Origin: Streptococcus suis
Lineage (GTDB): Bacteria > Bacillota > Bacilli > Lactobacillales > Streptococcaceae
Length of the DNA: 64,000 bases
Direction of reading: 5' to 3'
Assembly (NCBI RefSeq): GCF_002960445.1
Contig: NZ_POJD01000142.1
Span: forward strand, 1 to 64,000
Of this stretch, positions 1 through 64,000 are shown in pieces (within the stretch, counting starts at the first letter, position 1; each line of letters begins with the position of its first letter). The position numbers and the translations under genes were made by a program. The notes below the pieces were generated by a model. That model saw only the letters and a list, made by a program, of their open reading frames with translations, was not told the origin of the DNA and did no database searches.

Positions 1-539
1 TCCTTACAAGGAAAAGCTATAACTAAGTTCCAGTATTGTTCACCAGTTGGTGTTGATAAGATATTTTCCAATTCAGGGAAAGTGACCTGTAAGACCTTGT
101 GCAGGCGGTTTTTAGCTCGAACAATATCCTCGGTCAGATTCTGATAGAAACGACTTAGATCCCGCAAGTTTTGGTAGACTTCTTCTTGGACATACGTCGA
201 TTTACGATTCAGTACAAACTGAGATTGAGCCAGTTTTTCGGCGTCAATTTGATCTGTTTTCCGCACACGCAAGCTATCCAGTTGCTTCTTAGCTTCTAAG
301 GGATTAAGTCGTGTATAAGCGTAGCCATGTTCATCCAGAAAAGCTTGGAGACGGCGAGAGTAGACACCTGTTGCTTCAAAGATGATTTCTGGCTTATGGA
401 CGGTTCTCAAATCGCCAAGTAGCCGAGCAAAGCCTAAGGCGTCATTGGACATGGTATAGCCATGAACTTTTTCACCATTGACTAGAATGGCCACTTCTGA
501 ACTTGCCTTACTCACATCAATCCCAAATACTACTCGCAT
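1..539 (-). CDS. IS110-family transposase, N-terminal part (cut by window edge)
   Basis: Reading leftwards from an ATG at 539 gives an open frame of about 179 codons that runs off the left edge, so the C-terminal half is not visible. The N-terminus carries the RuvC-like DEDD domain of IS110 transposases: Asp8 in GIDVSK, Glu55 in FEATG, then Asp96 and Asp99 in KTDQIDA. IS110 enzymes recombine DNA with a conserved Ser in the missing C-terminal domain, guided by a structured RNA from the element's non-coding end. A weak ribosome site (AGAGGT) precedes the ATG. Whether the full element is intact cannot be judged. Confidence 0.88.
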   Translation of the reverse strand, partial: MRVVFGIDVSKASSEVAILVNGEKVHGYTMSNDALGFARLLGDLRTVHKPEIIFEATGVYSRRLQAFLDEHGYAYTRLNPLEAKKQLDSLRVRKTDQIDAEKLAQSQFVLNRKSTYVQEEVYQNLRDLSRFYQNLTEDIVRAKNRLHKVLQVTFPELENILSTPTGEQYWNLVIAFPCK

Positions 540-705
540 GATATTACCTCTTTGTCTTGAATGATTCCTTGTTTTAGTGATGTCATTTTCAATACTCGAC
601 GTCTGGCGTCCCACATACTTTGATAACATTCTTTCTAAAACAGGTGCCTTGCCAGTTTTTGATGCGACGTCTAGCGTCAAAAAGCCCTACGACTTAACAA
701 GACAC
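540..705 (-). mobile_element. Non-coding end of the IS110 element, possible bridge-RNA region
   Basis: About 165 bases upstream of the transposase start have no ORF. They contain a 14-base direct repeat with one mismatch, CGACGTCTGGCGTC at 597-610 and CGACGTCTAGCGTC at 665-678. Each copy can fold on itself (GACG with CGTC). In IS110 elements the non-coding end next to the recombinase start is known to encode the bridge RNA. That this stretch does so is inference from position, and the outer edge of the element near 700 is a guess. Confidence 0.4.
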
Positions 706-727
706 CTCTACTTTATCATAAAGAAAA

Positions 728-768
728 AGTAGTGAGTACTTTCTCCCGTCGGAGATTTCCTCACTACT
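728..768 (-). terminator. Intrinsic terminator reading leftwards
   Basis: A perfect 9-bp stem (AGTAGTGAG 728-736 with CTCACTACT 760-768) encloses a second small stem (CTCC/GGAG). On the minus strand the stem is followed by TTTTTCTTT, which is terminator-like. On the plus strand there is no T-run. No minus-strand gene is visible to its right, so it is an orphan terminator or one arm of a structure used by the NUDIX leader. The rest of 700-869 shows nothing I can name. Confidence 0.5.
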
Positions 769-869
769 AATCTTAGTATGTTTTTGATAGAATAGATGTA
801 CTTGGTTTCTATTGTTGTTTGTGACAGAGAAAAATTGATTGACTGATTTGTTTTGAAATGTAAGGAGTT

Positions 870-1340
870 ATGATGGCTAGAAAAGAAATGGTCACACTGA
901 CCAATATGTGTTTGATTGAGGATAAAGATGGGAATGTAGTAGTGCAAATTCGGGATCCTGAACGCTATCGCTGGTCAGGAGTTGCTTTTCCTGGCGGGCA
1001 TGTTGAAGAAGGTGAGAATTTTTATGACTCGGTTGTTCGGGAAGTTGAGGAAGAAACTGGTCTGGTCATCACAAATGCTCATCTGGTTGGTATCAAGCAT
1101 TGGCCTGACAAGGAAGGACATCGCTATCTGGTCTTTCTCTATAAGGCGACGGAGTTTACTGGAACCCTCCAATCAACTGAAGAGGGCGAGGTGCGTTGGG
1201 TCAAGAAAACAGACTTACCGCAGATGGATTTAGCCTATGATTTGCTAGAAATCCTAAAGGTTATGGATGACCCAGATTTATCTGAGTTCTTTTATACTCG
1301 AAAAAATGATGATGGAGCGTGGGATAAGAATTTTAGGTAG
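870..1340 (+). CDS. NUDIX hydrolase (MutT-like)
   Basis: This is a 156-residue protein of the NUDIX superfamily, which hydrolyses nucleoside diphosphates linked to another moiety. Some members clean 8-oxo-dGTP from the nucleotide pool. The complete NUDIX box lies at residues 43-65: Gly43, Glu49, Arg57-Glu58, Glu61-Glu62 and Gly64 all fit GX5EX7REUXEEXGU. The start is ATG 870 or the adjacent ATG 873, behind AAGGAG. The gene is monocistronic between the IS110 end and the promoter of the cobalamin operon. Its substrate cannot be deduced. Confidence 0.85.
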   Translation: MMARKEMVTLTNMCLIEDKDGNVVVQIRDPERYRWSGVAFPGGHVEEGENFYDSVVREVEEETGLVITNAHLVGIKHWPDKEGHRYLVFLYKATEFTGTLQSTEEGEVRWVKKTDLPQMDLAYDLLEILKVMDDPDLSEFFYTRKNDDGAWDKNFR

Positions 1341-1359
1341 GGTTGCTTGATTTTTTGAG

Positions 1360-1388
1360 TTGACGAAGACTTGAATATAGTATATACT
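1360..1388 (+). promoter_or_regulatory. Promoter of the cobalamin operon
   Basis: TTGACG at 1360-1365 and TATACT at 1383-1388 are separated by 17 bases, a near-ideal housekeeping promoter. A perfect 16-bp palindrome (TATAGTATATACTATA, 1376-1391) covers the -10 box and could be an operator or simply AT-rich chance. Transcription would begin near 1395, just before the ANTAR leader. Confidence 0.75.
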
Positions 1389-1394
1389 ATACTT

Positions 1395-1480
1395 GTTAAT
1401 ATATAAAAGGCAAAGGGGCCTGTTGTTCGCAATGAAGCGGAAGTTTTGGAACAACGGGCTAACTTTGCCTTTTTATTTCT
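1395..1480 (+). promoter_or_regulatory. ANTAR-type antiterminator/terminator leader of the cobalamin operon
   Basis: Two adjacent hairpins with six-base loops are visible. AGGC[AAAGGG]GCCT spans 1408-1421. TTCGC[AATGAA]GCGGA spans 1426-1441, with one G-U pair. A 4-base linker separates them. Both loops have A at position 1 and G at position 4, the known ANTAR-protein target. The alternative fold is a long terminator: AGGCAAAG (1408-1415) with CTTTGCCT (1463-1470), plus an inner 11-bp stem (1418-1428 with 1449-1459), then TTTTATTT. The two folds exclude each other, so binding of EutV should allow read-through into eutP and the genes behind it. Confidence 0.85.
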
Positions 1481-1538
1481 AATAGTATTTTAGGAAATTG
1501 AATTTCCCCTTTGACAAATAGCTTGAGAGGATGATTGT

Positions 1539-1988
1539 ATGGGACTTGAATCAAAAAAAATTATGTTTGTAGGCCCAGTAGGTGTTGGGAAAACGACACT
1601 AACACAACGTTTGAAGGGGCTTGATATCACCTATTTTAAAACACAAGCTATCCAATTTTATGATTCTATCATTGATACACCTGGTGAATTTTTACAACAT
1701 AGACGATACTACAATGCTTTATCTGTAACAGCTGCAGAGGCAGAAGTGATAGGCTTACTAGCTTCGGCAACCGCTACTATGCAAACATTTCCTCAGGGGT
1801 TTTCATCTTTATTTAATAAACCAGTGATTGGCATTATCACCAAGGTTGATTTAGTAACAGACCCTAGCGGCCTTGAGAAAGCTAGAGCACAATTACGTGC
1901 AGCAGGTGCCAAGGAAATCTTTGAGGTATCTTTAGAGGATAATACAGGTATTGAAGCGATTCAAAACTATTTGACAAAGGAAAGTTGA
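1539..1988 (+). CDS. eutP: EutP/PduV-family GTPase-like protein
   Basis: This 149-residue P-loop protein belongs to the EutP/PduV family associated with bacterial microcompartments. The Walker A motif GPVGVGKTT is at residues 12-20, a DTPGE Walker-B/G3-like motif near 47-51, and a TKVD G4-like motif near 106-109. Family members are linked to microcompartment positioning, and Salmonella EutP has been reported to have acetate kinase activity. It is the first gene after the ANTAR leader, as in Enterococcus, but here it heads the cobalamin operon rather than eut genes. The ATG follows GAGAGGATG. Confidence 0.88.
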   Translation: MGLESKKIMFVGPVGVGKTTLTQRLKGLDITYFKTQAIQFYDSIIDTPGEFLQHRRYYNALSVTAAEAEVIGLLASATATMQTFPQGFSSLFNKPVIGIITKVDLVTDPSGLEKARAQLRAAGAKEIFEVSLEDNTGIEAIQNYLTKES

Positions 1989-1997
1989 GGTGATGGG

Positions 1998-3092
1998 ATG
2001 AAGGTAGAACATGGAGGAAACATGAATCAGCTTGCCTCTGATTTTGGTTTTCGCCCAGAGGATTGCTTAGATTTTTCTGCCAATATCAATCCATTAGGTC
2101 TTTCAGAAAAAGTAAAATCAAAGATAATAGAAACTTTAGATAGCTTAGTTCACTACCCTGATGTGACCTACTCACAGTCCAAGGCAGCCTTGGCTGAATA
2201 CCATTCTTGTCCGACCCAGCAAATCCTTCTATCAAACGGTGCAGTAGAAATCTTTTATGAATTGGCTAGGTATGTGAAACCAAAGAAGATACTGCTCTTA
2301 AGTCCGACATTTATGGAGTATGAAAAAGCATTTAAGCAGGTTGGCTCAGAGATTATATGTCATGTATTAGAAGGTCCTCATTACAGTTGGACGTTTGAAT
2401 CCATCTTACCTAACTTGGAAAAGCTGTCATCTGGAGATTTGGTATTGATTTGTAATCCAAACAACCCAACAGGGACCTTGGTACCAACGCCTACATTATT
2501 ACTGGTAGCAGAATTTCTTCGACAAAAAGGAGCCTATTTGGTTCTTGATGAAGCCTTTATGGACTTTGTTTTAGACAAGGATGCCTATTCCATGGTAGCT
2601 CATCTGAAGGATTATCAAAATGTCATTGTTGCTCGATCTTTGACAAAATTTTATGCTATTCCTGGCCTGAGGTTGGGGTATGCCTTATCAAGTAATACAG
2701 AATTGATTGCTGCTATAGATGAAATGCGACCACCTTGGACCATCAATGCATTGGCAGATGCTTTGGTGCCAGTTATTCTCAAGGATAGTGAGTATCACCA
2801 TGCTACAGAAGAGTGGCTCAAGAGTGAGCAGGAATTCCTTTATAAAGAATTGACTGCTTTGCCCGATTTGAAAGCCTTGCCACCGACTGTCAATTACATT
2901 TTCTTTGGATACGAGGGAAATGAAAGTCTGAGAGAGCTTTTAATACAAGAAAAAATATTTATTCGTTCCTGCCATAATTACCATCATCTGAACGACCGCC
3001 ACTATCGAGTAGCCATTCGATCAAGAGAGGAAAATTGTCGTTTGATTGAGGCTTTTAGATCTGTGTTAAGAAAGTGTGATGGCCATGTCTAG
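1998..3092 (+). CDS. cobD: L-threonine-O-3-phosphate decarboxylase
   Basis: This 364-residue fold-type I PLP enzyme decarboxylates L-threonine phosphate to (R)-1-amino-2-propanol phosphate, the linker attached to the corrin ring by CbiB. Visible landmarks are HGGN near the N-terminus, CNPNNPTG in the middle, LDEAF, and SLTKFYAIPGLRLG, whose Lys (about residue 216) should hold PLP. Histidinol-phosphate aminotransferases are close relatives, but the neighbours pduX and cobT settle the assignment. It follows eutP by 9 bases and its end overlaps the start of pduX. Confidence 0.93.
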   Translation: MKVEHGGNMNQLASDFGFRPEDCLDFSANINPLGLSEKVKSKIIETLDSLVHYPDVTYSQSKAALAEYHSCPTQQILLSNGAVEIFYELARYVKPKKILLLSPTFMEYEKAFKQVGSEIICHVLEGPHYSWTFESILPNLEKLSSGDLVLICNPNNPTGTLVPTPTLLLVAEFLRQKGAYLVLDEAFMDFVLDKDAYSMVAHLKDYQNVIVARSLTKFYAIPGLRLGYALSSNTELIAAIDEMRPPWTINALADALVPVILKDSEYHHATEEWLKSEQEFLYKELTALPDLKALPPTVNYIFFGYEGNESLRELLIQEKIFIRSCHNYHHLNDRHYRVAIRSREENCRLIEAFRSVLRKCDGHV

Positions 3093-3951
3093 GAACAAAT
3101 GGTTTTCCTGTCCAGGTTCATGTGGGGAATTGTTTCAGGGTGTTAAGGATGGTCAAGAATTTTTGCTGACCTACGGTATCAATCGCAAGTCCTATGCAAG
3201 GCTTATCAGAGAGGAGGAAGAAACGGAATTTGCAATAGGAGAAAAGGTTGTCAAGGTCTTGGATTATCTTGATCCGATAGAGGATGGATGGAAGCTAGAA
3301 AAGAAGTCCAGTCTTCCAATCGGTAAAGGAATGTCCAGTAGCACGGCAGATATGCTGGCAAGCCTACAAGCCTTAGCCTATGTTCAAAATAGGCATTTGA
3401 CTGCTGAAGAAGTGACCAAGTTCTGTTGTCAGATTGAGCCAACAGATTCGATTGCCTTTGCTGACTGGACGGTCATCAATCCCTTGAGCGGTCAGATACT
3501 GTTTCAGACGGATTGGAAACCAGAACTTTATGTCTATATTCTAGAACCTAGAAAGACCGAGTGGACAGTTGAGTTAGCTAGAATGACAGAATGTCCTACT
3601 TATCCAGTCCAAGCATCAGAAGGGTTATTGGAAATGTTTCAGCAGGCATGTCAGTCAAAAAATGAACTTCTTTTGGGTCAGATTGCGACAGCAAGTACCT
3701 TATTAAACAACACTCGGCTACCAAAGCCTTATTTGGCGGACATAATAACCCTAGTGAATCAAATAGGGTTACTTGGAGTTAATGTCGCTCACAGCGGAAC
3801 GGTAGTGGGAATATTGATGACTAAAAGTCAATTACCATTGATATCAGTTATCGAAGCAAATTTTTCTAAGGGAGAAATTGGTAAGTATTATGACCAACGC
3901 TATCTTTCAAGGATTTGTTTCGAAGGTGTTAAAAGGGTGAAAGGAGGTTGA
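3079..3951 (+). CDS. pduX: L-threonine kinase, GHMP family
   Basis: This GHMP-superfamily kinase of about 290 residues phosphorylates free L-threonine to feed CobD. The ATP-binding motif LPIGKGMSSSTADM lies about one third into the protein, and an N-terminal PGSCGELFQG segment is typical of PduX. The start is not certain: GTG 3076, ATG 3079 and ATG 3085 are in frame, all inside the 3' end of cobD, suggesting translational coupling. The cobD-pduX pair gives the complete aminopropanol phosphate branch. Confidence 0.9.
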   Translation: MAMSRNKWFSCPGSCGELFQGVKDGQEFLLTYGINRKSYARLIREEEETEFAIGEKVVKVLDYLDPIEDGWKLEKKSSLPIGKGMSSSTADMLASLQALAYVQNRHLTAEEVTKFCCQIEPTDSIAFADWTVINPLSGQILFQTDWKPELYVYILEPRKTEWTVELARMTECPTYPVQASEGLLEMFQQACQSKNELLLGQIATASTLLNNTRLPKPYLADIITLVNQIGLLGVNVAHSGTVVGILMTKSQLPLISVIEANFSKGEIGKYYDQRYLSRICFEGVKRVKGG

Positions 3952-3952
3952 G

Positions 3953-5017
3953 GTGGTAGACTTACATGAGATATTGAGGGAGATCAAGCCTCTAGATAAA
4001 CATGCAATTGAGAAGGGGAAGAAGATTTGTGATCAATTAGGCAAGCCCTTAGGTGCTCTGGGTAAAATGGAAACAATATATGCCCGTTTGTATGCTATGT
4101 TTCAAGGAGCTATAGACATATCTAAACAGATTGTAATGGTTTATGTGGCTGATAATGGTGTCGTTGCCGAAGGTATTTCTGCCAATCCACAGGAAACGAC
4201 CTTTATCGTTGCTCGCAATATGTTAGAGGGAAAAACAGGTTTATGCGCCATTTCAAGGCATGTAGGCTCAGATGTCAGGGTAGTTGATATAGGGTGCATG
4301 AAAGATGTTCATACCAACCAAGCTTGTAAGGTCAGGAGAGGGACGGGGAATATTCTCAGGGAACCAGCCTTGACTAGAGAGCAAGCTGTTGAAGCCATAA
4401 TGGTTGGCTACAGGGAAACCCTATCCTGTATTCAGAAAGGCTATAAACTTTTTGGTACAGGAGAGATGGGAATTGGCAATACGACAACCTCGGCAGCAGT
4501 AATCAGTGCTATTTTAAATCTTGAAGCCAGTCAAGTGACTGGTTACGGGGCTGGCTTGACAGAAGGGATGAAATCCCATAAAACACAAGTGATTGCTTCA
4601 GCGGTTGCTCGCCATGCTCCCTACAAGGATGTTCTGGACATTGCTGCAAAAGTTGGTGGATTAGATATGCTGGGTATGGTAGGGACTTACTTGGCCTGTG
4701 CTCATCATCAACTTCCCTGTGTAGTGGATGGTCTAATCTCCATTACAGGCTTGCTGATTGCCAGTAAATTAAATAGTCATGTTTTAGATTACTGCTTTGC
4801 TTCCCACCTTTCTACAGAGCCTGCCTATCGGTTGGTTTGTGAGCACTTGGGACTAGATCCCATGCTCTTGATGGATATGAGATTGGGTGAGGGATCGGGT
4901 TGTCCTCTAGCCTTCTTCTTAATGAGCAATGCAGTTTATACTATTGAAGAAATGCCTACATTTTCTGAGGGAAAATTGAGTAGGGATGATTACATCGACA
5001 TTCGTCAATCAAAATAG
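3953..5017 (+). CDS. cobT: Nicotinate-nucleotide--dimethylbenzimidazole phosphoribosyltransferase
   Basis: This 354-residue enzyme, the usual CobT length, transfers phosphoribose from nicotinate mononucleotide to the lower-ligand base, making alpha-ribazole phosphate. Recognisable segments are GKPLGALGKME near residue 25, VYVADNGVVAEG, GTGEMGIGNTTTSAA, and the C-terminal MRLGEGSG with the catalytic Glu. Translation starts at GTG 3953 behind AAAGGAGG. No gene for making dimethylbenzimidazole (bluB or bza) is seen in this window, so the base must be imported, made elsewhere, or replaced by adenine. Confidence 0.95.
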   Translation: MVDLHEILREIKPLDKHAIEKGKKICDQLGKPLGALGKMETIYARLYAMFQGAIDISKQIVMVYVADNGVVAEGISANPQETTFIVARNMLEGKTGLCAISRHVGSDVRVVDIGCMKDVHTNQACKVRRGTGNILREPALTREQAVEAIMVGYRETLSCIQKGYKLFGTGEMGIGNTTTSAAVISAILNLEASQVTGYGAGLTEGMKSHKTQVIASAVARHAPYKDVLDIAAKVGGLDMLGMVGTYLACAHHQLPCVVDGLISITGLLIASKLNSHVLDYCFASHLSTEPAYRLVCEHLGLDPMLLMDMRLGEGSGCPLAFFLMSNAVYTIEEMPTFSEGKLSRDDYIDIRQSK

Positions 5018-5032
5018 AAAGTGAGAATACAA

Positions 5033-5641
5033 ATGCAGTTATATACAAAAACAGGTGACAAAGGCTTGACCAAACTGGTTGGTGGTCAGAGTGTCGCAAA
5101 AGATGCGGAGCGTGTTAATGCCTATGGAACCATTGATGAGTTAAATTCTTGGATTGGTTATATAGTTACTAAAATGGACCCCGCAGATGCCTTAAAGGAT
5201 GAATTGTTGCAACTCCAGCATTACCTTTTTGACTGTGGTTCGGATTTATCTACGCCTCACGGTGTTTATCCTTATAAGGTTGACAAAACCATGGTTGATT
5301 GGATTGAGGAAAGGATTGATACTTACGCAGATGTTCCACCAGCGCTCGAAGTTTTTATCTTACCAGGAGGACATGAAATTGCCGCTATGATCCACATAGC
5401 ACGCACTATTGCTAGACGTGCGGAGCGCCATATTGTAGGCACCATGTGGACAACGGAAATTAATAAGGATGTCTTGGTATTTGTAAACCGTCTTTCAGAC
5501 TATTTCTTTGCCTTGGCGCGTGTGATCAATTTTACCCACCAGCAGCCAGATATTGCTTATGAAAGAGGTGCAAAAGTCTTTCATAATATAACAAAAGCTG
5601 ATGTGGAGCGTTGGGCTAAGGCTAGGGAAGAAGGAAGATAA
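5033..5641 (+). CDS. pduO: PduO-type ATP:cob(I)alamin adenosyltransferase, copy 1
   Basis: About 202 residues of the PduO-type (trimeric) adenosyltransferase fold. The enzyme transfers the adenosyl group of ATP to cob(I)alamin to make the active coenzyme. Landmarks are YTKTGDKGLTKLVGG at the N-terminus, YGTIDELNSWIG, the ATP-contacting RTIARRAER and NRLSDYFFALAR. I prefer ATG 5033 over an upstream in-frame GTG at 5021 because family members begin with this segment. It ends the first segment of the operon; a new promoter and ANTAR leader follow. Confidence 0.9.
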   Translation: MQLYTKTGDKGLTKLVGGQSVAKDAERVNAYGTIDELNSWIGYIVTKMDPADALKDELLQLQHYLFDCGSDLSTPHGVYPYKVDKTMVDWIEERIDTYADVPPALEVFILPGGHEIAAMIHIARTIARRAERHIVGTMWTTEINKDVLVFVNRLSDYFFALARVINFTHQQPDIAYERGAKVFHNITKADVERWAKAREEGR

Positions 5642-5672
5642 GAGCATTTTTGAAACCGTTTTAATTTACATA

Positions 5673-5701
5673 TTGACAGAATGCTCTATAAAGTGTAGAA
5701 T
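5673..5701 (+). promoter_or_regulatory. Internal promoter before cbiA
   Basis: TTGACA at 5673-5678 and TAGAAT at 5696-5701 lie 17 bases apart. An 8-bp inverted repeat (AGAGCATT 5641-5648, AATGCTCT 5680-5687) brackets the -35 box; it lacks a T-run, so it is more likely an operator or processing stem than a terminator. Confidence 0.7.
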
Positions 5702-5720
5702 GATTTTATAAGAAAATCAT

Positions 5721-5797
5721 TTGACACAACGGCGTGTTAAATCAATTAAAGTGAGCAACGGGGCTACAAAAAATAGTGATATTTTTTGTGGCCTTTT
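5721..5797 (+). promoter_or_regulatory. Second ANTAR-type leader, before cbiA
   Basis: Hairpin 1 is TTGACAC[AACGGC]GTGTTAA (5721-5740) with one G-U pair. Hairpin 2 is AGC[AACGGG]GCT (5754-5765), extendable past a bulge. Both six-base loops have A1 and G4. The right arm of hairpin 2 is also the start of a 13-bp terminator stem (5763-5775 with 5780-5792, one G-U pair) followed by CTTTTT. This is the interlocked antiterminator/terminator layout expected for EutV control. Confidence 0.85.
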
Positions 5798-5821
5798 TAT
5801 GTTTTAAAAAGGTGGCAATAC

Positions 5822-7177
5822 ATGAAACAATTTATGTTAGCAGGTGTTTCTAGTGGGGTTGGAAAAACAACAGTCACTCTAGGTATTTTAAAAGCCTTGA
5901 CTGAGAAAGGCTTACGTGTGCAACCTTACAAGGTCGGTCCAGACTATATTGATACCGCTTATCATAGTCGAATAACGAAGAGAGTTTCTCGGAACTTAGA
6001 CAGCTTTATGATTCCTGATAAGGCTGCCTTGGACTGGTCTTTTAGAAAGTGGCATCAAGATGCTGACATTGCCCTTGTTGAAGGTGTAATGGGTCTATTT
6101 GATGGTCTTGGTACGGATAAAGACTGTGCATCATCGGCTGCGATTGCTAAGAAATTAGATATCCCTGTTGTCTTGATTATCGATGGGAAAGCAACTTCAA
6201 CATCGGCAGCGGCTATGGTTCATGGTTTCTCAACTTTTGATCAGGATTTGACAATTGCTGGAGTGATTGTCAATCGAGTTGCTTCACAAACTCATTATGA
6301 ATTGATAAAAGGCGCTATTGAACGCTATACAGATGTGGAAGTATTGGGCTACTTTCCAAAAAATGTTCAGGTAGAATTGCCCTCGCGCCATTTGGGGCTA
6401 GTTCCAGATGTTGAAATGGAAAACTTGGAGAAACATTTTTCTATCTTAGGTCAATTGGCTCAAGACCATATTGACTTAGATCGCTTGCTTGAGAAGGTAG
6501 ATATAGCAGGTGAAGAACCGTCAAATCCATTCAGCATTCCGAAACAATTCCCTCTAAAAATTGGCTATGCTCTTGATGATGCCTTTCATTTTTACTATGA
6601 GGATAATTTGGATTTGTTAAGGGAATATGGGGTCGAATTGATTCCCTTTAGTCCTCTCAATGATCAGGAATTGCCCTTAGTCGATGCCTACTATTTCGGC
6701 GGAGGTTTTCCGGAAGTCTATGCAAAAGAATTGATGGAAAATGTTTCCTTCCGCCAATCTGTTCTGAAGGCCCACCAAGAAAATAAACCTATTTATGCAG
6801 AATGTGGTGGCCTGATGTATCTTGGCAAGGAACTACAGACTGGAGAGGGGTCTTATGACATGGTAGGGATATTTGATGGTGTCAGTGTTATGACAGACCG
6901 GCTAAAAAGCTTTGGTTATTGTCAAGCTAAGACTCAGGTTAGGAGCTTGTTTGGTCCAAAGGGTACGGTTGTTAGGGGTCATGAGTTTCACCATTCTGTA
7001 TTTCAGACTAATGAACCGACCGTTTTGCAACTAGAAAAAGTTCGAGATGGCCAAGTTGTTTCTAGCTGGACAGGTGGCTATCAAACTGGTAATACCTTTG
7101 CTAGCTATCTGCATGTTCATTTTTATCAAAATCAGGCTTTGTTGGAAAATTGGCTTCAAAGTATTTGTGAGGGATAG
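5822..7177 (+). CDS. cbiA: Cobyrinate a,c-diamide synthase
   Basis: This 451-residue amidotransferase adds glutamine-derived amides to the a and c side chains of (cobalt-)cobyrinate, using ATP. The N-terminal dethiobiotin-synthetase-like domain has the P-loop AGVSSGVGKTT near residues 6-16. The C-terminal class I glutaminase-like domain has the nucleophile Cys in YAECGGLMYLG and a late His in LHVHF. I chose ATG 5822 behind AAAGGTGG; an in-frame TTG at 5786 lies inside the leader terminator and cannot be the start. Confidence 0.94.
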   Translation: MKQFMLAGVSSGVGKTTVTLGILKALTEKGLRVQPYKVGPDYIDTAYHSRITKRVSRNLDSFMIPDKAALDWSFRKWHQDADIALVEGVMGLFDGLGTDKDCASSAAIAKKLDIPVVLIIDGKATSTSAAAMVHGFSTFDQDLTIAGVIVNRVASQTHYELIKGAIERYTDVEVLGYFPKNVQVELPSRHLGLVPDVEMENLEKHFSILGQLAQDHIDLDRLLEKVDIAGEEPSNPFSIPKQFPLKIGYALDDAFHFYYEDNLDLLREYGVELIPFSPLNDQELPLVDAYYFGGGFPEVYAKELMENVSFRQSVLKAHQENKPIYAECGGLMYLGKELQTGEGSYDMVGIFDGVSVMTDRLKSFGYCQAKTQVRSLFGPKGTVVRGHEFHHSVFQTNEPTVLQLEKVRDGQVVSSWTGGYQTGNTFASYLHVHFYQNQALLENWLQSICEG

Positions 7178-7180
7178 CTT

Positions 7181-8128
7181 ATGTATTTACTAGCTATATT
7201 CATTGCGGTTCTGTTGGATTGGTTGCTGGGGGATCCCTATAGTTGGCCTCATCCAGTCAAGCTAATTGGGAATTTTATTAGCCTATTTTTGAAAGGTCAG
7301 CCTAATAGTCCAAAAGGAAAATATGTCTATGGGCTCTTCTTATGGCTAGCTACGGTTGGTCTGACATCAGGTATAAGTTATCTCTTGCTCAGAACATCTG
7401 CTCTTTTTTCACCAGTGCTTTACTGGGGAATTTGGATCTATCTAGCCTATACGACTTTATCGACAAGGTGTTTAGCCATGGAAGCCTTAAAGGTCTTGAA
7501 AACGTTAAAGACGGGGACTATCGAAGATGCTCGTTATCAGGTCAGTATGATTGTTGGGCGAGATACGAGCCAATTAACAGCGGAGGAAATCAGCAAGGCC
7601 ACCATTGAAACAGTGGCTGAAAATACCAGTGACGGCGTTATCGGACCATTGCTCTGCTTGTTTATTGGTGGTCCAGTTTTGGCCATGGCTTATAAGGCAG
7701 TTAATACCTTGGATTCTATGGTTGGATATAAGACGGAAAAATATTGGCAAATTGGTTTTGTGTCAGCCAAGCTGGATGATCTAGCAAACCTGATACCTGC
7801 GAGGATCACGTGGATTTGCTTGATGATTGCTAGTCATATTCTAGAATTGGATAGTAAAAATGCATGTCTAATCGGTTTTAGGGATCGTTACCAACACGCC
7901 AGCCCTAATAGTGCCTTTTCAGAAGCTGTAGTGGCAGGTGCCTTGGGTATTCAACTTGGTGGCGCCCATATTTACCATGGTGAGTGGGTTGACAAGCCGA
8001 CCATTGGTGATGCGGTTCGTCCTGTTGAGTTTACTGATATTCAAACGACCATTCAAATGCTCTATATGAGTACAACCGTTTCATTGTTGCTATTTAGTGC
8101 CGTATATTTGTTACTTATGATTATTTAG
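7181..8128 (+). CDS. cbiB: Adenosylcobinamide-phosphate synthase (membrane)
   Basis: This 315-residue integral membrane protein attaches aminopropanol (phosphate) to adenosylcobyric acid. It begins with a hydrophobic helix, LAIFIAVLLDWLLGDPY, followed by WPHPVKLIG, both typical of CbiB. ENTSDGVIGPL and NTLDSMVGYKTEKY are conserved cytosolic segments, and HASPNSAFSEAVVAGALG is near the C-terminus. Four to five membrane helices are apparent. It sits 3 bases after cbiA and uses the product of the cobD-pduX branch. Confidence 0.94.
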   Translation: MYLLAIFIAVLLDWLLGDPYSWPHPVKLIGNFISLFLKGQPNSPKGKYVYGLFLWLATVGLTSGISYLLLRTSALFSPVLYWGIWIYLAYTTLSTRCLAMEALKVLKTLKTGTIEDARYQVSMIVGRDTSQLTAEEISKATIETVAENTSDGVIGPLLCLFIGGPVLAMAYKAVNTLDSMVGYKTEKYWQIGFVSAKLDDLANLIPARITWICLMIASHILELDSKNACLIGFRDRYQHASPNSAFSEAVVAGALGIQLGGAHIYHGEWVDKPTIGDAVRPVEFTDIQTTIQMLYMSTTVSLLLFSAVYLLLMII

Positions 8129-8137
8129 GAGACTTAC

Positions 8138-8821
8138 ATGACCTATATTCAAAATCCATCCTCTATTGAGGAAACAAGTTTTAAGATTATCCAATCCATA
8201 ATTGATGAGGAGCATCCAGATTATCAATTTCAAACGGAGATGGAGGAGTCTATCATCAAGCGAGCAATTCACACTTCAGGCGATTTTGATTATCTCTATA
8301 CTTTAAAATTTACTCATGATGTCAATCAAAAGATTGTAGAAGTATTGAAAAACAAGGGGACCTTGGTGCTGGATTCCAGTATTTCACTTAATGGGATAAA
8401 CAAACGCGTTTTAGATCAAATGGGGGTGAATTATACCTGCTTGATCAACGATGAAGATGTTGCTCTACTGGCTAAAGAAAAAGGTATCACACGGGCCATG
8501 GCTGCTGTTGAAGTGGCAGCCAAAATTCCAGGTCAAAAAGTTTTTGCCTTTGGCGGTGCTCCAACAGCCCTATCCTACTTATTAGAATTGGTTGAGGCAG
8601 GGAAGATGGAAGTTGATGCAGTTATTGGTGTCCCAGTTGGCTTTATCAATGTTGAGGAATCTAAGTCAGATTTGCTTGCGTCACCTCTTCCTGCCATTGC
8701 GACCCTTGGTCGAAAGGGTGGTAGTACCATTGTGGTGGCTATAATAAATGCCATCATCTACCAGTTAAAAGAAGTCTTGACTGGTGATTATGTTCGTTAT
8801 TCAACACCAATAAATAAGTAG
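8138..8821 (+). CDS. cbiC: Cobalt-precorrin-8 methylmutase, copy 1 (catalytic His present)
   Basis: This 227-residue CbiC/CobH enzyme moves the C11 methyl group to C12 to give cobyrinate. The conserved RAIHTSGDFDY segment carries His45, the position of the catalytic His in this family. GITRAMAAVE and the C-terminal LGRKGGSTI segments are also present. A second, diverged copy follows 9 bases downstream. This copy is the probable working enzyme, although the usual ADF after the His is GDF here. Confidence 0.93.
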   Translation: MTYIQNPSSIEETSFKIIQSIIDEEHPDYQFQTEMEESIIKRAIHTSGDFDYLYTLKFTHDVNQKIVEVLKNKGTLVLDSSISLNGINKRVLDQMGVNYTCLINDEDVALLAKEKGITRAMAAVEVAAKIPGQKVFAFGGAPTALSYLLELVEAGKMEVDAVIGVPVGFINVEESKSDLLASPLPAIATLGRKGGSTIVVAIINAIIYQLKEVLTGDYVRYSTPINK

Positions 8822-8830
8822 GAGAACTTT

Positions 8831-9526
8831 ATGGCCTATATAACAGATGCACATCAGATTGAAGCAGCAAGTTACCAAAAAATTCAGGAAATCATCACTA
8901 AAGAACATTCGGATTTTGTATTTAAAAACCCCTATCAGGAGGCTGTTTTAAAGCGAGTTGTTTTTACCAGTGCTGATTTTGATTACCTGTATAATATACA
9001 GTTTTCCAATCATGCCATTGAGGAAATAGTGAAGGTCTTGAAAAATAAGGGAACTATCTTCACTGATACGACTATGGTTTTGGGAGGGTTCAATAAGAAA
9101 TTATTGGATAGGCTTGGTGTCGCTTATCGTTGCTTGGTGAATGAACCAGAGATTTTTAAAGAAGCCAAGGAAAAGGGAATTACGCGGTCAATGGCTGCAG
9201 TAGAGCACGCGGCAAAAGTTGAAGGGCCGAAACTCTTTGTTTTTGGGAATGCTCCAACTTCTATATTTAAGGTCTTGGAAATGGTCGAGGCAGGTCAAAT
9301 GGAGTCTGTTCCAGTCATCGGTGTTCCAGTTGGATTTGTTGGAGCTGCAGAGTCTAAATTGCAACTCCATGAAAGTTCCTTGCCGGCTATAGCTGCACTT
9401 GGTAGAAAGGGTGGCAGTACCATTGCAGCAGCAATCGTAAATGCTATTCTTTATCAGCTAAAATCTGAGGATAGAGAAGGGCAACTCTTCTCACTTTCAG
9501 GAAATAGTTTTTGTCAAGGTAAGTAA
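8831..9526 (+). CDS. CbiC paralogue lacking the catalytic histidine
   Basis: At 231 residues this protein is clearly homologous along its whole length to the preceding cbiC, with the same GITRSMAAVEHA and LGRKGGSTI segments. However, the active-site segment reads KRVVFTSADFDY: Phe45 (codon ttt at 8963-8965) stands where the catalytic His should be. Reading frame, length and ribosome site are intact, so this is not a decayed gene. It may bind or channel the product or partner with CbiC; a methylmutase role would need another residue to take over. The tandem arrangement points to duplication, then divergence. Confidence 0.88.
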   Translation: MAYITDAHQIEAASYQKIQEIITKEHSDFVFKNPYQEAVLKRVVFTSADFDYLYNIQFSNHAIEEIVKVLKNKGTIFTDTTMVLGGFNKKLLDRLGVAYRCLVNEPEIFKEAKEKGITRSMAAVEHAAKVEGPKLFVFGNAPTSIFKVLEMVEAGQMESVPVIGVPVGFVGAAESKLQLHESSLPAIAALGRKGGSTIAAAIVNAILYQLKSEDREGQLFSLSGNSFCQGK

Positions 9527-9527
9527 T

Positions 9528-10652
9528 ATGGACGAATATGTATATGTTGATGGAAAAAAATTAAAAAGGGGATTTACGACTGGGACCTGTGCAACAGCAG
9601 CGACAGTTGCAGCTTTGAACATGATTTTACAACAGGAAATCGAGGAGAAAGTTACTGTAAAAACAGCTTCAGGTGTCCAAGTTACTATGGATGTTCACAA
9701 GCCTTCCTTTGATGAACAATCGGCTACCGCTGCCATTCAAAAAGATGGGGGAGATGATGCTGATGCGACCCATGGATTATTGATTTTTTCAACAGTTACC
9801 TTATTACCTCATCAGACGGAAATTGAAATTGATGGAGGTGAGGGAGTCGGTCGGGTGACAGAAGTTGGTCTGGCCAATGCAGTCGGTATGGCAGCGATAA
9901 ACCCAACTCCGCGAAGGATGATTGAGGAGCATGTTCGTGACTTGATTGGTCCAGATTGCGGGGCTAAGGTCTTGATATTTGTTCCAGGAGGTGAAGAAGT
10001 TGCTAAGGCAACCTATAATTCACGACTAGGCATTCTGGGAGGGATTTCTATTTTAGGTACCACAGGGATTGTCAACCCCATGTCTGAAGATAGTTGGAAG
10101 GCAGCCATTACAGTCGAGCTGTCCATGCTCTATAACAAGGGCTATCGTTCGGTTGTCCTATCGCCTGGAAAATACGGTGAAGCCTTTGGAATGGATGGTT
10201 TAGGCCTACCTAAAGAGCAAATTGTCAATATGAGCAATTTTGTGGGGCACGTTCTGAAAGAAGTTCAGAGAATTGGCTTTACAAAGGTACTGATGGTTGG
10301 GCATATGGGCAAGTTAGTCAAGGTTGCATCGGGAACCATGTCTACGCATAGTAAGGATTCTGATGGACGTATTGATACCTTAATAGCTAATTTGGCCCTC
10401 ATGGGAGCTCCTTTGGAAATGTTGCAGAAGGTCAATGCTTGTTTGACAACAGATGCGGCAGCGACCATTATTAAAGAATATGGTTATGAAGGCATTTACC
10501 AAATTTTAGCAGATAAGATTAAGGCTAAGACAGAGCGGTTGCTCAAGTACCGTCAACCTGCGGTGACCATTGATGTTGTCTTATTTGGAACAGAGGATGG
10601 CTACCTAGCTTCAACCAAAAGCTTAGCGGAAATTCAGGAGGAATGGTCATGA
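9528..10652 (+). CDS. cbiD: Cobalt-precorrin-5B C1-methyltransferase
   Basis: This 374-residue protein of the CbiD family methylates C1 of cobalt-precorrin-5B with S-adenosylmethionine in the anaerobic pathway. LKRGFTTGTCATAATVAA at residues 8-25 is the typical start of the family, and KDGGDDADATHG follows. GTTGIVNPMSEDSW and MVGHMGKLVKVA are further signatures. It lies 1 base after the second cbiC, and cbiE overlaps its end. Confidence 0.95.
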   Translation: MDEYVYVDGKKLKRGFTTGTCATAATVAALNMILQQEIEEKVTVKTASGVQVTMDVHKPSFDEQSATAAIQKDGGDDADATHGLLIFSTVTLLPHQTEIEIDGGEGVGRVTEVGLANAVGMAAINPTPRRMIEEHVRDLIGPDCGAKVLIFVPGGEEVAKATYNSRLGILGGISILGTTGIVNPMSEDSWKAAITVELSMLYNKGYRSVVLSPGKYGEAFGMDGLGLPKEQIVNMSNFVGHVLKEVQRIGFTKVLMVGHMGKLVKVASGTMSTHSKDSDGRIDTLIANLALMGAPLEMLQKVNACLTTDAAATIIKEYGYEGIYQILADKIKAKTERLLKYRQPAVTIDVVLFGTEDGYLASTKSLAEIQEEWS

Positions 10653-11260
10653 TAGATGTGATTGGCATTGGTCCAGGAAATCCGGTCTATTGCCTGGTTG
10701 GTCAATTGGACCGTTGTGAGCAGGCAGACTATATCTTGGGGAGTGAGCGCCATTTAGAAGTTCTTCCTGCTAGTCTTAGGGAGAAAGGGGTTATAGCCCC
10801 AAAAAAACTAATGGAATTAGAGGCTTTATTGGAAACATATCCCGTAGAAGCTTCTATTGTTTACTTGGTTTCAGGAGATCCCTTGATTTACGGTTTGGGC
10901 AAGTGGATGTCTGAAAAATTTCCTGGTCGTGTTAGGATATTGTCAGGGATTAGCTCCATGCAATACTTAGCTAGCAAGGTATGTTTGCCTATGAATGATG
11001 CTTATTTGACTAGTAGCCATGCTAAACTCCCAAACTTCGATTTGATCATGAGTTTGCCCAAGGTCTTCATGGTGACAGATGCCCATGTTGGTCCCTATCA
11101 AATTGCTCAGGAGGTCCTCAAAAGGGGACTTAAACGGAAGATCATTATCGGTGAACATCTGAGTTACGAAGATGAGGAAATCAGTATTCTAGCAGCGAAA
11201 GATGTTGTTGACCGTGATTATAAAATGAATGTGGTGGTAATTGTAGATGAAGGATACTGA
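10649..11260 (+). CDS. cbiE: Cobalt-precorrin-7 C5-methyltransferase
   Basis: About 203 residues of the tetrapyrrole methylase fold. GIGPGNPVY at the N-terminus is the SAM-binding loop and LVSGDPLIYGLG the second signature. With CbiT it forms the C5/C15 methyltransferase and decarboxylase step that other bacteria run with the fused CobL. I prefer ATG 10649, spaced 7 bases from AGGAGG; ATG 10643 is too close. The gene overlaps cbiD by 4 bases and cbiT by 14. Confidence 0.92.
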   Translation: MIDVIGIGPGNPVYCLVGQLDRCEQADYILGSERHLEVLPASLREKGVIAPKKLMELEALLETYPVEASIVYLVSGDPLIYGLGKWMSEKFPGRVRILSGISSMQYLASKVCLPMNDAYLTSSHAKLPNFDLIMSLPKVFMVTDAHVGPYQIAQEVLKRGLKRKIIIGEHLSYEDEEISILAAKDVVDRDYKMNVVVIVDEGY

Positions 11261-11810
11261 ATTTATTCGAACCAAGGTCCCTATGACCAAATCAGAGATT
11301 CGTGCCATTAGCATTGATAAACTAGATTTAACACATGCTAAACGGATGCTGGATGTGGGATCTGGGACTGGTAGCGTTACGATTCAAGCAGCTTGTAGCT
11401 ATCCTCAATTAGAAGTGGTAGCTGTGGAGCAAAATCCTGATGCCTTGGCCCTAACAAGACAAAATATTGAAAAGTTTCAGTGCCAAAACATCACTCTGCA
11501 TGAAGGGAAGGCACCGATTGAACTACAGGGTCCATTTGATGCCATTTTTGTCGGAGGGACTGGTGGAAACATGCAGGAAATTTTTGACTGGTGTCAGAAA
11601 CTTCTCCTTCCAGGAGGCAGGTTGGTCTTGAATTTTATACTTTTGGAAAATGCCTTAGAGGCAGCCCAGATTGCTGAAACAATGGATTGGGAAGACCTAG
11701 AGCTCACCTCAGTACAGGTTGGCAACTGGACTGGTTTAGGAAAAGGTCATTATTTTAAACCACAGAATCCAACAATTGTGGTTTCTTGTCAAAAAGCTAT
11801 AAAGGAGTAA
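11247..11810 (+). CDS. cbiT: Cobalt-precorrin-6B C15-methyltransferase (decarboxylating)
   Basis: This 187-residue class I SAM-dependent methyltransferase has motif [16 protein letters not shown], near residues 35-49. It methylates C15 and removes the acetate carboxyl at C12. [15 protein letters not shown] at the N-terminus is typical of CbiT. It starts inside the end of cbiE, as expected for a pair working together. Confidence 0.93.
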
Positions 11811-11815
11811 GTAGA

Positions 11816-12589
11816 ATGTCGAAGGTACATTTTGTTGGTGCTGGACCTGGTGATGTGGAACTGATTACCTTGAAGGGTTATAAGCAGTTATCACAGGCAG
11901 ATGTTGTGATTTATGCAGGTTCCTTGGTCAATCCAGCCCTCTTGGATTACTGCAAGGAAGGTGCAGAAATTTACGACAGTGCTGGGATGCATTTGTTGGA
12001 AATTATTGATGTCATGGAAGCAGGTGTCAAGGCAGGTAAGGAGGTTGTTCGATTACAGACTGGCGACTTCTCTATTTACGGCTCTATCCGTGAACAGATT
12101 GAGGAGATGAAGAAGCGAGGGATTGCATTTGATTGTACCCCAGGTGTCAGTTCCTTCTTAGGAGCTGCTTCAAGTATTGGAACAGAATACACAGTACCTG
12201 AAGTTTCTCAAAGTGTTATCATTACCCGTATGGCAGGTCGGACACCTGTTCCGGAACGTGAATCTTTACGAAGCTATGCCCAGCATCGTACTTCAATGGC
12301 TATTTTCCTGTCTATTCAAGGCATTGAAAAAGTAGTGGAAGAATTGGTTCAAGGTGGCTATCCTACCACTACACCTGTTGCGGTCATCTATAAGGCGACT
12401 TGGCCAGAGGAGAAAAAGGTTTTTGGCACACTCGAAACGATTGCAGAGAAGGTCAAAGAAGCGGATATCAGTAAGACGGCTCTGATTCTGGTTGGTGATT
12501 TTCTAGGACAGGAGTTTTATTATTCAAAACTTTACCATGAAGAATTTGAACACGAGTATCGCCATGGGAAAAGTAGCCATGCCCAGTAA
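11816..12589 (+). CDS. cbiF: Cobalt-precorrin-4 C11-methyltransferase
   Basis: About 257 residues of the tetrapyrrole methylase family. [18 protein letters not shown] is the N-terminal SAM loop and [13 protein letters not shown] the second conserved loop; [12 protein letters not shown] is characteristic of CbiF/CobM. It methylates C11 of cobalt-precorrin-4. The start is ATG 11816 after AAAGGAG; an in-frame ATG further upstream lies within cbiT and lacks a ribosome site. Confidence 0.94.
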
Positions 12590-13625
12590 GGTTGCCCTTG
12601 TTGCCCTAACAGAAACTGGCAAAGAAACGGCTCTAAGGTTGAAAAGCAAGTGGGCACGTCCCTGTCATATCTATAGCCTAGCTAAATTGGCAGATAATCA
12701 GGTGACAGGTTTTGATAAGCGTCCTACTCAGGCAATAGCAGAGCTCTTTCAACAAGTGGACGTTCTGGTCTGTATCATGGCGACCGGAATTGTTGTCCGT
12801 GCCATTGCCCCTGTTGTTCAGGACAAAGCAGCAGACCCAGCCGTCATTGTCCTAGATGAAAATGCGACAAATGTCATTAGTCTACTAAGTGGTCATCTGG
12901 GTGGAGCCAATGAAGTGACAAAGGAAATTGCAAGCCTTTTGGAAGCTAATCCAGTCATTACAACGGCAACGGATGTTCAAAATGTTGTTGCCCTGGATAC
13001 CCTTGCCAAATCCGTCAATGGTTGGCGATCTGACCTACGCCCCTTGGTTAAGGAATTTAATGGCTTGTTAGCAAATCGGGAAAGGGTCTATTTTTACCAA
13101 GAAAAACCTTGGATAGAAGATGTGCGGGGCTTAAGCCTTCTTGAAGCCAATCAAGTGGAAGAAGTCCTAGCTGGAGATGCCCCTCTTATTCTCTTGCAGA
13201 CAAAGGAAATGACCAGCAAACGTGAACACCTTGCTGTCATTTATCCTAAGCCCTATGTACTTGGAGTTGGGGCAAGAAAAAATGTATCCTCTGAGATTTT
13301 TTATCGGAACTTTCAAGAATTTTGTCAGGAACAAGGTATTGAACAGACCGAAATTGCGAGGATTGTCAGTATTGACATCAAGAAGGATGAAGAGGCCATT
13401 TTGGATTTAGCAGAACAACTATCTTGCCCCTTTGATGTGTATAGCAAGGAGGACTTAGAGAAGGTTGCTGACAAGTATCCTTGTTCGGATTTCGTGAAAA
13501 AAACAGTTGGGGTAGGAAGTGTGGCGCTTGCTAGTGCAGATCTTGCCAGCAATGGCCAGGTTCTAACAAATCGATTTGCAAAAGATGGGTGTACCTTTGC
13601 TTTAGGTAAAGTCCCTGTAAATTAA
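12564..13625 (+). CDS. cbiG: Cobalt-precorrin-5A hydrolase
   Basis: About 350 residues. CbiG opens the delta-lactone of cobalt-precorrin-5A and releases acetaldehyde, the step that defines the anaerobic route. [15 protein letters not shown] near the start, [13 protein letters not shown]-like residues in the first third, and VLGVGARKN opening the C-terminal domain all match the family. The start is uncertain: ATG 12537, 12564 and 12579 are in frame, all overlapping the end of cbiF, without a clear ribosome site. Confidence 0.92.
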
Positions 13626-13645
13626 TAGATATAAAGGAGAATGCT

Positions 13646-14371
13646 ATGCTCTATGTGATTGGCTTAGGTCCAGGTAAAGAGGAACTAATGTCTAGAGAAG
13701 CCCTCAAGGCTATCGAGGATTGCGAAATTATTGTTGGTTATTCAACCTACATGCGTTTGATTTTGCATTTGGTAGAAGGTAAGGAATTAGTGGCGACAGG
13801 TATGCGGAAAGAAATTGAACGCTGCCAAAAAGCTATTGATTTGGCTCTGGAAACGGGTAAGAATGTCGGTGTTGTATCCAGTGGTGATGCAGGTGTCTAT
13901 GGTATGGCTGGACTAATTCTAGAGCTGATTGGTGATGATTCTGACTTGGAAGTCAAGGTGATTCCAGGTATTACAGCTAGCTTGGGTGCTGCAGCAATTA
14001 TGGGTGCTCCCTTGATGAACGACTTTTGTCATATCAGTCTTAGTGACTTGATGACCCCCATGCCTGTTATTGAAAAACGTCTTCATGCCGCTGCTCAGGG
14101 AGATTTCGTCATCTGTCTCTACAATCCACGTAGTAAGGGGCGGCCAGACCACTTGTCCAAGGCTCTTTCAATCATTGCAGAGTACAAATCACCAGATACC
14201 ATTGTTGGTATCGGTAAGGACATTGGTCGTAAGAAAGAGGAGTATATCTTAACGACGATTAAAGATTTAGATGAGTCCTTGGTTGATATGACAACCATTG
14301 TCATCGTTGGAAACAAAGAAACCTATATTAAAAATGGCCGTATGGTTACACCTAGAGGATACACTCTATGA
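13646..14371 (+). CDS. cbiH: Cobalt-precorrin-3 C17-methyltransferase
   Basis: This 241-residue tetrapyrrole methylase corresponds to CobJ/CbiH. YVIGLGPGKEELMS is the N-terminal SAM loop, VVSSGDAGVYGMAGL the central loop, and DFCHISLSDLMTP and CLYNPRSKGRPDHL are typical of this subfamily. It methylates C17 with ring contraction. No accessory iron-sulfur domain is present. The stop overlaps the start of cbiJ (ATGA). Confidence 0.93.
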   Translation: MLYVIGLGPGKEELMSREALKAIEDCEIIVGYSTYMRLILHLVEGKELVATGMRKEIERCQKAIDLALETGKNVGVVSSGDAGVYGMAGLILELIGDDSDLEVKVIPGITASLGAAAIMGAPLMNDFCHISLSDLMTPMPVIEKRLHAAAQGDFVICLYNPRSKGRPDHLSKALSIIAEYKSPDTIVGIGKDIGRKKEEYILTTIKDLDESLVDMTTIVIVGNKETYIKNGRMVTPRGYTL

Positions 14372-15147
14372 TGAAATTACTTTTGGGAGGGACTTCGGAC
14401 AGCACAGAAATTTTGGCTCTTCTAAATGATCTAGGTATCGAGGTAACAACATCGGTGGTGACAGACTATGGGAAACATCTGGCATCCAAATTTGGTCAAC
14501 CTGTCATTCAAGGTCGATTGACTGCAGAGGATATGGTCCGCTTTGTCCAAGAACACCAAGTAGATGAAATCATTGATGCCACTCATCCCTTTGCTGATTT
14601 GGTTTCCAAGGAGGCGGTGAGAGCAGCAGAGCTTGCTGGCATTTCTTACCTGCGATATGAGCGGAAGGAAACAGACGACTTGACGGGAGCCCTAGTGGTA
14701 CATTCCACAGAAGAAGCTATATCCCTGATAAAAGAAAAAGGTTACCCTACTGTTTATCTAGGAACTGGAAGTAAAACCTTGCCACTCTTTGTTAAGGGTT
14801 TACCTGATGTGCGAATTGTGGCCCGTGTTCTTCCAACTTCTGAGGTTTTGCTGGCTTGCGAGCGATTGGGCATGGTTGCGGATCAAATTGATGCTATTAA
14901 GGCACCCTTTTCCAAGGAATGCAACAAGGAACTGATTTTACGGTCCAAGGCTCAAGCCTTTGTTTCCAAAGAAAGTGGCAGTATTGGTGGTATTCGTGAG
15001 AAAATCACAGGTTGTCAAGAATTGGGTGTTGATTGCATTATCATCGCAAGGCCTAAGGTGGACTATCCTAAGAAGGTGTCTTCCGTAGAAGAACTAAAAG
15101 ATTATTTACAAATAGAAGCATTTCAAAACGAATGCCCAATAGTTTAA
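14368..15147 (+). CDS. cbiJ: Cobalt-precorrin-6A reductase
   Basis: This 259-residue protein of the CbiJ/CobK family reduces the macrocycle with a nicotinamide cofactor. LLGGTSDSTEIL at the N-terminus, DATHPFADLVSKEA near residue 70 and YLRYERK are family landmarks; GIREKITGCQELG appears near the C-terminus. It starts at ATG 14368 overlapping cbiH by 4 bases. Confidence 0.92.
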   Translation: MMKLLLGGTSDSTEILALLNDLGIEVTTSVVTDYGKHLASKFGQPVIQGRLTAEDMVRFVQEHQVDEIIDATHPFADLVSKEAVRAAELAGISYLRYERKETDDLTGALVVHSTEEAISLIKEKGYPTVYLGTGSKTLPLFVKGLPDVRIVARVLPTSEVLLACERLGMVADQIDAIKAPFSKECNKELILRSKAQAFVSKESGSIGGIREKITGCQELGVDCIIIARPKVDYPKKVSSVEELKDYLQIEAFQNECPIV

Positions 15148-15164
15148 CAGTGAAAGGAGTTAGA

Positions 15165-16619
15165 ATGACAGGATTTGTAAGTTTGCTAGGTGCGGGACCT
15201 GGTGATGTTGAACTGATAACGGTCAAGGGGGCTAGAAGATTGCGTGAAGCAGATGTTCTGGTTTATGACCGCTTGGTCAATCAGGATTTGTTTTCCTATC
15301 TATCAGATAAGTGTCAGCTGATTGATGTTGGAAAGAAACCAGGAATGCCTTGCATTCGGCAAGAGGAAATTGAGCGAATTCTTATTGAAAACGCTAGGGA
15401 AAATAAGCGGGTTGTCCGACTGAAAAGTGGAGATCCTTATATCTTTGGGCGAGGCGGGGAAGAAGCTCAAGCCTTGGTAGAGGCTGGAATTCCTTTTGAA
15501 ATTGTTCCAGGAGTGACCTCAGCCATTGCAGGTGCCACTTATGCTGGAATCCCAATGACTTTTAGGGATAAGGCAACCAGCTTCCATGTCTTTACAGGTC
15601 ATTTGCAGGATGAAATGGAAAGTCTAAACTGGGCAGCTATTAGTCAGCTTAAGGGAACCCTGGTCTTCTTAATGGGGATGAAACATCTATCCGTCATCAC
15701 ACGAGAACTTGTTAACAATGGTTTTTCTAAGGATACACCTGTAGCGATAGTAGAATGGGCAACCCATCCAAGCCAGCGTTCGATAGACGGAACCTTGGCC
15801 ACCATTGAAGAACTGGCCCTGAAAGAAGATATGAAGGCACCTTCTATCATTGTTGTTGGGGATGTAGTTTCATTTAGAAAGGAATTGAATTTCTATGAAC
15901 ATCTTCCTTTGCATGGTAAACGAATCTTTTTACAGGATTCAACAACAGGGAAATTGCCAGTCTACTTAAAAGATGATGGAGCGACCTTGGTTAAATTCCC
16001 AAGTCGTACACAGGTTAATAAGCTTTCCTTTGATTTGCCAGATTGGTCTAAAGTTGATGGAATGGTATTTACTGATACGCAGAGTTGGGGATTATTCCTA
16101 GCTCGATTGAGAGAAGCAGGGATTGATTTGCGAAGTCTGTCTCATGTTCAGTTTGCGGCCATTGGTCATCATACTGCTAAGACATTGGAAGAAGCAGGGA
16201 TTTTATTGGTAGCAAAAGGAACACAAAGTAAGGATCCTTCTATTAAGGACTTACTGGAAAAGACTGATGCTTCTTGGTATTTGGTGGCTCCAGAACACAA
16301 GCTGGCAGATTTGAGAAGCTTATATGACTACCCTGTTCTTGTCACCCATAGTCTTGCATTTGATAAGGAATTAAGACCTCAAGATTGGACCAATCTTGAC
16401 TGTGTTTGCTTGCCAAATTCAGTTGCTGCGGCTAATTTTGTGACTCTTGTGGAAGAAACAGGATTAGACCTTCAAGAACTGCCAATTATCGTTATGGGAG
16501 AAACAACACGAGATAAACTGGTGGAAGCTGGCTATTCAAATATTGTTGAAACGGACCAGCCGACTATTTTGGCGATTCGAGACAAGTGCCGTGACATTCT
16601 GATAAAGGAGAATCTATGA
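15165..16619 (+). CDS. cobA-hemD: Uroporphyrinogen-III C-methyltransferase fused to uroporphyrinogen-III synthase
   Basis: This 484-residue fusion has two parts. Residues 1 to about 245 form a SUMT/CobA domain making precorrin-2: [42 protein letters not shown] and PGVTSAIAGATYAGIP are all present. The remaining residues form a HemD-like domain that would close uroporphyrinogen III, recognisable by fold order and weak motifs rather than strong sequence identity. A separate hemD lies 9 kb downstream. The start is ATG 15165 behind GAAAGGAG; an in-frame ATG at 15132 overlaps cbiJ. Confidence 0.9.
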   Translation: MTGFVSLLGAGPGDVELITVKGARRLREADVLVYDRLVNQDLFSYLSDKCQLIDVGKKPGMPCIRQEEIERILIENARENKRVVRLKSGDPYIFGRGGEEAQALVEAGIPFEIVPGVTSAIAGATYAGIPMTFRDKATSFHVFTGHLQDEMESLNWAAISQLKGTLVFLMGMKHLSVITRELVNNGFSKDTPVAIVEWATHPSQRSIDGTLATIEELALKEDMKAPSIIVVGDVVSFRKELNFYEHLPLHGKRIFLQDSTTGKLPVYLKDDGATLVKFPSRTQVNKLSFDLPDWSKVDGMVFTDTQSWGLFLARLREAGIDLRSLSHVQFAAIGHHTAKTLEEAGILLVAKGTQSKDPSIKDLLEKTDASWYLVAPEHKLADLRSLYDYPVLVTHSLAFDKELRPQDWTNLDCVCLPNSVAAANFVTLVEETGLDLQELPIIVMGETTRDKLVEAGYSNIVETDQPTILAIRDKCRDILIKENL

Positions 16620-17383
16620 CAAAAGCTATTTTATTGGTGAGTTTTGGTACAACTCATCCAGAAACTAGACAAAAAACGATTGGTGCCTGTGAACAGGCCA
16701 TCAAGGAGGCCTTTCCGCAGTATGCGGTTTATCAGGCTTATACTTCCACAGTCGTTTTGAGACGTATCAAGGAAAATGAGGGACTAGAGATTCCAACTGT
16801 TAAACAAGCTCTGGAACAAATGAAAGACGAAGGAATTCGGGAAGTTTACATTCAGCCATTACACATTATTGCGGGGTCTGAATTTGAAAAAATCTTAAAC
16901 CAATCAAAAGAATTCCAATCCTATTTTGACATCATAAAAGTTGGTCAGCCCTTGCTCCACAGTGAAGATGACTATCAGCAAGTCAAGCAAGTTCTGATGG
17001 ACCAGTACGGCCATTTTGGTGAAAAAGCAGCTACTGTTTTAATGGGCCATGGAAGCCAACACAATGCCTTTGTGGCCTATGCGGCATTAGATCATATGTT
17101 GACTGGTAGTCAGGTGCACATTGGTTGTGTGGAAAGCTACCCTCCTGTTGAGCAGATTGAGGAGAAATTAAAATCTAAGGGAATCAAAGAAGTTCATTTG
17201 GCACCCTTCATGCTGGTAGCTGGTGAACATGCGACCAATGATATGGTGTCAGATGATGAAGATTCTTGGAATACCTATTTCAATCAACGGGGTTACGAAG
17301 TGATTCCACATTTGATTGGTCTAGGAGAGTATCCAGCCATTCAAGATATGTATATCCAACATCTACACAAAATCATTGACTAG
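16616..17383 (+). CDS. cbiK: Anaerobic cobalt chelatase (sirohydrochlorin cobaltochelatase)
   Basis: This 255-residue chelatase of the CbiK type inserts cobalt into sirohydrochlorin without ATP. AILLVSFGTTHPETRQKTI at the N-terminus, the metal-handling His in QPLHIIAGSEFE, and the second His in MGHGSQHN match the family. It overlaps the previous gene by 4 bases. Together with sirC (22667) it fixes the pathway as cobalt-early, that is anaerobic. Confidence 0.95.
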   Translation: MTKAILLVSFGTTHPETRQKTIGACEQAIKEAFPQYAVYQAYTSTVVLRRIKENEGLEIPTVKQALEQMKDEGIREVYIQPLHIIAGSEFEKILNQSKEFQSYFDIIKVGQPLLHSEDDYQQVKQVLMDQYGHFGEKAATVLMGHGSQHNAFVAYAALDHMLTGSQVHIGCVESYPPVEQIEEKLKSKGIKEVHLAPFMLVAGEHATNDMVSDDEDSWNTYFNQRGYEVIPHLIGLGEYPAIQDMYIQHLHKIID

Positions 17384-17392
17384 GAGTAGCTT

Positions 17393-18088
17393 ATGGCACG
17401 ATTTTATGGAATTGGGATTGGTCCTGGTGATAGTGAGTTGGTAACAGTAAAAGCTAGTCGTATTCTTGGTGAGCTTGATATTCTCTATACTCCAGAAGCC
17501 AAAAAAGGAGCGAAAAGTTTAGCGCTTGAGATTGCTGGACCCTATCTAAGTGAAGAATTGATGATCAAGCAACGGCATTTTCCAATGGTAAGGGATAAGT
17601 CGCATAAAGAAGGGCAATGGCTGGATATCGCTGAAGAGATTGTTGCAGATGTCCAAGCAGGTAATAATGTTGGTTTCATCACTCTTGGGGATCCAATGGT
17701 ATTCAGTACCTATAGCTATCTATTAGACATTATCGGGCATCGTATTGAAACCAAGACCATACCGGGGATAACGTCATATAACAGTATTGCAGCTGAAGTC
17801 GGTTTACCCCTGGTCATGGATGAGGAATCCTTTGCAGTTGTTCCAGCAACTGCGGGTGTACAGCACTTGGAGGCTGTATTAAGGACACATGAAACGGTTG
17901 TTATTATGAAGGTGGCTAATCATCTTGCTGAAGTACTTCCCTTGTTAAAGCAGTTTGATTTGCTTGATAAAACGGTTCTTGTTAGTCGTTCTAGTACCGA
18001 TCAACAAGAGATTCGACATGGGGTAGCAGATCTCTCTCCTGAAGAAAAGCTATCTTATTTCTCAACTATGTTAGTCAAAAAACATTAA
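17393..18088 (+). CDS. cbiL: Cobalt-factor II C20-methyltransferase
   Basis: This 231-residue tetrapyrrole methylase methylates C20 of cobalt-sirohydrochlorin. [18 protein letters not shown] is the N-terminal SAM loop, [16 protein letters not shown] the second loop and [18 protein letters not shown] the third, in the usual order. It lies 9 bases after cbiK and before the cobalt transporter genes. Confidence 0.94.
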
Positions 18089-18108
18089 AAAAAATAAAGG
18101 AGAATAAC

Positions 18109-18831
18109 ATGAAAAAGTTATTGAATCTTTTAGCACTTGTTGCTTTGCTGACCCTAGTTACAGCTACACCAGTAGCAGCCATGCACATTATGGAAGGCTA
18201 TTTACCACCAGCTCATGCCTTGCTCTGGTTTGGAATATTTGCACCATTTTTCCTGTATGGTTTGTTCCAATTGAAAAAGTCGGTCCAGAAAAATCCTGAA
18301 AGCAAGGTGGGATTGGCTCTATCAGGTGCCTTTGTCTTTATCCTTTCAGCCCTGAAAATTCCATCTGTAACAGGTTCAACATCTCATCCAACAGGTGTCG
18401 GCTTTGGTACAGCTATGTTTGGTCCGAGTGTCATGGTTGTTTTAGGAACGATTTGTTTGCTCTTCCAAGCTCTCTTCTTGGCCCATGGTGGTTTGACAAC
18501 CTTGGGAGCAAATGGATTTTCAATGGCAGTCGTAGGCCCATTTGTTGGTTACTTTGTTTATAAATTAGCTCTTTCTATGAAAGTCAATAAGCGCGTGGCT
18601 ATTTTCCTCTGTGCTTTTATAGCTGATCTAGCAACTTATTTAACTACTTCGCTACAATTATCATTGGCCTTTCCAGATGCACAAGCAGGTGTCTTTGGTG
18701 CTGCAATGAAATTTATGGGTGTTTTCATGGTTACACAAATTCCAATTGCCATCATTGAAGGTCTTTTGTCAGTAGTCCTGTATAACTTAGTTGTAGCCAA
18801 TGCTAAAAAAGAAGAAGTGGGAGTGTTCTAA
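18109..18831 (+). CDS. cbiM: Cobalt ECF transporter substrate-binding membrane component
   Basis: This 240-residue membrane protein is the S component for Co2+ uptake. A signal sequence ends in TPVAA, so the mature protein would start [10 protein letters not shown]; in this family Met1 and His2 of the processed chain bind the metal, which requires that cleavage. About six membrane helices follow. [12 protein letters not shown] is the conserved central loop. It begins the cbiMNQO transporter set. Confidence 0.95.
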
Positions 18832-18832
18832 G

Positions 18833-19114
18833 ATGAAAAAGCAAAATATTCTTTTATTGTTGACTTGTGTTCTGATTGCTGTTGGTGCCTTCTTCTTAGC
18901 GCCTAAAGACGCCGAGTTTGGGGGTTCGGATGGCGGTGCTGAAGTAGCCATTACAGAGGTTAATCCAGATTATGAACCATGGTTCGCTTCAATTTATGAA
19001 CCAGCTAGTGGTGAGATTGAGAGCTTACTCTTCACCATACAAGGTAGCATTGGTGTGGGTATTATTACCTATGTATTGGGTTATCACAAGGGAAAGAAAT
19101 ATGTTAATCATTGA
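18833..19114 (+). CDS. cbiN: Cobalt ECF transporter small subunit
   Basis: This 93-residue protein has one membrane helix at each end and an extracytoplasmic loop, the CbiN plan. GGSDGGAE and YEPWF...P.SGEIESLLF are typical. CbiN pairs with CbiM during metal loading. ATG 18833 follows AAGAAG; an in-frame start at 18800 would be inside cbiM. Its last codons overlap cbiQ by 14 bases. Confidence 0.92.
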   Translation: MKKQNILLLLTCVLIAVGAFFLAPKDAEFGGSDGGAEVAITEVNPDYEPWFASIYEPASGEIESLLFTIQGSIGVGIITYVLGYHKGKKYVNH

Positions 19115-19766
19115 TCAATACGCCTACCAGAATCGATTGGTAGGCCTATCTCCCAAAGTAAAATTAGGGATTTACCTATTGTTGCTAGGAATTTCTTTTA
19201 CAGGAATTCCTAGCCTGCAATGGGCTATTATAGTGGCCTTATTCCCAGTGACTTGTTACCTAGCAAAGTTACATTGGAAAACATATGCAAAATGGCTATT
19301 GTTAACCTTGCCTTTTGTTTTTATCAGTTTAGTAACCATGGCCGTGAGTTTTCAAGAATCTCCATCAAAGGATCTTATTCTAGTCTTACCTTTGTGGAAG
19401 GGCTATGCAGTTATCACTCGTGCAAGTCTAGATCAAACCATTGCTGTGTTTGTGAGAAGTTATGCTTGTTTGATGTCTACCTACTTTTTTGTTCTCACTG
19501 TACCATTTAGACAGTTGATTGACTTGTTAAGAAGTTTTCGCATTCCAAATGAATTATTAGAAGTTATTGTCTTTATGTATCGCTTTATCTTCATGTTTTT
19601 GGAAGAATTTCTTGTCATGCGAGATACACTTGATTTGAAATTTGGTTTTGGAACAGTCAAGCAGAGCTATCAAACTATGGGTTTGTTGGCTAGTCAATTA
19701 TTTACTAGATTGATGAGAGCAAATCGACAGATCAATGATATGTTAGAATTTCGCTTTGATCCTTAG
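19101..19766 (+). CDS. cbiQ: Cobalt ECF transporter T component
   Basis: About 221 residues forming the transmembrane coupling subunit between CbiM and the ATPase. Several hydrophobic helices occupy the first two thirds, and the C-terminal part has the paired coupling-helix motifs of the family near SFRIPNELLEVIVFMYRF and the later ASQLF.RLMRANRQ region. I selected ATG 19101 behind AAGGGAAAG; a longer frame from 18972 would run through cbiN. Confidence 0.9.
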   Translation: MLIIDQYAYQNRLVGLSPKVKLGIYLLLLGISFTGIPSLQWAIIVALFPVTCYLAKLHWKTYAKWLLLTLPFVFISLVTMAVSFQESPSKDLILVLPLWKGYAVITRASLDQTIAVFVRSYACLMSTYFFVLTVPFRQLIDLLRSFRIPNELLEVIVFMYRFIFMFLEEFLVMRDTLDLKFGFGTVKQSYQTMGLLASQLFTRLMRANRQINDMLEFRFDP

Positions 19767-19775
19767 GAGGTTATC

Positions 19776-20624
19776 ATGCTAAGTGTGGAGAATATCAGTT
19801 ACACCTATAATCTAGACTTTGGAAAGGTCCTCGAAGATGTAACTATGGACTTTGATAAGGGGCAAATCGTCGGTGTTTTAGGTGCCAATGGTTCTGGTAA
19901 ATCAACTTTGATGAAAGTTATCATGGGCCTCTATCAGCCGCAGAATGGAAAGGTATTTTACCAAGGGAACTCTCTTATCTATAACAAGAAGGCCTTATAT
20001 GCCTATCGCCAAGAGGTTGGAATTGTTTTTCAAGACCCTGAACAACAGTTGTTTTACTCAGTGGTGGAAGATGATGTGGCCCTGGCCCTTCGTAATCTCT
20101 CCTATCCAGAGCCAGAAATAAAGGAGCGTGTGGATAAGGCGTTAAAAGATATGCATATCGAACATTTGCGAAATCGCCCTGTTCACTATTTGAGTTTTGG
20201 TCAGAAGAAAAAGGTGGCGATTGCAGGTGTTTTAGCCTTACAACCTAAGTATTTACTTCTGGATGAACCGACTGCAGGTTTAGATCCGCGTGGTCGGAAT
20301 CATATGATGTTTCTGATGAAAAAATTGGCCAAGCAAGGAACAAAAATTATCTTGACCAGTCATGATATGGATTTGATGTATGATTGCTGCGACTACGTTT
20401 ACCTACTTGATAAGGGGAAATTAGTCTTGGAAGGCGAAGTAGGCAGTGTCTTTTTAGAAGAGGAAATCTTAGAGAAGGCACGCTTATCTTTACCTTGGCT
20501 AGTAAAATTACATCTAGCAATGGGGCTCCCATTGGCAGAAAATGAACAGGAATTTTTTGAAAGGTTAGGAAAAGACTATGGCAAAATCATTGATGATTCA
20601 AGGAACAGCTTCGGATGCCGGTAA
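19776..20624 (+). CDS. cbiO: Cobalt ECF transporter ATPase
   Basis: This 282-residue ABC ATPase energises the cobalt transporter. Walker A is GANGSGKST near residues 38-46, the Q-loop VFQDPEQQLF follows, the signature is LSFGQKKKVAIA, Walker B is YLLLDEPTAGLDPRG, and the switch His is in TSHDMD. Its 3' end overlaps cbiP by 47 bases, an unusually long overlap in this operon. Confidence 0.95.
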   Translation: MLSVENISYTYNLDFGKVLEDVTMDFDKGQIVGVLGANGSGKSTLMKVIMGLYQPQNGKVFYQGNSLIYNKKALYAYRQEVGIVFQDPEQQLFYSVVEDDVALALRNLSYPEPEIKERVDKALKDMHIEHLRNRPVHYLSFGQKKKVAIAGVLALQPKYLLLDEPTAGLDPRGRNHMMFLMKKLAKQGTKIILTSHDMDLMYDCCDYVYLLDKGKLVLEGEVGSVFLEEEILEKARLSLPWLVKLHLAMGLPLAENEQEFFERLGKDYGKIIDDSRNSFGCR

Positions 20625-22065
20625 GAGTATTATCGTAGCAGGTTTGTGTCGTATTTTTAAGCAGGATGGCCTGCGGGTTGTGCCCTTCAAATCACAGAAT
20701 ATGGCCCTTAATTCTTATATCACCAAAACAGGTCAAGAAATGGGACGGGCCCAGGTCTTTCAAGCGGAGGCTGCTCAGGTTGAACCAGATGTTCGGATGA
20801 ACCCTGTTCTTCTCAAACCGACCTCAGACCGAAAATCTCAGGTTGTTTTCATGGGCCAGGTCCTAACGGATATGGATGCTGTCGAGTACCACGAATTTAA
20901 GCAGGAGCTACTTCCCAAGATCAAAGAAGTTTATGAGGAACTGAGTGCTGAAAATGATATAATATTGCTTGAGGGAGCAGGTAGCCCAGCTGAGATCAAT
21001 TTGAACGACCGAGATATTGTTAATATGGGTATGGCTAGATTGGTTGATGCACCGGTTATCTTGGTAGCGGATATTGATAAGGGTGGTGTCTTTGCTTCGA
21101 TTTATGGGACAATCATGCTCATGCCAGAGGAAGATCGCCAACGAATCAAGGGAGTAATTATCAATAAGTTCCGAGGTGACGTTGCCCTGCTTCAATCAGG
21201 AATAGACATGATTGAGGACTTGACTAAGGTTCCTGTTTTGGGTGTGGTCCCTTATGCCCAGCTCAACATTGATAGTGAAGATAGTGTTGCCCTAGTTCAA
21301 AAAAGCCGGAAATATAATCCTCAAAAAGACTTGGATATTGCCATTATCAATCTGAATAGGATGTCTAATTTTACAGATTTTAATAGTCTAGAAATGCAGC
21401 CTGACGTGTCTGTTCGCTATGTCAGACCAGGTGATGAGCTTGGTCACCCAGATCTCGTGATTTTACCAGGAAGTAAGAACACTATTGAGGATATGGTCTA
21501 TTTGGTCGAGTCGGGCTTGGATAAAGAAATTCATCGTTGTTTCCAAGAAGGAAGTGCTATTTTTGGTATTTGTGGTGGCTACCAGTTACTTGGTCAACAC
21601 TTGTCGGATCCCTTAGGGGTTGAGTCCAGCATTCAGGACATACCTGCGCTGGGGCTTTTAGACACAACCACTATCTTCCAAGCCAATAAGTGTACCACTC
21701 AGGTCCAAGCTCGGCAAGGTGACTACTGCTTAGAAGGTTATGAAATCCATATGGGGGAAACCTGTTTGGGTGATGGTGTTCAAGCATTTTCAACCATTGT
21801 TTTGCAAAATGGCGAGGCGACGGAGCGTCAGGATGGAGCTATTGGACATGGTGGTCAGGTTCAAGGGACCTATCTACATGGTATTTTCGACAATCTGGCA
21901 TGGACCCGTGATTACCTAAATCAATTAAGAATTAGAAAAGGCTTGCCAACTCTTGACCAGCAAGTAGAAGCCATTCAGACCATAAAGGATAGAGAGTACG
22001 ATAAGTTAGCAACTATTTTGAGAGAATCCTTGGACATGGCAGCTATCTATGACATCTTAGCTTGA
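20578..22065 (+). CDS. cbiP: Cobyric acid synthase
   Basis: This 495-residue glutamine amidotransferase amidates the b, d, e and g side chains of adenosylcobyrinate diamide. The N-terminal P-loop is IQGTASDAGKS at residues 7-17. The glutaminase-like domain has the nucleophile Cys in FGICGGYQLLG, and YLHGIFDN near the C-terminus carries the matching His. The ATG lies 47 bases inside cbiO; no later in-frame ATG would preserve the P-loop, so the overlap is real. Confidence 0.95.
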   Translation: MAKSLMIQGTASDAGKSIIVAGLCRIFKQDGLRVVPFKSQNMALNSYITKTGQEMGRAQVFQAEAAQVEPDVRMNPVLLKPTSDRKSQVVFMGQVLTDMDAVEYHEFKQELLPKIKEVYEELSAENDIILLEGAGSPAEINLNDRDIVNMGMARLVDAPVILVADIDKGGVFASIYGTIMLMPEEDRQRIKGVIINKFRGDVALLQSGIDMIEDLTKVPVLGVVPYAQLNIDSEDSVALVQKSRKYNPQKDLDIAIINLNRMSNFTDFNSLEMQPDVSVRYVRPGDELGHPDLVILPGSKNTIEDMVYLVESGLDKEIHRCFQEGSAIFGICGGYQLLGQHLSDPLGVESSIQDIPALGLLDTTTIFQANKCTTQVQARQGDYCLEGYEIHMGETCLGDGVQAFSTIVLQNGEATERQDGAIGHGGQVQGTYLHGIFDNLAWTRDYLNQLRIRKGLPTLDQQVEAIQTIKDREYDKLATILRESLDMAAIYDILA

Positions 22066-22085
22066 CCGTTAGGAAGGGAAAATGT

Positions 22086-22670
22086 ATGCGAATTTATACA
22101 GGATATGGAGATAGTGGGAAAACCCGCCTTTATGGTGGTGACCGAGTTTCCAAGACCCATGAGCGCGTGGAAGCTTACGGGACTATGGATGAGCTGTGTT
22201 CACTGCTAGGAAGAATAGTTGCGGAGATGAGGGAATACCCAGAATTGGACGATCTTCGACTGGAGTGCGAGCAAATCCAGCAGCAGCTCTTTGATTGTGG
22301 CAGTGACCTAGCTACACCAAGGGAATTGCGGCCCTACAAGCAGGAAGAAGCTACTGTAAATTGGCTGGAAGAACGTATGGATGCCTATATGCACCAGCCA
22401 CCGCAGTTGGAAAAGTTCATCATACCAGGTGGGCATTTGATTGCCAGTTCTCTCCACATGGCAAGAACACTTACTCGGCGATTGGAACGTCGAATGGTAG
22501 CCTTAATGGAGATAGAAGAAAAGGTAAATCCAGTCGGTATGGTCTATATCAACCGTTTATCAGACTACTTTTTTGTCCTAGCTCGCCTGGTTAATTTTAG
22601 ACTAGGGGTAGCTGATACGGTCTATGAACGCAGCTCTAAGATTTTTCGAAGTCGGAAAAAGGAGGCATGA
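22086..22670 (+). CDS. PduO-type ATP:cob(I)alamin adenosyltransferase, copy 2
   Basis: This protein of about 194 residues is homologous to the gene at 5033. It keeps the ATP-binding YTGYGDSGKTRLYGG, YGTMDELCSLLG, RTLTRRLERRMV and NRLSDYFFVLAR segments, so it should be active. The start is ATG 22086 behind AGGAAGGGA. Its place after cbiP suggests the adenosylation step of biosynthesis (CobA/BtuR role), while copy 1 could serve salvage. This split is inference; the sequences do not show which does what. Confidence 0.88.
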   Translation: MRIYTGYGDSGKTRLYGGDRVSKTHERVEAYGTMDELCSLLGRIVAEMREYPELDDLRLECEQIQQQLFDCGSDLATPRELRPYKQEEATVNWLEERMDAYMHQPPQLEKFIIPGGHLIASSLHMARTLTRRLERRMVALMEIEEKVNPVGMVYINRLSDYFFVLARLVNFRLGVADTVYERSSKIFRSRKKEA

Positions 22671-23107
22671 CCATGTACCCAGTTATGATTAACATAAAGG
22701 GAAAAAAGGTAGTTGTGGTAGGTGGGGGCAAGGTTGCCTCCAGAAAAATCAAGGGCTTGCTAGATGAGGGTGCTTTGGTGACTGTTATCAGCCCAGACCT
22801 GCATTCAAGTATTGATGCTACACAAGTGACCTGGCTTGCCAGGCCCTATGAAGAAGGAGATTTAGAGGGTGCTAAATTAGCCTTCGCCTGTACCGACCAA
22901 GCCAGTGTCAATCTGCAAGTGATGGAGGATGCCGATCCTAGTCAGCTGGTCAACAATACTGGTGACAAGAACCATTCAGATTTTTACAATGTAGCAATGG
23001 CCAAGGGAAAAAATTTTTCTGTTATGATTTCAACAAATGGTACTTCAGCGGCCTATTCAAAAGCTATACGCCAGAAAATTGAAGCACTGTTAGAAGATTT
23101 AGAATGA
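22667..23107 (+). CDS. sirC: Precorrin-2 dehydrogenase
   Basis: This 146-residue protein matches the NAD-binding N-terminal domain of CysG/Met8p. YPVMINIKGKKVVVVGGG..ASRK is the Rossmann loop, and NNTGDKNHSDFYNVA holds the conserved Asp region. It oxidises precorrin-2 to sirohydrochlorin, the substrate of CbiK. It is shorter than usual (most are about 200 residues), lacking most of the C-terminal dimerisation part, as seen in some Firmicutes. It overlaps the adenosyltransferase stop by 4 bases. Confidence 0.85.
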   Translation: MTMYPVMINIKGKKVVVVGGGKVASRKIKGLLDEGALVTVISPDLHSSIDATQVTWLARPYEEGDLEGAKLAFACTDQASVNLQVMEDADPSQLVNNTGDKNHSDFYNVAMAKGKNFSVMISTNGTSAAYSKAIRQKIEALLEDLE

Positions 23108-23122
23108 AAAGGTTAGTATGTT

Positions 23123-24382
23123 ATGGACCTATTATATGTTGGATTGACCCATCAAAATACACCGTTTAGTTTGTTGGAGAGGGCACACTTTTCCGACGAG
23201 GAAGTGGACCAGGCCTTACAAGCACTGAATCAAGAGAAAAGTATTTTTGAAACGGTCATTGTATCGACCTGTAATCGAACAGAGCTGTATCTAGTGGTGG
23301 ACCAGCTCCATACAGGACGCTATTATGCCAAAAGATTTTTACTGAACTGGTTTCAGCTGGAAGCGAAAGAAGTAGATCCCTGTCTGATTTTCAAAGAAGC
23401 CGATCAGGTCTTGGAACACCTACTGAGAGTGTCCATTGGCCTGGAATCGAAGATTTTAGGAGAAACTCAAATTCTAGGTCAGTTGAAACGGGCCTTTGCC
23501 AGAACCCAGTCAGTAGGGACGACTGGAGTTATATTAAATCAAGTCTTCAAGCAAGTCATGACCTTTGCCAAACGAATGCATGAAGAATACCGCATCAATG
23601 CTCGACCGATTTCCATAGGCTTAACAGCGGTGCAAATGCTAGAGCAGACGGATTTTGACTATTCTGGAAAAACAGTAGCGGTTATCGGCCTGGGAGAAAT
23701 CGGCCAACTGGTGACCAAATACTTGCTGAAAAAAACTTTTGAACAAATCCGCTTGGTCAATCGGACAGTTTCAAAGGCCCAGTATTTTCTACAGGACCAA
23801 CGTGTGCAGGCTTTTAGCTGGGACCAGCTAGAAGCAGCGGTTGCGGATGCGGATGTTGTATTCTCGGCTGTAAAAGTAGGTGGCTACATTCTCTTTCCAA
23901 CTATGCTAAAAGAAAGTGTTATCGCCTTTGACCTTTGTCTACCTAGGACCGTTCATCCCACTGAACAGATGACCCTCTATACCATCGAGAATCTCAGCAA
24001 TCAACTGGAAGTCTATCATGAAGAAAGAAGAGAAATTGCCAATCAGATTGTTTTGGAAATAGAGGATGAGTTGGTCAAATACCAAGAGTGGCAAGCTCAG
24101 CTGGGGATTGTTCCTCTCATTCGTGAATTGAGGGAAAAAGCCTTGCAGATTCATGCAACATCCTTAGAAAGTATCAATCGAAAGATACCTAATTTAACCG
24201 AAAGGGAACAGAAACAAATTTCCAAACACATGAAGGGGATCGTCAATCAGTTGATTCGAGAGCCCATTTTACAACTCAAGGAGATGTCTGTCGGGGAAAG
24301 GTCTGACTATGATATTGCCTTGGTCTGTAAACTTTTTGGCTTAAAAGCAGACAGATTAGGAGAAGATTATGACAATAATTAG
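23123..24382 (+). CDS. hemA: Glutamyl-tRNA reductase
   Basis: This 419-residue enzyme reduces glutamyl-tRNA to glutamate-1-semialdehyde, the first committed tetrapyrrole step. The catalytic Cys is in VSTCNRTELY near residue 50, GETQILGQ is the substrate-domain motif, and VIGLGEIGQL the NADPH loop. Streptococci are known not to make heme, and no hemE, G, H or related gene is visible, so this pathway very probably serves corrinoids only. The end overlaps hemC by 14 bases. Confidence 0.95.
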   Translation: MDLLYVGLTHQNTPFSLLERAHFSDEEVDQALQALNQEKSIFETVIVSTCNRTELYLVVDQLHTGRYYAKRFLLNWFQLEAKEVDPCLIFKEADQVLEHLLRVSIGLESKILGETQILGQLKRAFARTQSVGTTGVILNQVFKQVMTFAKRMHEEYRINARPISIGLTAVQMLEQTDFDYSGKTVAVIGLGEIGQLVTKYLLKKTFEQIRLVNRTVSKAQYFLQDQRVQAFSWDQLEAAVADADVVFSAVKVGGYILFPTMLKESVIAFDLCLPRTVHPTEQMTLYTIENLSNQLEVYHEERREIANQIVLEIEDELVKYQEWQAQLGIVPLIRELREKALQIHATSLESINRKIPNLTEREQKQISKHMKGIVNQLIREPILQLKEMSVGERSDYDIALVCKLFGLKADRLGEDYDNN

Positions 24383-25277
24383 AGTGGGAACTCGGCAAAG
24401 TCAGTTAGCACTTACTCAGACCAATATGGTTGTAGATGCCCTTAAGACCTTACACCCCGATGTTGCGTTTGAACTGGTTCCTTATAAGACGACAGGTGAC
24501 AAGCTAGTCCATGTCAGTCTTCAGAAAATCGGTGGAAAAGGTGTTTTTGTTAAAGATATTGAGAAGGCACTGGTGGAAAAAGAGATTGACATTGCAGTCC
24601 ATAGCTTGAAAGATGTTCCTGGGCTACTAGCTGAGGGATGTGTGATTGGGGCCAGTCCTGAGCGTGAGGATGTGCGTGACTGTTTGATTTTCAAAGAAGC
24701 TGGTATGACCTTAGCTAGCTTGCCAGCTGGATCAGTAGTGGGGACTAGTAGTCTTCGCCGTCAAGTCCAGCTCGAGGCTGTTCGACCTGACCTGGTCTAC
24801 AAGTCCTTGCGTGGAAATATCGATAGCCGTATTCAAAAGGTCCGAGACGGCCAGTACGATGCCATTGTCTTAGCAGTTGCGGGAATCAATCGGCTTGGCT
24901 GGACCAGCCAGGCTGACTTGGGTATTGAATATTTGGACGAATCCATTTGTCTTCCTGCCATTGCTCAGGCAGCTCTGGGAATCGAATGTCGGGCGGATGA
25001 CCAGCAAGTATTGGATATCTTATCTGGCATAAACCATCCTGAAACAGCCATCTGTGCAGGCATTGAGCGGGAATTTTTACGAGGAATGGGTGCCGATTGC
25101 ACCTTCCCAATTGCTGCCTTGGCCAAGCAGGTTGGAGCTGACTATCAGTTAGAAGTCATGCTGGCAGACCGTGAGAAAAACTGCCACCGCATCAAACTCT
25201 CTGGTCCAGACGGTTTCCAGTTGGCCAAAGAGGCCGTGGAGAAACTCAATCAGCTAGGGGTTGAGCCAGCAGGATGA
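24369..25277 (+). CDS. hemC: Porphobilinogen deaminase (hydroxymethylbilane synthase)
   Basis: This 302-residue enzyme links four porphobilinogen units into hydroxymethylbilane. IRVGTRQSQLALTQT at the N-terminus, HSLKDVP with the catalytic Asp region, GTSSLRRQVQL, and the dipyrromethane cofactor Cys in MGADCTFPIAA are all present. It overlaps hemA and hemD, forming a tight hemACDBL block inside the cobalamin operon. Confidence 0.95.
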   Translation: MTIIRVGTRQSQLALTQTNMVVDALKTLHPDVAFELVPYKTTGDKLVHVSLQKIGGKGVFVKDIEKALVEKEIDIAVHSLKDVPGLLAEGCVIGASPEREDVRDCLIFKEAGMTLASLPAGSVVGTSSLRRQVQLEAVRPDLVYKSLRGNIDSRIQKVRDGQYDAIVLAVAGINRLGWTSQADLGIEYLDESICLPAIAQAALGIECRADDQQVLDILSGINHPETAICAGIEREFLRGMGADCTFPIAALAKQVGADYQLEVMLADREKNCHRIKLSGPDGFQLAKEAVEKLNQLGVEPAG

Positions 25278-25996
25278 CAGCGATGATTGTAGTAACAAGA
25301 GATGGGGCTATAGATGTGGACCTGCAAGCAGCTTTGGAAAATGCTGGCTTCCAGCTAGTAATTGTTCCCCTGATAGCTTTTCAGGCCCATCCTCTGCCTC
25401 AACAAGTCCAGCAGGAGTTAGCAAAGGCTGATTGGCTGTTCTGCACCAGTGCAACAGCCTTTGAGTGCTTCCTGCCCCATCTTCCATCTTCTATACAGAT
25501 TGCCAGTATTGGTGAGCAGACCAGTCGTTCCATAAGGGAAGCAGGACGGTCAGTGACTTTTGAGTCTGCTAGCCAATATGGAAAAGATTTTGTAGCGGAG
25601 TGGTTGGCACTTGGCTTAGAAAGGCAAAAGATTTTGTTTCCGCAAAGTCACTTGGCCAATCCTATCATAGCAGAAGGTTTGAGGCAGGAGGGGCATGCTG
25701 TGCTGGCTTGGGAGATGTATGATACGGTTGCCAATCAGGCAGGTCAGGATCAGCTGGCTACTTATCTGAATACGGATAGGGTTATCTGGACCTTTGCTAG
25801 TCCATCTGCCTGGCACAGTTTTACAGAGGTAGTCAAAAAGCTTCCTGTCAGCCATAAAATAGCAGTCATTGGAAAAACAACAGCCCAAGCGGTGATGGAA
25901 TCTGGTTATGAGGTAGACCTCATGCCAGACAAGCCTTCTATCACAGCCATGCTAGAAACCATCATGGATAAGGAGAAACGATATGGTATTTTTTAG
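25274..25996 (+). CDS. hemD: Uroporphyrinogen-III synthase (stand-alone)
   Basis: About 240 residues of the HemD type, closing hydroxymethylbilane to uroporphyrinogen III. The family is poorly conserved. Support comes from the [11 protein letters not shown] segment, [28 protein letters not shown] and [17 protein letters not shown] in the usual order, and from its place between hemC and hemB. A second HemD domain is fused to CobA upstream, so the window encodes two. Confidence 0.87.
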
Positions 25997-26957
25997 ACAC
26001 AGACGTCTGAGAAGGACAGAAGGGATTCGCGATATAGTCAGAGAAACCCAACTGCTGACCACAGACTTGATTTATCCTATTTTTGTGAAAGAAGGTCTTG
26101 ATGACAAGCAGGAAGTAGCTTCCATGCCAGGAGTTTATCAACTCCCCTTGCATCAGTTAGTGGATGAAGTAGCAGAAGTAGAAAAATTAGGGCTAAAGAG
26201 TATCATACTTTTTGGCATTCCCAAGGAAAAAGATGAGATTGGCAGCCAAGCCTCCTGTGAAACAGGCATTGTTCAGGAAGCGATTCGCCTAATCAAAGAA
26301 CACTTCCCTCAGCTTGTCGTGATCGCAGATACCTGCTTGTGTGAATTTACCAGTCATGGACATTGTGGTTTGTTAAAAGGTCAGGAGGTTGACAATGATA
26401 CTTCCTTGACACGCTTGGCAGAAGTTGCTATTAGTCAAGCAAGAGCGGGGGCGGATATCATTGCTCCATCCAACGCCATGGACGGCTATGTTGAGGCTAT
26501 TCGTCAGGGACTGGATCAGGCAGGTTTTGAAGATATTCCCATCATGTCCTATGCCATTAAGTTTGCCTCTAGCTTTTACGGACCGTTTCGCGATGCTGGT
26601 GAGAGTGCTCCAAAGTTCGGCAATCGGAAGACCTACCAAATGGATCCAGCCAATCGTTTAGAAGCCTTGAGAGAGGCGCTGAGCGATGAGAAAGAAGGTG
26701 CTGACTTCCTCATGGTCAAGCCAGGTCTAGCCTTCTTGGATATTCTACGGGAATTACGGCAGGAAACAAAACTTCCCTTAGTTGCCTATAATGTCAGCGG
26801 AGAATACGCCATGATTAAAGCTGCAGCTCAAAATGGCTGGATTGATGAGAAGGCGGTTGTTCTTGAAACCTTGACAGGATTTAAGCGGGCAGGTGCAGAC
26901 TTGATTATCACCTACTTTGCCAAAGACGTAGCCCACTATTTGAATGAGGAAGGATAA
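25983..26957 (+). CDS. hemB: Delta-aminolevulinic acid dehydratase
   Basis: This 324-residue porphobilinogen synthase condenses two 5-aminolevulinate molecules. The Zn-binding cysteines are in [14 protein letters not shown], so it is the zinc-type enzyme. The two Schiff-base lysines are in [18 protein letters not shown] and [12 protein letters not shown]. It overlaps hemD by 14 bases. Confidence 0.96.
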
Positions 26958-26958
26958 G

Positions 26959-28248
26959 ATGATGCAGACTCAACAATCTAAGTTCGAATTCGAACAAGCC
27001 CAAGCCGTTTTTCCAGGCGGAGTCAATAGTCCTGTCAGAGCCTTTAAGGCAGTTGAAGGAAATCCAGTATTTATCGACAGGGCCAAGGGTGCCTATCTTT
27101 ATGATGTGGATGGAAATCGCTACATCGACTACGTTCTATCCTGGGGACCAATGATTCTAGGTCATGCAGAAGATAGAGTTATTGAAGCGGTCAAGTCAGC
27201 CGTGGAATGCGGCACCAGTTTTGGAGCACCAAGTCCCTTGGAAACTCGTTTGGGCCAGCACCTGCAGGAACGAATTCCCTATCTGGAACGGATGAGAATG
27301 GTCAGTTCGGGAACGGAAGCTACCATGAGTGCTATTCGCTTGGCACGTGGAGTAACCCGGAGGGATAAAATCGTTAAATTTGTTGGCTGTTACCATGGTC
27401 ACAGTGATTCCTTCCTCGTTCAAGCAGGGTCTGGGGTTGCCACCTTTGGCTTGCCAAATTCCCCTGGCGTGACAGAAGCAACTGCTCAAGATACTATTAC
27501 GCTACCTTATAATGATAAGGCTAGCTTTCAGGCCTGTTTTGAAGAAATGGGTTCAGACATCGCCTGTGTCATTATCGAAGCTGTGGCGGGAAATATGGGG
27601 CTGATTCAGGCGGACCATGACTTTATCCATGTTATTCGAGAGCTCACCAGTCAATACGGTGCCTTGTTTATCATCGACGAAGTGATGACAGGTTTTAGGG
27701 CTAGTTATACTGGAGCTACGGGCTTGTACGGAGTAGAGCCAGACTTATTGTGCTTTGGTAAGGTTGTTGGTGGAGGTTTCCCAATGGCATTGTTTGGAGG
27801 TAAGAAGAAGTACATGGACTATATCGCTCCCATGGGAGCAGTCTATCAGGCAGGTACCTTGTCAGGAAATCCCATCGCTATGACAGCTGGCTATGAAACC
27901 TTGGTGTCCTTGACACCAGAAATCTTCAAGGACATGGAAGAACGAACTAGTCAGCTTTGCCAAGGCTTGAAAGAGTTAGCTGTCAAGTATCAGATTCCCT
28001 TACAGGTTGTACAAGTTGGTACCATGTTTGGATTTTTCTTTAACGAGTATCCTGTTCGAAATTTTGAAGATTCCAAAGCCAGTGACCAGGAAGTCTTTGC
28101 TCGTGTCCATGCAGGCTTACTCAAACAGGGGATTTACCTAGCACCTTCCCAGTATGAATCAAATTTCATGTCCGCAGCTCATACCAAGGAAGATATTGAT
28201 CAGACCTTGCAGGCCTTTGATACTGTTTTTGGAGAAATATATGGGTAA
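26959..28248 (+). CDS. hemL: Glutamate-1-semialdehyde 2,1-aminomutase
   Basis: About 429 residues of the class III aminotransferase fold; the enzyme converts glutamate-1-semialdehyde to 5-aminolevulinate. [12 protein letters not shown] near the N-terminus, [28 protein letters not shown], and the PLP Lys in [13 protein letters not shown] identify it. The start is ATG 26959 behind GAAGGA. The last codons overlap cobU. Confidence 0.96.
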
Positions 28249-28825
28249 AATTGTCTTGGTAACTGGAGGAGCTCGAAGTGGCAAATCGCAGTTCACAGAA
28301 GAGCAAATCTGGGAGAAAAATCGTGTTTGTTATATAGCGACAGGAATGAGTTCAGGCACCGACAGTGAATGGCAGGAGCGAGTCCGACTTCACCAAGAAC
28401 GCCGTCCAGCTGCTTGGACCACCCATGAACAGTTTGCGAATCTGGGATCCTGGTTGAAAGACCAAACCTACGATTATTACTTGCTGGACTGTGCCACCAT
28501 GTTGACCACCAATCTCCTCTTTCAGCTGGTTGAAACCTATTTCCCTGAGAAAATAGCCATGGAGGATACCAACTTCCTAAGCAAGGAAGAACAGGCTTTT
28601 ATCAGCCAACAAATCCATGCTCAATGGCAGGACATCCTACTTGCTCATAGGGCAACAGAGAGTCAGCTCTATATTGTTACCAACGAAATTGGACTGGGCA
28701 TTGTTCCAGATACCAAGTTGGGACGGTATTTCCGCGATCTGCTTGGACAGGTAAATCAGTTTTTAGCGAAGGAGGCGAGTGAGGTTTATCTGGTGATTTG
28801 TGGCCTTGCTCAACGCTTAAAATGA
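28241..28825 (+). CDS. cobU: Adenosylcobinamide kinase / adenosylcobinamide-phosphate guanylyltransferase
   Basis: This 194-residue bifunctional enzyme phosphorylates adenosylcobinamide and adds GMP. The P-loop [11 protein letters not shown] is at residues 5-15, and [16 protein letters not shown] carries the conserved His used for guanylylation. [11 protein letters not shown] and [13 protein letters not shown] are also typical. I chose ATG 28241, overlapping the hemL stop; a longer frame from 28154 lies within hemL. Confidence 0.94.
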
Positions 28826-29544
28826 TAGATGCACTGATTATTTACACACAATTTTTTAGTCGGATTCCCATCAACAAGGAAGTGGACATTGCCCATATCC
28901 AGAAAGGAGTTCCCTACCTGACCCTATTTGGCCTCTTGCTAGGGAGTATTACAGGACTGTTTTATTTTCTAGCTCAGCTAGTTTTACCAGGGATAGTCGC
29001 GTGGTGCCTCAGTTTTCTCTTTGATGTCTTACTGACAGGTGGGTTTCACTTAGATGGCTTGGCAGATACTGCAGATGGACTTTTTTCCTCGCGAAAAAAG
29101 GAGAGAATGCTGGAAATCATGAAGGATAGTCGTATCGGTAGCAATGGTGTCCTGGCCTTGATTCTTTACTATGCTCTGATGCTGGTGGCCTATCCTTATC
29201 TTCCTGAGCCGACCTGGTTTATAGTGGCAGCATTGGCGATGATTGGGAAGGCTGGACTAGCTCTGCAACTTTATCACATGCGATATGCACGGGCTGAAGG
29301 TGGTACGGGCAATTTTTTCTCAGGTACGACAAGTGGTCAAATTTTCCTCTCTCAGCTCTTGCCACTAGCCAGCTTGGTTTATGTCTTTAGTTATAAAGGT
29401 TTGCTTGCCTACGGCCTTGTCTTGCTCGGTTCACAGGTCTATCGGCGGTTTGTCTACCAAAAAATTGACGGCCACACGGGTGATACTTTAGGAGCCTTTG
29501 TAGAAGTGGCTCAACTCCTATTTATTATTGGGTTAATCATATGA
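28822..29544 (+). CDS. cobS: Adenosylcobinamide-GDP ribazoletransferase (cobalamin synthase)
   Basis: This 240-residue membrane enzyme joins adenosylcobinamide-GDP to alpha-ribazole (phosphate), the last assembly step. FFSRIPI near the start and GGFHLDGLADTADGLFSSR, with its acidic metal-binding residues, are diagnostic, as is KDSRIGSNGVLAL. About six membrane helices are apparent. It overlaps cobU (ATGA). Confidence 0.94.
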   Translation: MIDALIIYTQFFSRIPINKEVDIAHIQKGVPYLTLFGLLLGSITGLFYFLAQLVLPGIVAWCLSFLFDVLLTGGFHLDGLADTADGLFSSRKKERMLEIMKDSRIGSNGVLALILYYALMLVAYPYLPEPTWFIVAALAMIGKAGLALQLYHMRYARAEGGTGNFFSGTTSGQIFLSQLLPLASLVYVFSYKGLLAYGLVLLGSQVYRRFVYQKIDGHTGDTLGAFVEVAQLLFIIGLII

Positions 29545-30146
29545 AAATCTACCTTATGCGTCACGGTGAAACCGATTTAAACAAGAAAAGATGTTTTTAC
29601 GGAAACTTGGATGTTTCTATCAATCAAAGAGGCAGGGAGCAGGCTCAGATTTTACACACTCTGATGCAGGATATTCCTGTTGACAAGGTCTATGTCAGCT
29701 CTTTAAGACGTAGTCAGGAAACAGCCCAACTTGTCTTTCCAGCTAGTAATCCAATTCCATTAAAAAAACTAGATGAAAAAGGTTTCGGATTGTGGGAAGG
29801 CTTGACTGCTGACCAGATTCAAGAACAATTTCCACTGGAATGGGAGGCCTGGTTAGCTGAACCATTTACCTACAAACCGCCAGAAGCGGAAGCTTTTGGG
29901 GAATTTCAAGACCGTGTTTGGAATGAAGTTGACAGATTGGTCAATGAACACCCAGGGCACTCACTGGCTCTTGTTGCTCACTTAGGTGTTTTAAGGCTGA
30001 TTTACCAACGTTTAGTAGATCCATCGGCACTATTTTGGGATATTGATTTCCCCCAAGGAACCGTGACTGTTGTTGAAAAAAAAGAAACATATTTTACTGC
30101 ATATCTTTTAGGAAAAGAGGTTGTAGATGGTAAAAACAATTCATGA
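29541..30146 (+). CDS. cobC: Alpha-ribazole phosphatase
   Basis: This 201-residue protein of the histidine phosphatase family has the phospho-accepting His in YLMRHGETDLN at residues 4-14 and the second His in LVAHLGVLR. It would remove phosphate from alpha-ribazole-5'-phosphate or adenosylcobalamin phosphate. The family alone is not specific; the overlap with cobS supports the role. Confidence 0.88.
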   Translation: MKIYLMRHGETDLNKKRCFYGNLDVSINQRGREQAQILHTLMQDIPVDKVYVSSLRRSQETAQLVFPASNPIPLKKLDEKGFGLWEGLTADQIQEQFPLEWEAWLAEPFTYKPPEAEAFGEFQDRVWNEVDRLVNEHPGHSLALVAHLGVLRLIYQRLVDPSALFWDIDFPQGTVTVVEKKETYFTAYLLGKEVVDGKNNS

Positions 30147-31230
30147 TGCCGTACAAATTACGGATTACATTCACACTAGAAATCGAGTGGTGCTGGCTCC
30201 CATGACCTTGAGTGTTTGTCAACCGGGAGGCTATGTGTCACAAGATGATATTGATTTTTATGCTCGTCGTGCTGGCCAAGTAGGTATGGTTATTACAGGT
30301 AGTGCCTATGTCCATGCACAAGGTCAGGCGTTCAGGGATAGCTTTAGCGTCGCGGAAGATGATAAGATTGAAGGTTTGTCCCGCTTGGCTCACGCCATCA
30401 AGGAAAAAGGAGCTTTGGCAATCTTACAAATCTATCATGGTGGCCGCATGGTTCCTCCAGTCCTGATTGAAGGAAAACCCGTAGCCCCTAGTGCCATTAT
30501 TGGTTCTCATGGCAATGTAGTGGAGCCACGTTCCCTGAAGCATTTGGAAGTAGATGAGATCTTACAAGCCTTCCTTGATGCAACTAGGAGGGCCATAAAA
30601 GCAGGTTTCGATGGGGTAGAGTTACATGGAGCTAACACCTATTTAATCCAGCAATTCCTTTCTCCCCATTCCAATCGACGGCAAGATAAGTGGGGAGGCA
30701 GTCTGAATAACCGTATGCGGTTTGCCAAGACCTTAGTTAAGCAGGTGAAAAAACTAGTCAAAGAAGAGGCAGATAGACCATTTTTGGTTGGTTATCGTTT
30801 CTCTCCAGAAGAGATTGAAGATCCAGGGATTGAATTATGGGATAGTTTACAGCTGATAGAGCAGCTAATTGCAATGGGGGTAGATTATCTTCATCTCTCC
30901 TTAAGTCATGTTTTCCGACCTTCCCTGCGGAATCCTGAAGCACCAGAGCCGATCATTCACTCAGTCATAAAAAAAATCAATGGACGGGTTCCTTTGATTG
31001 GAGTTGGTGGGGTTCAGACTAGTCAAGATGTGGAAGAAATTCTCGCAGAAGATATCCCACTCTTCTCTGTTGGTAAGGCCATGTTACTAGATCCCGACTG
31101 GCCAATCAAGGTTTCTCAAGGACGGGAGTATGACATCATTACCCGCTATCGAGATGAATTGCAAGAAGAGCTGAAACTTCCAACAGCATTTGTCAATTCC
31201 TTACGGGATTATTTGGAAGGCAACCAATGA
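30127..31230 (+). CDS. NADH:flavin oxidoreductase, old yellow enzyme family
   Basis: This 367-residue FMN-binding TIM-barrel protein has NRVVLAPMTL at the N-terminus, QIYHGGRM, GFDGVELHGANTYLIQQFLSP (the substrate His-Gly-Ala-Asn segment), and FSVGKAMLLDPDW at the end. It has only the single barrel domain, without the iron-sulfur and pyridine-nucleotide domains of larger relatives. It overlaps cobC by 20 bases, so it belongs to the cobalamin operon. The substrate is unknown; a redox role in corrinoid metabolism is a guess from position. Confidence 0.85.
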   Translation: MVKTIHDAVQITDYIHTRNRVVLAPMTLSVCQPGGYVSQDDIDFYARRAGQVGMVITGSAYVHAQGQAFRDSFSVAEDDKIEGLSRLAHAIKEKGALAILQIYHGGRMVPPVLIEGKPVAPSAIIGSHGNVVEPRSLKHLEVDEILQAFLDATRRAIKAGFDGVELHGANTYLIQQFLSPHSNRRQDKWGGSLNNRMRFAKTLVKQVKKLVKEEADRPFLVGYRFSPEEIEDPGIELWDSLQLIEQLIAMGVDYLHLSLSHVFRPSLRNPEAPEPIIHSVIKKINGRVPLIGVGGVQTSQDVEEILAEDIPLFSVGKAMLLDPDWPIKVSQGREYDIITRYRDELQEELKLPTAFVNSLRDYLEGNQ

Positions 31231-31284
31231 CTATTTAGAATTGGTCATCTTTTGTCTTAGAAAACTATCATAAAGGAGTAAAAG

Positions 31285-31866
31285 GTGAAAAAAACATTTG
31301 AAACACGCAAGCTATATTTCGGATTCCCAGTATTCTTTCTGGGATATAAAGATGATGTTCATGGATACAATATAACAACCTCAAGTTCTGCTTATTCTTT
31401 GGGCAGTATGATGGTTATTGGCATGAGGACAAAGGGAAATGCAGTAACTGAAATCAGTAAACATGGTCACTTTACTGTCAATATTCCTAGAGAAGAGTTG
31501 ATTGAGGAAGTGGAACTTGCTGGTTTTAATAGCCGAAAAGATAAATTTTCCTTGACTGGTTTGACTTACACAGTTGGTGAAACAGTCGATGCTCCTTTAG
31601 TAAATGAGTGCCCAATTTCTATTGAGTGCGAAGTTGTTGAACTTGTGGAATGTGGTAAGTTGACCAACATTATTGGAAAAGTGACGCGCAGAGTAGTAGA
31701 AGAAGACTTGCTTGATGAGCATGGTGATTTTAAGGGCCATGAATTTTCGCCGATCAGCTATATCGGTGATGGTTCAGGTCGTCACTATCGCTACTATAGT
31801 GAAGATTCCTTAAGGATGGGGACTCTGATCAAAAAACGAAGAGAATCAGAAGCAAAGTCGGATTAG
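31285..31866 (+). CDS. Flavin reductase-like FMN-binding protein
   Basis: This 193-residue protein has the split-barrel flavin reductase (FMN-binding) fold of the kind that includes HpaC-like reductases. Support comes from the YNITTSSSAYSLGSMMVIGM segment, HFTVNIPREE and the later CEVVELVE..LTNIIGKV strand pair. Translation starts at GTG 31285 behind AAAGGAG. It is the last plus-strand gene before the small RNA locus. Dihydroflavins can reduce corrinoid cobalt in vitro, so it could supply electrons for adenosylation, but the sequence does not prove this. Confidence 0.72.
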   Translation: MKKTFETRKLYFGFPVFFLGYKDDVHGYNITTSSSAYSLGSMMVIGMRTKGNAVTEISKHGHFTVNIPREELIEEVELAGFNSRKDKFSLTGLTYTVGETVDAPLVNECPISIECEVVELVECGKLTNIIGKVTRRVVEEDLLDEHGDFKGHEFSPISYIGDGSGRHYRYYSEDSLRMGTLIKKRRESEAKSD

Positions 31867-31869
31867 AAC

Positions 31870-31915
31870 AAGAAAAAACCACCTTTGAAAAATCAAGGGT
31901 GGTTTGTAGTTTATG
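31870..31915. terminator. Bidirectional intrinsic terminator
   Basis: A 13-bp stem with one G-U pair (31876-31888 with 31893-31905) closes a 4-base loop. On the minus strand it is followed by TTTTTT, making it a strong end for the small RNA. On the plus strand the tail is GTAGTTTATG, weaker, but it may still end the cobalamin operon. Confidence 0.85.
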
Positions 31916-32241
31916 TTAAGAAAGCATTTATACATCTTTGTATAGTCTGTTAAGCATCATTGATTAACTGTGGCTTTCCCGATTATCGGCCCTGCTCCGT
32001 TGCAGTAAGGTAGTTTTTCTACCTTTAGAAAATGAAAGGTACTTCACGTAGAGCCAATAATGGAAAATACCGCAGTAGATGCGCTATCCAAACTGACATC
32101 ACACCTTACATCGAGGCGTGAGATCTACTAAAATTTGAAACCAAAGACCTGACTTAAAGCAAAGCTTATCACAGTGGCGGGACCGCGTTGGATTTGCACC
32201 AAACTTCCATGTTTTCAAAAGTACTAAAATCAATTCCTAGC
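31876..32241 (-). ncRNA. eutX: Cobalamin riboswitch-controlled ANTAR-binding small RNA (EutX/Rli55 type)
   Basis: This minus-strand transcript starts near 32241 and ends at the terminator at 31876. Its first part is an adenosylcobalamin riboswitch (32120-32232). Further on are two hairpins with A1/G4 six-base loops: CTGC[AACGGA]GCAG (31992-32005) and GTTAATC[AATGAT]GCTTAAC (31949-31968, one internal mismatch). The linker is longer than in the mRNA leaders and contains a CCGAT/ATCGG stem. In Enterococcus and Listeria such an RNA sequesters EutV unless the cofactor ends it early. Mutually exclusive stems exist between the parts (32007-32025 versus 32020-32041). I found no obvious early terminator. 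Confidence 0.82.
32120..32232 (-). promoter_or_regulatory. Adenosylcobalamin riboswitch
   Basis: On the minus strand the conserved core reads GGTGCAAATCC, then GCGGTCCCGCCACTGTGA, then a B12-box-like AAGTCAGGTCTTTGG. These are the invariant blocks of the cobalamin aptamer in the right order, and TTTGAAA with TTTCAAA can close P1. It is the only cobalamin aptamer I could find in the window. Confidence 0.9.
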
Positions 32242-32247
32242 ATCATA

Positions 32248-32276
32248 ATTATAACTTATCTTCGCTAGTTTGACAA
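32248..32276 (-). promoter_or_regulatory. Promoter of the riboswitch small RNA
   Basis: On the minus strand TTGTCA (32276-32271) and TATAAT (32253-32248) are 17 bases apart, a strong promoter aimed at the riboswitch. The region 32277-32508 between this promoter and the eutG promoter has no gene or clear structure that I can name. Confidence 0.75.
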
Positions 32277-32508
32277 CTAATTTGTATCAAAATGATGGAA
32301 ATTGAGAAGCTCTCTCCATCCATAACTCGCTTTGCTATCAGGAGAGCATTTTGTCATTCATCAAGGCAGATTTTTATGGAAATATAAAAAAGAAGATGAA
32401 TGCTGGGTAGCTTGAAAACTAATCATAGATAGAAGTACTGAACGAGGGGCACAGGTTCGTAGGTAGTCATTTAGGTAAGGGGGCAAGGAGCAAAAAAAGT
32501 TAATAAAA

Positions 32509-32562
32509 ATATCAAGAAAAATCATTATTTCTGTTGATATGTTAATGGCTTTATGTTATAAT
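32509..32562 (+). promoter_or_regulatory. eutG promoter with overlapping inverted repeat
   Basis: TTGATA (32534-32539) and TATAAT (32557-32562) are 17 bases apart. An inverted repeat with ATATCAA (32509-32515) and TTGATAT (32534-32540) as outer arms overlaps the -35 box and could bind a repressor. Confidence 0.7.
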
Positions 32563-32571
32563 TTTTTCGTG

Positions 32572-32667
32572 GTACAAAGGCGTACTAATCAATAAGCAAT
32601 GTAGCTATATGAAACGACTATGACTTAATGGAGAGTTCTAGTCTGGTTTTCATATGGCTTATTTTTA
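32572..32667 (+). promoter_or_regulatory. ANTAR-type leader before eutG
   Basis: Hairpin 1 is GTAC[AAAGGC]GTAC (32572-32585). Hairpin 2 is AGC[AATGTA]GCT (32595-32606). Both six-base loops have A1 and G4. The right side of hairpin 2 is the start of a long terminator stem that pairs AGCTATATGAAA with TTTCATATGGCT across a loop and ends in TATTTTTATGG. Folding of the ANTAR pair would break the terminator. Confidence 0.85.
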
Positions 32668-32695
32668 TGGAAAAGTTACATAGAAAGGAGAAGAA

Positions 32696-33832
32696 ATGTA
32701 CAAGATTTTCTATAAAACAGAATTGTGCATAGGTGAGGGTGCTCTAGAACAGCTAAGAAGTTATAAGAATGAGCACATCTTGGTTGTTGCAGATCCCTTC
32801 CTAAAACAAACTGGTCAACTGGATAGTGTATTAAGTTACCTAGATGACAGCAATCAGTGTCATGTTTTTGATGATATTGTACCAGATCCACCGATTGAAA
32901 CCATAATTGCTGGTATTCAGTCCGTGGGTGGTCAACAAATCAGTATCATCCTTGCGATTGGTGGCGGTTCAGCTCTTGATGCAGCCAAGGCAATTTACTA
33001 CTTTGGTAAAAAAATGGCTGTGTTTACAGATGTGACTTTAATTGCTATTCCAACAACCAGCGGTACTGGTTCGGAAGTGACGGAATTTGCCGTCATTACT
33101 GACAGGCAAAAAGAGATCAAGTATCCCTTGGTTTCAAGAGAAATACTACCCGATGTAGCCATTTTAGATTCCTGTTTAGTATCATCTCTACCAGAAAACA
33201 TTACAGCAGATACGGGGATGGATGTCCTGACCCACGCTATTGAAGCCTATGTTTCGACCAAGGCAACAGATTTTTCAGATGCTCTAGCAGAAAAAGCCAT
33301 TAAATTAGTTTTCGAATACCTACCTAAAGCCTACAAAAATGGAAACGATTCAGTGGCTCGTGAAAAAATGCATGTTGCGTCAACTCTGGCAGGCATGGCC
33401 TTCAATACCGCATCCTTGGGGATCAACCATGGCTTAGCCCATGCTACAGGAGCAAAATTCCATATCCCTCATGGACGAGTAAACAGTATTCTAATGCCAT
33501 ACGTCATCCAGTATAATGCCAATATCAGTGCTCGTGGACTAGGTGACGGTGATAGAGCAACAGCTATCCGATACCAAGAGATTGCTAAACTAATTGGTTG
33601 CAGTGCTACTAGTCCTGTTTTGGGTGTTCGACAGCTGATTGACGCTGTGAAAAAATTGCAACGAAAACTGGATTTGCCGATGACTTTACGGGAGTATGGT
33701 GTGTCTGTTAGTGATTTTAATCAGTACAAGGAAGAAATTGCAGCAGCAGCGGTAGTAGATAAGTGTACTGCTACAAATCCACGACAACCGAGCACGGAAG
33801 AAGCTTTGGCAGTTTTGGAAAATGCTTTCTAG
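32696..33832 (+). CDS. eutG: Iron-containing alcohol dehydrogenase of the microcompartment
   Basis: This 378-residue group III alcohol dehydrogenase has the NAD-binding IGGGSALDAAKAI segment, PTTSGTGSEVT, and metal ligands in DVLTHAIEAYVS and GINHGLAHATG..FHIPHG. EutG and PduQ reduce acetaldehyde or propionaldehyde to the alcohol and recycle NAD+ inside the compartment; the two names cannot be separated by sequence here. It is the first gene after its own ANTAR leader, preceded by AAAGGAG. Confidence 0.88.
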   Translation: MYKIFYKTELCIGEGALEQLRSYKNEHILVVADPFLKQTGQLDSVLSYLDDSNQCHVFDDIVPDPPIETIIAGIQSVGGQQISIILAIGGGSALDAAKAIYYFGKKMAVFTDVTLIAIPTTSGTGSEVTEFAVITDRQKEIKYPLVSREILPDVAILDSCLVSSLPENITADTGMDVLTHAIEAYVSTKATDFSDALAEKAIKLVFEYLPKAYKNGNDSVAREKMHVASTLAGMAFNTASLGINHGLAHATGAKFHIPHGRVNSILMPYVIQYNANISARGLGDGDRATAIRYQEIAKLIGCSATSPVLGVRQLIDAVKKLQRKLDLPMTLREYGVSVSDFNQYKEEIAAAAVVDKCTATNPRQPSTEEALAVLENAF

Positions 33833-33839
33833 AATTATG

Positions 33840-33868
33840 TTGATAATTACCCTACTTCGTGTTATAAT
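33840..33868 (+). promoter_or_regulatory. Promoter of eutS-eutV
   Basis: TTGATA (33840-33845) and TATAAT (33863-33868) are 17 bases apart. The 40-base leader that follows has no A1/G4 hairpin pair and no terminator, so the regulator gene appears free of its own antitermination. Confidence 0.72.
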
Positions 33869-33908
33869 ATACTAACTAGGGTGTTATCCAAACTTCTATT
33901 GAGGGAAG

Positions 33909-34262
33909 GTGGACAAACTGGAAGAAAAACAGAGAATGATACAAGAGTATGTACCAGGGAAACAGATAACCCTGGCCCATCTCATTGCAAATCCTGATGA
34001 AGTCATTTATGAAAAACTTGGTTTGCTGGTCGATAAAAAAGGAGCTATTGGCATACTGACGATTACTCCTAGTGAAGCTTCCATCATTGCGGTAGATCTT
34101 GCGACCAAGGCGGCAGATGTTCAGATCGGCTTTGTTGACCGATTTAGTGGCTCTGTTGTCATGACAGGAGATGTTTCATCTGTTGAGGCTGCTCTAGTAG
34201 CTGTGTTACAAGGCTTGGAGGAAATTCTTCATTTTTCAAGTACAGTTGTAACGCGGACATAA
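33909..34262 (+). CDS. eutS: Microcompartment shell protein EutS (circularly permuted BMC)
   Basis: This 117-residue shell protein of the EutS/PduU type has the N-terminal [19 protein letters not shown] segment that forms the small beta-barrel lid in EutS. It is followed by the permuted BMC core with [20 protein letters not shown]. It forms hexamers in the shell facet. Translation starts at GTG 33909 just behind GAGGGAAG. It is the first of a two-gene unit with eutV. Confidence 0.93.
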
Positions 34263-34281
34263 GCTTTCAGAAGAGGTAGGT

Positions 34282-34857
34282 ATGAAAGGTAGAATACTAA
34301 TAGCAGACAAGGATCCAATGGTCAGACGTGAAGTTAGAGAACTATTGGAAAAGGCTGATTTCGAAGTTGTGGCAGAAGCTAGTGATGGCTTTGAAGCAAT
34401 AGAATTAAGTCAAAAATACCGTTCGGATTTAGTTGTGATGTCTATCCAGCTACCTCTATTAGATGGTTTGACAGCCTGTAAAAAAATATTGGATGATAAT
34501 CTGGCCTATAGTGTTCTCTTGTTAACTACCCAAAGTGATGAACAGTATATCGAGAAAGCCAAAAGATATGGTGTTAGTGGTTACTTAGTAAAACCTCTTG
34601 ATGCTAAATCGTTGATTCCTATGGTGGAAGTATGTATTGCAAGAGGTAGACAATTTCAGCACTTGACCAGTGAAATGGCTAAATTGACGAAGAAAATCAA
34701 TGACCGTATCATCATTGAAAAAGCAAAAGGCTTATTGATGTCCCGTGATCATCTATCAGAATCAGCAGCCTTTAAGCATATTCGAACCATCAGTATGCAA
34801 AAGCGAGTTCCCATGGTGGAAATTGCTAAATTGTTGGTTATGCATGATGAGTTTTAA
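34282..34857 (+). CDS. eutV: ANTAR-domain antiterminator EutV with degenerate receiver
   Basis: This 191-residue protein has a receiver-like domain (residues 1-120) and a C-terminal ANTAR RNA-binding domain (about 130-188: IIIEKAKGLLM, then SESAAFKHIRTISMQKRVPMVEIAKLLV). The phospho-acceptor Asp of EutV receivers is replaced by Ser54 (codon tct, 34441-34443; VVMSIQLP), and the acidic pair reads Asp9-Lys10. Thr82 and Lys104 remain. No histidine kinase gene (eutW) lies in the window; eutA follows directly. Its targets are presumably the four leaders described here. Confidence 0.92.
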   Translation: MKGRILIADKDPMVRREVRELLEKADFEVVAEASDGFEAIELSQKYRSDLVVMSIQLPLLDGLTACKKILDDNLAYSVLLLTTQSDEQYIEKAKRYGVSGYLVKPLDAKSLIPMVEVCIARGRQFQHLTSEMAKLTKKINDRIIIEKAKGLLMSRDHLSESAAFKHIRTISMQKRVPMVEIAKLLVMHDEF

Positions 34858-34885
34858 TAATAGATATACAATACAGTGAACCAAG

Positions 34886-35020
34886 TCCTGTGATAGTAAG
34901 CAGTATTACAGGATGCTAATCGAATAGAAGAGGCTGACAATGATGTAAGCCTAAAAGCAATGACGCTTGAAGAGTGGTAATAGACGAGTTCTATTAGCAT
35001 TTCTTTAAGTGTCTTTTTTT
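34886..35020 (+). promoter_or_regulatory. ANTAR-type leader before eutA
   Basis: A strong preceding hairpin (TCCTGTGATA 34886-34895 with TATTACAGGA 34904-34913) is followed by the ANTAR pair. Hairpin 1 is GGCTGAC[AATGAT]GTAAGCC (34932-34951, one mismatch) and hairpin 2 AAGC[AATGAC]GCTT (34955-34968). The 3' part of hairpin 2 overlaps the terminator stem 34962-34973 with 35002-35013, which has an inner TAATAGA/TTCTATTA stem and a run of seven Ts. The eutA ribosome site GGAGG comes straight after. Confidence 0.87.
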
Positions 35021-35032
35021 GGAGGTAAGGTG

Positions 35033-36466
35033 ATGTCCGATAAGATTTTAAGTGTTGGCATTGATATTGGTACTGCTACGACCCAACTGGTGTTATCTGA
35101 ATTGACTGTGGAGAATATTGCCTCCGTTTTCACTATTCCACGTGTCTATATAACAGATAAGAAGGTTCTATATAGGAGTGAAATTATCTTTACTCCCATC
35201 TTTGAAAATCTTTTGATAGATGTTGAGTCTATAAAAGAATTTGTCCGCTTGGAATACCAAAAAGCAGGTATTTCTAAAGATATGATTCAGATGGGGGCTG
35301 TCATCATAACGGGTGAAACAGCTAGAAAGGATAATGCTAGTCAAGTCTTAGAGGCTTTGAGTGGCTATGCTGGTGATTTTGTTGTTGCTACTGCTGGTCC
35401 AGACTTAGAGAGTGTTATCTCTGGAAAGGGAGCTGGTAGCTATCAGTACTCTCAGGAACATCACACTTCTGTAGCAAATATTGATATTGGTGGTGGAACA
35501 TCCAATATCTCTGTTTACCGAGAGGGTGATTTGATTGATACAGCGTGCTTTGATATTGGTGGCAGGCTTGTGAAAATTGAACCTAATAGTCACAAAATTA
35601 CCTATATTGCTCCAAAACTTCAAGAAATTATTAGCCAAGAAAAATTACAATTGGCAGTAGGGGCTCAACTTAATGGTCCAGATTTAGAACGCTTGATAGA
35701 TATTTTAGTATCTGTACTGGAGCAAAGTTTGGGTCTAGATACAAATAGTCCATACTATGAGTTACTTCAGACTAATCATGGTTTGAAACTAGATTATCCT
35801 GTCAAGTGTGTTTCGTTCTCAGGGGGAGTAGCTGATGCTATTTTCCAAGCAGATCCTTCTGTTAGTGATTTTCACTATGGTGATATAGGGATACTACTTG
35901 GAAAAGCGCTAGCACAATCGAAAATATTTTCAGACAAGAAGGTAATTGAGTCAGTTGAAACCATTCGGGCTACAGTAGTTGGTGCTGGTAGTCATACGAC
36001 AGAGGTAAGTGGGAGCACGATTACCTACATTTCGAAAATTTTGCCAATCAAGAATATCCCAGTTTTAAAATTATCTAGTCAAGATGAGATGGGATCTAAG
36101 CAAATGCTGGCAGAAGCTATTAAGGAAAAAAGCCGTTGGTTCATGCTTGAAAATGAAGTGCAGGAATTAGCGCTGGCCTTAGATGGTATAAAGAGTCCAA
36201 GTTTTGTCAGGGTACAAGAATATGCTCAGGCTATTCTGGAAGGGATGAAAGATAGTATTGACCGAGGAATTCCTTTGTTGGTTGTTGTCAAGGAAGACAT
36301 GGCAAAGGTACTTGGTCAAAGCTTGTTTGCATTGTTGCCTAAAGATTATCCCTTTGTTTGTATCGATTCAGTTGATGTGCAAAATGGAGATTACATTGAT
36401 ATTGGCAATCCGCTAATCGAAGGGTCGGTTTTACCAGTCGTTGTAAAAACCCTCGTATTCAGTTAA
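35033..36466 (+). CDS. eutA: Ethanolamine ammonia-lyase reactivating factor
   Basis: This 477-residue protein of the actin-like ATPase fold has [17 protein letters not shown] at the N-terminus, [18 protein letters not shown] as the second phosphate loop, and [11 protein letters not shown]. EutA exchanges damaged cobalamin from EutBC at the cost of ATP. ATG 35033 lies 7 bases after GGAGG; an upstream in-frame start falls in the terminator and is rejected. It begins the long structural operon after eutV. Confidence 0.93.
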
Positions 36467-36496
36467 GTAGTCAATATCAAAAGGAGGATAAATTTA

Positions 36497-37870
36497 ATGA
36501 TATTAAAAACGAAGTTATTTGGTCGAGTCTATGAATTTCATTCTGTTAAAGAAGTCTTGGCCAAGGCTAATGAATTCAAATCAGGAGATCATTTGGCTGG
36601 TGTTGCTGCAGAGTCTGCAGAAGAACGTGTAGCAGCTAAGGTTGTTTTGGCTCAGCTCAAGCTTTCTGATTTGTTTAATAACCCAGTTGTCCCTTATGAA
36701 GAGGATGAAGTGACGCGCATTATCATTGACGACGTTAATCTTCGAACCTATGAAAAAATCAAAAACTGGACGGTTGAAGAACTGCGTGAGTGGATTCTTG
36801 ATAATAAAACAACAAATATTGATATTCAATGGTTGTCACGTGGTTTAACTTCAGAAATGGTTGCAGCTGTTGCTAAGCTCATGACAAACTTAGACTTGAT
36901 TGTAGCAGCGCAAAAGATTGTCATTACTAAGACTGCAAATACTACTATTGGTGTTCCAGGTACCTTCTCATCTCGCTTGCAGCCTAACCACACAACTGAT
37001 GATCCTGATGGTATCATGGCTTCAACAATGGAAGGCTTTGCTTATGGCTGTGGAGATGCCTTGCTTGGTTTGAACCCGGTGGATGATTCGGTAGAAAGTA
37101 CCAAACGGATTTTGCATAAATTCAATGATTTTATTGAAGAGTATAAAATCCCAACTCAGCATTGCGTGCTGGCCCATGTAACGACACAAATTGAGGCCAT
37201 GAATCAGGGAGCTCCGACAGGATTGGTCTTCCAGTCTATTGCTGGATCTGAGAAAGGAAATACAGCCTTTGGTTTTGATGCTAAAATCATTCAAGAGGCT
37301 CGTGACACAGCCTTGAAAGTAGGTACAGCAGCAGGTCCAAACGTTATGTACTTTGAAACAGGTCAGGGATCAGAATTGTCCTCAGATGCCCATCATGGAG
37401 CTGACCAAGTAACTATGGAAGCACGTTGTTATGGTTTTGCAAAACGTTTCGATCCATTCCTTGTTAATACTGTAGTTGGTTTCATTGGTCCAGAGTACCT
37501 CTACGATTCCAAACAAGTTATTCGTGCAGGTTTGGAAGACCACTTCATGGGTAAATTGACAGGTATTTCAATGGGATGTGATATCTGTTACACCAACCAC
37601 ATGAAAGCTGATCAAAACGATGCTGAAAACCTACTTGTTCTCCTCGGTGCTGCAGGTGTCAACTATATCATGGCTATTCCACATGGTGATGACATCATGT
37701 TGAACTACCAAACAACTGGCTATCATGAAACCGCTACCATGCGTGACTTGTTAGGCAAGCGTCCAATCAAAGAATTTGAAATCTGGATGGAAAATATGGG
37801 CTTGATGAAAGATGGTCATCTGACTGAAATTGGTGGTGATGGCTCTGTCTTTATGAAGTCAAAAATATAG
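36497..37870 (+). CDS. eutB: Ethanolamine ammonia-lyase large subunit
   Basis: This 457-residue TIM-barrel subunit (usual length about 453) forms the active site where adenosylcobalamin radicals split ethanolamine into acetaldehyde and ammonia. GLTSEMVAAVAKLMTNLDL, PGTFSSRLQPNHTTDDPDG and MSMG-type CDICYTNHMKADQND segments are characteristic. A strong AAGGAGG site precedes it. It lies 12 bases before eutC. Confidence 0.96.
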   Translation: MILKTKLFGRVYEFHSVKEVLAKANEFKSGDHLAGVAAESAEERVAAKVVLAQLKLSDLFNNPVVPYEEDEVTRIIIDDVNLRTYEKIKNWTVEELREWILDNKTTNIDIQWLSRGLTSEMVAAVAKLMTNLDLIVAAQKIVITKTANTTIGVPGTFSSRLQPNHTTDDPDGIMASTMEGFAYGCGDALLGLNPVDDSVESTKRILHKFNDFIEEYKIPTQHCVLAHVTTQIEAMNQGAPTGLVFQSIAGSEKGNTAFGFDAKIIQEARDTALKVGTAAGPNVMYFETGQGSELSSDAHHGADQVTMEARCYGFAKRFDPFLVNTVVGFIGPEYLYDSKQVIRAGLEDHFMGKLTGISMGCDICYTNHMKADQNDAENLLVLLGAAGVNYIMAIPHGDDIMLNYQTTGYHETATMRDLLGKRPIKEFEIWMENMGLMKDGHLTEIGGDGSVFMKSKI

Positions 37871-37882
37871 GAGGAAGTTACT

Positions 37883-38776
37883 GTGAATGAACTAGAATTA
37901 AAAGAAATGATTCGTTCCATTTTGAATGAAATAACTGAAACGCCAGTTGTACCAGAAAAAATGGACACGCCTTCCTCTTCACATCAACCGAAGCAAGAAG
38001 ATAGCCAAATTGAAGATGGAATCATTCCTGATATTACCGAGGTGGATATTCAGAAACAATTCCTTATTCCAAACGCGATCAATGAAGAGGCTTATCGCAA
38101 GATTAAACAATTCACTCCAGCTCGTTTAGGTTTGTGGAGAGCAGGAAATCGCTATAAAACACAAACAATTCTGCGCTTTAGAGCAGACCATGCTGCAGCT
38201 CAAGACGCAGTATTCTCCTATGTCGCAGAAGATTTTGTCAAAGAGATGGGCTTTATTCCTGTCCATACCAAGGCTTCTTCTAAGGACGAATACCTAACGC
38301 GACCTGATTTGGGAAGAATTTTCCCAGAAGATCAGCAGGAAATTATCAAAAACAGCTGTAAGAAGAATGCCAAAGTTCAAATTGTTGTCGGTGATGGATT
38401 GAGCTCGTCAGCCATTGAAGCAAACATAAGAGATTTCCTTCCAGCTTTGAAGCAAGGTTTGAAAATGTTTGGTCTAGAATTCGACGAGGTACTCTTTATC
38501 AAACACTCACGGGTTGGTGCCATGGACCATATTGCAGAATTGACAGGTGCAGAAGTTGTTTGTATCTTGATTGGCGAACGTCCAGGATTGGTAACAGCAG
38601 AATCTATGAGTGCCTACTTGGCCTATAGACCAACGATGGGGATGCCCGAATCACGTCGGACTGTTGTATCCAATATTCACAAAGGTGGAACTCCTGCGGT
38701 AGAGGCAGGGGCATATGTTGCGGAAATCATTAAAAAGATTTTGGACAATAAAAAATCAGGTGTTGATTTGAAATAA
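37883..38776 (+). CDS. eutC: Ethanolamine ammonia-lyase small subunit
   Basis: This 297-residue subunit completes the cobalamin-binding site of Eut[46 protein letters not shown] and [18 protein letters not shown] are family signatures. The first 20 residues (starting [17 protein letters not shown]) form an amphipathic helix like those that direct cargo into microcompartments, followed by a flexible acidic linker. Translation starts at GTG 37883; the nearby ATG is out of frame. Confidence 0.95.
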
Positions 38777-38791
38777 AAAGGAGGTCCTATT

Positions 38792-39445
38792 GTGATAAAC
38801 GAACGTTTGGGAGCATCTGTTCTTAGTGCTCTACTTATTTCCAATGTTGATGCCAGTCTGGCTGCTTCTTTGGAGTTAAAACCTCATCATCGAAGTTTGG
38901 GAATTATTACTTCAGATTGTGATGACGTAACCTATGTTGCACTGGATGAAGCAACCAAGTCTGCCGATGTTGAAGTGGTTTACGCTAGAAGTATGTACGC
39001 GGGTGCTGGAAATGCATCAACTAAATTGGCTGGTGAAGTCATTGGTATCTTAGCAGGTCCAACTCCGGAAGAAGTTCGGAGTGGCTTGGATGTTGCCATT
39101 TATGAAATTGAAAATGGCGCAAGCTTCTATAGTGCTAATGATGACAATACTATCCCATATTTTGCTCATTGTGTTTCCCGCGCAGGTTCTTATCTTTCCC
39201 AAGGTGCAAATGCCGACGAGGGAACTGCTATTGCCTACTTGATTGCACCGCCAGCCGAAGCCATGGTTGGTCTTGATGCAGCTTTGAAAGCTTCAGATGT
39301 GACCATTGGTTCCTTCTATGGTCCGCCAAGCGAAACAAACTTTGCTGGAGGTCTTCTAGTGGGTTCTCAATCGGCTTGTAGGGCTGCCTGTGATGCCTTT
39401 GCAAGAACAGTTATCTCTATTGCAAGCAATCCTAAGAATTATTAA
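38792..39445 (+). CDS. eutL: Microcompartment shell protein EutL (tandem BMC trimer)
   Basis: This 217-residue protein of the EutL type has two permuted BMC domains (roughly 1-110 and 111-217). SLGIITSDCDDVTYVALDEATK, GPTPEEVRSGLD and GSFYGPPSETNFAGGLL match the family. It forms pseudohexameric trimers with a gated central pore. Translation starts at GTG 38792 after AAAAGGAGG. Confidence 0.94.
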   Translation: MINERLGASVLSALLISNVDASLAASLELKPHHRSLGIITSDCDDVTYVALDEATKSADVEVVYARSMYAGAGNASTKLAGEVIGILAGPTPEEVRSGLDVAIYEIENGASFYSANDDNTIPYFAHCVSRAGSYLSQGANADEGTAIAYLIAPPAEAMVGLDAALKASDVTIGSFYGPPSETNFAGGLLVGSQSACRAACDAFARTVISIASNPKNY

Positions 39446-39457
39446 AAGGGGGATTAG

Positions 39458-40120
39458 ATGGCTAAAAGAGCACTAGGACTAATTGAAGTAAGAGGGTATC
39501 TAGGTGCTGTTGTAGCTGCCGATATAGCTGTAAAAGCAGCCAATGTCTCCATTATCAATATTGAGAAAATCAAATCTGGTTTGAATACCGTACATATTAC
39601 AGGAGATGTTGGCGCTGTAAAAGCAGCAGTAGCTGCTGCAGTCGCAGAACTCGAAAATAAATCTTTTTATCGTGGTAGCCATGTCATTGCTAGCATGGAT
39701 GAGCAGACTGAAAAATTGATCAGGGCTGAGAAGAAACTCAATAAAGAAGAGCCTCTTCCAGTCGAAGAGCGAGCTATTGCCGTAGAGCAAGCTGTGCCTC
39801 TCACACAATCGAAGGAAGAGGTTGCTGTTTCTGCAAATCTTGTAGCTAGCCCTGAGCCATCAGAAAGGACAGAGCTAGTTAATGAAGAAGCTACTGAAAC
39901 AACGGAAGTAGCGGAAATGCCTACAAGCATAGAAGAGGAAGCGGTCGAAACACCTTTTGTTCCTAAGTTTTCACAAACAGAGCTGGAAAAATTAAAAGTT
40001 GTCAAACTCAGAAGCATTGCCTACCGTGAAAAAGATATTCAATTAAGCAAAAAAGAAATAAAATTTGCTAACAAGCGTCAGCTTGTCCAAGCCTTGATGG
40101 AACTCTCTAGAAAGGAGTAA
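39458..40120 (+). CDS. BMC shell protein with C-terminal SAP/Rho-N-like tail (EutK-like)
   Basis: This 220-residue protein has a BMC domain at residues 1-90 (AKRALGLIEVRGYLGAVVAADIAV; KAANVSI). A linker of about 75 residues rich in Glu, Val, Thr, Ala and Pro follows. The C-terminal helical segment (about 172-220, containing LEKLKVVKLRSIA and ANKRQLVQALMEL) resembles SAP or Rho N-terminal nucleic-acid-binding modules. EutK of enterobacteria also has a basic C-terminal domain of a different sort. The tail may bind RNA, DNA or a cargo enzyme. Confidence 0.8.
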   Translation: MAKRALGLIEVRGYLGAVVAADIAVKAANVSIINIEKIKSGLNTVHITGDVGAVKAAVAAAVAELENKSFYRGSHVIASMDEQTEKLIRAEKKLNKEEPLPVEERAIAVEQAVPLTQSKEEVAVSANLVASPEPSERTELVNEEATETTEVAEMPTSIEEEAVETPFVPKFSQTELEKLKVVKLRSIAYREKDIQLSKKEIKFANKRQLVQALMELSRKE

Positions 40121-40126
40121 TACTGA

Positions 40127-41632
40127 ATGTACTTAGAAGATAAGGATTTAGTATCAATACAGGAAGTTCGCAACCTTGTTCGCCAAGCAAAAAATGCTCA
40201 ACGTGAACTAGCGCAGATGTCCCAAGAACAGATTGATACGATTGTCAAAGTCGTTGCAAAAGCTTGTTACGATGAGCGTGAACGACTAGCTAAGATGGCT
40301 GTTGAAGAAACTGGATTTGGTCGCTGGCAGGATAAAGTTATCAAAAATACAGTGGCTTCAAAGGTGCTTCTGGAGCATATCAAGAATATGAAGACTGTAG
40401 GTATCTTGCGCGAAGATACAGAGAAAAAGATTATCGAAGTTGGTGTACCAGTTGGTGTGATTGCTGGTCTGATTCCTTCGACAAACCCGACCTCTACTGT
40501 CATGTATAAAGCCCTCATCTCCTTGAAGGCTGGAAACAGTATTGTATTTTCTCCACACCCAAGCGCCTTGAAGTGTATTGTTGAAACAGTGGAAATTATT
40601 AAACGCGCTGCTAAAACAGCTGGCTGTCCAGATGGAGCCATCAGTGTTATCGAAAAAACTTCCATTGCGGCAACTAATGAGCTCATGCGCCACAAAGATA
40701 CAAATCTTATTTTGGCAACGGGTGGTACAGCTATGGTAAAAGCAGCTTATTCATCTGGAACTCCTGCGATTGGTGTAGGACCTGGTAATGGACCAGCCTT
40801 TATCGAACGGAGTGCGGATATTCCAACAGCTGTTCGCCATATTATCGAGTCTAAAACCTTTGATAATGGTGTCATTTGTGCCTCTGAGCAATCAGTCATT
40901 GTTGAAGAGGACATGAAAGACATTGTCATCGCAGAATTTAAAAAGCAAGGTGCTTACTTCTTACCACCTGCTGATGCTAAAAAATTGGGAGAATTTATCA
41001 TTCTTCCAAGCGGTGCAATGAATCCGAAAATGGTTGGTAAGACACCTCAAATCATCGCTGAGCGGGCAGGTATCTCTGTACCGGCTGACGCAAGAGTCTT
41101 GATTGCAGAAGAGTGTAGAGTTGGAAAAGATGCACCATATTCTATGGAAAAATTGGCTCCAATTCTTGGTTTCTATACTGTTAAAACATGGGAAGAGGCT
41201 TGTGATTTAAGTATTAAAATTCTGCATCATGAAGGGGTTGGACATACCCTATCCATCCACTCTAAGAATGATGAGATTATTCGTGAGTTCGCCCTGAAAA
41301 AACCAGTTTCCCGTCTATTAGTCAATACACCTGCAGCTCTTGGTGGTGTTGGTGGCACAACAGGTTTGTTCCCAGCCTTTACCTTAGGCTGTGGGGCAGT
41401 CGGAGGAAGTGCCACATCTGATAACGTTAGTCCACACAATCTTTATAACATCCGTCGTGTTGCTTACGGAACATCTGAATACACAGATTTCTTAAAAGCT
41501 GAAAATCTAATGGATAGTTATAGAGGGACAACAACTGATACAAATATAAGCTCAGGTCCAACTTCAAGTACCAACGAAGATGAGCTTGTTGAATTACTTG
41601 TAAAACAAGTATTAGCTAAATTAGGTCAATAA
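40127..41632 (+). CDS. eutE: CoA-acylating aldehyde dehydrogenase with C-terminal encapsulation helix
   Basis: This 501-residue aldehyde dehydrogenase converts acetaldehyde or propionaldehyde to the acyl-CoA. The catalytic Cys251 is in NGVICASEQS; PSTNPTSTVMYKALISLK and GVGPGNGPAFIERS are typical of EutE/PduP. It begins directly with the catalytic domain and lacks an N-terminal targeting helix. Instead the last 19 residues (NEDELVELLVKQVLAKLGQ) after a Ser/Thr-rich linker look like an encapsulation helix. It is the only such enzyme in the locus and must serve both substrates. Confidence 0.93.
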   Translation: MYLEDKDLVSIQEVRNLVRQAKNAQRELAQMSQEQIDTIVKVVAKACYDERERLAKMAVEETGFGRWQDKVIKNTVASKVLLEHIKNMKTVGILREDTEKKIIEVGVPVGVIAGLIPSTNPTSTVMYKALISLKAGNSIVFSPHPSALKCIVETVEIIKRAAKTAGCPDGAISVIEKTSIAATNELMRHKDTNLILATGGTAMVKAAYSSGTPAIGVGPGNGPAFIERSADIPTAVRHIIESKTFDNGVICASEQSVIVEEDMKDIVIAEFKKQGAYFLPPADAKKLGEFIILPSGAMNPKMVGKTPQIIAERAGISVPADARVLIAEECRVGKDAPYSMEKLAPILGFYTVKTWEEACDLSIKILHHEGVGHTLSIHSKNDEIIREFALKKPVSRLLVNTPAALGGVGGTTGLFPAFTLGCGAVGGSATSDNVSPHNLYNIRRVAYGTSEYTDFLKAENLMDSYRGTTTDTNISSGPTSSTNEDELVELLVKQVLAKLGQ

Positions 41633-41657
41633 AAAATAATTTTTGGAGGTCATAACA

Positions 41658-41951
41658 ATGGCAAGTGCAAACGCATTAGGAATGGTAGAAACACGCGGCT
41701 TGGTTGGCGCAATCGAAGCAGCAGATGCAATGGTCAAAGCAGCAAACGTTACCCTTGTAGGTAAAGAACAAGTTGGTGGTGGTTTGGTGACTGTCTTGGT
41801 TCGTGGAGATGTTGGTGCAGTTAAAGCAGCGACAGATGCAGGTGCAGCAGCAGCAGAAAATGTTGGTGAATTAGTATCTGTACACGTTATCCCACGTCCA
41901 CATTCAGAAGTAGAAGTAATTTTACCTCAAGCTAAAAAAGAAGAAGAATAA
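41658..41951 (+). CDS. eutM: Hexameric shell protein EutM/PduA, copy 1
   Basis: This 97-residue single BMC domain protein starts [44 protein letters not shown] is the standard core. It is the major flat facet hexamer. It has a short charged tail (QAKKEEE) that copy 2 lacks. ATG 41658 follows TTGGAGG; an in-frame TTG at 41643 overlaps that ribosome site. The DNA is almost identical to copy 2. Confidence 0.95.
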
Positions 41952-41970
41952 AAAATCGGAGGAAATAACA

Positions 41971-42246
41971 ATGGCAAACGCAAACGCATTAGGAATGGTA
42001 GAAACACGCGGCTTGGTTGGCGCAATCGAAGCAGCAGATGCAATGGTCAAAGCAGCAAACGTTACCCTTGTAGGTAAAGAACAAGTTGGTGGTGGTTTGG
42101 TGACTGTCTTGGTTCGCGGAGATGTTGGCGCAGTTAAAGCAGCGACAGATGCTGGTGCAGCAGCAGCAGAAAATGTAGGTGAATTAGTATCTGTACACGT
42201 CATTCCACGTCCTCATTCAGAAGTAGAAGTAATTTTACCGAAGTAG
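41971..42246 (+). CDS. eutM: Hexameric shell protein EutM/PduA, copy 2
   Basis: This 91-residue BMC protein has the same residues as copy 1 from position 4 on; only the third residue (Asn for Ser) and the tail differ. I count seven base differences over the shared coding region, all silent, so the copies arose recently or are kept alike by gene conversion. A strong GGAGG site precedes it. Confidence 0.95.
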
Positions 42247-42257
42247 CGAATAAGTGT

Positions 42258-42298
42258 ACTGGCTACCCATTTGAGTAGGTTCTCTGCGGGTAGCCAGT
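42258..42298 (+). other. Strong hairpin after the eutM pair
   Basis: A perfect 11-bp stem (ACTGGCTACCC 42258-42268 with GGGTAGCCAGT 42288-42298) closes a 19-base loop. The sequence after it (TGATTAAATAATCG) has no T-run, so it is more likely an mRNA-stabilising or processing stem than a full terminator. It would suit over-production of the preceding shell proteins. Confidence 0.7.
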
Positions 42299-42329
42299 TG
42301 ATTAAATAATCGTTAAAGGATGTGAGTGT

Positions 42330-42974
42330 ATGTCGGTTTTTACAGAAGTAAAGATTAGAAAGCTGCTCAAGGAGCTTTCTATTGCTGACGGAGGAGTTTT
42401 CCAGTTAGGTGAACATGAAAAACTGACTCCATCAGCAAGAAGTTACTTGAATGACCATCATATTCGAGTGGTCCAAACGCGTTCCAATAATCAGCAACTT
42501 ACGACATCTCCACAAGCGATACATCAAAAAGTAACTACTTTAGAAGATTCAGCAATCTATCCAATATTGTTTCGTCTAACGACACTTTATCCACATTTTC
42601 TTAAAAGTAAACGTGAACTCTATCTTTCATTCGAACAATCAAAATTTGAGAAAGTCAGCAAAGTATTGACAATGATTGAAGGTATGGTATCTGGTCAGAT
42701 ACTGGATGAACTTCACGATTATGATGAACTACTACCGTCGGTGACAGAACTGGATGAATATAGTCAGCAAAGGGAACTTGATTTTACAAAGCTTTCCTTA
42801 ACCTGTGCTGTAACTAACTGGAAACTAGCTCTGTACGAAACTTACATAGCCTTAGCTACGCTTGAACAGGAGCTATCGCTGATAGGTTCTCGAGAAAATG
42901 ATGTATATTTGGCTAAGCTAACTCATTTATTGCATTCTACTCAGATTTTCCTATGGATGACAATGGATGAGTGA
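42330..42974 (+). CDS. eutT: EutT-like cobalamin adenosyltransferase family protein (divergent)
   Basis: This 214-residue protein starts with a module (FTEVKIRKLLKELSI, then LTPSARSYLNDHHIRVV) that matches the N-terminus of EutT. The remainder is an all-helical bundle consistent with the adenosyltransferase fold. It lacks the HX11CCXXC metal motif of Salmonella EutT. Family membership rests on the N-terminal module and position; activity is not assured. The start is ATG 42330 after AAAGGATG. Two further adenosyltransferases exist in the biosynthetic half. Confidence 0.7.
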   Translation: MSVFTEVKIRKLLKELSIADGGVFQLGEHEKLTPSARSYLNDHHIRVVQTRSNNQQLTTSPQAIHQKVTTLEDSAIYPILFRLTTLYPHFLKSKRELYLSFEQSKFEKVSKVLTMIEGMVSGQILDELHDYDELLPSVTELDEYSQQRELDFTKLSLTCAVTNWKLALYETYIALATLEQELSLIGSRENDVYLAKLTHLLHSTQIFLWMTMDE

Positions 42975-42993
42975 AAGGTAAGGTGTGATTAGA

Positions 42994-43623
42994 ATGGAAA
43001 TAAAAGAGCTAATTGATAAGATTGCTACAAGAGTTCAGGATGAATTAGAAGGAAGTTTTGAAATTGAGGCGAGTGGACGCCATATCCACCTTTCTCAAGA
43101 AGATTTAGAAACCTTATTTGGAAAAGATTATTCTCTAACCAAAGCTAAAGATTTATCCCAACCTGGACAATTTGCTTGTAAAGAACGTTTGACAATTTTA
43201 GGTCCAAAAGGTTCCTTCCAAAATGTGGTGATACTCGGTCCTGTTCGTGGTGCGACACAAGTTGAAGTATCGTTGACAGATTGCTTGAAGCTAGGTGTCA
43301 ATGCTCCTATTCGAGAGAGCGGACAGATTGAGGATACTCCAGGGATTGTCTTGATAAATGGAAGTAAGGTAGTATCTCTGGATAAGGGATTGATTGTTGC
43401 TAAACGTCATATTCATATGACCCCAGAAGATGCTGCTAAAGCCAATGTAGTGAATAAGGAAATTGTGCAAGTACAAGTAGGGGGAGAAAGAGGGCTGATT
43501 TTTGATGATGTCGTCATCCGAGTTCACCCTAAGTTTGCAACTTATATGCACATTGACTATGATGAAGCCAATGCTTGCGGATTTAAAAAAGGAATGCGTG
43601 GTCGCATTATCAAAAAAGGATAG
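42994..43623 (+). CDS. pduL: Microcompartment phosphotransacylase
   Basis: This 209-residue PduL-type phosphotransacylase turns acetyl- or propionyl-CoA into the acyl phosphate and frees CoA inside the shell. Zn-binding histidines are in ASGRHIHLSQED and VAKRHIHMTPEDA; ILGPVRGATQVEVSLTD links the two barrels. The first 20 residues form a predicted amphipathic targeting helix (MEIKELIDKIATRVQDEL). I prefer ATG 42994; GTG 42985 abuts its ribosome site. Confidence 0.94.
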   Translation: MEIKELIDKIATRVQDELEGSFEIEASGRHIHLSQEDLETLFGKDYSLTKAKDLSQPGQFACKERLTILGPKGSFQNVVILGPVRGATQVEVSLTDCLKLGVNAPIRESGQIEDTPGIVLINGSKVVSLDKGLIVAKRHIHMTPEDAAKANVVNKEIVQVQVGGERGLIFDDVVIRVHPKFATYMHIDYDEANACGFKKGMRGRIIKKG

Positions 43624-43646
43624 AGATGGTTTAGAAAGGATGAAAA

Positions 43647-44267
43647 ATGGATAACTTAGAATTTTTAGTTCAAGAGATTACCAATCGCCTTCTAGACCGT
43701 CTGAATAGTAGTTCCCATCAAATCAGTCTGTATCTTATCGGTGATAAATCAGTAGGCGGTTTCTTAGATGGAGAGTATCGTATTGTAGAAGGTATTGATG
43801 AGGCAGAGCATATCATTGCAAATGGCCTATCTTTAGATTCACTGTTAAGGATTTCTCAGCTTTGTCCCAATAATTCAGAGGAGATGGAAGTTGTTACTAG
43901 TTTGTTAGCAGGTAGAAAGGTCTTGGTTTCAAAGGAATCATTTGCTATAGACTGCTATAAACAGTCAGCTAAGAACTTGCTCTTCCAAGAACTACTTCAA
44001 AGAAAATTGAAACTGGAGCAATATGGTGTGCAGTTTTACTCACAGAAAGACTTGCCAGCCTTATTGAAACAAGAACATATTGAGGTTCAATCCACTCATC
44101 AAACTCCTGAAAAAAATGTTTCAAAGAAGGTCAAACTCATTACAGAATCTAGGCTGAGAGCTTTAGAATTGGAAGATGATGGAGTATTTCATGTTGAAAA
44201 GGGAACCATTATAACAGCCTTGGCGCGCGACTATCTAAATCGTCGTAGAATAACAATCATAGAATAA
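43647..44267 (+). CDS. pduM: PduM-like microcompartment protein
   Basis: This 206-residue protein of unknown biochemical function resembles PduM. The N-terminal helix (NLEFLVQEITNRLLDRL) aligns with that of PduM, and the C-terminus (VFHVEKGTIITALARDYLNRR, ending in I-T-I-I-E) matches the PduM ending. PduM is known to be needed for proper microcompartment formation in Salmonella. The middle is divergent. The C-terminal module also resembles the N-terminus of the EutT-like protein two genes upstream. Confidence 0.72.
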   Translation: MDNLEFLVQEITNRLLDRLNSSSHQISLYLIGDKSVGGFLDGEYRIVEGIDEAEHIIANGLSLDSLLRISQLCPNNSEEMEVVTSLLAGRKVLVSKESFAIDCYKQSAKNLLFQELLQRKLKLEQYGVQFYSQKDLPALLKQEHIEVQSTHQTPEKNVSKKVKLITESRLRALELEDDGVFHVEKGTIITALARDYLNRRRITIIE

Positions 44268-44280
44268 AAGGAGAGAGAGT

Positions 44281-44559
44281 ATGTTTGTTGGAACAGTAAA
44301 AGGGAGTCTTTGGGCTACTAGAAAAGATGAGAACTTAAATGGATTGAAGTTTTTAGTGGTCGAGCGCCAACTAAATGATCAACAAACAGATCCATCATTG
44401 GTTGTTGTCGCAGATTGCATCGGTGCTGGGGAAGGTGATCAGGTAATGGTGACTACAGGCAGTGCAGCTAGAGTTAGCTTGAATAGAGAAAATGTTCCTG
44501 TTGATATGGTAGTTGTTGCTATTATTGATAAGGTTGAGTACACAGCTGATGCAGAATAA
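44281..44559 (+). CDS. eutN: Pentameric shell vertex protein EutN/PduN
   Basis: This 92-residue BMC-V protein caps the shell vertices. FVGTVKGSLWATRKDENLNG at the N-terminus, VVADCIGAGEGDQVMVTTGSAAR in the middle and IDKVEYTA at the end match EutN/CcmL. It is the only vertex protein in the locus. Confidence 0.94.
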   Translation: MFVGTVKGSLWATRKDENLNGLKFLVVERQLNDQQTDPSLVVVADCIGAGEGDQVMVTTGSAARVSLNRENVPVDMVVVAIIDKVEYTADAE

Positions 44560-44586
44560 ATTCACTAGAAAGTGAGAAGGGGAATT

Positions 44587-45684
44587 ATGAGTATAAATGA
44601 AATCATCATATACATCATGGTCCTATTTATGTTGGCCGGTGCAGTTGATAAATGTATCGGAGGGAAATTAGGACTTAGTGAAAAATTTGAGGAAGGTATC
44701 ATGGCCATGGGGGCTTTGGCACTTTCGATGGCCGGTATCATGGTTGTTGCACCATTATTAGCGGATATTCTCAAACCAATTATTGTCCCACTATATGGCA
44801 TGGTTGGAGCAGACCCATCTATTTTTGCTACAACATTCATTGCTAACGATATGGGCGGAGCACCATTAGCTCTTAGTCTAGCTGATGATCCTGTAGTTGG
44901 AAACTTTGCTGCCTATGTATTAGGTTCTATGATGGGGCCAACTATCGTATTTACTATCCCAGTTGCCTTGGGAATCATCGAGAAAGATGATCGTCCATTA
45001 CTGGCTAGAGGTATTTTATATGGCTTAGTGACAGTTCCGGTGGGTTGTTTAGTTGGAGGATTCTTGGTTCCAGGCTTATCTGCAGGAACATTAATGATTA
45101 ACCTCATTCCAATAGTGATTGTTTCTGCATTGATTTTTGTCGGTCTATTGTTAGCACCGAATGGAATGATTAAAGGCTTTGAGATTTTTGGTCATATCAT
45201 TGTAGTGATTGCAACTCTCGGTTTGGCCTTTGGTGCAGCACAGCTATTGACAGGCAATGAATGGTTAAATAGCCTCTATCCGAGTGGAGCTGAAACTCTT
45301 ATGGAAGCCTTTGGTGTAGTTGGTTCCATTGCAGTGACCTTGGCAGGAGCCTTTGGTTTAGTAGCTATCTTTACAAAGGTTGCCAACAAACCACTCTCAG
45401 CAATTGGTAAATCTCTTGGTATGAATGAAGTCGGTGCAGCAGGTCTAGTCGCATCTTTGGCCAACAATATTGCCATGTTCCAAATGATGAAAGACATGGA
45501 CAAACGAGGTAAGATTATTAACGTTGCCTTTGCTGTATCAGCATCATTTGTTATCGGCGATCACTTGGGCTTCACAGCAGGTCAAAATCCAGATATGATT
45601 CTTCCGATGATGGTCGGAAAATTGGTTGGTGGTGTAACAGCAGTCCTACTTGCTTTTGTGCTCACTAAAAAAGAAGCTGAGTAG
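44587..45684 (+). CDS. eutH: Ethanolamine permease
   Basis: This 365-residue polytopic membrane protein has about eleven helices and belongs to the EutH family. Conserved stretches include GAVDKCIGGKLGLSEKFEEG, FIANDMGGAPLALSLADDP, LGSMMGPTIVFTIPVALG and AFAVSASFVIGDHLGFTAG. It imports ethanolamine when the external level is low. ATG 44587 lies behind AGAAGGGG; an in-frame GTG at 44572 is less likely. Confidence 0.95.
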   Translation: MSINEIIIYIMVLFMLAGAVDKCIGGKLGLSEKFEEGIMAMGALALSMAGIMVVAPLLADILKPIIVPLYGMVGADPSIFATTFIANDMGGAPLALSLADDPVVGNFAAYVLGSMMGPTIVFTIPVALGIIEKDDRPLLARGILYGLVTVPVGCLVGGFLVPGLSAGTLMINLIPIVIVSALIFVGLLLAPNGMIKGFEIFGHIIVVIATLGLAFGAAQLLTGNEWLNSLYPSGAETLMEAFGVVGSIAVTLAGAFGLVAIFTKVANKPLSAIGKSLGMNEVGAAGLVASLANNIAMFQMMKDMDKRGKIINVAFAVSASFVIGDHLGFTAGQNPDMILPMMVGKLVGGVTAVLLAFVLTKKEAE

Positions 45685-45695
45685 AGGAGGACTTT

Positions 45696-46148
45696 ATGAG
45701 TGACATCAATCGTAGCCAGATAGAAGAACTGGTGAGAAAAATTTTATTAGAAAGTTTTGTAGCAGGAGATGCCTTTAAAAAGTCTAGTTCGACAGGTATT
45801 GTTTCCTTCAACCTACCTCATATAGAGGTTAGGCCTGAGGATCGTTTAGACACAGGCAATAGCAAGGATGTGGTCTATACCCGTGACCTCCTAACTTTGG
45901 AAGAAAGTCCTCGTCTGGGACTTGGCTTAATGACAATGGAAAAAACAACCTTCCCATGGCATCTTGACTATGATGAAGTGGATTATGTCATTGAAGGACA
46001 ATTGGATATTATCACTGGCAATGAGGTGATGACCGCTGGTCCTGGTGAAATTCTCTTTATTCCTAAGGGAAGTGATATTCAATTTTCTGTTAGAGATAAG
46101 GCAAGGTTTATCTATGTAACCTATCCTGCGGATTGGCAAAATCAGTAA
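45696..46148 (+). CDS. eutQ: EutQ-like cupin protein with N-terminal targeting helix
   Basis: This 150-residue protein ends in a cupin barrel (about 50-150) typical of the EutQ C-terminus: DEVDYVIEGQLDI, AGPGEILFIPKGSDIQFS. EutQ is needed for ethanolamine use and has been reported to have acetate kinase activity in Salmonella. The first 20 residues (MSDINRSQIEELVRKILLES) are an encapsulation-type helix in place of the usual EutQ N-terminal module. Four bases after GGAGG-like AGAGGAGG in the leader are in order for a strong start. Confidence 0.87.
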   Translation: MSDINRSQIEELVRKILLESFVAGDAFKKSSSTGIVSFNLPHIEVRPEDRLDTGNSKDVVYTRDLLTLEESPRLGLGLMTMEKTTFPWHLDYDEVDYVIEGQLDIITGNEVMTAGPGEILFIPKGSDIQFSVRDKARFIYVTYPADWQNQ

Positions 46149-46165
46149 AAATTTTTAAAACAAAA

Positions 46166-46190
46166 TGTAAGCGTTATCGCATTAGGCGAT
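46166..46190 (+). promoter_or_regulatory. Catabolite-responsive element and small hairpin before pduB
   Basis: TGTAAGCGTTATCG (46166-46179) matches 13 of 14 positions of the cre consensus TGWAANCGNTNWCA. A 5-bp hairpin (ATCGC/GCGAT, 46176-46190) with a 5-base loop overlaps its end. There is no clear promoter beside it, so CcpA could act as a roadblock to transcription entering the pdu genes. The loop has five bases and does not fit the ANTAR pattern. Confidence 0.6.
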
Positions 46191-46223
46191 GTAAATGAAA
46201 ACAAAAAATAGAGGAAGATTATT

Positions 46224-46925
46224 ATGGCAAACAAATGTAATGTTACCGAATTTATTGGTTCAAACCCTATTGGTGATACTATTGGATTGGTGATTGCAAA
46301 TGTCGATCAACAAGTACTCAGTGCGATGAAGTTGGAAAAATCTTACCGTTCACTTGGTGTGGTAGGTGCTCGTACTGGTGCTGGTCCTCACATTATGGCT
46401 GCAGATGAAGCAGTAAAAGCAACCAACACAGAAATTGTTAAAATTGAATTACCACGTGATACCAAAGGTGGTGCTGGTCACGGTAGCTTGATTATCTTTG
46501 GTGGTGATGATGTTTCAGACGTGAAACGGGCGGTAGAAGTAACTCTTGGTGATATTGCTCGTACATTCGGTGATGTCTATGCCAATGAAGCAGGTCATAT
46601 CGAATTGCAATATACTGCTCGTGCTAGCCATGCTTGTCAAGCAGCTTTTGGTGCAGAAGTTGGTCGTGCATTTGGTTTGATTGTTGGGGCTCCAGCTGCT
46701 ATTGGTGTTGTCATGGCAGATACAGCTGTAAAAGCAGCAGATGTTGATGTAATCGGATATGCTTCTCCAGGAAATGGAACAAGTAATTCAAATGAAACCA
46801 TTCTCTTCATCAGTGGTGATTCTGGTGCTGTTCGTCAAGCTGTGATCTCTGCCCGTGAAATCGGTAAAGAATTGTTAGGTACGCTTGGTGATACTCCAGT
46901 TAACTCTCAACCTTCATACATCTGA
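46224..46925 (+). CDS. pduB: Microcompartment shell protein PduB (short form)
   Basis: This 233-residue tandem BMC trimer has GLVIANVDQQVLSAMKLEKS, VGARTGAGPHIMAADEAVKA, ELPRDTKGGAGHGSLI and IELQYTARASHACQAAFG, nearly invariant in PduB. It starts at the position of the short PduB' of Salmonella; the 37-residue N-terminal extension of long PduB is missing, and an in-frame stop at 46209-46211 excludes a longer start. It is the first pdu gene after the cre site. Confidence 0.95.
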   Translation: MANKCNVTEFIGSNPIGDTIGLVIANVDQQVLSAMKLEKSYRSLGVVGARTGAGPHIMAADEAVKATNTEIVKIELPRDTKGGAGHGSLIIFGGDDVSDVKRAVEVTLGDIARTFGDVYANEAGHIELQYTARASHACQAAFGAEVGRAFGLIVGAPAAIGVVMADTAVKAADVDVIGYASPGNGTSNSNETILFISGDSGAVRQAVISAREIGKELLGTLGDTPVNSQPSYI

Positions 46926-46944
46926 TAGATAGGGAGAAAGAAAT

Positions 46945-48606
46945 ATGAAATCAAAACGTTTTGAGGCATTAAGTAACCGCCCAATCAACCAAGACGGATT
47001 TGTAACAGAGTGGGTTGAAGAAGGTCTTATTGCAATGGAAAGCCCCAACGATCCAAAACCAAGTATCAAAATTGTCAATGGTAAAGTGGTTGAATTGGAT
47101 GGGAAGCCAAAAGAAGAATTTGACTTGATTGATCAGTTTATTGCAAACTATGGTATTGATCTGGCTCATGCAGAAGAAGTCGTGAAGATGGACTCGAAAG
47201 AGATTGCCAATATGATTTTGACTCCTTCTGTACCTCGTTCTGAAATTGTTAAATTGACCAAGGCTATGACTCCAGCTAAAATTGTTGAAGTTGTTAGTCA
47301 TATGAACGTCGTAGAAATTATGATGGCTGTTCAGAAAATGCGTACCCGCAAACAGACAGCTACTCAATCACACGTTACTAACGTAAACGATAACCCTGTT
47401 CAAATTGCAGCGGATGCGGCAGAAGGTGCCCTTCGTGGATTTGCAGAGCAAGAAACAACTGTTGCGGTTGCTCGTTATGCCCCATTCAACGCCTTAGGGA
47501 TTATGATTGGTTCTCAAGTTGGTCGTCCAGGTGTATTGACCCAATGTGCCTTGGAAGAAGCAACCGAGCTAGACCTTGGTATGAGAGGATTTACAGCCTA
47601 CGCTGAAACCATTTCTGTTTATGGTACGGAAGATGTCTTTACAGACGGTGACGATACTCCGTGGTCTAAAGCCTTCTTGGCATCTGCCTATGCTTCTCGT
47701 GGTCTGAAGATGCGTTTCACATCAGGTACTGGTGCAGAAGTGCAGATGGGGCAAGCAGAAGGCAAATCCATGCTCTATCTTGAAGCTCGTTGCTTGTATA
47801 TCACAAAAGCAGCTGGTGTACAAGGTACCCAAAACGGTTCTGTATCTTGTATCGGTATTCCTGCGGCCGTTCCAAGTGGTATCCGTGCAGTCATTGCTGA
47901 AAACTTGATTGCTACCATGCTTGACTTGGAATGTGCTTCTTCAAATGACCAAACCTTTACTCATTCAGACCTCCGTCGTTCTGTCCGCACCTTGATGCAA
48001 TTGGCGCCAGGTACAGACTTCATCAACTCAGGTTACTCTTCTACACCAAACTACGACAACATGTTTGCTGGTTCTAACTGGGATGCAGAAGACTACGATG
48101 ATTACAATATCTTGCAACGTGACTTGCGTGTTGATGGTGGTTTGCGTCCAGCTCGCGAAGAGGAAGTTGTTCAAGTTCGCCGTAAAGCAGCCAAAGTTAT
48201 GCAAGCCCTCTTCAAAGGTCTTGGTTTACCAGCTATTACAGATGAGGAAGTTGAAGCAGCTACCTACGCCCATGGTTCAAAAGATATGCCAGAGCGTGAC
48301 AAGGTTGAAGACATCAAGGCAGCTGTTAATCTCTTAGAACGCGGTGTACAAGGCGTAGACCTCATTAAAGCCCTTGCCAATAATGGTTTCCCAGATGTTG
48401 CCAATGAGCTTGTAAATCTCTTCAAACAACGTGTTGCTGGAGATTTCTTGCAAACATCTGCTATCTTTGACCGCAATTGGAATGTTATCTCTGCAATCAA
48501 CTCACCAAATGACTACGTCGGTGTCGGCACAGGTCACCGTCTGGTTGGAGAGGAATGGGAAAAAGTGAAGAACATTCCAAATGCCATTGATCCACGTGAT
48601 ATCTAG
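46945..48606 (+). CDS. pduC: Propanediol (or glycerol) dehydratase large subunit
   Basis: This 553-residue TIM-barrel subunit of the adenosylcobalamin-dependent diol dehydratase has the typical start MKSKRFEALSNRPINQDGF, RTRKTPATQ-like KQTATQSHVTNVNDNPVQIA, and ARCLYITKAAGVQGTQNGSVSC. With PduD and PduE it converts 1,2-propanediol to propionaldehyde, and possibly glycerol to 3-hydroxypropionaldehyde; sequence alone does not separate the two. Confidence 0.96.
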   Translation: MKSKRFEALSNRPINQDGFVTEWVEEGLIAMESPNDPKPSIKIVNGKVVELDGKPKEEFDLIDQFIANYGIDLAHAEEVVKMDSKEIANMILTPSVPRSEIVKLTKAMTPAKIVEVVSHMNVVEIMMAVQKMRTRKQTATQSHVTNVNDNPVQIAADAAEGALRGFAEQETTVAVARYAPFNALGIMIGSQVGRPGVLTQCALEEATELDLGMRGFTAYAETISVYGTEDVFTDGDDTPWSKAFLASAYASRGLKMRFTSGTGAEVQMGQAEGKSMLYLEARCLYITKAAGVQGTQNGSVSCIGIPAAVPSGIRAVIAENLIATMLDLECASSNDQTFTHSDLRRSVRTLMQLAPGTDFINSGYSSTPNYDNMFAGSNWDAEDYDDYNILQRDLRVDGGLRPAREEEVVQVRRKAAKVMQALFKGLGLPAITDEEVEAATYAHGSKDMPERDKVEDIKAAVNLLERGVQGVDLIKALANNGFPDVANELVNLFKQRVAGDFLQTSAIFDRNWNVISAINSPNDYVGVGTGHRLVGEEWEKVKNIPNAIDPRDI

Positions 48607-48618
48607 GAGGTAATCATT

Positions 48619-49284
48619 ATGACAACCATCAATGAGGACGTACTACGTTCCATTATTGCAGAAGTAATCAAGGAAGTTGGCCTGACAAATCCTACTCCTG
48701 CAACTCAAACTACTACAACTACCAAGAAAGAAGTCCTGCCAGAAAAGGCTGTTGTTCGCACCATTGGCGTTGCCAAACCAAGCCAATCTGTTGATGAAGT
48801 GGTTATTGCAGTTGGTCCTGCTTTTGGCACACAACAAACCAAGACCATGGTTGATATCCCTCATACAGAAGTGTTACGACAAGTGATTGCAGGTATTGAA
48901 GAAGAAGGGCTGAAAGCGCGTGTTGTGAAAGTTTATCGTTCATCAGATGTTGCCTTTGTAGCAGTAGAAGGCGACCACCTATCTGGTTCAGGCATTTCAA
49001 TCGGTATTCAGTCTAAGGGAACAACAGTTATTCACCAAAGAGATTTACCACCATTGAGTAACTTAGAACTCTTCCCACAAGCACCACTGTTGACAGCTGA
49101 TACTTACCGTTTAATTGGTAAAAATGCTGCTAAATATGCCAAAGGTGAAACACCAAACCCTGTTCCAACCTTGAATGACCAAATGGCTCGTCCTAAGTAC
49201 CAAGCCTATTCAGCCTTGCTTCATATCAAAGAAACCAAGCTTGTTGAAAAAGGTCGTCCAGCTGATGAAATTGAATTGATTTAA
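48619..49284 (+). CDS. pduD: Propanediol dehydratase medium subunit
   Basis: This 221-residue subunit binds the cofactor together with Pdu[44 protein letters not shown] and [20 protein letters not shown] are characteristic. The first 20 residues ([20 protein letters not shown]) are the encapsulation helix known from Salmonella PduD, followed by a Thr-rich linker. GGAGG lies 6 bases upstream. Confidence 0.95.
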
Positions 49285-49308
49285 GAAAATCTTCAAGGAG
49301 AAATCGAA

Positions 49309-49815
49309 ATGAGTGAATCAGTAGAACTATTAGTAAGAAAAATCTTAGAAGAGATGAATGGACACGACAAACCTGTAACCAGTGGTCTACCAAAAGGTAC
49401 AGAAGCTACTGCAGCAGACTATCCGATTGCACAAAAACACCCAGACTGGATTGTTGTTGGTGATAACAAGAAATTTGAAGATATTACCTTGGAAAATATT
49501 GTCAATGGTAGTATCACTTCAAAAGACTTGCGGATTAAGCCAGAAATCCTCTTAAAACAAGGAGAAATCGCGCGTAATGCTGGTCGTGAAGCTATCGAAT
49601 ACAATTTCTCACGCGCGGCAGAATTGACCAAGGTACCAGATGAACGCGTATTGGAAATCTATAATGCCCTTCGTCCTTACCGTTCTTCTAAGCAAGAACT
49701 ATTGGACATCGCAAATGAACTTGAAAATGTCTATGGCGCGAAAATCTGTTCAGGATTTGTCCGTGAAGCAGCAGAACACTATGAACGTCGTAAGAAACTA
49801 AAAGGTGATAACTAA
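49309..49815 (+). CDS. pduE: Propanediol dehydratase small subunit
   Basis: This 168-residue small subunit has YPIAQKHPDWIVVGDNKKFEDITL-type sequence, LRIKPEILLKQGEIARNAGR and LEIYNALRPYRSSKQEL. It also starts with a targeting helix (SESVELLVRKILEEM). It completes the PduCDE dehydratase. Confidence 0.95.
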   Translation: MSESVELLVRKILEEMNGHDKPVTSGLPKGTEATAADYPIAQKHPDWIVVGDNKKFEDITLENIVNGSITSKDLRIKPEILLKQGEIARNAGREAIEYNFSRAAELTKVPDERVLEIYNALRPYRSSKQELLDIANELENVYGAKICSGFVREAAEHYERRKKLKGDN

Positions 49816-49842
49816 TCTGAAAATCGAAAGGAGGAAGAAGGA

Positions 49843-51696
49843 ATGAAGTATATTATCGGTATTGACATTGGAAATTCATCAACTGAGTCTGCCTTAGCTC
49901 AGCTATACGATAATGGAACCGTCCAGTTTCTGTCCTCTGCGATTGCAGATACAACTGGTATCAAGGGAACAAAAGAAAATGTTCATGGCATATATCAGTC
50001 CCTGAAATTACTCTTAGAACCAACCAATCTTAGTATCAAAGATATTTCTTTGATCCGTATCAATGAAGCAACTCCTGTAATTGGAGATGTTGCTATGGAA
50101 ACCATTACGGAAACTGTCATTACAGAATCTACCATGATTGGCCACAACCCAAGGACACCAGGTGGACTTGGGTTGGGGGTTGGTTATACCGTTGACATCT
50201 TGGACTTGATCAATAAGCCAATGACAGATAGCTATATCGTTGTGGCTTCTAAGCAAGTGGATTTCGATGCGGTGGCCCAACTTATCAATGCCTATGTTTC
50301 AAGAGGATATAAGATTGTCGGTGCGGTCTTGCAGGCTGATGACGGTGTCTTAGTTAATAATCGCTTAGAGAAAAAGATACCGATTGTAGATGAAATTTCC
50401 TATATAGATAAGGTGCCTTTAGGGATGTTGGCGGCGGTTGAGGTTGCAGAAGTTGGTAAAGTCATTTCCCAACTCTCCAATCCTTATGGTATTGCGACGG
50501 TCTTTCAGTTGGATGCACAGGATACCAAGCAGGTCGTTCCGATTGCCCGTGCCCTGATTGGAAATCGTTCAGCCGTTGTCATCAAAACACCAAAAGGAGA
50601 TGTTCAAGCAAGGACAATTCCTGCTGGAACTATCAAGATTATTGGTCAGCAACAGAATACCAGCGTTGATATTTCAAAAGGTGCAGAAGCCATTATGGAC
50701 CATGTTTCCCGTATTCAACATATTGAAAATGTTCTGGGTGAAGCAGGCACAAATGTGGGTGGTATGCTTGAGAAAGTCCGGCTTACCATGGCAAATTTAA
50801 CTGAGAAACAACTGGATCAGATTAAGATTCAGGATATTCTGGCAGTGGATACTTTTGCTCCTATCACTGTAAAAGGTGGTCTTGCCGGAGAATTTTCAAT
50901 GGAGCAGGCCGTTGGAATTGCCTCCATGGTTAACTCTGACAGATTACAGATGTCCCTTATTGCTCAGGAAGTTGAAAAGGAATTGGGTGTACCTGTTGAA
51001 ATCGGGGGAGCTGAGGCTCACTCAGCTATTCTTGGAGCTTTAACAACACCAGGTACTAGTCAACCAATGGCTATTCTAGACCTTGGGGCTGGTTCCACAG
51101 ATGCCTCCATTATTAACCAAAAAGGGGATATCCAAGCTGTCCACCTAGCTGGTGCTGGTGATATGGTCACCATGCTTATTAACACAGAGTTGGGTCTTGA
51201 AGATAGGCATTTGGCAGAGGATATTAAAAAATACCCCCTTGCCAAGGTAGAAAGTATTTTCCATATTCGACATGAGGATGGCAGTGTCCAATTCTTTGAC
51301 AAACCTCTGAGCGGAGATTTATTTGCCCGAGTAGTCATCGTCAAAGACACTGGAGAATTAGTACCGCTTGACACAGACTATTCTATCGAAAAAATCAAGA
51401 TTGTTCGCCAGACAGCCAAAGAAAGAGTCTTTGTGACCAACGCCATTCGGGCCTTAAAGACGGTCAGTCCAACTCAAGACATCAGAGATATTCCATTTGT
51501 GGTTATAGTAGGCGGGTCCGCCTTAGACTTTGAAGTACCGCAGTTGATAACCGATGCCCTATCTCAGAGCAATATCGTGGCTGGTCGAGGAAATATCCGA
51601 GGAACTTCTGGACCAAGAAATGCAGTAGCAACAGGTTTGGTACTTTCATACTGTAAAGAAGAGTGGGGTGATGCTTATGTTCTATCAAGCAACTAA
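49843..51696 (+). CDS. pduG: Diol dehydratase reactivase large subunit
   Basis: This 617-residue ATPase with an actin-like fold has IIGIDIGNSSTESALAQL at the N-terminus, the central AVDTFAPITVKGGLAGEFSMEQAVGIASM, and AILDLGAGSTDASII as second phosphate loop. Together with PduH it swaps inactive cofactor out of PduCDE. The stop overlaps the pduH start. GGAGGAAG lies 5' to the ATG. Confidence 0.96.
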   Translation: MKYIIGIDIGNSSTESALAQLYDNGTVQFLSSAIADTTGIKGTKENVHGIYQSLKLLLEPTNLSIKDISLIRINEATPVIGDVAMETITETVITESTMIGHNPRTPGGLGLGVGYTVDILDLINKPMTDSYIVVASKQVDFDAVAQLINAYVSRGYKIVGAVLQADDGVLVNNRLEKKIPIVDEISYIDKVPLGMLAAVEVAEVGKVISQLSNPYGIATVFQLDAQDTKQVVPIARALIGNRSAVVIKTPKGDVQARTIPAGTIKIIGQQQNTSVDISKGAEAIMDHVSRIQHIENVLGEAGTNVGGMLEKVRLTMANLTEKQLDQIKIQDILAVDTFAPITVKGGLAGEFSMEQAVGIASMVNSDRLQMSLIAQEVEKELGVPVEIGGAEAHSAILGALTTPGTSQPMAILDLGAGSTDASIINQKGDIQAVHLAGAGDMVTMLINTELGLEDRHLAEDIKKYPLAKVESIFHIRHEDGSVQFFDKPLSGDLFARVVIVKDTGELVPLDTDYSIEKIKIVRQTAKERVFVTNAIRALKTVSPTQDIRDIPFVVIVGGSALDFEVPQLITDALSQSNIVAGRGNIRGTSGPRNAVATGLVLSYCKEEWGDAYVLSSN

Positions 51697-52057
51697 GCCA
51701 GTTATTCTTATTTACAAGTTGGGAAAGGTGCCTGAAGAAAAGTTGACTCAGTTAGTGCTTGGTATGGAGGAAGAAGGAATTCCATTTTTAAAAGAAACTA
51801 TAGAACTTTCTTCGGAAAGTATCGTTTCTCTGGCCCATCAAGCTGCTCAGTCCTCACCACTCTCGGTTGGTTTAGCTATCAATGAAAGAGAAATTGTTCT
51901 CCATTATCGAAATTTACAAACGGAACAGTTTTTCTATCGTTTAAGTAACTATCCAAACCAGTCTAATCGTGTCTTAAGGATTTTAGGGACTAATGCAGCT
52001 AAACTTGTTAAAGGAACTCCATTGATACAGGATTCTGCCTTGGAAACATCCTTTTAG
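51671..52057 (+). CDS. pduH: Diol dehydratase reactivase small subunit
   Basis: About 128 residues. The protein resembles the dehydratase beta-subunit fold, as in DdrB/PduH: KPVILIYKLGKV.EEKLTQLVLGMEEEGIPF and AAQSSPLSVGLAINEREIVLHYRNL. Its exact start is not settled (GTG 51668, ATG 51671 or ATG 51677), all inside the end of pduG, which suggests coupled translation. Confidence 0.9.
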   Translation: MLMFYQATKPVILIYKLGKVPEEKLTQLVLGMEEEGIPFLKETIELSSESIVSLAHQAAQSSPLSVGLAINEREIVLHYRNLQTEQFFYRLSNYPNQSNRVLRILGTNAAKLVKGTPLIQDSALETSF

Positions 52058-52080
52058 AAATAGGTAATCGGAGAGAAAAG

Positions 52081-52575
52081 ATGACACAAAATCAAATCGA
52101 TGAAATCCTGCTTCAAAGAATCATTCAAAAATGTCAAGAGCTCTTAGAAAAAAAAGATGATTTACACAGCATAAATCTCTATGACCTAGCTTTTGATATT
52201 GTAAATCGTGCCAGAGAAAAAGCACAGGAATTGAAAGTACCTGTTGTGATTACCCTGGTGGATGCAGGTGCTCATGTAATCCTATCCTATCGCATGGAAG
52301 ATTCCCTTTTGGTTAGCTACGATATGGCCTATAAAAAAGCCTACACAGCTGTTGGCATGAAAATGCAGTCAAAAGACCTAGCTCTATTAACAAAACCCAA
52401 CCATTGGCTCTTTCAACTAGAAACAATGTCAGAAGGTCAGATTGTTAGTTTAGCAGGTGGAATTCCTATTTATTCCAAGGGACGGATTATCGGAGCAATT
52501 GGTATCAGTGGCGGCAACGCCATAGAAGATCAAACAATTGCCGAGTATGCAATTGAAGAAATAAATCTAAAATAA
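52081..52575 (+). CDS. PduO C-terminal-like (GlcG/HbpS family) protein, stand-alone
   Basis: This 164-residue protein corresponds to the C-terminal domain of Salmonella PduO, the GlcG/HbpS-like fold (DUF336). The core has VVITLVDAGAHVILSYRMED, SYDMAYKKAYTAVG, GGIPIYSKGRIIGAIGISGG. About 40 extra N-terminal residues form a charged helix that could be a targeting segment. The adenosyltransferase half of PduO is encoded separately at 5033 and 22086. Members can bind heme or corrinoids; the substrate here is unknown. Confidence 0.8.
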   Translation: MTQNQIDEILLQRIIQKCQELLEKKDDLHSINLYDLAFDIVNRAREKAQELKVPVVITLVDAGAHVILSYRMEDSLLVSYDMAYKKAYTAVGMKMQSKDLALLTKPNHWLFQLETMSEGQIVSLAGGIPIYSKGRIIGAIGISGGNAIEDQTIAEYAIEEINLK

Positions 52576-52596
52576 TATTAGAAGGAGATTCTCACG

Positions 52597-53319
52597 ATGG
52601 AGAAATACATTGGTGAATTTTTAGGAACAATGGTTCTGATAGCCTTTGGTACAGGCTTCGGATCCTCAATTAGTTTAAAACACGCCCTATCCAAAAATAT
52701 GTCCCCTAGTTTCCTAACTGTAATCTTTGCCTGGGGCTTTGCCGTAATGTGCGGTGTTTATGTTGCTGGTTTCTTTGAAACAGGTGGGCACCTAAATCCC
52801 GCAGTCACAATCGCTTTTGCCTTAGGCGGCTTGTTTGATTGGAGTATGGTGGCAGGTTACATCATTGCACAAATTCTCGGCGCCTTTACTGGTGCAGCAA
52901 TCGTTGTTTTGCATTACTATCCACATTTCCAAGCAACAACAGCTGAGGAAGGGAATTCAGTCGGTATTTTTGCCACTGGTCCAGCTATTCCAAACACAAC
53001 CTTTAACTTCTTGAGTGAAGTAATCGCGACCTTCTTCTTCATTTTCGTTTTGTTATTGATGAATACTGCAGGTTTTGCAGTAGGTCTTGCTCCTGTTGTA
53101 GTTGCTTTCCTAGTTATGGCCATCGGGTTGTCATTCGGTTCAACAACGGGTTATGCCATCAACCCTGCGCGTGATTTCGGTCCTCGTTTGGCCTATGCCC
53201 TCTTACCTATTCCAAATAAGGGCGGAGCGAATTGGGGCTATGCTTGGATTCCAATTGTTGCACCAACTGTTGGTGCAACTCTAGCTGTATTCGTATTTAA
53301 AGCCTTGGGAATGGGCTAA
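52597..53319 (+). CDS. pduF: Propanediol/glycerol diffusion facilitator (MIP family)
   Basis: This 240-residue aquaglyceroporin has six membrane helices and both pore motifs: HLNPAVTIAFA, and the second in AINPARDFGPRLA. The Asp after the second NPA is the mark of glycerol-type channels. Its place in the pdu operon points to 1,2-propanediol entry, although glycerol is equally possible. GAAGGAG precedes the start. Confidence 0.93.
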   Translation: MEKYIGEFLGTMVLIAFGTGFGSSISLKHALSKNMSPSFLTVIFAWGFAVMCGVYVAGFFETGGHLNPAVTIAFALGGLFDWSMVAGYIIAQILGAFTGAAIVVLHYYPHFQATTAEEGNSVGIFATGPAIPNTTFNFLSEVIATFFFIFVLLLMNTAGFAVGLAPVVVAFLVMAIGLSFGSTTGYAINPARDFGPRLAYALLPIPNKGGANWGYAWIPIVAPTVGATLAVFVFKALGMG

Positions 53320-53361
53320 TCCCTCTCTCATTGTAAAATGTGATTAAAGAAAGGACGAGTA

Positions 53362-54552
53362 ATGAGGAAAATTTTTGCAATCAATGCTGGTAGTTCATCT
53401 TTAAAATTTCAATTATTAGCCATGCCTGCTGAGGAAATCATCGCTAAAGGCATATTTGAAAGAATTGGAGAACCGGAATCGGCATTTACTTTGGTTTACA
53501 AAGGACAAAAGGAGACAGAAAAACTAGTTCTTTCAAGTTATAAAGAGGCAGTAAACTATCTATTAAAAAGATTAGATGAAAAAGGTATTATACAATCTTT
53601 AGCAGATATTGCTGGAATTGGGCATCGTGTGGCCCATGGTGGTGATTATTTTAAGGCATCGGCTTTGGTTGACGAAAGTGTCTTGACAAAGATTGATGAA
53701 TTGTCCTTCTTAGCTCCAAGTCATAATCCAGCAAACTTAGAGGTTATTAAAGCCTTCAAGGAGCTTTTGCCAAATACTCCAAATGTGGCAGTTTTTGATA
53801 CAGCCTTTCATCAAACCTTAAGCGAGGAATACTACCTTTACCCTCTACCTAGAAAGTATTATGATAAGTACCGTTTACGCAAATACGGTTTCCATGGCAC
53901 CAGCCATAAATACATTTCTTTAATTACCAAGGAAGTATATAAACAGCAAGGATCGGATACGGATCAGCTAAAGGTAATCAGCTGTCATTTAGGTAATGGG
54001 GCTAGTATTTGTGCCATAAAGGGACAAAAATCTATCAACACTTCTATGGGCTTCACTCCTTTAGCAGGGCTGATGATGGGCTCCCGAAGTGGTGATATTG
54101 ACCCAGCCATTCTTCCTTTCCTAATGGAAGAAGAAGGCTTGACCCCTAGTCAAATCACAGCCATTCTGAATAAAGAGTCTGGACTATTAGCTGTTTCCGA
54201 AATTAGTAATGATTTGCGAGATATCGAAGAAGCCTATCATAAAGGCTATTCTCAAGCCATCACAGCAATTGAAATGTTTACCAATCGAATTGCTCATACC
54301 ATTGCGACCTATATGGTAGATTTAGGTGGAGCAGATGCCATTGTTTTCACAGCAGGAATTGGTGAAAATTCCAGATTGATACGTGAGAAAGTCGCAGAAA
54401 AACTTTCTGTTTTCGGTGTGAAACTTGATCATGAAGCAAATGAAAGTAGTAAAAAACTAATTAGTAAAGACGATTCCAGTATCAAGTTATTTGTGCTTCC
54501 AACCAACGAAGAACTAATGATTGCAAGAGATACAATGGAATTGATCTCATAA
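53362..54552 (+). CDS. ackA: Acetate/propionate kinase
   Basis: This 396-residue acetokinase-family enzyme makes ATP from acetyl or propionyl phosphate. FAINAGSSSLKFQLL at the N-terminus, GHRVAHGGDYF, FHQTLSEEYYLYPLP, YGFHGTSHKY and HLGNGASICAI are family signatures. It ends the pathway downstream of PduL. In this context it plays the PduW role; streptococci usually carry another ackA elsewhere, which this window does not show. Confidence 0.94.
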   Translation: MRKIFAINAGSSSLKFQLLAMPAEEIIAKGIFERIGEPESAFTLVYKGQKETEKLVLSSYKEAVNYLLKRLDEKGIIQSLADIAGIGHRVAHGGDYFKASALVDESVLTKIDELSFLAPSHNPANLEVIKAFKELLPNTPNVAVFDTAFHQTLSEEYYLYPLPRKYYDKYRLRKYGFHGTSHKYISLITKEVYKQQGSDTDQLKVISCHLGNGASICAIKGQKSINTSMGFTPLAGLMMGSRSGDIDPAILPFLMEEEGLTPSQITAILNKESGLLAVSEISNDLRDIEEAYHKGYSQAITAIEMFTNRIAHTIATYMVDLGGADAIVFTAGIGENSRLIREKVAEKLSVFGVKLDHEANESSKKLISKDDSSIKLFVLPTNEELMIARDTMELIS

Positions 54553-54569
54553 AATTACATATTTCCTCC

Positions 54570-54604
54570 ATTCTAGCCCTAATGAAAGGGCTAGAATTTT
54601 TTTG
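54570..54604 (+). terminator. Terminator after ackA
   Basis: An 11-bp perfect stem (54570-54580 with 54587-54597) followed by a T-run ends the microcompartment operon. Its six-base loop is AATGAA, which happens to match the A1/G4 loop pattern. The stretch up to 54649 is AT-rich with nothing further. Confidence 0.9.
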
Positions 54605-54649
54605 TTTGAATAAAAAAAATAAAAATCGCATAAAAATACAAAATAATTG

Positions 54650-54678
54650 TTGACAAGTGTATAAAATTACTATATACT
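54650..54678 (+). promoter_or_regulatory. Promoter of the amino-acid binding lipoprotein gene
   Basis: TTGACA (54650-54655) and TATACT (54673-54678) are 17 bases apart. The transcript has a leader of about 105 bases before the lipoprotein ATG. Confidence 0.75.
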
Positions 54679-54708
54679 AGACATATCTTTTGAAAAGAGG
54701 AAGAAAAA

Positions 54709-54738
54709 ATGGAGAAAATTACTTTCAAGGTCCGATGA
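54709..54738 (+). CDS. Possible 9-residue leader peptide
   Basis: An ATG at 54709 behind AAGAGGAAG opens a 9-codon frame (MEKITFKVR) ending at TGA 54738, in the leader of the transporter gene. The ribosome site is well placed. It could be an attenuation peptide or chance; no terminator lies between it and the next gene. Confidence 0.3.
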   Translation: MEKITFKVR

Positions 54739-54791
54739 TTCATTAGGAAAAATGACATCGTTTCAATAAAGAAGGAAAAAGAGGATAAAAA

Positions 54792-55601
54792 ATGAAAAAA
54801 CTATTTACTTTAGCAGCTACCTTGTTAGCTGGATTTACACTAGCAGCTTGTTCTTCAACTAGCTCATCTTCAAGCCAATCAACACTCGAGAAAATTAAAG
54901 AAAAAGGAACCTTGGTTGTAGCGACAAGTCCTGACTATGCACCATTTGAATTCCAAACGCTTGTTGATGGCAAAAACGAAGTTGTTGGAGCAGATATTAT
55001 GCTGGCACAAAAAATTGCGGATGAGCTTGGTGTGAAGTTGGAAGTCTCAGCAATGAGTTTTGACAACGTTTTGAACAGCGTCCAATCTGGCAAGGCTGAC
55101 ATTGCAATCGCTGGTCTATCTTACTCTGAAGAACGTGCAAAAGTTTTTGACTTCTCAGAAAGCTATTACCAAATTGCTGACGTTCTACTTGTTAAGAAAG
55201 AAAATGCGGAAACCATCTCAAGTGTTGATGCTCTTGCAGGAAAATCCTTGGCTGTTCAAAAAGGTTCTACCCAAGAAACCTATGCTAAAGAAAAAATGGC
55301 AGATGCAAAAATTATTTCATTGACACAAATGGGTGAAGCAGTTAATGAATTGAAGACAGGTAAGGTAGAAGCTGTCTTGATGGACTCACCAGTAGCAGCA
55401 GGCTATGTTTCACAAAACAGTGACCTTGCAATTGCATCAGCACAGTTTCCAACCATTGATGAGAACTCAAAAGTTATCGCCCTTCCAAAAGGAAGTGCAG
55501 ACCTAAAAACTGAAATTGACAAGGTCATCGCTCAAGTGAAAGCAAGTGGCGAATTTGATACCTTCCTTGAAAAAGCAGCAACCTATACAGCTGTTGAATA
55601 A
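54792..55601 (+). CDS. Amino-acid ABC transporter substrate-binding lipoprotein
   Basis: This 269-residue lipoprotein has a lipobox LAAC at residues 17-20 after a typical signal peptide and a Ser-rich tether. The remainder is a type 2 periplasmic-binding fold: GTLVVATSPDYAPFEF, VGADIMLAQKIADELG, ADIAIAGLSYSEERAKVFDFS. It probably binds a polar amino acid such as glutamine or arginine; the exact ligand is not readable. No permease or ATPase gene follows; it is closed off by a terminator. Confidence 0.88.
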   Translation: MKKLFTLAATLLAGFTLAACSSTSSSSSQSTLEKIKEKGTLVVATSPDYAPFEFQTLVDGKNEVVGADIMLAQKIADELGVKLEVSAMSFDNVLNSVQSGKADIAIAGLSYSEERAKVFDFSESYYQIADVLLVKKENAETISSVDALAGKSLAVQKGSTQETYAKEKMADAKIISLTQMGEAVNELKTGKVEAVLMDSPVAAGYVSQNSDLAIASAQFPTIDENSKVIALPKGSADLKTEIDKVIAQVKASGEFDTFLEKAATYTAVE

Positions 55602-55609
55602 TTCAGATA

Positions 55610-55638
55610 AACAATCATCGGAAACGGTGGTTGTTTTT
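55610..55638 (+). terminator. Terminator after the lipoprotein gene
   Basis: A 10-bp stem with two G-U pairs (55610-55619 with 55626-55635) and TTTTT. Confidence 0.8.
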
Positions 55639-55644
55639 GCATAC

Positions 55645-55675
55645 AAAAAAGAATGAAGTTTTGAACTCCATTCTT
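55645..55675 (-). terminator. Terminator of the glycogen operon
   Basis: On the minus strand the stem 55675-55649 (7 bp plus 4 bp around one mismatch) is followed by TTTTTT. It ends glgB, tail to tail with the previous unit. Confidence 0.8.
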
Positions 55676-55683
55676 ACATGCTC

Positions 55684-57522
55684 TTATTTCACCCGCTCTA
55701 GATAGAAACTTGTCAAGCGTGGAACAGTAATTGTAGCCCCATTTTTATCTGGATAGAGGCTGAATGTTTCCATTGGAAGGACATTTGAAGAGAAGACCAG
55801 TTTGTATTCGCTATCAGTAGGCAAATCCAAGTGGACATCGAACAATTCTTGGTCGTTAAAATTATGAATGGTCAAGATTTCTTGGTCATCACTCATGCGT
55901 GAAAAGGCATATAGACTAGCTTCGCTATCAATTTTCACCCACTTAAATCCTTTATCGTAGGCTTGATAATCATACTTCCAAAATGCATCGTGTTCACGAT
56001 AGAAAGTAGACAGGGTCTTCATCATCTGGTAGAAACTAGAGTGAGTTGGATAAGTTAGTAAATTCCAATCCATTTCAGTGTATTCATGCCATTCACGGAT
56101 GTGGCCCCATTCATTGCCCATAAAGAGTAATTTCTTACCTGGATGAGCAAAATAGAAGCTGTAGTAAACACGGGCCAAGTGGAATTTGTCTTCATACTCC
56201 CCATTCATTTTATCGATGATAGAGAGTTTGCCATGTACGACTTCATCATGGGACAATGGCAAGAGGAATTGCTCATTCTGGTTATAGTACATGCCGAAAG
56301 TGATTTCATTGGAATGGTATTTACGATAGACTGACGGACGTTCTACAAACTTGAGCGTATCGTTCATCCAACCCAAATCCCATTTCATATCAAAACCGAT
56401 ACCACCATCTTCTAGAGGATGGGTTACCTTAGGGAAACTTGACGAATCTTCCGCAATCATCATGACACCCTTATAGTCGGTGTGAACCATGGCATTGACA
56501 CGCTTGATGAAATCAATCGCTCCATGGTTAATCTTGTCATCTTCCGTTTCACCACGCCAGTAGAGCAGGTAGGACAGGGCATCCACCCGAATGCCGTCAA
56601 AATGGAAGTTTTCCAACCAGTATTTGAGATTAGATAGAAGGAAAGAACGCGTCAAGCCCTTACCTAAATCAAAGTTAGCTGTTCCCCACTGGTGATTTTC
56701 GCGGTCTTGTTCGTGCGGGTATTCGTAGAGCCAACTGCCGTCAAATTGATAGAGGCCATGGGCATCCTTACAGAAATGAAGTGGAACCCAATCCAGAATG
56801 ACCCCAATTCCAGCCTGGTGACATTGGTCAACCAAATACTTGAGTTCATCTGGCTTGCCATAGCGACTGGTAGGGCTGTAATAACCTGTAACCTGATAGC
56901 CCCAAGATGCATCTAGCGGATGCTCAGTGATTGGCAAGAGTTCAATGTGAGTGTAGTTATTTTCCTTGACGTGTTCAATGAGAAGCGGAGCAATTTCCTT
57001 ATAGTTATAAAAGGCTTCTAGTGGTGCACCACCCTCATTTTTATTGACAAATTTCTGTTTCCAAGAACCAAGATGAACTTCGTAGATAGAAACAGGTTGC
57101 TCCTTGAAATCGTAATCGACGCGATGGTACATCCATAGTTCGTCTTTAAACTTGTATCGCGGATTGTAGGTTGTAGAGGCAGTGTTGGGACGTTCTTGGC
57201 TGAAAAAGGCATAAGGATCAGCCTTGTAAATTTCCCGACCATCGTGGGTGATAATCACATACTTGTAGTCCTCGAAAGATTTCAAACCTTCAACATAAAG
57301 CTGATATACACCGTCAATTTCATGCTGTAGGGGATGGGTTCGTTGCCAGTCATTAAAGTTTCCAACCAAGAAAACTTCTCTAGCATTTGGAGCATAGACA
57401 CGGAATTGAGTGCCAAGGATTTTATTGCGCTCCTTCACCAAATGAGCACCCATTTTTTCATAAAGAGTAGTATGCTCACCGGAATTCATATAGTATAAAT
57501 CCAAATCAGTAAATTCTGTCAT
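55684..57522 (-). CDS. glgB: 1,4-alpha-glucan branching enzyme
   Basis: About 612 residues. An N-terminal carbohydrate-binding module is followed by the GH13 barrel: catalytic Asp in GIRVDALSYLLYWRG, acid Glu in MMIAEDSSSFP, and LPLSHDEVVHG. It introduces alpha-1,6 branches in glycogen. I set the start at 57522 behind AAGGGAGA; the open frame extends 13 codons further without a ribosome site. It is the last gene of glgC-glgD-glgA-glgB. Confidence 0.94.
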   Translation of the reverse strand: MTEFTDLDLYYMNSGEHTTLYEKMGAHLVKERNKILGTQFRVYAPNAREVFLVGNFNDWQRTHPLQHEIDGVYQLYVEGLKSFEDYKYVIITHDGREIYKADPYAFFSQERPNTASTTYNPRYKFKDELWMYHRVDYDFKEQPVSIYEVHLGSWKQKFVNKNEGGAPLEAFYNYKEIAPLLIEHVKENNYTHIELLPITEHPLDASWGYQVTGYYSPTSRYGKPDELKYLVDQCHQAGIGVILDWVPLHFCKDAHGLYQFDGSWLYEYPHEQDRENHQWGTANFDLGKGLTRSFLLSNLKYWLENFHFDGIRVDALSYLLYWRGETEDDKINHGAIDFIKRVNAMVHTDYKGVMMIAEDSSSFPKVTHPLEDGGIGFDMKWDLGWMNDTLKFVERPSVYRKYHSNEITFGMYYNQNEQFLLPLSHDEVVHGKLSIIDKMNGEYEDKFHLARVYYSFYFAHPGKKLLFMGNEWGHIREWHEYTEMDWNLLTYPTHSSFYQMMKTLSTFYREHDAFWKYDYQAYDKGFKWVKIDSEASLYAFSRMSDDQEILTIHNFNDQELFDVHLDLPTDSEYKLVFSSNVLPMETFSLYPDKNGATITVPRLTSFYLERVK

Positions 57523-57590
57523 AGCAATCTCCCTTGTGGAAAAGGAGTGGACGTTGGTCACACTCCTTTTCAGTTTGTTACAAATCTTAT

Positions 57591-59036
57591 CTAGCCACTG
57601 ATTTCACGGTAGAGCCAGATGTATTTTTCAGCAGAAGCAGTCCAACTGAAATCACGTTCCATAGCTTGTTTGACCATAGAATACCAGTCTTCTGGACGGT
57701 CATAGTAGGTCTGAAGTGCCAAATCATAGACTTGTCGCATATTGTAGGCATCACGACCACCAAATGTAAAGCCAGTACCTTCTTTGCTGTCAATATGATA
57801 AGGTGTCACCGTATCTACCAAACCACCTGTTTCACGAACCAATGGAAGTGTACCATAGTGCATGGAAATCAACTGACTGATGCCACACGGTTCAAACATA
57901 GATGGCATGAGGAAGAGGTCACTTGCTGCATAAATTTGGTGGGCAAGCGGTTCATTATAGCCACGGTAGAAGGCAAATTTTTCAGGATATGCATGTTTGA
58001 AGTGGTTGAAGGCATTTTCAACATCCGCTTCACCATTCCCTAAGATGACAAATTGGACATGGGCTTGAAGAAGATGGCTGAGTACCTCAGTTAAGAGATA
58101 GAATCCTTTTTGCCAGGTCAAACGAGATACGATACCAATCATCAGGACATGTTCATCCTGTGGAAGTCCGAACTGTGCCTGCAAAGCCAATTTATTGGCT
58201 TTCTTATCAGCGATCGTTTCAAGTCCATAGTTTTTCACAAGATAGTGGTCTGTTTGACTGTCCCAGCTATCGTAGTCGATACCGTTAACAATTCCAACCA
58301 AATCATGCTTGCGAAGTTCGAGAACGTGTTGCATATTTTCACCGAATTCTTCGGTCAAAATTTCACGCGCATAGGTATCTGAAACGGTTGTTACCTTGTC
58401 AGCATACAAGATACCCAATTTCATAAAGGAAATGCATTCGTCATGGAAACGAGCAATCCCATCTAAGTAGTAGCTGTAGTCCATTCCCAGAGCAGACCAA
58501 AGGGCTTGTTTATGGAAAATGCCTTGGAAAGCTAGATTATGGATGGTGAAGACATGCTTGATAGCACGGAATTCCTCACGGTAGCTGTAGAAAGTACGGC
58601 AGAGGAATGGAAGTGCAGCAGTATGCCAGTCATGTGTATGAATGACATCTGGGAAGAAATCTAAGGCTTCCAATAGACGACAGGTTGCATGCTGGAAAAA
58701 ACCGAAACGCATAGCGTCATCGTCATAGCCATACAGTTCATCACGTTCAAAGAAGTCACGGTGTTCGATGAAATAGAAGGTCACTCCGTCGATTACTTGG
58801 CTGTAAACATTAGCCATGGACTGAATGTCGCCTGCACGAACATCAAAACTAGACACATAGTCAAAATCAGCGTGGTTATTGATAGCAATTTTTTTATAGA
58901 GTGGTAGAACCACACGGACATCCAACCCCTGTTTTACCAATTCTTTTGGCAAGGATCCGATAACATCGGCCAAACCACCAGTCTTGATGAATGGAAGTCC
59001 TTCAGATGCAACAAAGAGAACAGATTTTCTTGTCAT
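57591..59036 (-). CDS. glgA: Glycogen synthase
   Basis: This 481-residue GT5 enzyme elongates glycogen from ADP-glucose. The N-terminal ADP-glucose loop KTGGLADVIGSLPKEL is at residues 18-33, HDWHTA is in the middle, and the C-terminal domain has SRLTWQKGF and PSMFEPCGISQL. It sits 8 bases downstream of glgD. Confidence 0.95.
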   Translation of the reverse strand: MTRKSVLFVASEGLPFIKTGGLADVIGSLPKELVKQGLDVRVVLPLYKKIAINNHADFDYVSSFDVRAGDIQSMANVYSQVIDGVTFYFIEHRDFFERDELYGYDDDAMRFGFFQHATCRLLEALDFFPDVIHTHDWHTAALPFLCRTFYSYREEFRAIKHVFTIHNLAFQGIFHKQALWSALGMDYSYYLDGIARFHDECISFMKLGILYADKVTTVSDTYAREILTEEFGENMQHVLELRKHDLVGIVNGIDYDSWDSQTDHYLVKNYGLETIADKKANKLALQAQFGLPQDEHVLMIGIVSRLTWQKGFYLLTEVLSHLLQAHVQFVILGNGEADVENAFNHFKHAYPEKFAFYRGYNEPLAHQIYAASDLFLMPSMFEPCGISQLISMHYGTLPLVRETGGLVDTVTPYHIDSKEGTGFTFGGRDAYNMRQVYDLALQTYYDRPEDWYSMVKQAMERDFSWTASAEKYIWLYREISG

Positions 59037-59044
59037 GATTTCTC

Positions 59045-60160
59045 CTAGATGATTTGATGTGCTTTGATGTAGGCTGGATTTGCTTCACTGCCCTTAATAT
59101 CTGTAGAATGAACAATCTTTGTCGACTTGTCAATGATGGCATTTTCAATGGTAGTACCGTTCTTGATAGTTACACCATTGAGAATGATAGAGTTTTTCAC
59201 GACAACCCCTTCTTCAATAATCACATCGCGGTCAATAACGGAGTTCTCTACCTGCCCATTGATATTGGCACCATTGGCAATTAAACTACGTTTGACTTCT
59301 GCCAGTGGACCATAGAGAGTAGGTGAAGAATCGCTTGTTTGCGTATGAATTGGCCAGTCATTCTTGAAAAGAAGTTTACGTGTATCGCGGTCAATCAAAT
59401 CAATCTGAGTTTTGAAATATGACTCAACATTATTGATACAAGCTACAAAGTCACGGTGTGCATAGCCCATGATTTTGTATTGATCCACTGTATCACGAAG
59501 AATATCTTTCAACCAATAGAGTGATGAAACCTTGTTGGCACGTTTGATCAATTCGATAAAAGTCGTGCGTTTCATGATGTAGGCTTCTAATGAAACAGGA
59601 CGGTTTTTATACTTGCCGTGGTTTTCTTCAAAAGCAACGACACGTTTGTTATCGTCAAATTTCAAGGTTTGGCAACCGATGAAGTTTTCTTTAGCATCAG
59701 TGATATTCTTGTAGAGAACTGTAATATCCGCCCCTGTTTTCTCATGCTCTTCCATGACGTTGGTAAAATCTTGGCTGTAGATGAAGTAAGAAGGTGCAAT
59801 CAACACATATTCTTTGGTTGAATTTTCAATGAAATGAAGGTTGTCAGAAAAGGCATTGATATCATGTTGATAAACAGAGTTTGGATCTGTCACACTGTTG
59901 AGCAAACGAAGAGAGCCACGTTTACTGTTGATGTTGTAGTGTTTACCTGTACCAACGTGCTGGATAGTTGAGCGCATACGAACAGGCATATAAACTTGGA
60001 ACTCTGTAATACCTGAGTTTGACATGTTTGATAGAACGAAGTCAATTAGTCGATAGCGTCCCAAAAAACCAAAGGCTTGTACGCCACGATGTTCCATTAC
60101 GTCACCAAAGTGTACATTGTTTCCTTCAATATTTACAATTCCTAGAGTATTTCTTAACAT
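59045..60160 (-). CDS. glgD: ADP-glucose pyrophosphorylase-like regulatory subunit
   Basis: This 371-residue homologue of GlgC lacks the nucleotide-binding GGRGTRL loop: its N-terminus reads LGIVNIEGNNVHFGDVMEHR. GRYRLIDFVLSNMSNSGI is kept, and the C-terminus has a left-handed helix of hexapeptide repeats. In Gram-positive bacteria GlgD forms a heteromer with GlgC and raises its activity. Confidence 0.93.
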   Translation of the reverse strand: MLRNTLGIVNIEGNNVHFGDVMEHRGVQAFGFLGRYRLIDFVLSNMSNSGITEFQVYMPVRMRSTIQHVGTGKHYNINSKRGSLRLLNSVTDPNSVYQHDINAFSDNLHFIENSTKEYVLIAPSYFIYSQDFTNVMEEHEKTGADITVLYKNITDAKENFIGCQTLKFDDNKRVVAFEENHGKYKNRPVSLEAYIMKRTTFIELIKRANKVSSLYWLKDILRDTVDQYKIMGYAHRDFVACINNVESYFKTQIDLIDRDTRKLLFKNDWPIHTQTSDSSPTLYGPLAEVKRSLIANGANINGQVENSVIDRDVIIEEGVVVKNSIILNGVTIKNGTTIENAIIDKSTKIVHSTDIKGSEANPAYIKAHQII

Positions 60161-60172
60161 AGCAGTCCTTTC

Positions 60173-61300
60173 TTACTTGGTTACATTCTTATCGATCAAG
60201 AGGATATTATCAGCGTCACCAGAGAGCTTAGTTCCGTCAGCAATCTTAACATTTTCAGCAACAATAACATAGTCTAGCTCAACTCCCTCACCGATGATAG
60301 CGCCAGGAAGAAGGACGGAGTTTTTCACAACAGCTTCTTTATGAACCTGAACATCAGTTGAAATGACAGAGTGTTCTACATAGCCGTCAATGATAGCCCC
60401 TTTGTCAATGTAGGCTGACTTAACAGTTGCGGTTGCACCGATTACTTGAGCTGGAGAGCCCTTGTCTTCTGAATAAATTCTCCATGAACGGTCTGAAAGA
60501 TCCAAGTCACCAGCATGGTCAATCAAGTCCATGTTTGATTCCCAAAGGCTGTTTACAGTACCAACGTCCTTCCAGTAGCCACGGAATGGATGGGCGATGA
60601 GAGTACGACCGTCTTCCAAGTATTTAGGAATGATGTCATGGCCAAAGTCATGTGAAGACGTCTCAGATTTATCATCCTCTTGGAGATACTTTTTCAAGGT
60701 CTTCCAAGTAAAGATATAGATACCCATAGATGCCAAGTTGCTCTTCGGATTTGCAGGTTTTTCTTCGAATTCTTCGATACGATAGTCCTCGTCAGTATTC
60801 ATAATACCAAAGCGAGAAGCCTCTTTAATTGGCACTTCGATAACAGCGATGGTTGCATCTGCTTTTTTCTGAATGTGGGTGTCAAGGAGTTTGTCATAGT
60901 TCATCTTGTAGATGTGGTCACCTGACAAGATCAAGACATATTCAGGATCGTTCAAATCAATAAAGTCAATGTTTTGGGTGATAGCGTCAGCAGTACCTTT
61001 ATAAAGACCAAAACCTTCAATCTTCTCACTTGGAGGAAGTACAAAGACACCAGAGCCTTGAACATCCAAGCCCCAACGTTGTGACTGGGCAACGTAAGAG
61101 TTCAAGAGTACAGGTTCGTACTGGGTCAATACTCCGACAATGTCGATACCTGAGTTGGCACAGTTACTAAGAGGGAAATCAATAATACGATATTTTCCTC
61201 CAAATGCGACCGCTGGTTTGGCAACTTTCTTGGTCAAACCTTCTAGACGTGTTCCACGTCCACCAGCAAGAATCATAGCTAACATTTTATTTTGAGCCAT
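60173..61300 (-). CDS. glgC: ADP-glucose pyrophosphorylase
   Basis: This 375-residue enzyme makes ADP-glucose, the first step in glycogen synthesis. [21 protein letters not shown] at the N-terminus is the intact catalytic loop, with [18 protein letters not shown] after it. Hexapeptide repeats form the C-terminus. It is the first gene of the operon, behind AAGGAGTGATT. Confidence 0.95.
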
Positions 61301-61331
61301 CTAATCACTCCTTAATATATTTTATACATAG

Positions 61332-61395
61332 ATTATATCATACAAACAAAAAAAATGAAAGCGTTTCCTAGACAAAAATTGAAATATTTCAATTT
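61332..61395 (-). promoter_or_regulatory. glgC promoter region with cre site and 20-bp palindrome
   Basis: On the minus strand TATAAT (61337-61332) has a -35-like TTTCAT 17 bases upstream. The cre-like TGAAAGCGTTTCCT (61356-61369 on the plus strand) overlaps that -35 region, so CcpA could repress glycogen synthesis. Farther upstream a perfect 20-bp palindrome (AAATTGAAATATTTCAATTT, 61376-61395) may be a second operator. Another possible -10 (61427-61422) lies upstream. Confidence 0.65.
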
Positions 61396-61463
61396 CCTTT
61401 TCAGAAAGCTTTCATGAATATATTATAACATATTATTTTGTGTGAATCTATATAAATTTGGAT

Positions 61464-62375
61464 TTATTTTTTACTAAATTTCACTTCTTCTAATAAGTGA
61501 CTGATAAATTTTTCGCCCATGTCTGACAGCATAGCTTTTTCATGCTGAATATAGACTAATTCGATTTCATCATCAAATTCTAAAGGAATAGAAACGATAT
61601 TATCTCCGTTGAGATTGGAATTGAGGATACCGGTTGCAATGGTATAGCCATCTAGACCAATCAGTAGATTAAAAAGGGTAGCACGGTCAGAAACGACAAT
61701 CGATTTCTTGTGGTGCTCTTGTGCCAATATTTCTTCAGCAAAATAGAAGGAGTTGTGGATACCTTGCTCGTAGCTAAGATAAGGGAAATCAGCTAATTCG
61801 TCCAAAGTTATCGATTTCTTCTGTGCCAGTGGATTTGTCTTGCTGACAAAAACGTGGGGCTTGGCAGTAAAAAGATGGGTGTAGGATAGACGATTATCGT
61901 CTAGCAGTTTTAAGAGAACATCACGGTTGAAGTGATTAAGGAAAAGCACGCCTATCTCTGAACGGAAGTTTTTGACGTCATCAATGATTTCCCAGGTCCG
62001 TGTTTCCCTTAGAAAGAGCTCATAATCTTCCAAGTCCGTATCTTTTAAGAGAGATACGAAGGCATTGACAACAAAGGCATAGTGTTGGGAAGATACGCTG
62101 AAGAGTTGGCGTTTAGCATTTGGATTTTTATAACGATCCTCGAGGAGTTCAGTCTGTTCAACGATCTGGCGGGCGTAGGAAAGAAATTCAATACCATCCT
62201 TGGTCAAGGTAATCCCTTTGGAATTGCGGAAGAAAATCTTGATGCTAAGTTCCTTTTCCAAATCGCGGACAGCATTGGAAAGACTGGGCTGAGTGATGAA
62301 GAGTTGTTTGGCAGCCTCGTTCATACTGCCGGTTTCTGCGATTTTAATAATATAGTATAATTGTTGAATTCTCAT
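61464..62375 (-). CDS. cpsY: LysR-family regulator, CpsY/MtaR type
   Basis: This 303-residue LysR-type regulator has an N-terminal winged helix (RIQQLYYIIKIAETGSMNEA, then LFITQPSLSNAVRDLE) and a C-terminal effector domain. The N-terminus is very close to the streptococcal CpsY/MtaR regulators, which act on methionine metabolism and surface traits. It is transcribed away from pyrK. The effector is not identifiable from this sequence. Confidence 0.78.
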   Translation of the reverse strand: MRIQQLYYIIKIAETGSMNEAAKQLFITQPSLSNAVRDLEKELSIKIFFRNSKGITLTKDGIEFLSYARQIVEQTELLEDRYKNPNAKRQLFSVSSQHYAFVVNAFVSLLKDTDLEDYELFLRETRTWEIIDDVKNFRSEIGVLFLNHFNRDVLLKLLDDNRLSYTHLFTAKPHVFVSKTNPLAQKKSITLDELADFPYLSYEQGIHNSFYFAEEILAQEHHKKSIVVSDRATLFNLLIGLDGYTIATGILNSNLNGDNIVSIPLEFDDEIELVYIQHEKAMLSDMGEKFISHLLEEVKFSKK

Positions 62376-62394
62376 ACCTCTATTGTATCATGAT

Positions 62395-62423
62395 TTGACA
62401 AATAATTCTAAAAAATGTATAAT
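62395..62423 (+). promoter_or_regulatory. Promoter of pyrK-pyrD
   Basis: TTGACA (62395-62400) and TATAAT (62418-62423) are 17 bases apart: a consensus promoter. Confidence 0.85.
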
Positions 62424-62439
62424 GCTGAAAATATATCCT

Positions 62440-62535
62440 TTAACTGAGTCCAGAGAGGCGAAGAAGGGAACGTGATAAATAGGGCAGATACTGCCTTCTT
62501 TTCGTGTAACCTTGCTAGCCAGCAAGGTTTTTTTC
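62440..62535 (+). promoter_or_regulatory. PyrR-dependent attenuator of pyrK-pyrD
   Basis: The conserved PyrR-binding loop is visible (TCCAGAGAGGCGAAGAAGG, 62449-62467). An alternative stem pairs GAAGAAGG with CCTTCTTTTC downstream. The terminator is ACCTTGCT (62509-62516) with AGCAAGGT (62521-62528), then seven Ts. With uridine nucleotides PyrR should favour the terminator. Confidence 0.88.
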
Positions 62536-62584
62536 TCTATATCGACTTTCTTATTTTCTGTGTTTGCATAGAATAGGAGAAAAG

Positions 62585-63358
62585 ATGATTTTAAAAGAAC
62601 AAATGTTGCTTGTTGACCAAGTCCAACTTGCCCCACGTATTTTTGCTATGACCTTACAGGGTGAGATGGTTCAGGATATGAAGATGGGGCAATTTATCCA
62701 TATTCGTGTTCCTGATGATTCCATGCTTTTGAGAAGACCAATTTCTATTTCCGAGATTGATAAGGTCAACTCTCAATGCAGGCTCATTTATCGAGTGGAA
62801 GGTCAAGGGACGGAAGTCTTTTCTAAGATGACTGTCGGACAACATTTAGATGTCATGGGACCGCTTGGGAAAGGGTTTGAAGTGGACTTTCTTACAGCAG
62901 GTGACAATATTCTCATTATTGGAGGGGGCATCGGTGTTCCACCTCTGGTGGAAGTAGCCAAACAGGCTGCGAAACGTGGCGCCAAAGTCACGTCAGTCAT
63001 TGGCTTCGCCACAAAAGAGGCAGTCATTTTGGAAGAAGAATTAGCCCAATTCGGTCAGGTCTATGTCACAACGGATGACGGTTCCTACGGACAAAAAGGA
63101 ACGGTGGCAAGTGTGGTTGAACAGTTAACAGACGGCTATGCAGCCATTTATTCCTGTGGAGCACCTGCCATGATGAACTATGTTGACCAACGTTTTCAGG
63201 ACCATCCCCACGCCTACATCTCCCTTGAGGCGCGCATGGCTTGCGGAATGGGGGCTTGCTATGCCTGTGTTGTCAAACCAAAGCAGGGACAAGAATATGA
63301 GAATAAGCGTGTCTGCAAGGAAGGTCCTGTCTTTGCAACTGGCAGTCTGATTTTATAG
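62585..63358 (+). CDS. pyrK: Dihydroorotate dehydrogenase electron transfer subunit
   Basis: About 257 residues of the ferredoxin reductase type. The FAD-binding LLRRPISISEID is in the N-terminal barrel, GGGIGVPPLVEVAKQA is the NAD loop, and the C-terminal CGMGACYACVV with a fourth distant Cys (KRVCKEGPVF) binds the [2Fe-2S] cluster. It passes electrons from PyrD1B to NAD+. The start is ATG 62585 behind AGGAGA. Confidence 0.95.
   Translation: MILKEQMLLVDQVQLAPRIFAMTLQGEMVQDMKMGQFIHIRVPDDSMLLRRPISISEIDKVNSQCRLIYRVEGQGTEVFSKMTVGQHLDVMGPLGKGFEVDFLTAGDNILIIGGGIGVPPLVEVAKQAAKRGAKVTSVIGFATKEAVILEEELAQFGQVYVTTDDGSYGQKGTVASVVEQLTDGYAAIYSCGAPAMMNYVDQRFQDHPHAYISLEARMACGMGACYACVVKPKQGQEYENKRVCKEGPVFATGSLIL

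Positions 63359-64000
<642 letters not shown>

Follow-up and report, generated by a model that had tools for sequence, protein, structure and literature searches.

Cobalamin operons are the textbook example of end-product repression by a riboswitch. Two small RNAs with an adenosylcobalamin (AdoCbl) aptamer, EutX of Enterococcus faecalis and Rli55 of Listeria, were reportedly first described in Science in 2014. In E. faecalis, EutV acts on leader RNAs that carry two hexaloop hairpins, and both AdoCbl and ethanolamine are needed; one such leader lies outside the ethanolamine utilization (eut) genes, at ef0120, and is described as responding to AdoCbl plus ethanolamine through EutV and EutW (PMC3369931). 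The linkers between the hairpins are 5–12 nt long in that species, and linkers of 3 and of 14 nt both impaired induction (PMC3369931). EutW phosphorylates Asp54 of EutV, which leads to dimerization and RNA binding, and EutV without phosphate is reported to be monomeric and to bind about ten-fold more weakly (PMC3369931, PMC8934654). EutX is described as a sponge, and the EutX of Streptococcus sanguinis lies in reverse orientation (PMC5821096). In Listeria, B12, the RNA aspocR and the regulator PocR form a circuit in which PocR possibly activates the cobalamin biosynthesis (cob) genes (PMC7677406). In periodontitis samples, a transcript from Streptococcus has been recorded that carries a cobalamin riboswitch next to an adenosyltransferase gene (PMC7160235).

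Here we describe a 64,000-nucleotide stretch of Streptococcus suis DNA (the window; Table 1) in which antiterminator leaders of this kind precede the genes for de novo cobalamin synthesis. Our best explanation, which we hold to be probable with modest confidence, is that EutV-responsive antiterminators stand at the cob genes, that an EutX-type sponge governs EutV and that AdoCbl promotes its own synthesis. The parts are known already; judged from sequence, their wiring to cob appears to be new among the literature matches listed. Those matches include no ANTAR leader at cob genes, although one may be listed among the supplementary hits of PMC3369931, a paper in which Streptococcus is named as a source of hits. 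Term searches of the main text of papers on S. suis cobalt stress and on an S. sanguinis CcpA mutant turned up nothing about cob (PMC7563783, PMC6904348).

Table 1 Features of the window and the basis on which each was assigned
Feature	Position	Strand	Basis
Promoter-like TTGACG-N17-TATACT before the eutP–cob leader	1360–1388	+	Sequence
Intrinsic terminator, 5′ arm covering P1 and the start of P2	1405–1474	+	Folding energy, sequence
Dual A1/G4 hexaloop antiterminator (P1 AAAGGG, P2 AAUGAA)	1408–1441	+	Hairpin scan, sequence
eutP (PduV-EutP GTPase)	1539–1988	+	Pfam PF10662
Cobalamin biosynthesis gene run	1998–31866	+	Family matches for tested genes; remainder named from translations
Internal promoter-like TTGACA-N17-TAGAAT before cbiA	5673–5701	+	Sequence
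Second dual hexaloop antiterminator (AACGGC, AACGGG) before cbiA	5719–5767	+	Scan, alignment
cbiA-leader terminator, which cannot coexist with P2	5760–5798	+	Folding, alignment
cbiA (cobyrinic acid a,c-diamide synthase)	5825–7177	+	NCBIfam
Terminator-like hairpin with T-run at the EutX end, facing the end of the cob genes	31873–31904	-	Sequence
EutX 3′ part: long-range stem S1 and hexaloop hairpins H1–H3	31930–32067	-	Alignment, sequence
AdoCbl riboswitch aptamer of the EutX-like small RNA	32091–32235	-	Rfam RF01482, 120.1 bits
EutX promoter-like TTGTCA-N17-TATAAT	32248–32276	-	Sequence
eutG leader: dual hexaloop (AAAGGC, AAUGUA) and terminator	32570–32670	+	Scan, folding, sequence
eutV, receiver and ANTAR, Ser at phosphoacceptor position 54; no eutW after it	34282–34857	+	Family matches, alignment
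eutA leader: hexaloops AAUGAU (imperfect stem) and AAUGAC, and terminator	34936–35020	+	Folding, sequence

Organization of the locus

The main genes from 1539 to 31866 all point in the same direction, eutP coming first and the cobalamin genes after it. The cob run contains cobD, a pduX-like gene, cobT, pduO, cbiA, cbiB, two cbiC genes, cbiD, more cbi genes with cbiK and cobQ/cbiP, hemA and other hem genes, cobU and cobS, and ends at its 3′ side with two flavin enzymes. The pduX-like gene had no NCBIfam match and was named by reading its translation. The gene for cobalt-precorrin-8 methylmutase, cbiC, is doubled in tandem (8138–8821 and 8831–9526), with both copies exceeding the NCBIfam cutoff, and the run holds two genes for PduO-type cobalamin adenosyltransferases (5021–5641 and 22062–22670).

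The eut and pdu genes and an acetate kinase gene occupy 32696–54552, 3′ of the cob genes. They begin with an alcohol dehydrogenase gene read as eutG, followed by a microcompartment (BMC) shell gene, eutV, eutA, eutB and further eut and pdu genes. Two small proteins encoded in tandem (41643–41951 and 41971–42246), by eye of shell type, are nearly identical and probably reflect a recent duplication. An earlier note on this DNA had proposed one switch over about 50 kb; the span is a fair description of the two gene blocks, but at least four separate antiterminators are distributed along it.

Predicted antiterminator leaders at the cob and eut genes

Before eutP and the cob genes, the first hairpin, P1, reads AGGC-AAAGGG-GCCU (in DNA AGGC-AAAGGG-GCCT; 1408–1421) and the second, P2, reads UUCGC-AAUGAA-GCGGA (1426–1441). 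The terminator that interlocks with them has its arms at 1405–1428 and 1449–1474 and a folding energy of −36.7 kcal/mol (z = −6.7), which none of 200 shuffles equalled, and the description in the earlier note of a cob operon starting with a dual A1/G4 hexaloop and an interlocked terminator is therefore sound. In this leader and in a second one immediately in front of cbiA, which that note had not described (5719–5798), two hairpins of at least 3 bp each present six-base loops with A at position 1 and G at position 4, and the terminator overlaps and excludes a hexaloop hairpin. A scan of the window for paired A1/G4 hexaloop hairpins gave eight matches, and the three with a T-run within 45 nt fall at two sites (1408 and 5719). 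Over 20 dinucleotide shuffles of the window, matches with a T-run numbered two in total. An exact match to the 13-nt EutV consensus at 20516, inside an open reading frame read as cbiO, was attributed to chance, 50 shuffles having given 6 such matches.

The two leaders differ in their distribution. The one at 1408–1441 is also present in G124, G157, G120 and G064; this type was found in five S. suis group genomes and before none of the 19 other eutP genes scanned, and one further genome (G013) has a similar leader before its pduX-like gene. The cbiA leader stands at each of the 24 Streptococcus cbiA loci examined, comprising 22 in EutV-bearing genomes and two (G244 and G433) that came from an order-wide sample and stand outside the 22-sequence leader alignment. 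The gene cbiA itself occurs in 22 of 197 Streptococcus genomes, each of which belongs to the set of 24 with an EutV match below 1e-50.

Within the alignment of 22 cbiA leaders, G4 is conserved in 22/22 sequences in both hairpins and A1 in 19/22 in P1 and 22/22 in P2, counts that do not represent independent events because many of the aligned genomes are close relatives; in the three exceptions, the P1 loop starts with G rather than A. All pairs of P1 and P2 are formed in 100 percent of alignment cells. Covariation in the antiterminator is weak, with one P1 pair changed on both sides (matched by 176/500 shuffles) and P2 invariant. For the terminator, 97.0 percent of cells are paired, compensatory change occurs at two pairs (79/500 shuffles reach two) and seven cells are compensated, a number reached by 0/500 shuffles; sliding the pairing by 1–3 columns lowers it to 42–71 percent. 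The linker between the hairpins was scored as 4 nt at 1408–1441, and as 11 nt in the cbiA leader of the window and 11–15 nt in its relatives, values that depend in both leaders on how the stems are counted. The cbiA leader is probably a second check on transcription, of the same kind as the element before eutP.

The eutG and eutA leaders (Table 1) are of the same type as the cob leaders, and we therefore propose that a single EutV regulon takes in both B12 synthesis and the ethanolamine genes that depend on B12.

Position of the cobalamin aptamers

The earlier note had found no cobalamin aptamer before eutP or cbiA. The Rfam covariance search, which bears directly on that reading, agreed with it: at the gathering cutoff and also at E ≤ 10, the sole cobalamin aptamer of the window lies on the minus strand at 32235–32091, between cob and eutG, and the regions around 1400 and 5800 gave no cobalamin match. 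A whole-genome search with RF00174 and RF01482 (E ≤ 0.001) returned no other. The cob operon thus has no upstream aptamer of the kind that identifies repression by a cobalamin riboswitch. All 24 EutV-bearing Streptococcus genomes have exactly one AdoCbl aptamer; it lies within about 11 kb of eutV in these 24 and at least 15 kb from cbiA in the 22 that have this gene. A PyrR leader candidate at 62433–62538 was set aside, as it scores 50.2 bits against an Rfam cutoff of 54 and other genes follow it.

For comparison, 27 genomes of Lactobacillales other than Streptococcus had cbiA, from 23 of which loci were returned and 19 scanned. A cobalamin riboswitch stands just upstream of cbiA, on the same strand, at 13 of these 19 loci, and the remaining six have none within about 1.5 kb. 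In two loci (L232 and L235) the sequence upstream of cbiA resembles coding sequence by eye. Matches to a dual hexaloop with T-run in family f7 lie about 1.2 kb before cbiA and were taken as unrelated. The non-Streptococcus cbiA of L214 (G272) is 66 percent identical to that of the window; in front of it there is no cobalamin riboswitch, and no dual hexaloop with T-run was scored. Granulicatella sp. WM01 (L150) has both EutV and EutW, with no AdoCbl aptamer within the 20 kb examined, and any EutX it may have would sit outside that stretch. The anatomy of the eutP–cob leader supports its reading as a putative ANTAR-type dual-hexaloop antiterminator that takes the place of a cis-acting cobalamin aptamer.

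An EutX-like RNA between the cob and eut genes

On the minus strand, the AdoCbl aptamer is followed on the same strand by three hexaloop hairpins, H1 (32005–31992), H2 (31968–31949) and H3 (31943–31930), an anatomy known from sequence and belonging to a transcript that is predicted. By this anatomy, the minus-strand RNA is a predicted EutX. We aligned 24 sequences, from 22 of the 24 genomes (G111 and G176 were omitted as divergent) and two named loci. G4 is present in 24/24 loops of H1, H2 and H3, and A1 in 23, 24 and 20 of 24, respectively. Pairing in the helices reaches 97.4 percent, falling to 34–44 percent when they are slid, and six pairs are compensated (12/500 shuffles reach six). The scanner had also matched a dual hexaloop at 32032–31992; its first hairpin is not conserved, relatives forming another, covarying hairpin there, and H1 stands.

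The earlier note had built on the EutX model, in which AdoCbl shortens the small RNA. The EutX-like gene is present, but the release step of the literature, a terminator where the aptamer ends, is not visible: in all 24 aligned sequences the longest T-run in the 20 nt behind the last hairpin of the aptamer (P13) is 2–4, and no U-tract follows P13 in the 20 nt tested. AdoCbl-dependent shortening is therefore not evident, and the sequence gives no support for applying the step directly. The T-run hairpin of the window sits after H3; in S. sanguinis-like sequences H2 and H3 lie, by eye, inside a stem that has a T-run behind it.

Folding models, which ignore the ligand and the co-transcriptional order, point to another route. 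In the S. suis group the mean pairing of H2 is 0.00 when the post-aptamer strand is free and 0.57–0.69 when it is blocked. The effect varies across the genus: in G041, G053, G010 and S. ovuberis, H2 forms even when the strand is free; in most S. sanguinis-like sequences H2 hardly forms, whether the strand is free or blocked. AdoCbl may on this modelling act by refolding EutX rather than by shortening it. The same two observations, the closure of H2 by the post-aptamer strand in the S. suis group and the missing U-tract, would also suit the opposite sign of control, in which bound AdoCbl frees H2, EutX holds EutV better and the product represses cob through the sponge. We consider this quite unlikely, as AdoCbl is described as activating in both E. 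faecalis and Listeria (PMC5821096) and as the H2 effect is neither uniform across the genus nor drawn from models that include ligand or co-transcriptional order.

At 31866–31904, the cob run and EutX run towards each other and meet at one hairpin, with a long T-run on the EutX strand only. Transcription of cob might run on into the antisense of EutX.

EutV in the absence of EutW

EutV is the only ANTAR match in the genome; it matches structure 6WSH (E = 7.2e-59), and the window protein is identical to EutV of S. suis 10581. It agrees with E. faecalis EutV at Tyr101, Lys104, Arg142, Lys147, Arg168 and Met172, and has Thr for Ser82, Phe for Tyr164 and Ile for Lys143. Position 54 is Ser in the five S. 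suis group genomes and Ala in two named S. suis loci (7/7 without Asp), and Asp in the other 19 of the 24 Streptococcus genomes. EutW is likewise matched in 19 of 24 genomes and missing exactly in the five with Ser54 (G000, G124, G064, G120 and G157), among which G124 is a single contig. There was no EutW in the partial stretch examined of the two Ala54 loci, and a HisKA_2 profile had no match in G000. Both the EutW kinase and Asp54, which define the EutVW two-component system, are thus absent from the S. suis group, and the normal EutV assumed by the earlier note does not apply to the window: its EutV lacks Asp54, and its genome contains no EutW that we could find. With S54 and K10, together with D9, T82, Y101 and K104, the protein fits an aspartate-less receiver.

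Two genomes (G035 and G146) have an EutW match in two separate pieces and an EutV that keeps Asp54; the split suggests that the kinase gene may be broken there too. A distant relative, Desulfoluna (L158), has Asp54 and no match to the streptococcal EutW query.

The loss of EutW and Asp54 is what would be expected if EutV were a dead remnant in a decaying locus, its leaders serving only to terminate. EutV of the S. suis group is under purifying selection: the protein is identical in G000, G124, G064 and G120 despite synonymous changes, and in comparisons with others (pairs with amino acid changes) dN/dS is 0.04–0.11 for the whole gene and 0.03–0.11 in its two parts, with synonymous sites almost saturated in the comparison with strain 614. 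EutX and the leaders have likewise been retained, and decay is extremely improbable.

That the two losses go together would also fit constitutive activity of the kinase-less EutV in the S. suis group. EutX would then have little effect, the antiterminators would always be open, cob would be set by promoters and carbon catabolite repression and AdoCbl would exert no feedback. A cre-like sequence in the cbiA promoter region of several genomes, noted by eye against the consensus, is in line with such control, as is the S. sanguinis ethanolamine locus, which is said to be tied to CcpA (PMC7674665). The S. suis group nevertheless keeps the promoter, aptamer and hexaloops of EutX, and also the terminators, which would be pointless if always overridden; these make constitutive activity unlikely.

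A third alternative is that the pseudo-receiver now responds to a different input, either some small molecule or a protein partner, as in AmiR with AmiC, that outweighs AdoCbl for cob. Receivers without the aspartate are described as enriched with ANTAR domains, AmiR among them (PMC4395418), and Thr82, Tyr101 and Lys104 are present in a receiver part whose own dN/dS is 0.03–0.11. No candidate partner is known, and we regard a new input of this weight as very unlikely.

A proposed circuit

Our preferred reading, that cob belongs to an EutV regulon under an EutX sponge, would work as follows. EutV would bind the hexaloop hairpins, the overlapping terminator could not form and polymerase would enter the cob genes; before cbiA, a second EutV-responsive element would re-check transcription. 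The same protein would open both cob leaders and the eutG and eutA leaders. With AdoCbl scarce, the hexaloops of the EutX-like RNA would hold EutV, and with AdoCbl bound they would release it. By freeing EutV, AdoCbl would promote its own synthesis, the first AdoCbl having to come from leaky termination or uptake. The ef0120 precedent in E. faecalis makes the addition of cob to the EutV regulon a small mechanistic step. The direction of the effect, with AdoCbl switching cob on, is taken over from EutX of E. faecalis and Rli55 of Listeria, and by this analogy with Enterococcus and Listeria positive feedback would follow if the sign is the same as in E. faecalis.

With no acceptor for phosphate at position 54, EutV of the S. 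suis group would have to be active without phosphate. With EutW gone, the ethanolamine input through the kinase would be lost and AdoCbl, acting through EutX, would be the main known signal left. The joint loss of Asp54 and EutW makes the AdoCbl branch more important, yet the activity of EutV cannot be assumed. Several observations weigh against the preferred reading: the linker lengths set beside those of E. faecalis, the three P1 loops with G1, the weak covariation, the lack of a U-tract behind the aptamer, the closed H2 of the modelled S. suis EutX, the weaker binding of unphosphorylated EutV in E. faecalis and an eutP-type leader confined to the S. suis group among the eutP genes scanned. 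A stronger form, which we put forward tentatively and at somewhat less than even probability, is that an antiterminator with neither kinase nor phosphosite has here been handed to RNA, with the AdoCbl riboswitch RNA as its sole signal and B12 driving itself in a bistable manner, maybe strengthened by cob read-through antisense to EutX. The cofactor would drive its own synthesis in this way because one and the same protein serves both of the antiterminators that follow each other along the B12 operon, and the antisense contribution is suggested because the cob and EutX units converge.

On the preferred reading, the riboswitch sits away from the operon, and cob is preceded by antiterminators of the type on which EutV acts, a protein that the RNA with the riboswitch can capture in trans. 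If this is true, the sign of B12 control is reversed and B12 production could be all-or-none. The S. suis group would offer a natural experiment, with a response regulator kept by selection without its kinase and RNA as its likely remaining input.

Comparison with described systems

One of the closest systems is EutV/EutW of the E. faecalis eut genes, where leaders at eutP, eutG, eutS and eutA likewise have dual A1/G4 hexaloops overlapping a terminator, and where the structure of the homologous ANTAR protein is known (6WSH). The window resembles it in having leaders at eutP, eutG and eutA, and differs in having leaders before de novo cobalamin genes and, in the S. suis group, in lacking EutW and the phosphoacceptor Asp. 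With EutX of E. faecalis and Rli55 of Listeria, the RNA of the window shares an AdoCbl aptamer followed by hexaloops on one strand and a promoter-like sequence of its own. It is set apart from them by its reverse orientation, a third conserved hexaloop (H1) on a long-range stem and no U-tract behind the aptamer hairpin, and the EutV of the window would also govern cob.

In the Listeria circuit of Rli39, aspocR and PocR, B12 likewise releases an activator through a riboswitch-controlled RNA (PMC7677406), but aspocR is antisense to the mRNA of a DNA-binding regulator rather than a sponge for an antiterminator. AmiR shares with the EutV of the window an ANTAR output and a receiver without phosphoacceptor, and RitR shares a receiver without phosphoacceptor and Lys at the second acidic position (PMC4395418). 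Unlike AmiR, the EutV of the window has no known AmiC-like partner, and the control proposed for it is a sponge RNA. The place that the cobalamin riboswitch occupies before the cob operons of related Lactobacillales (13/19) is held at 24/24 Streptococcus cbiA loci by the putative ANTAR antiterminator.
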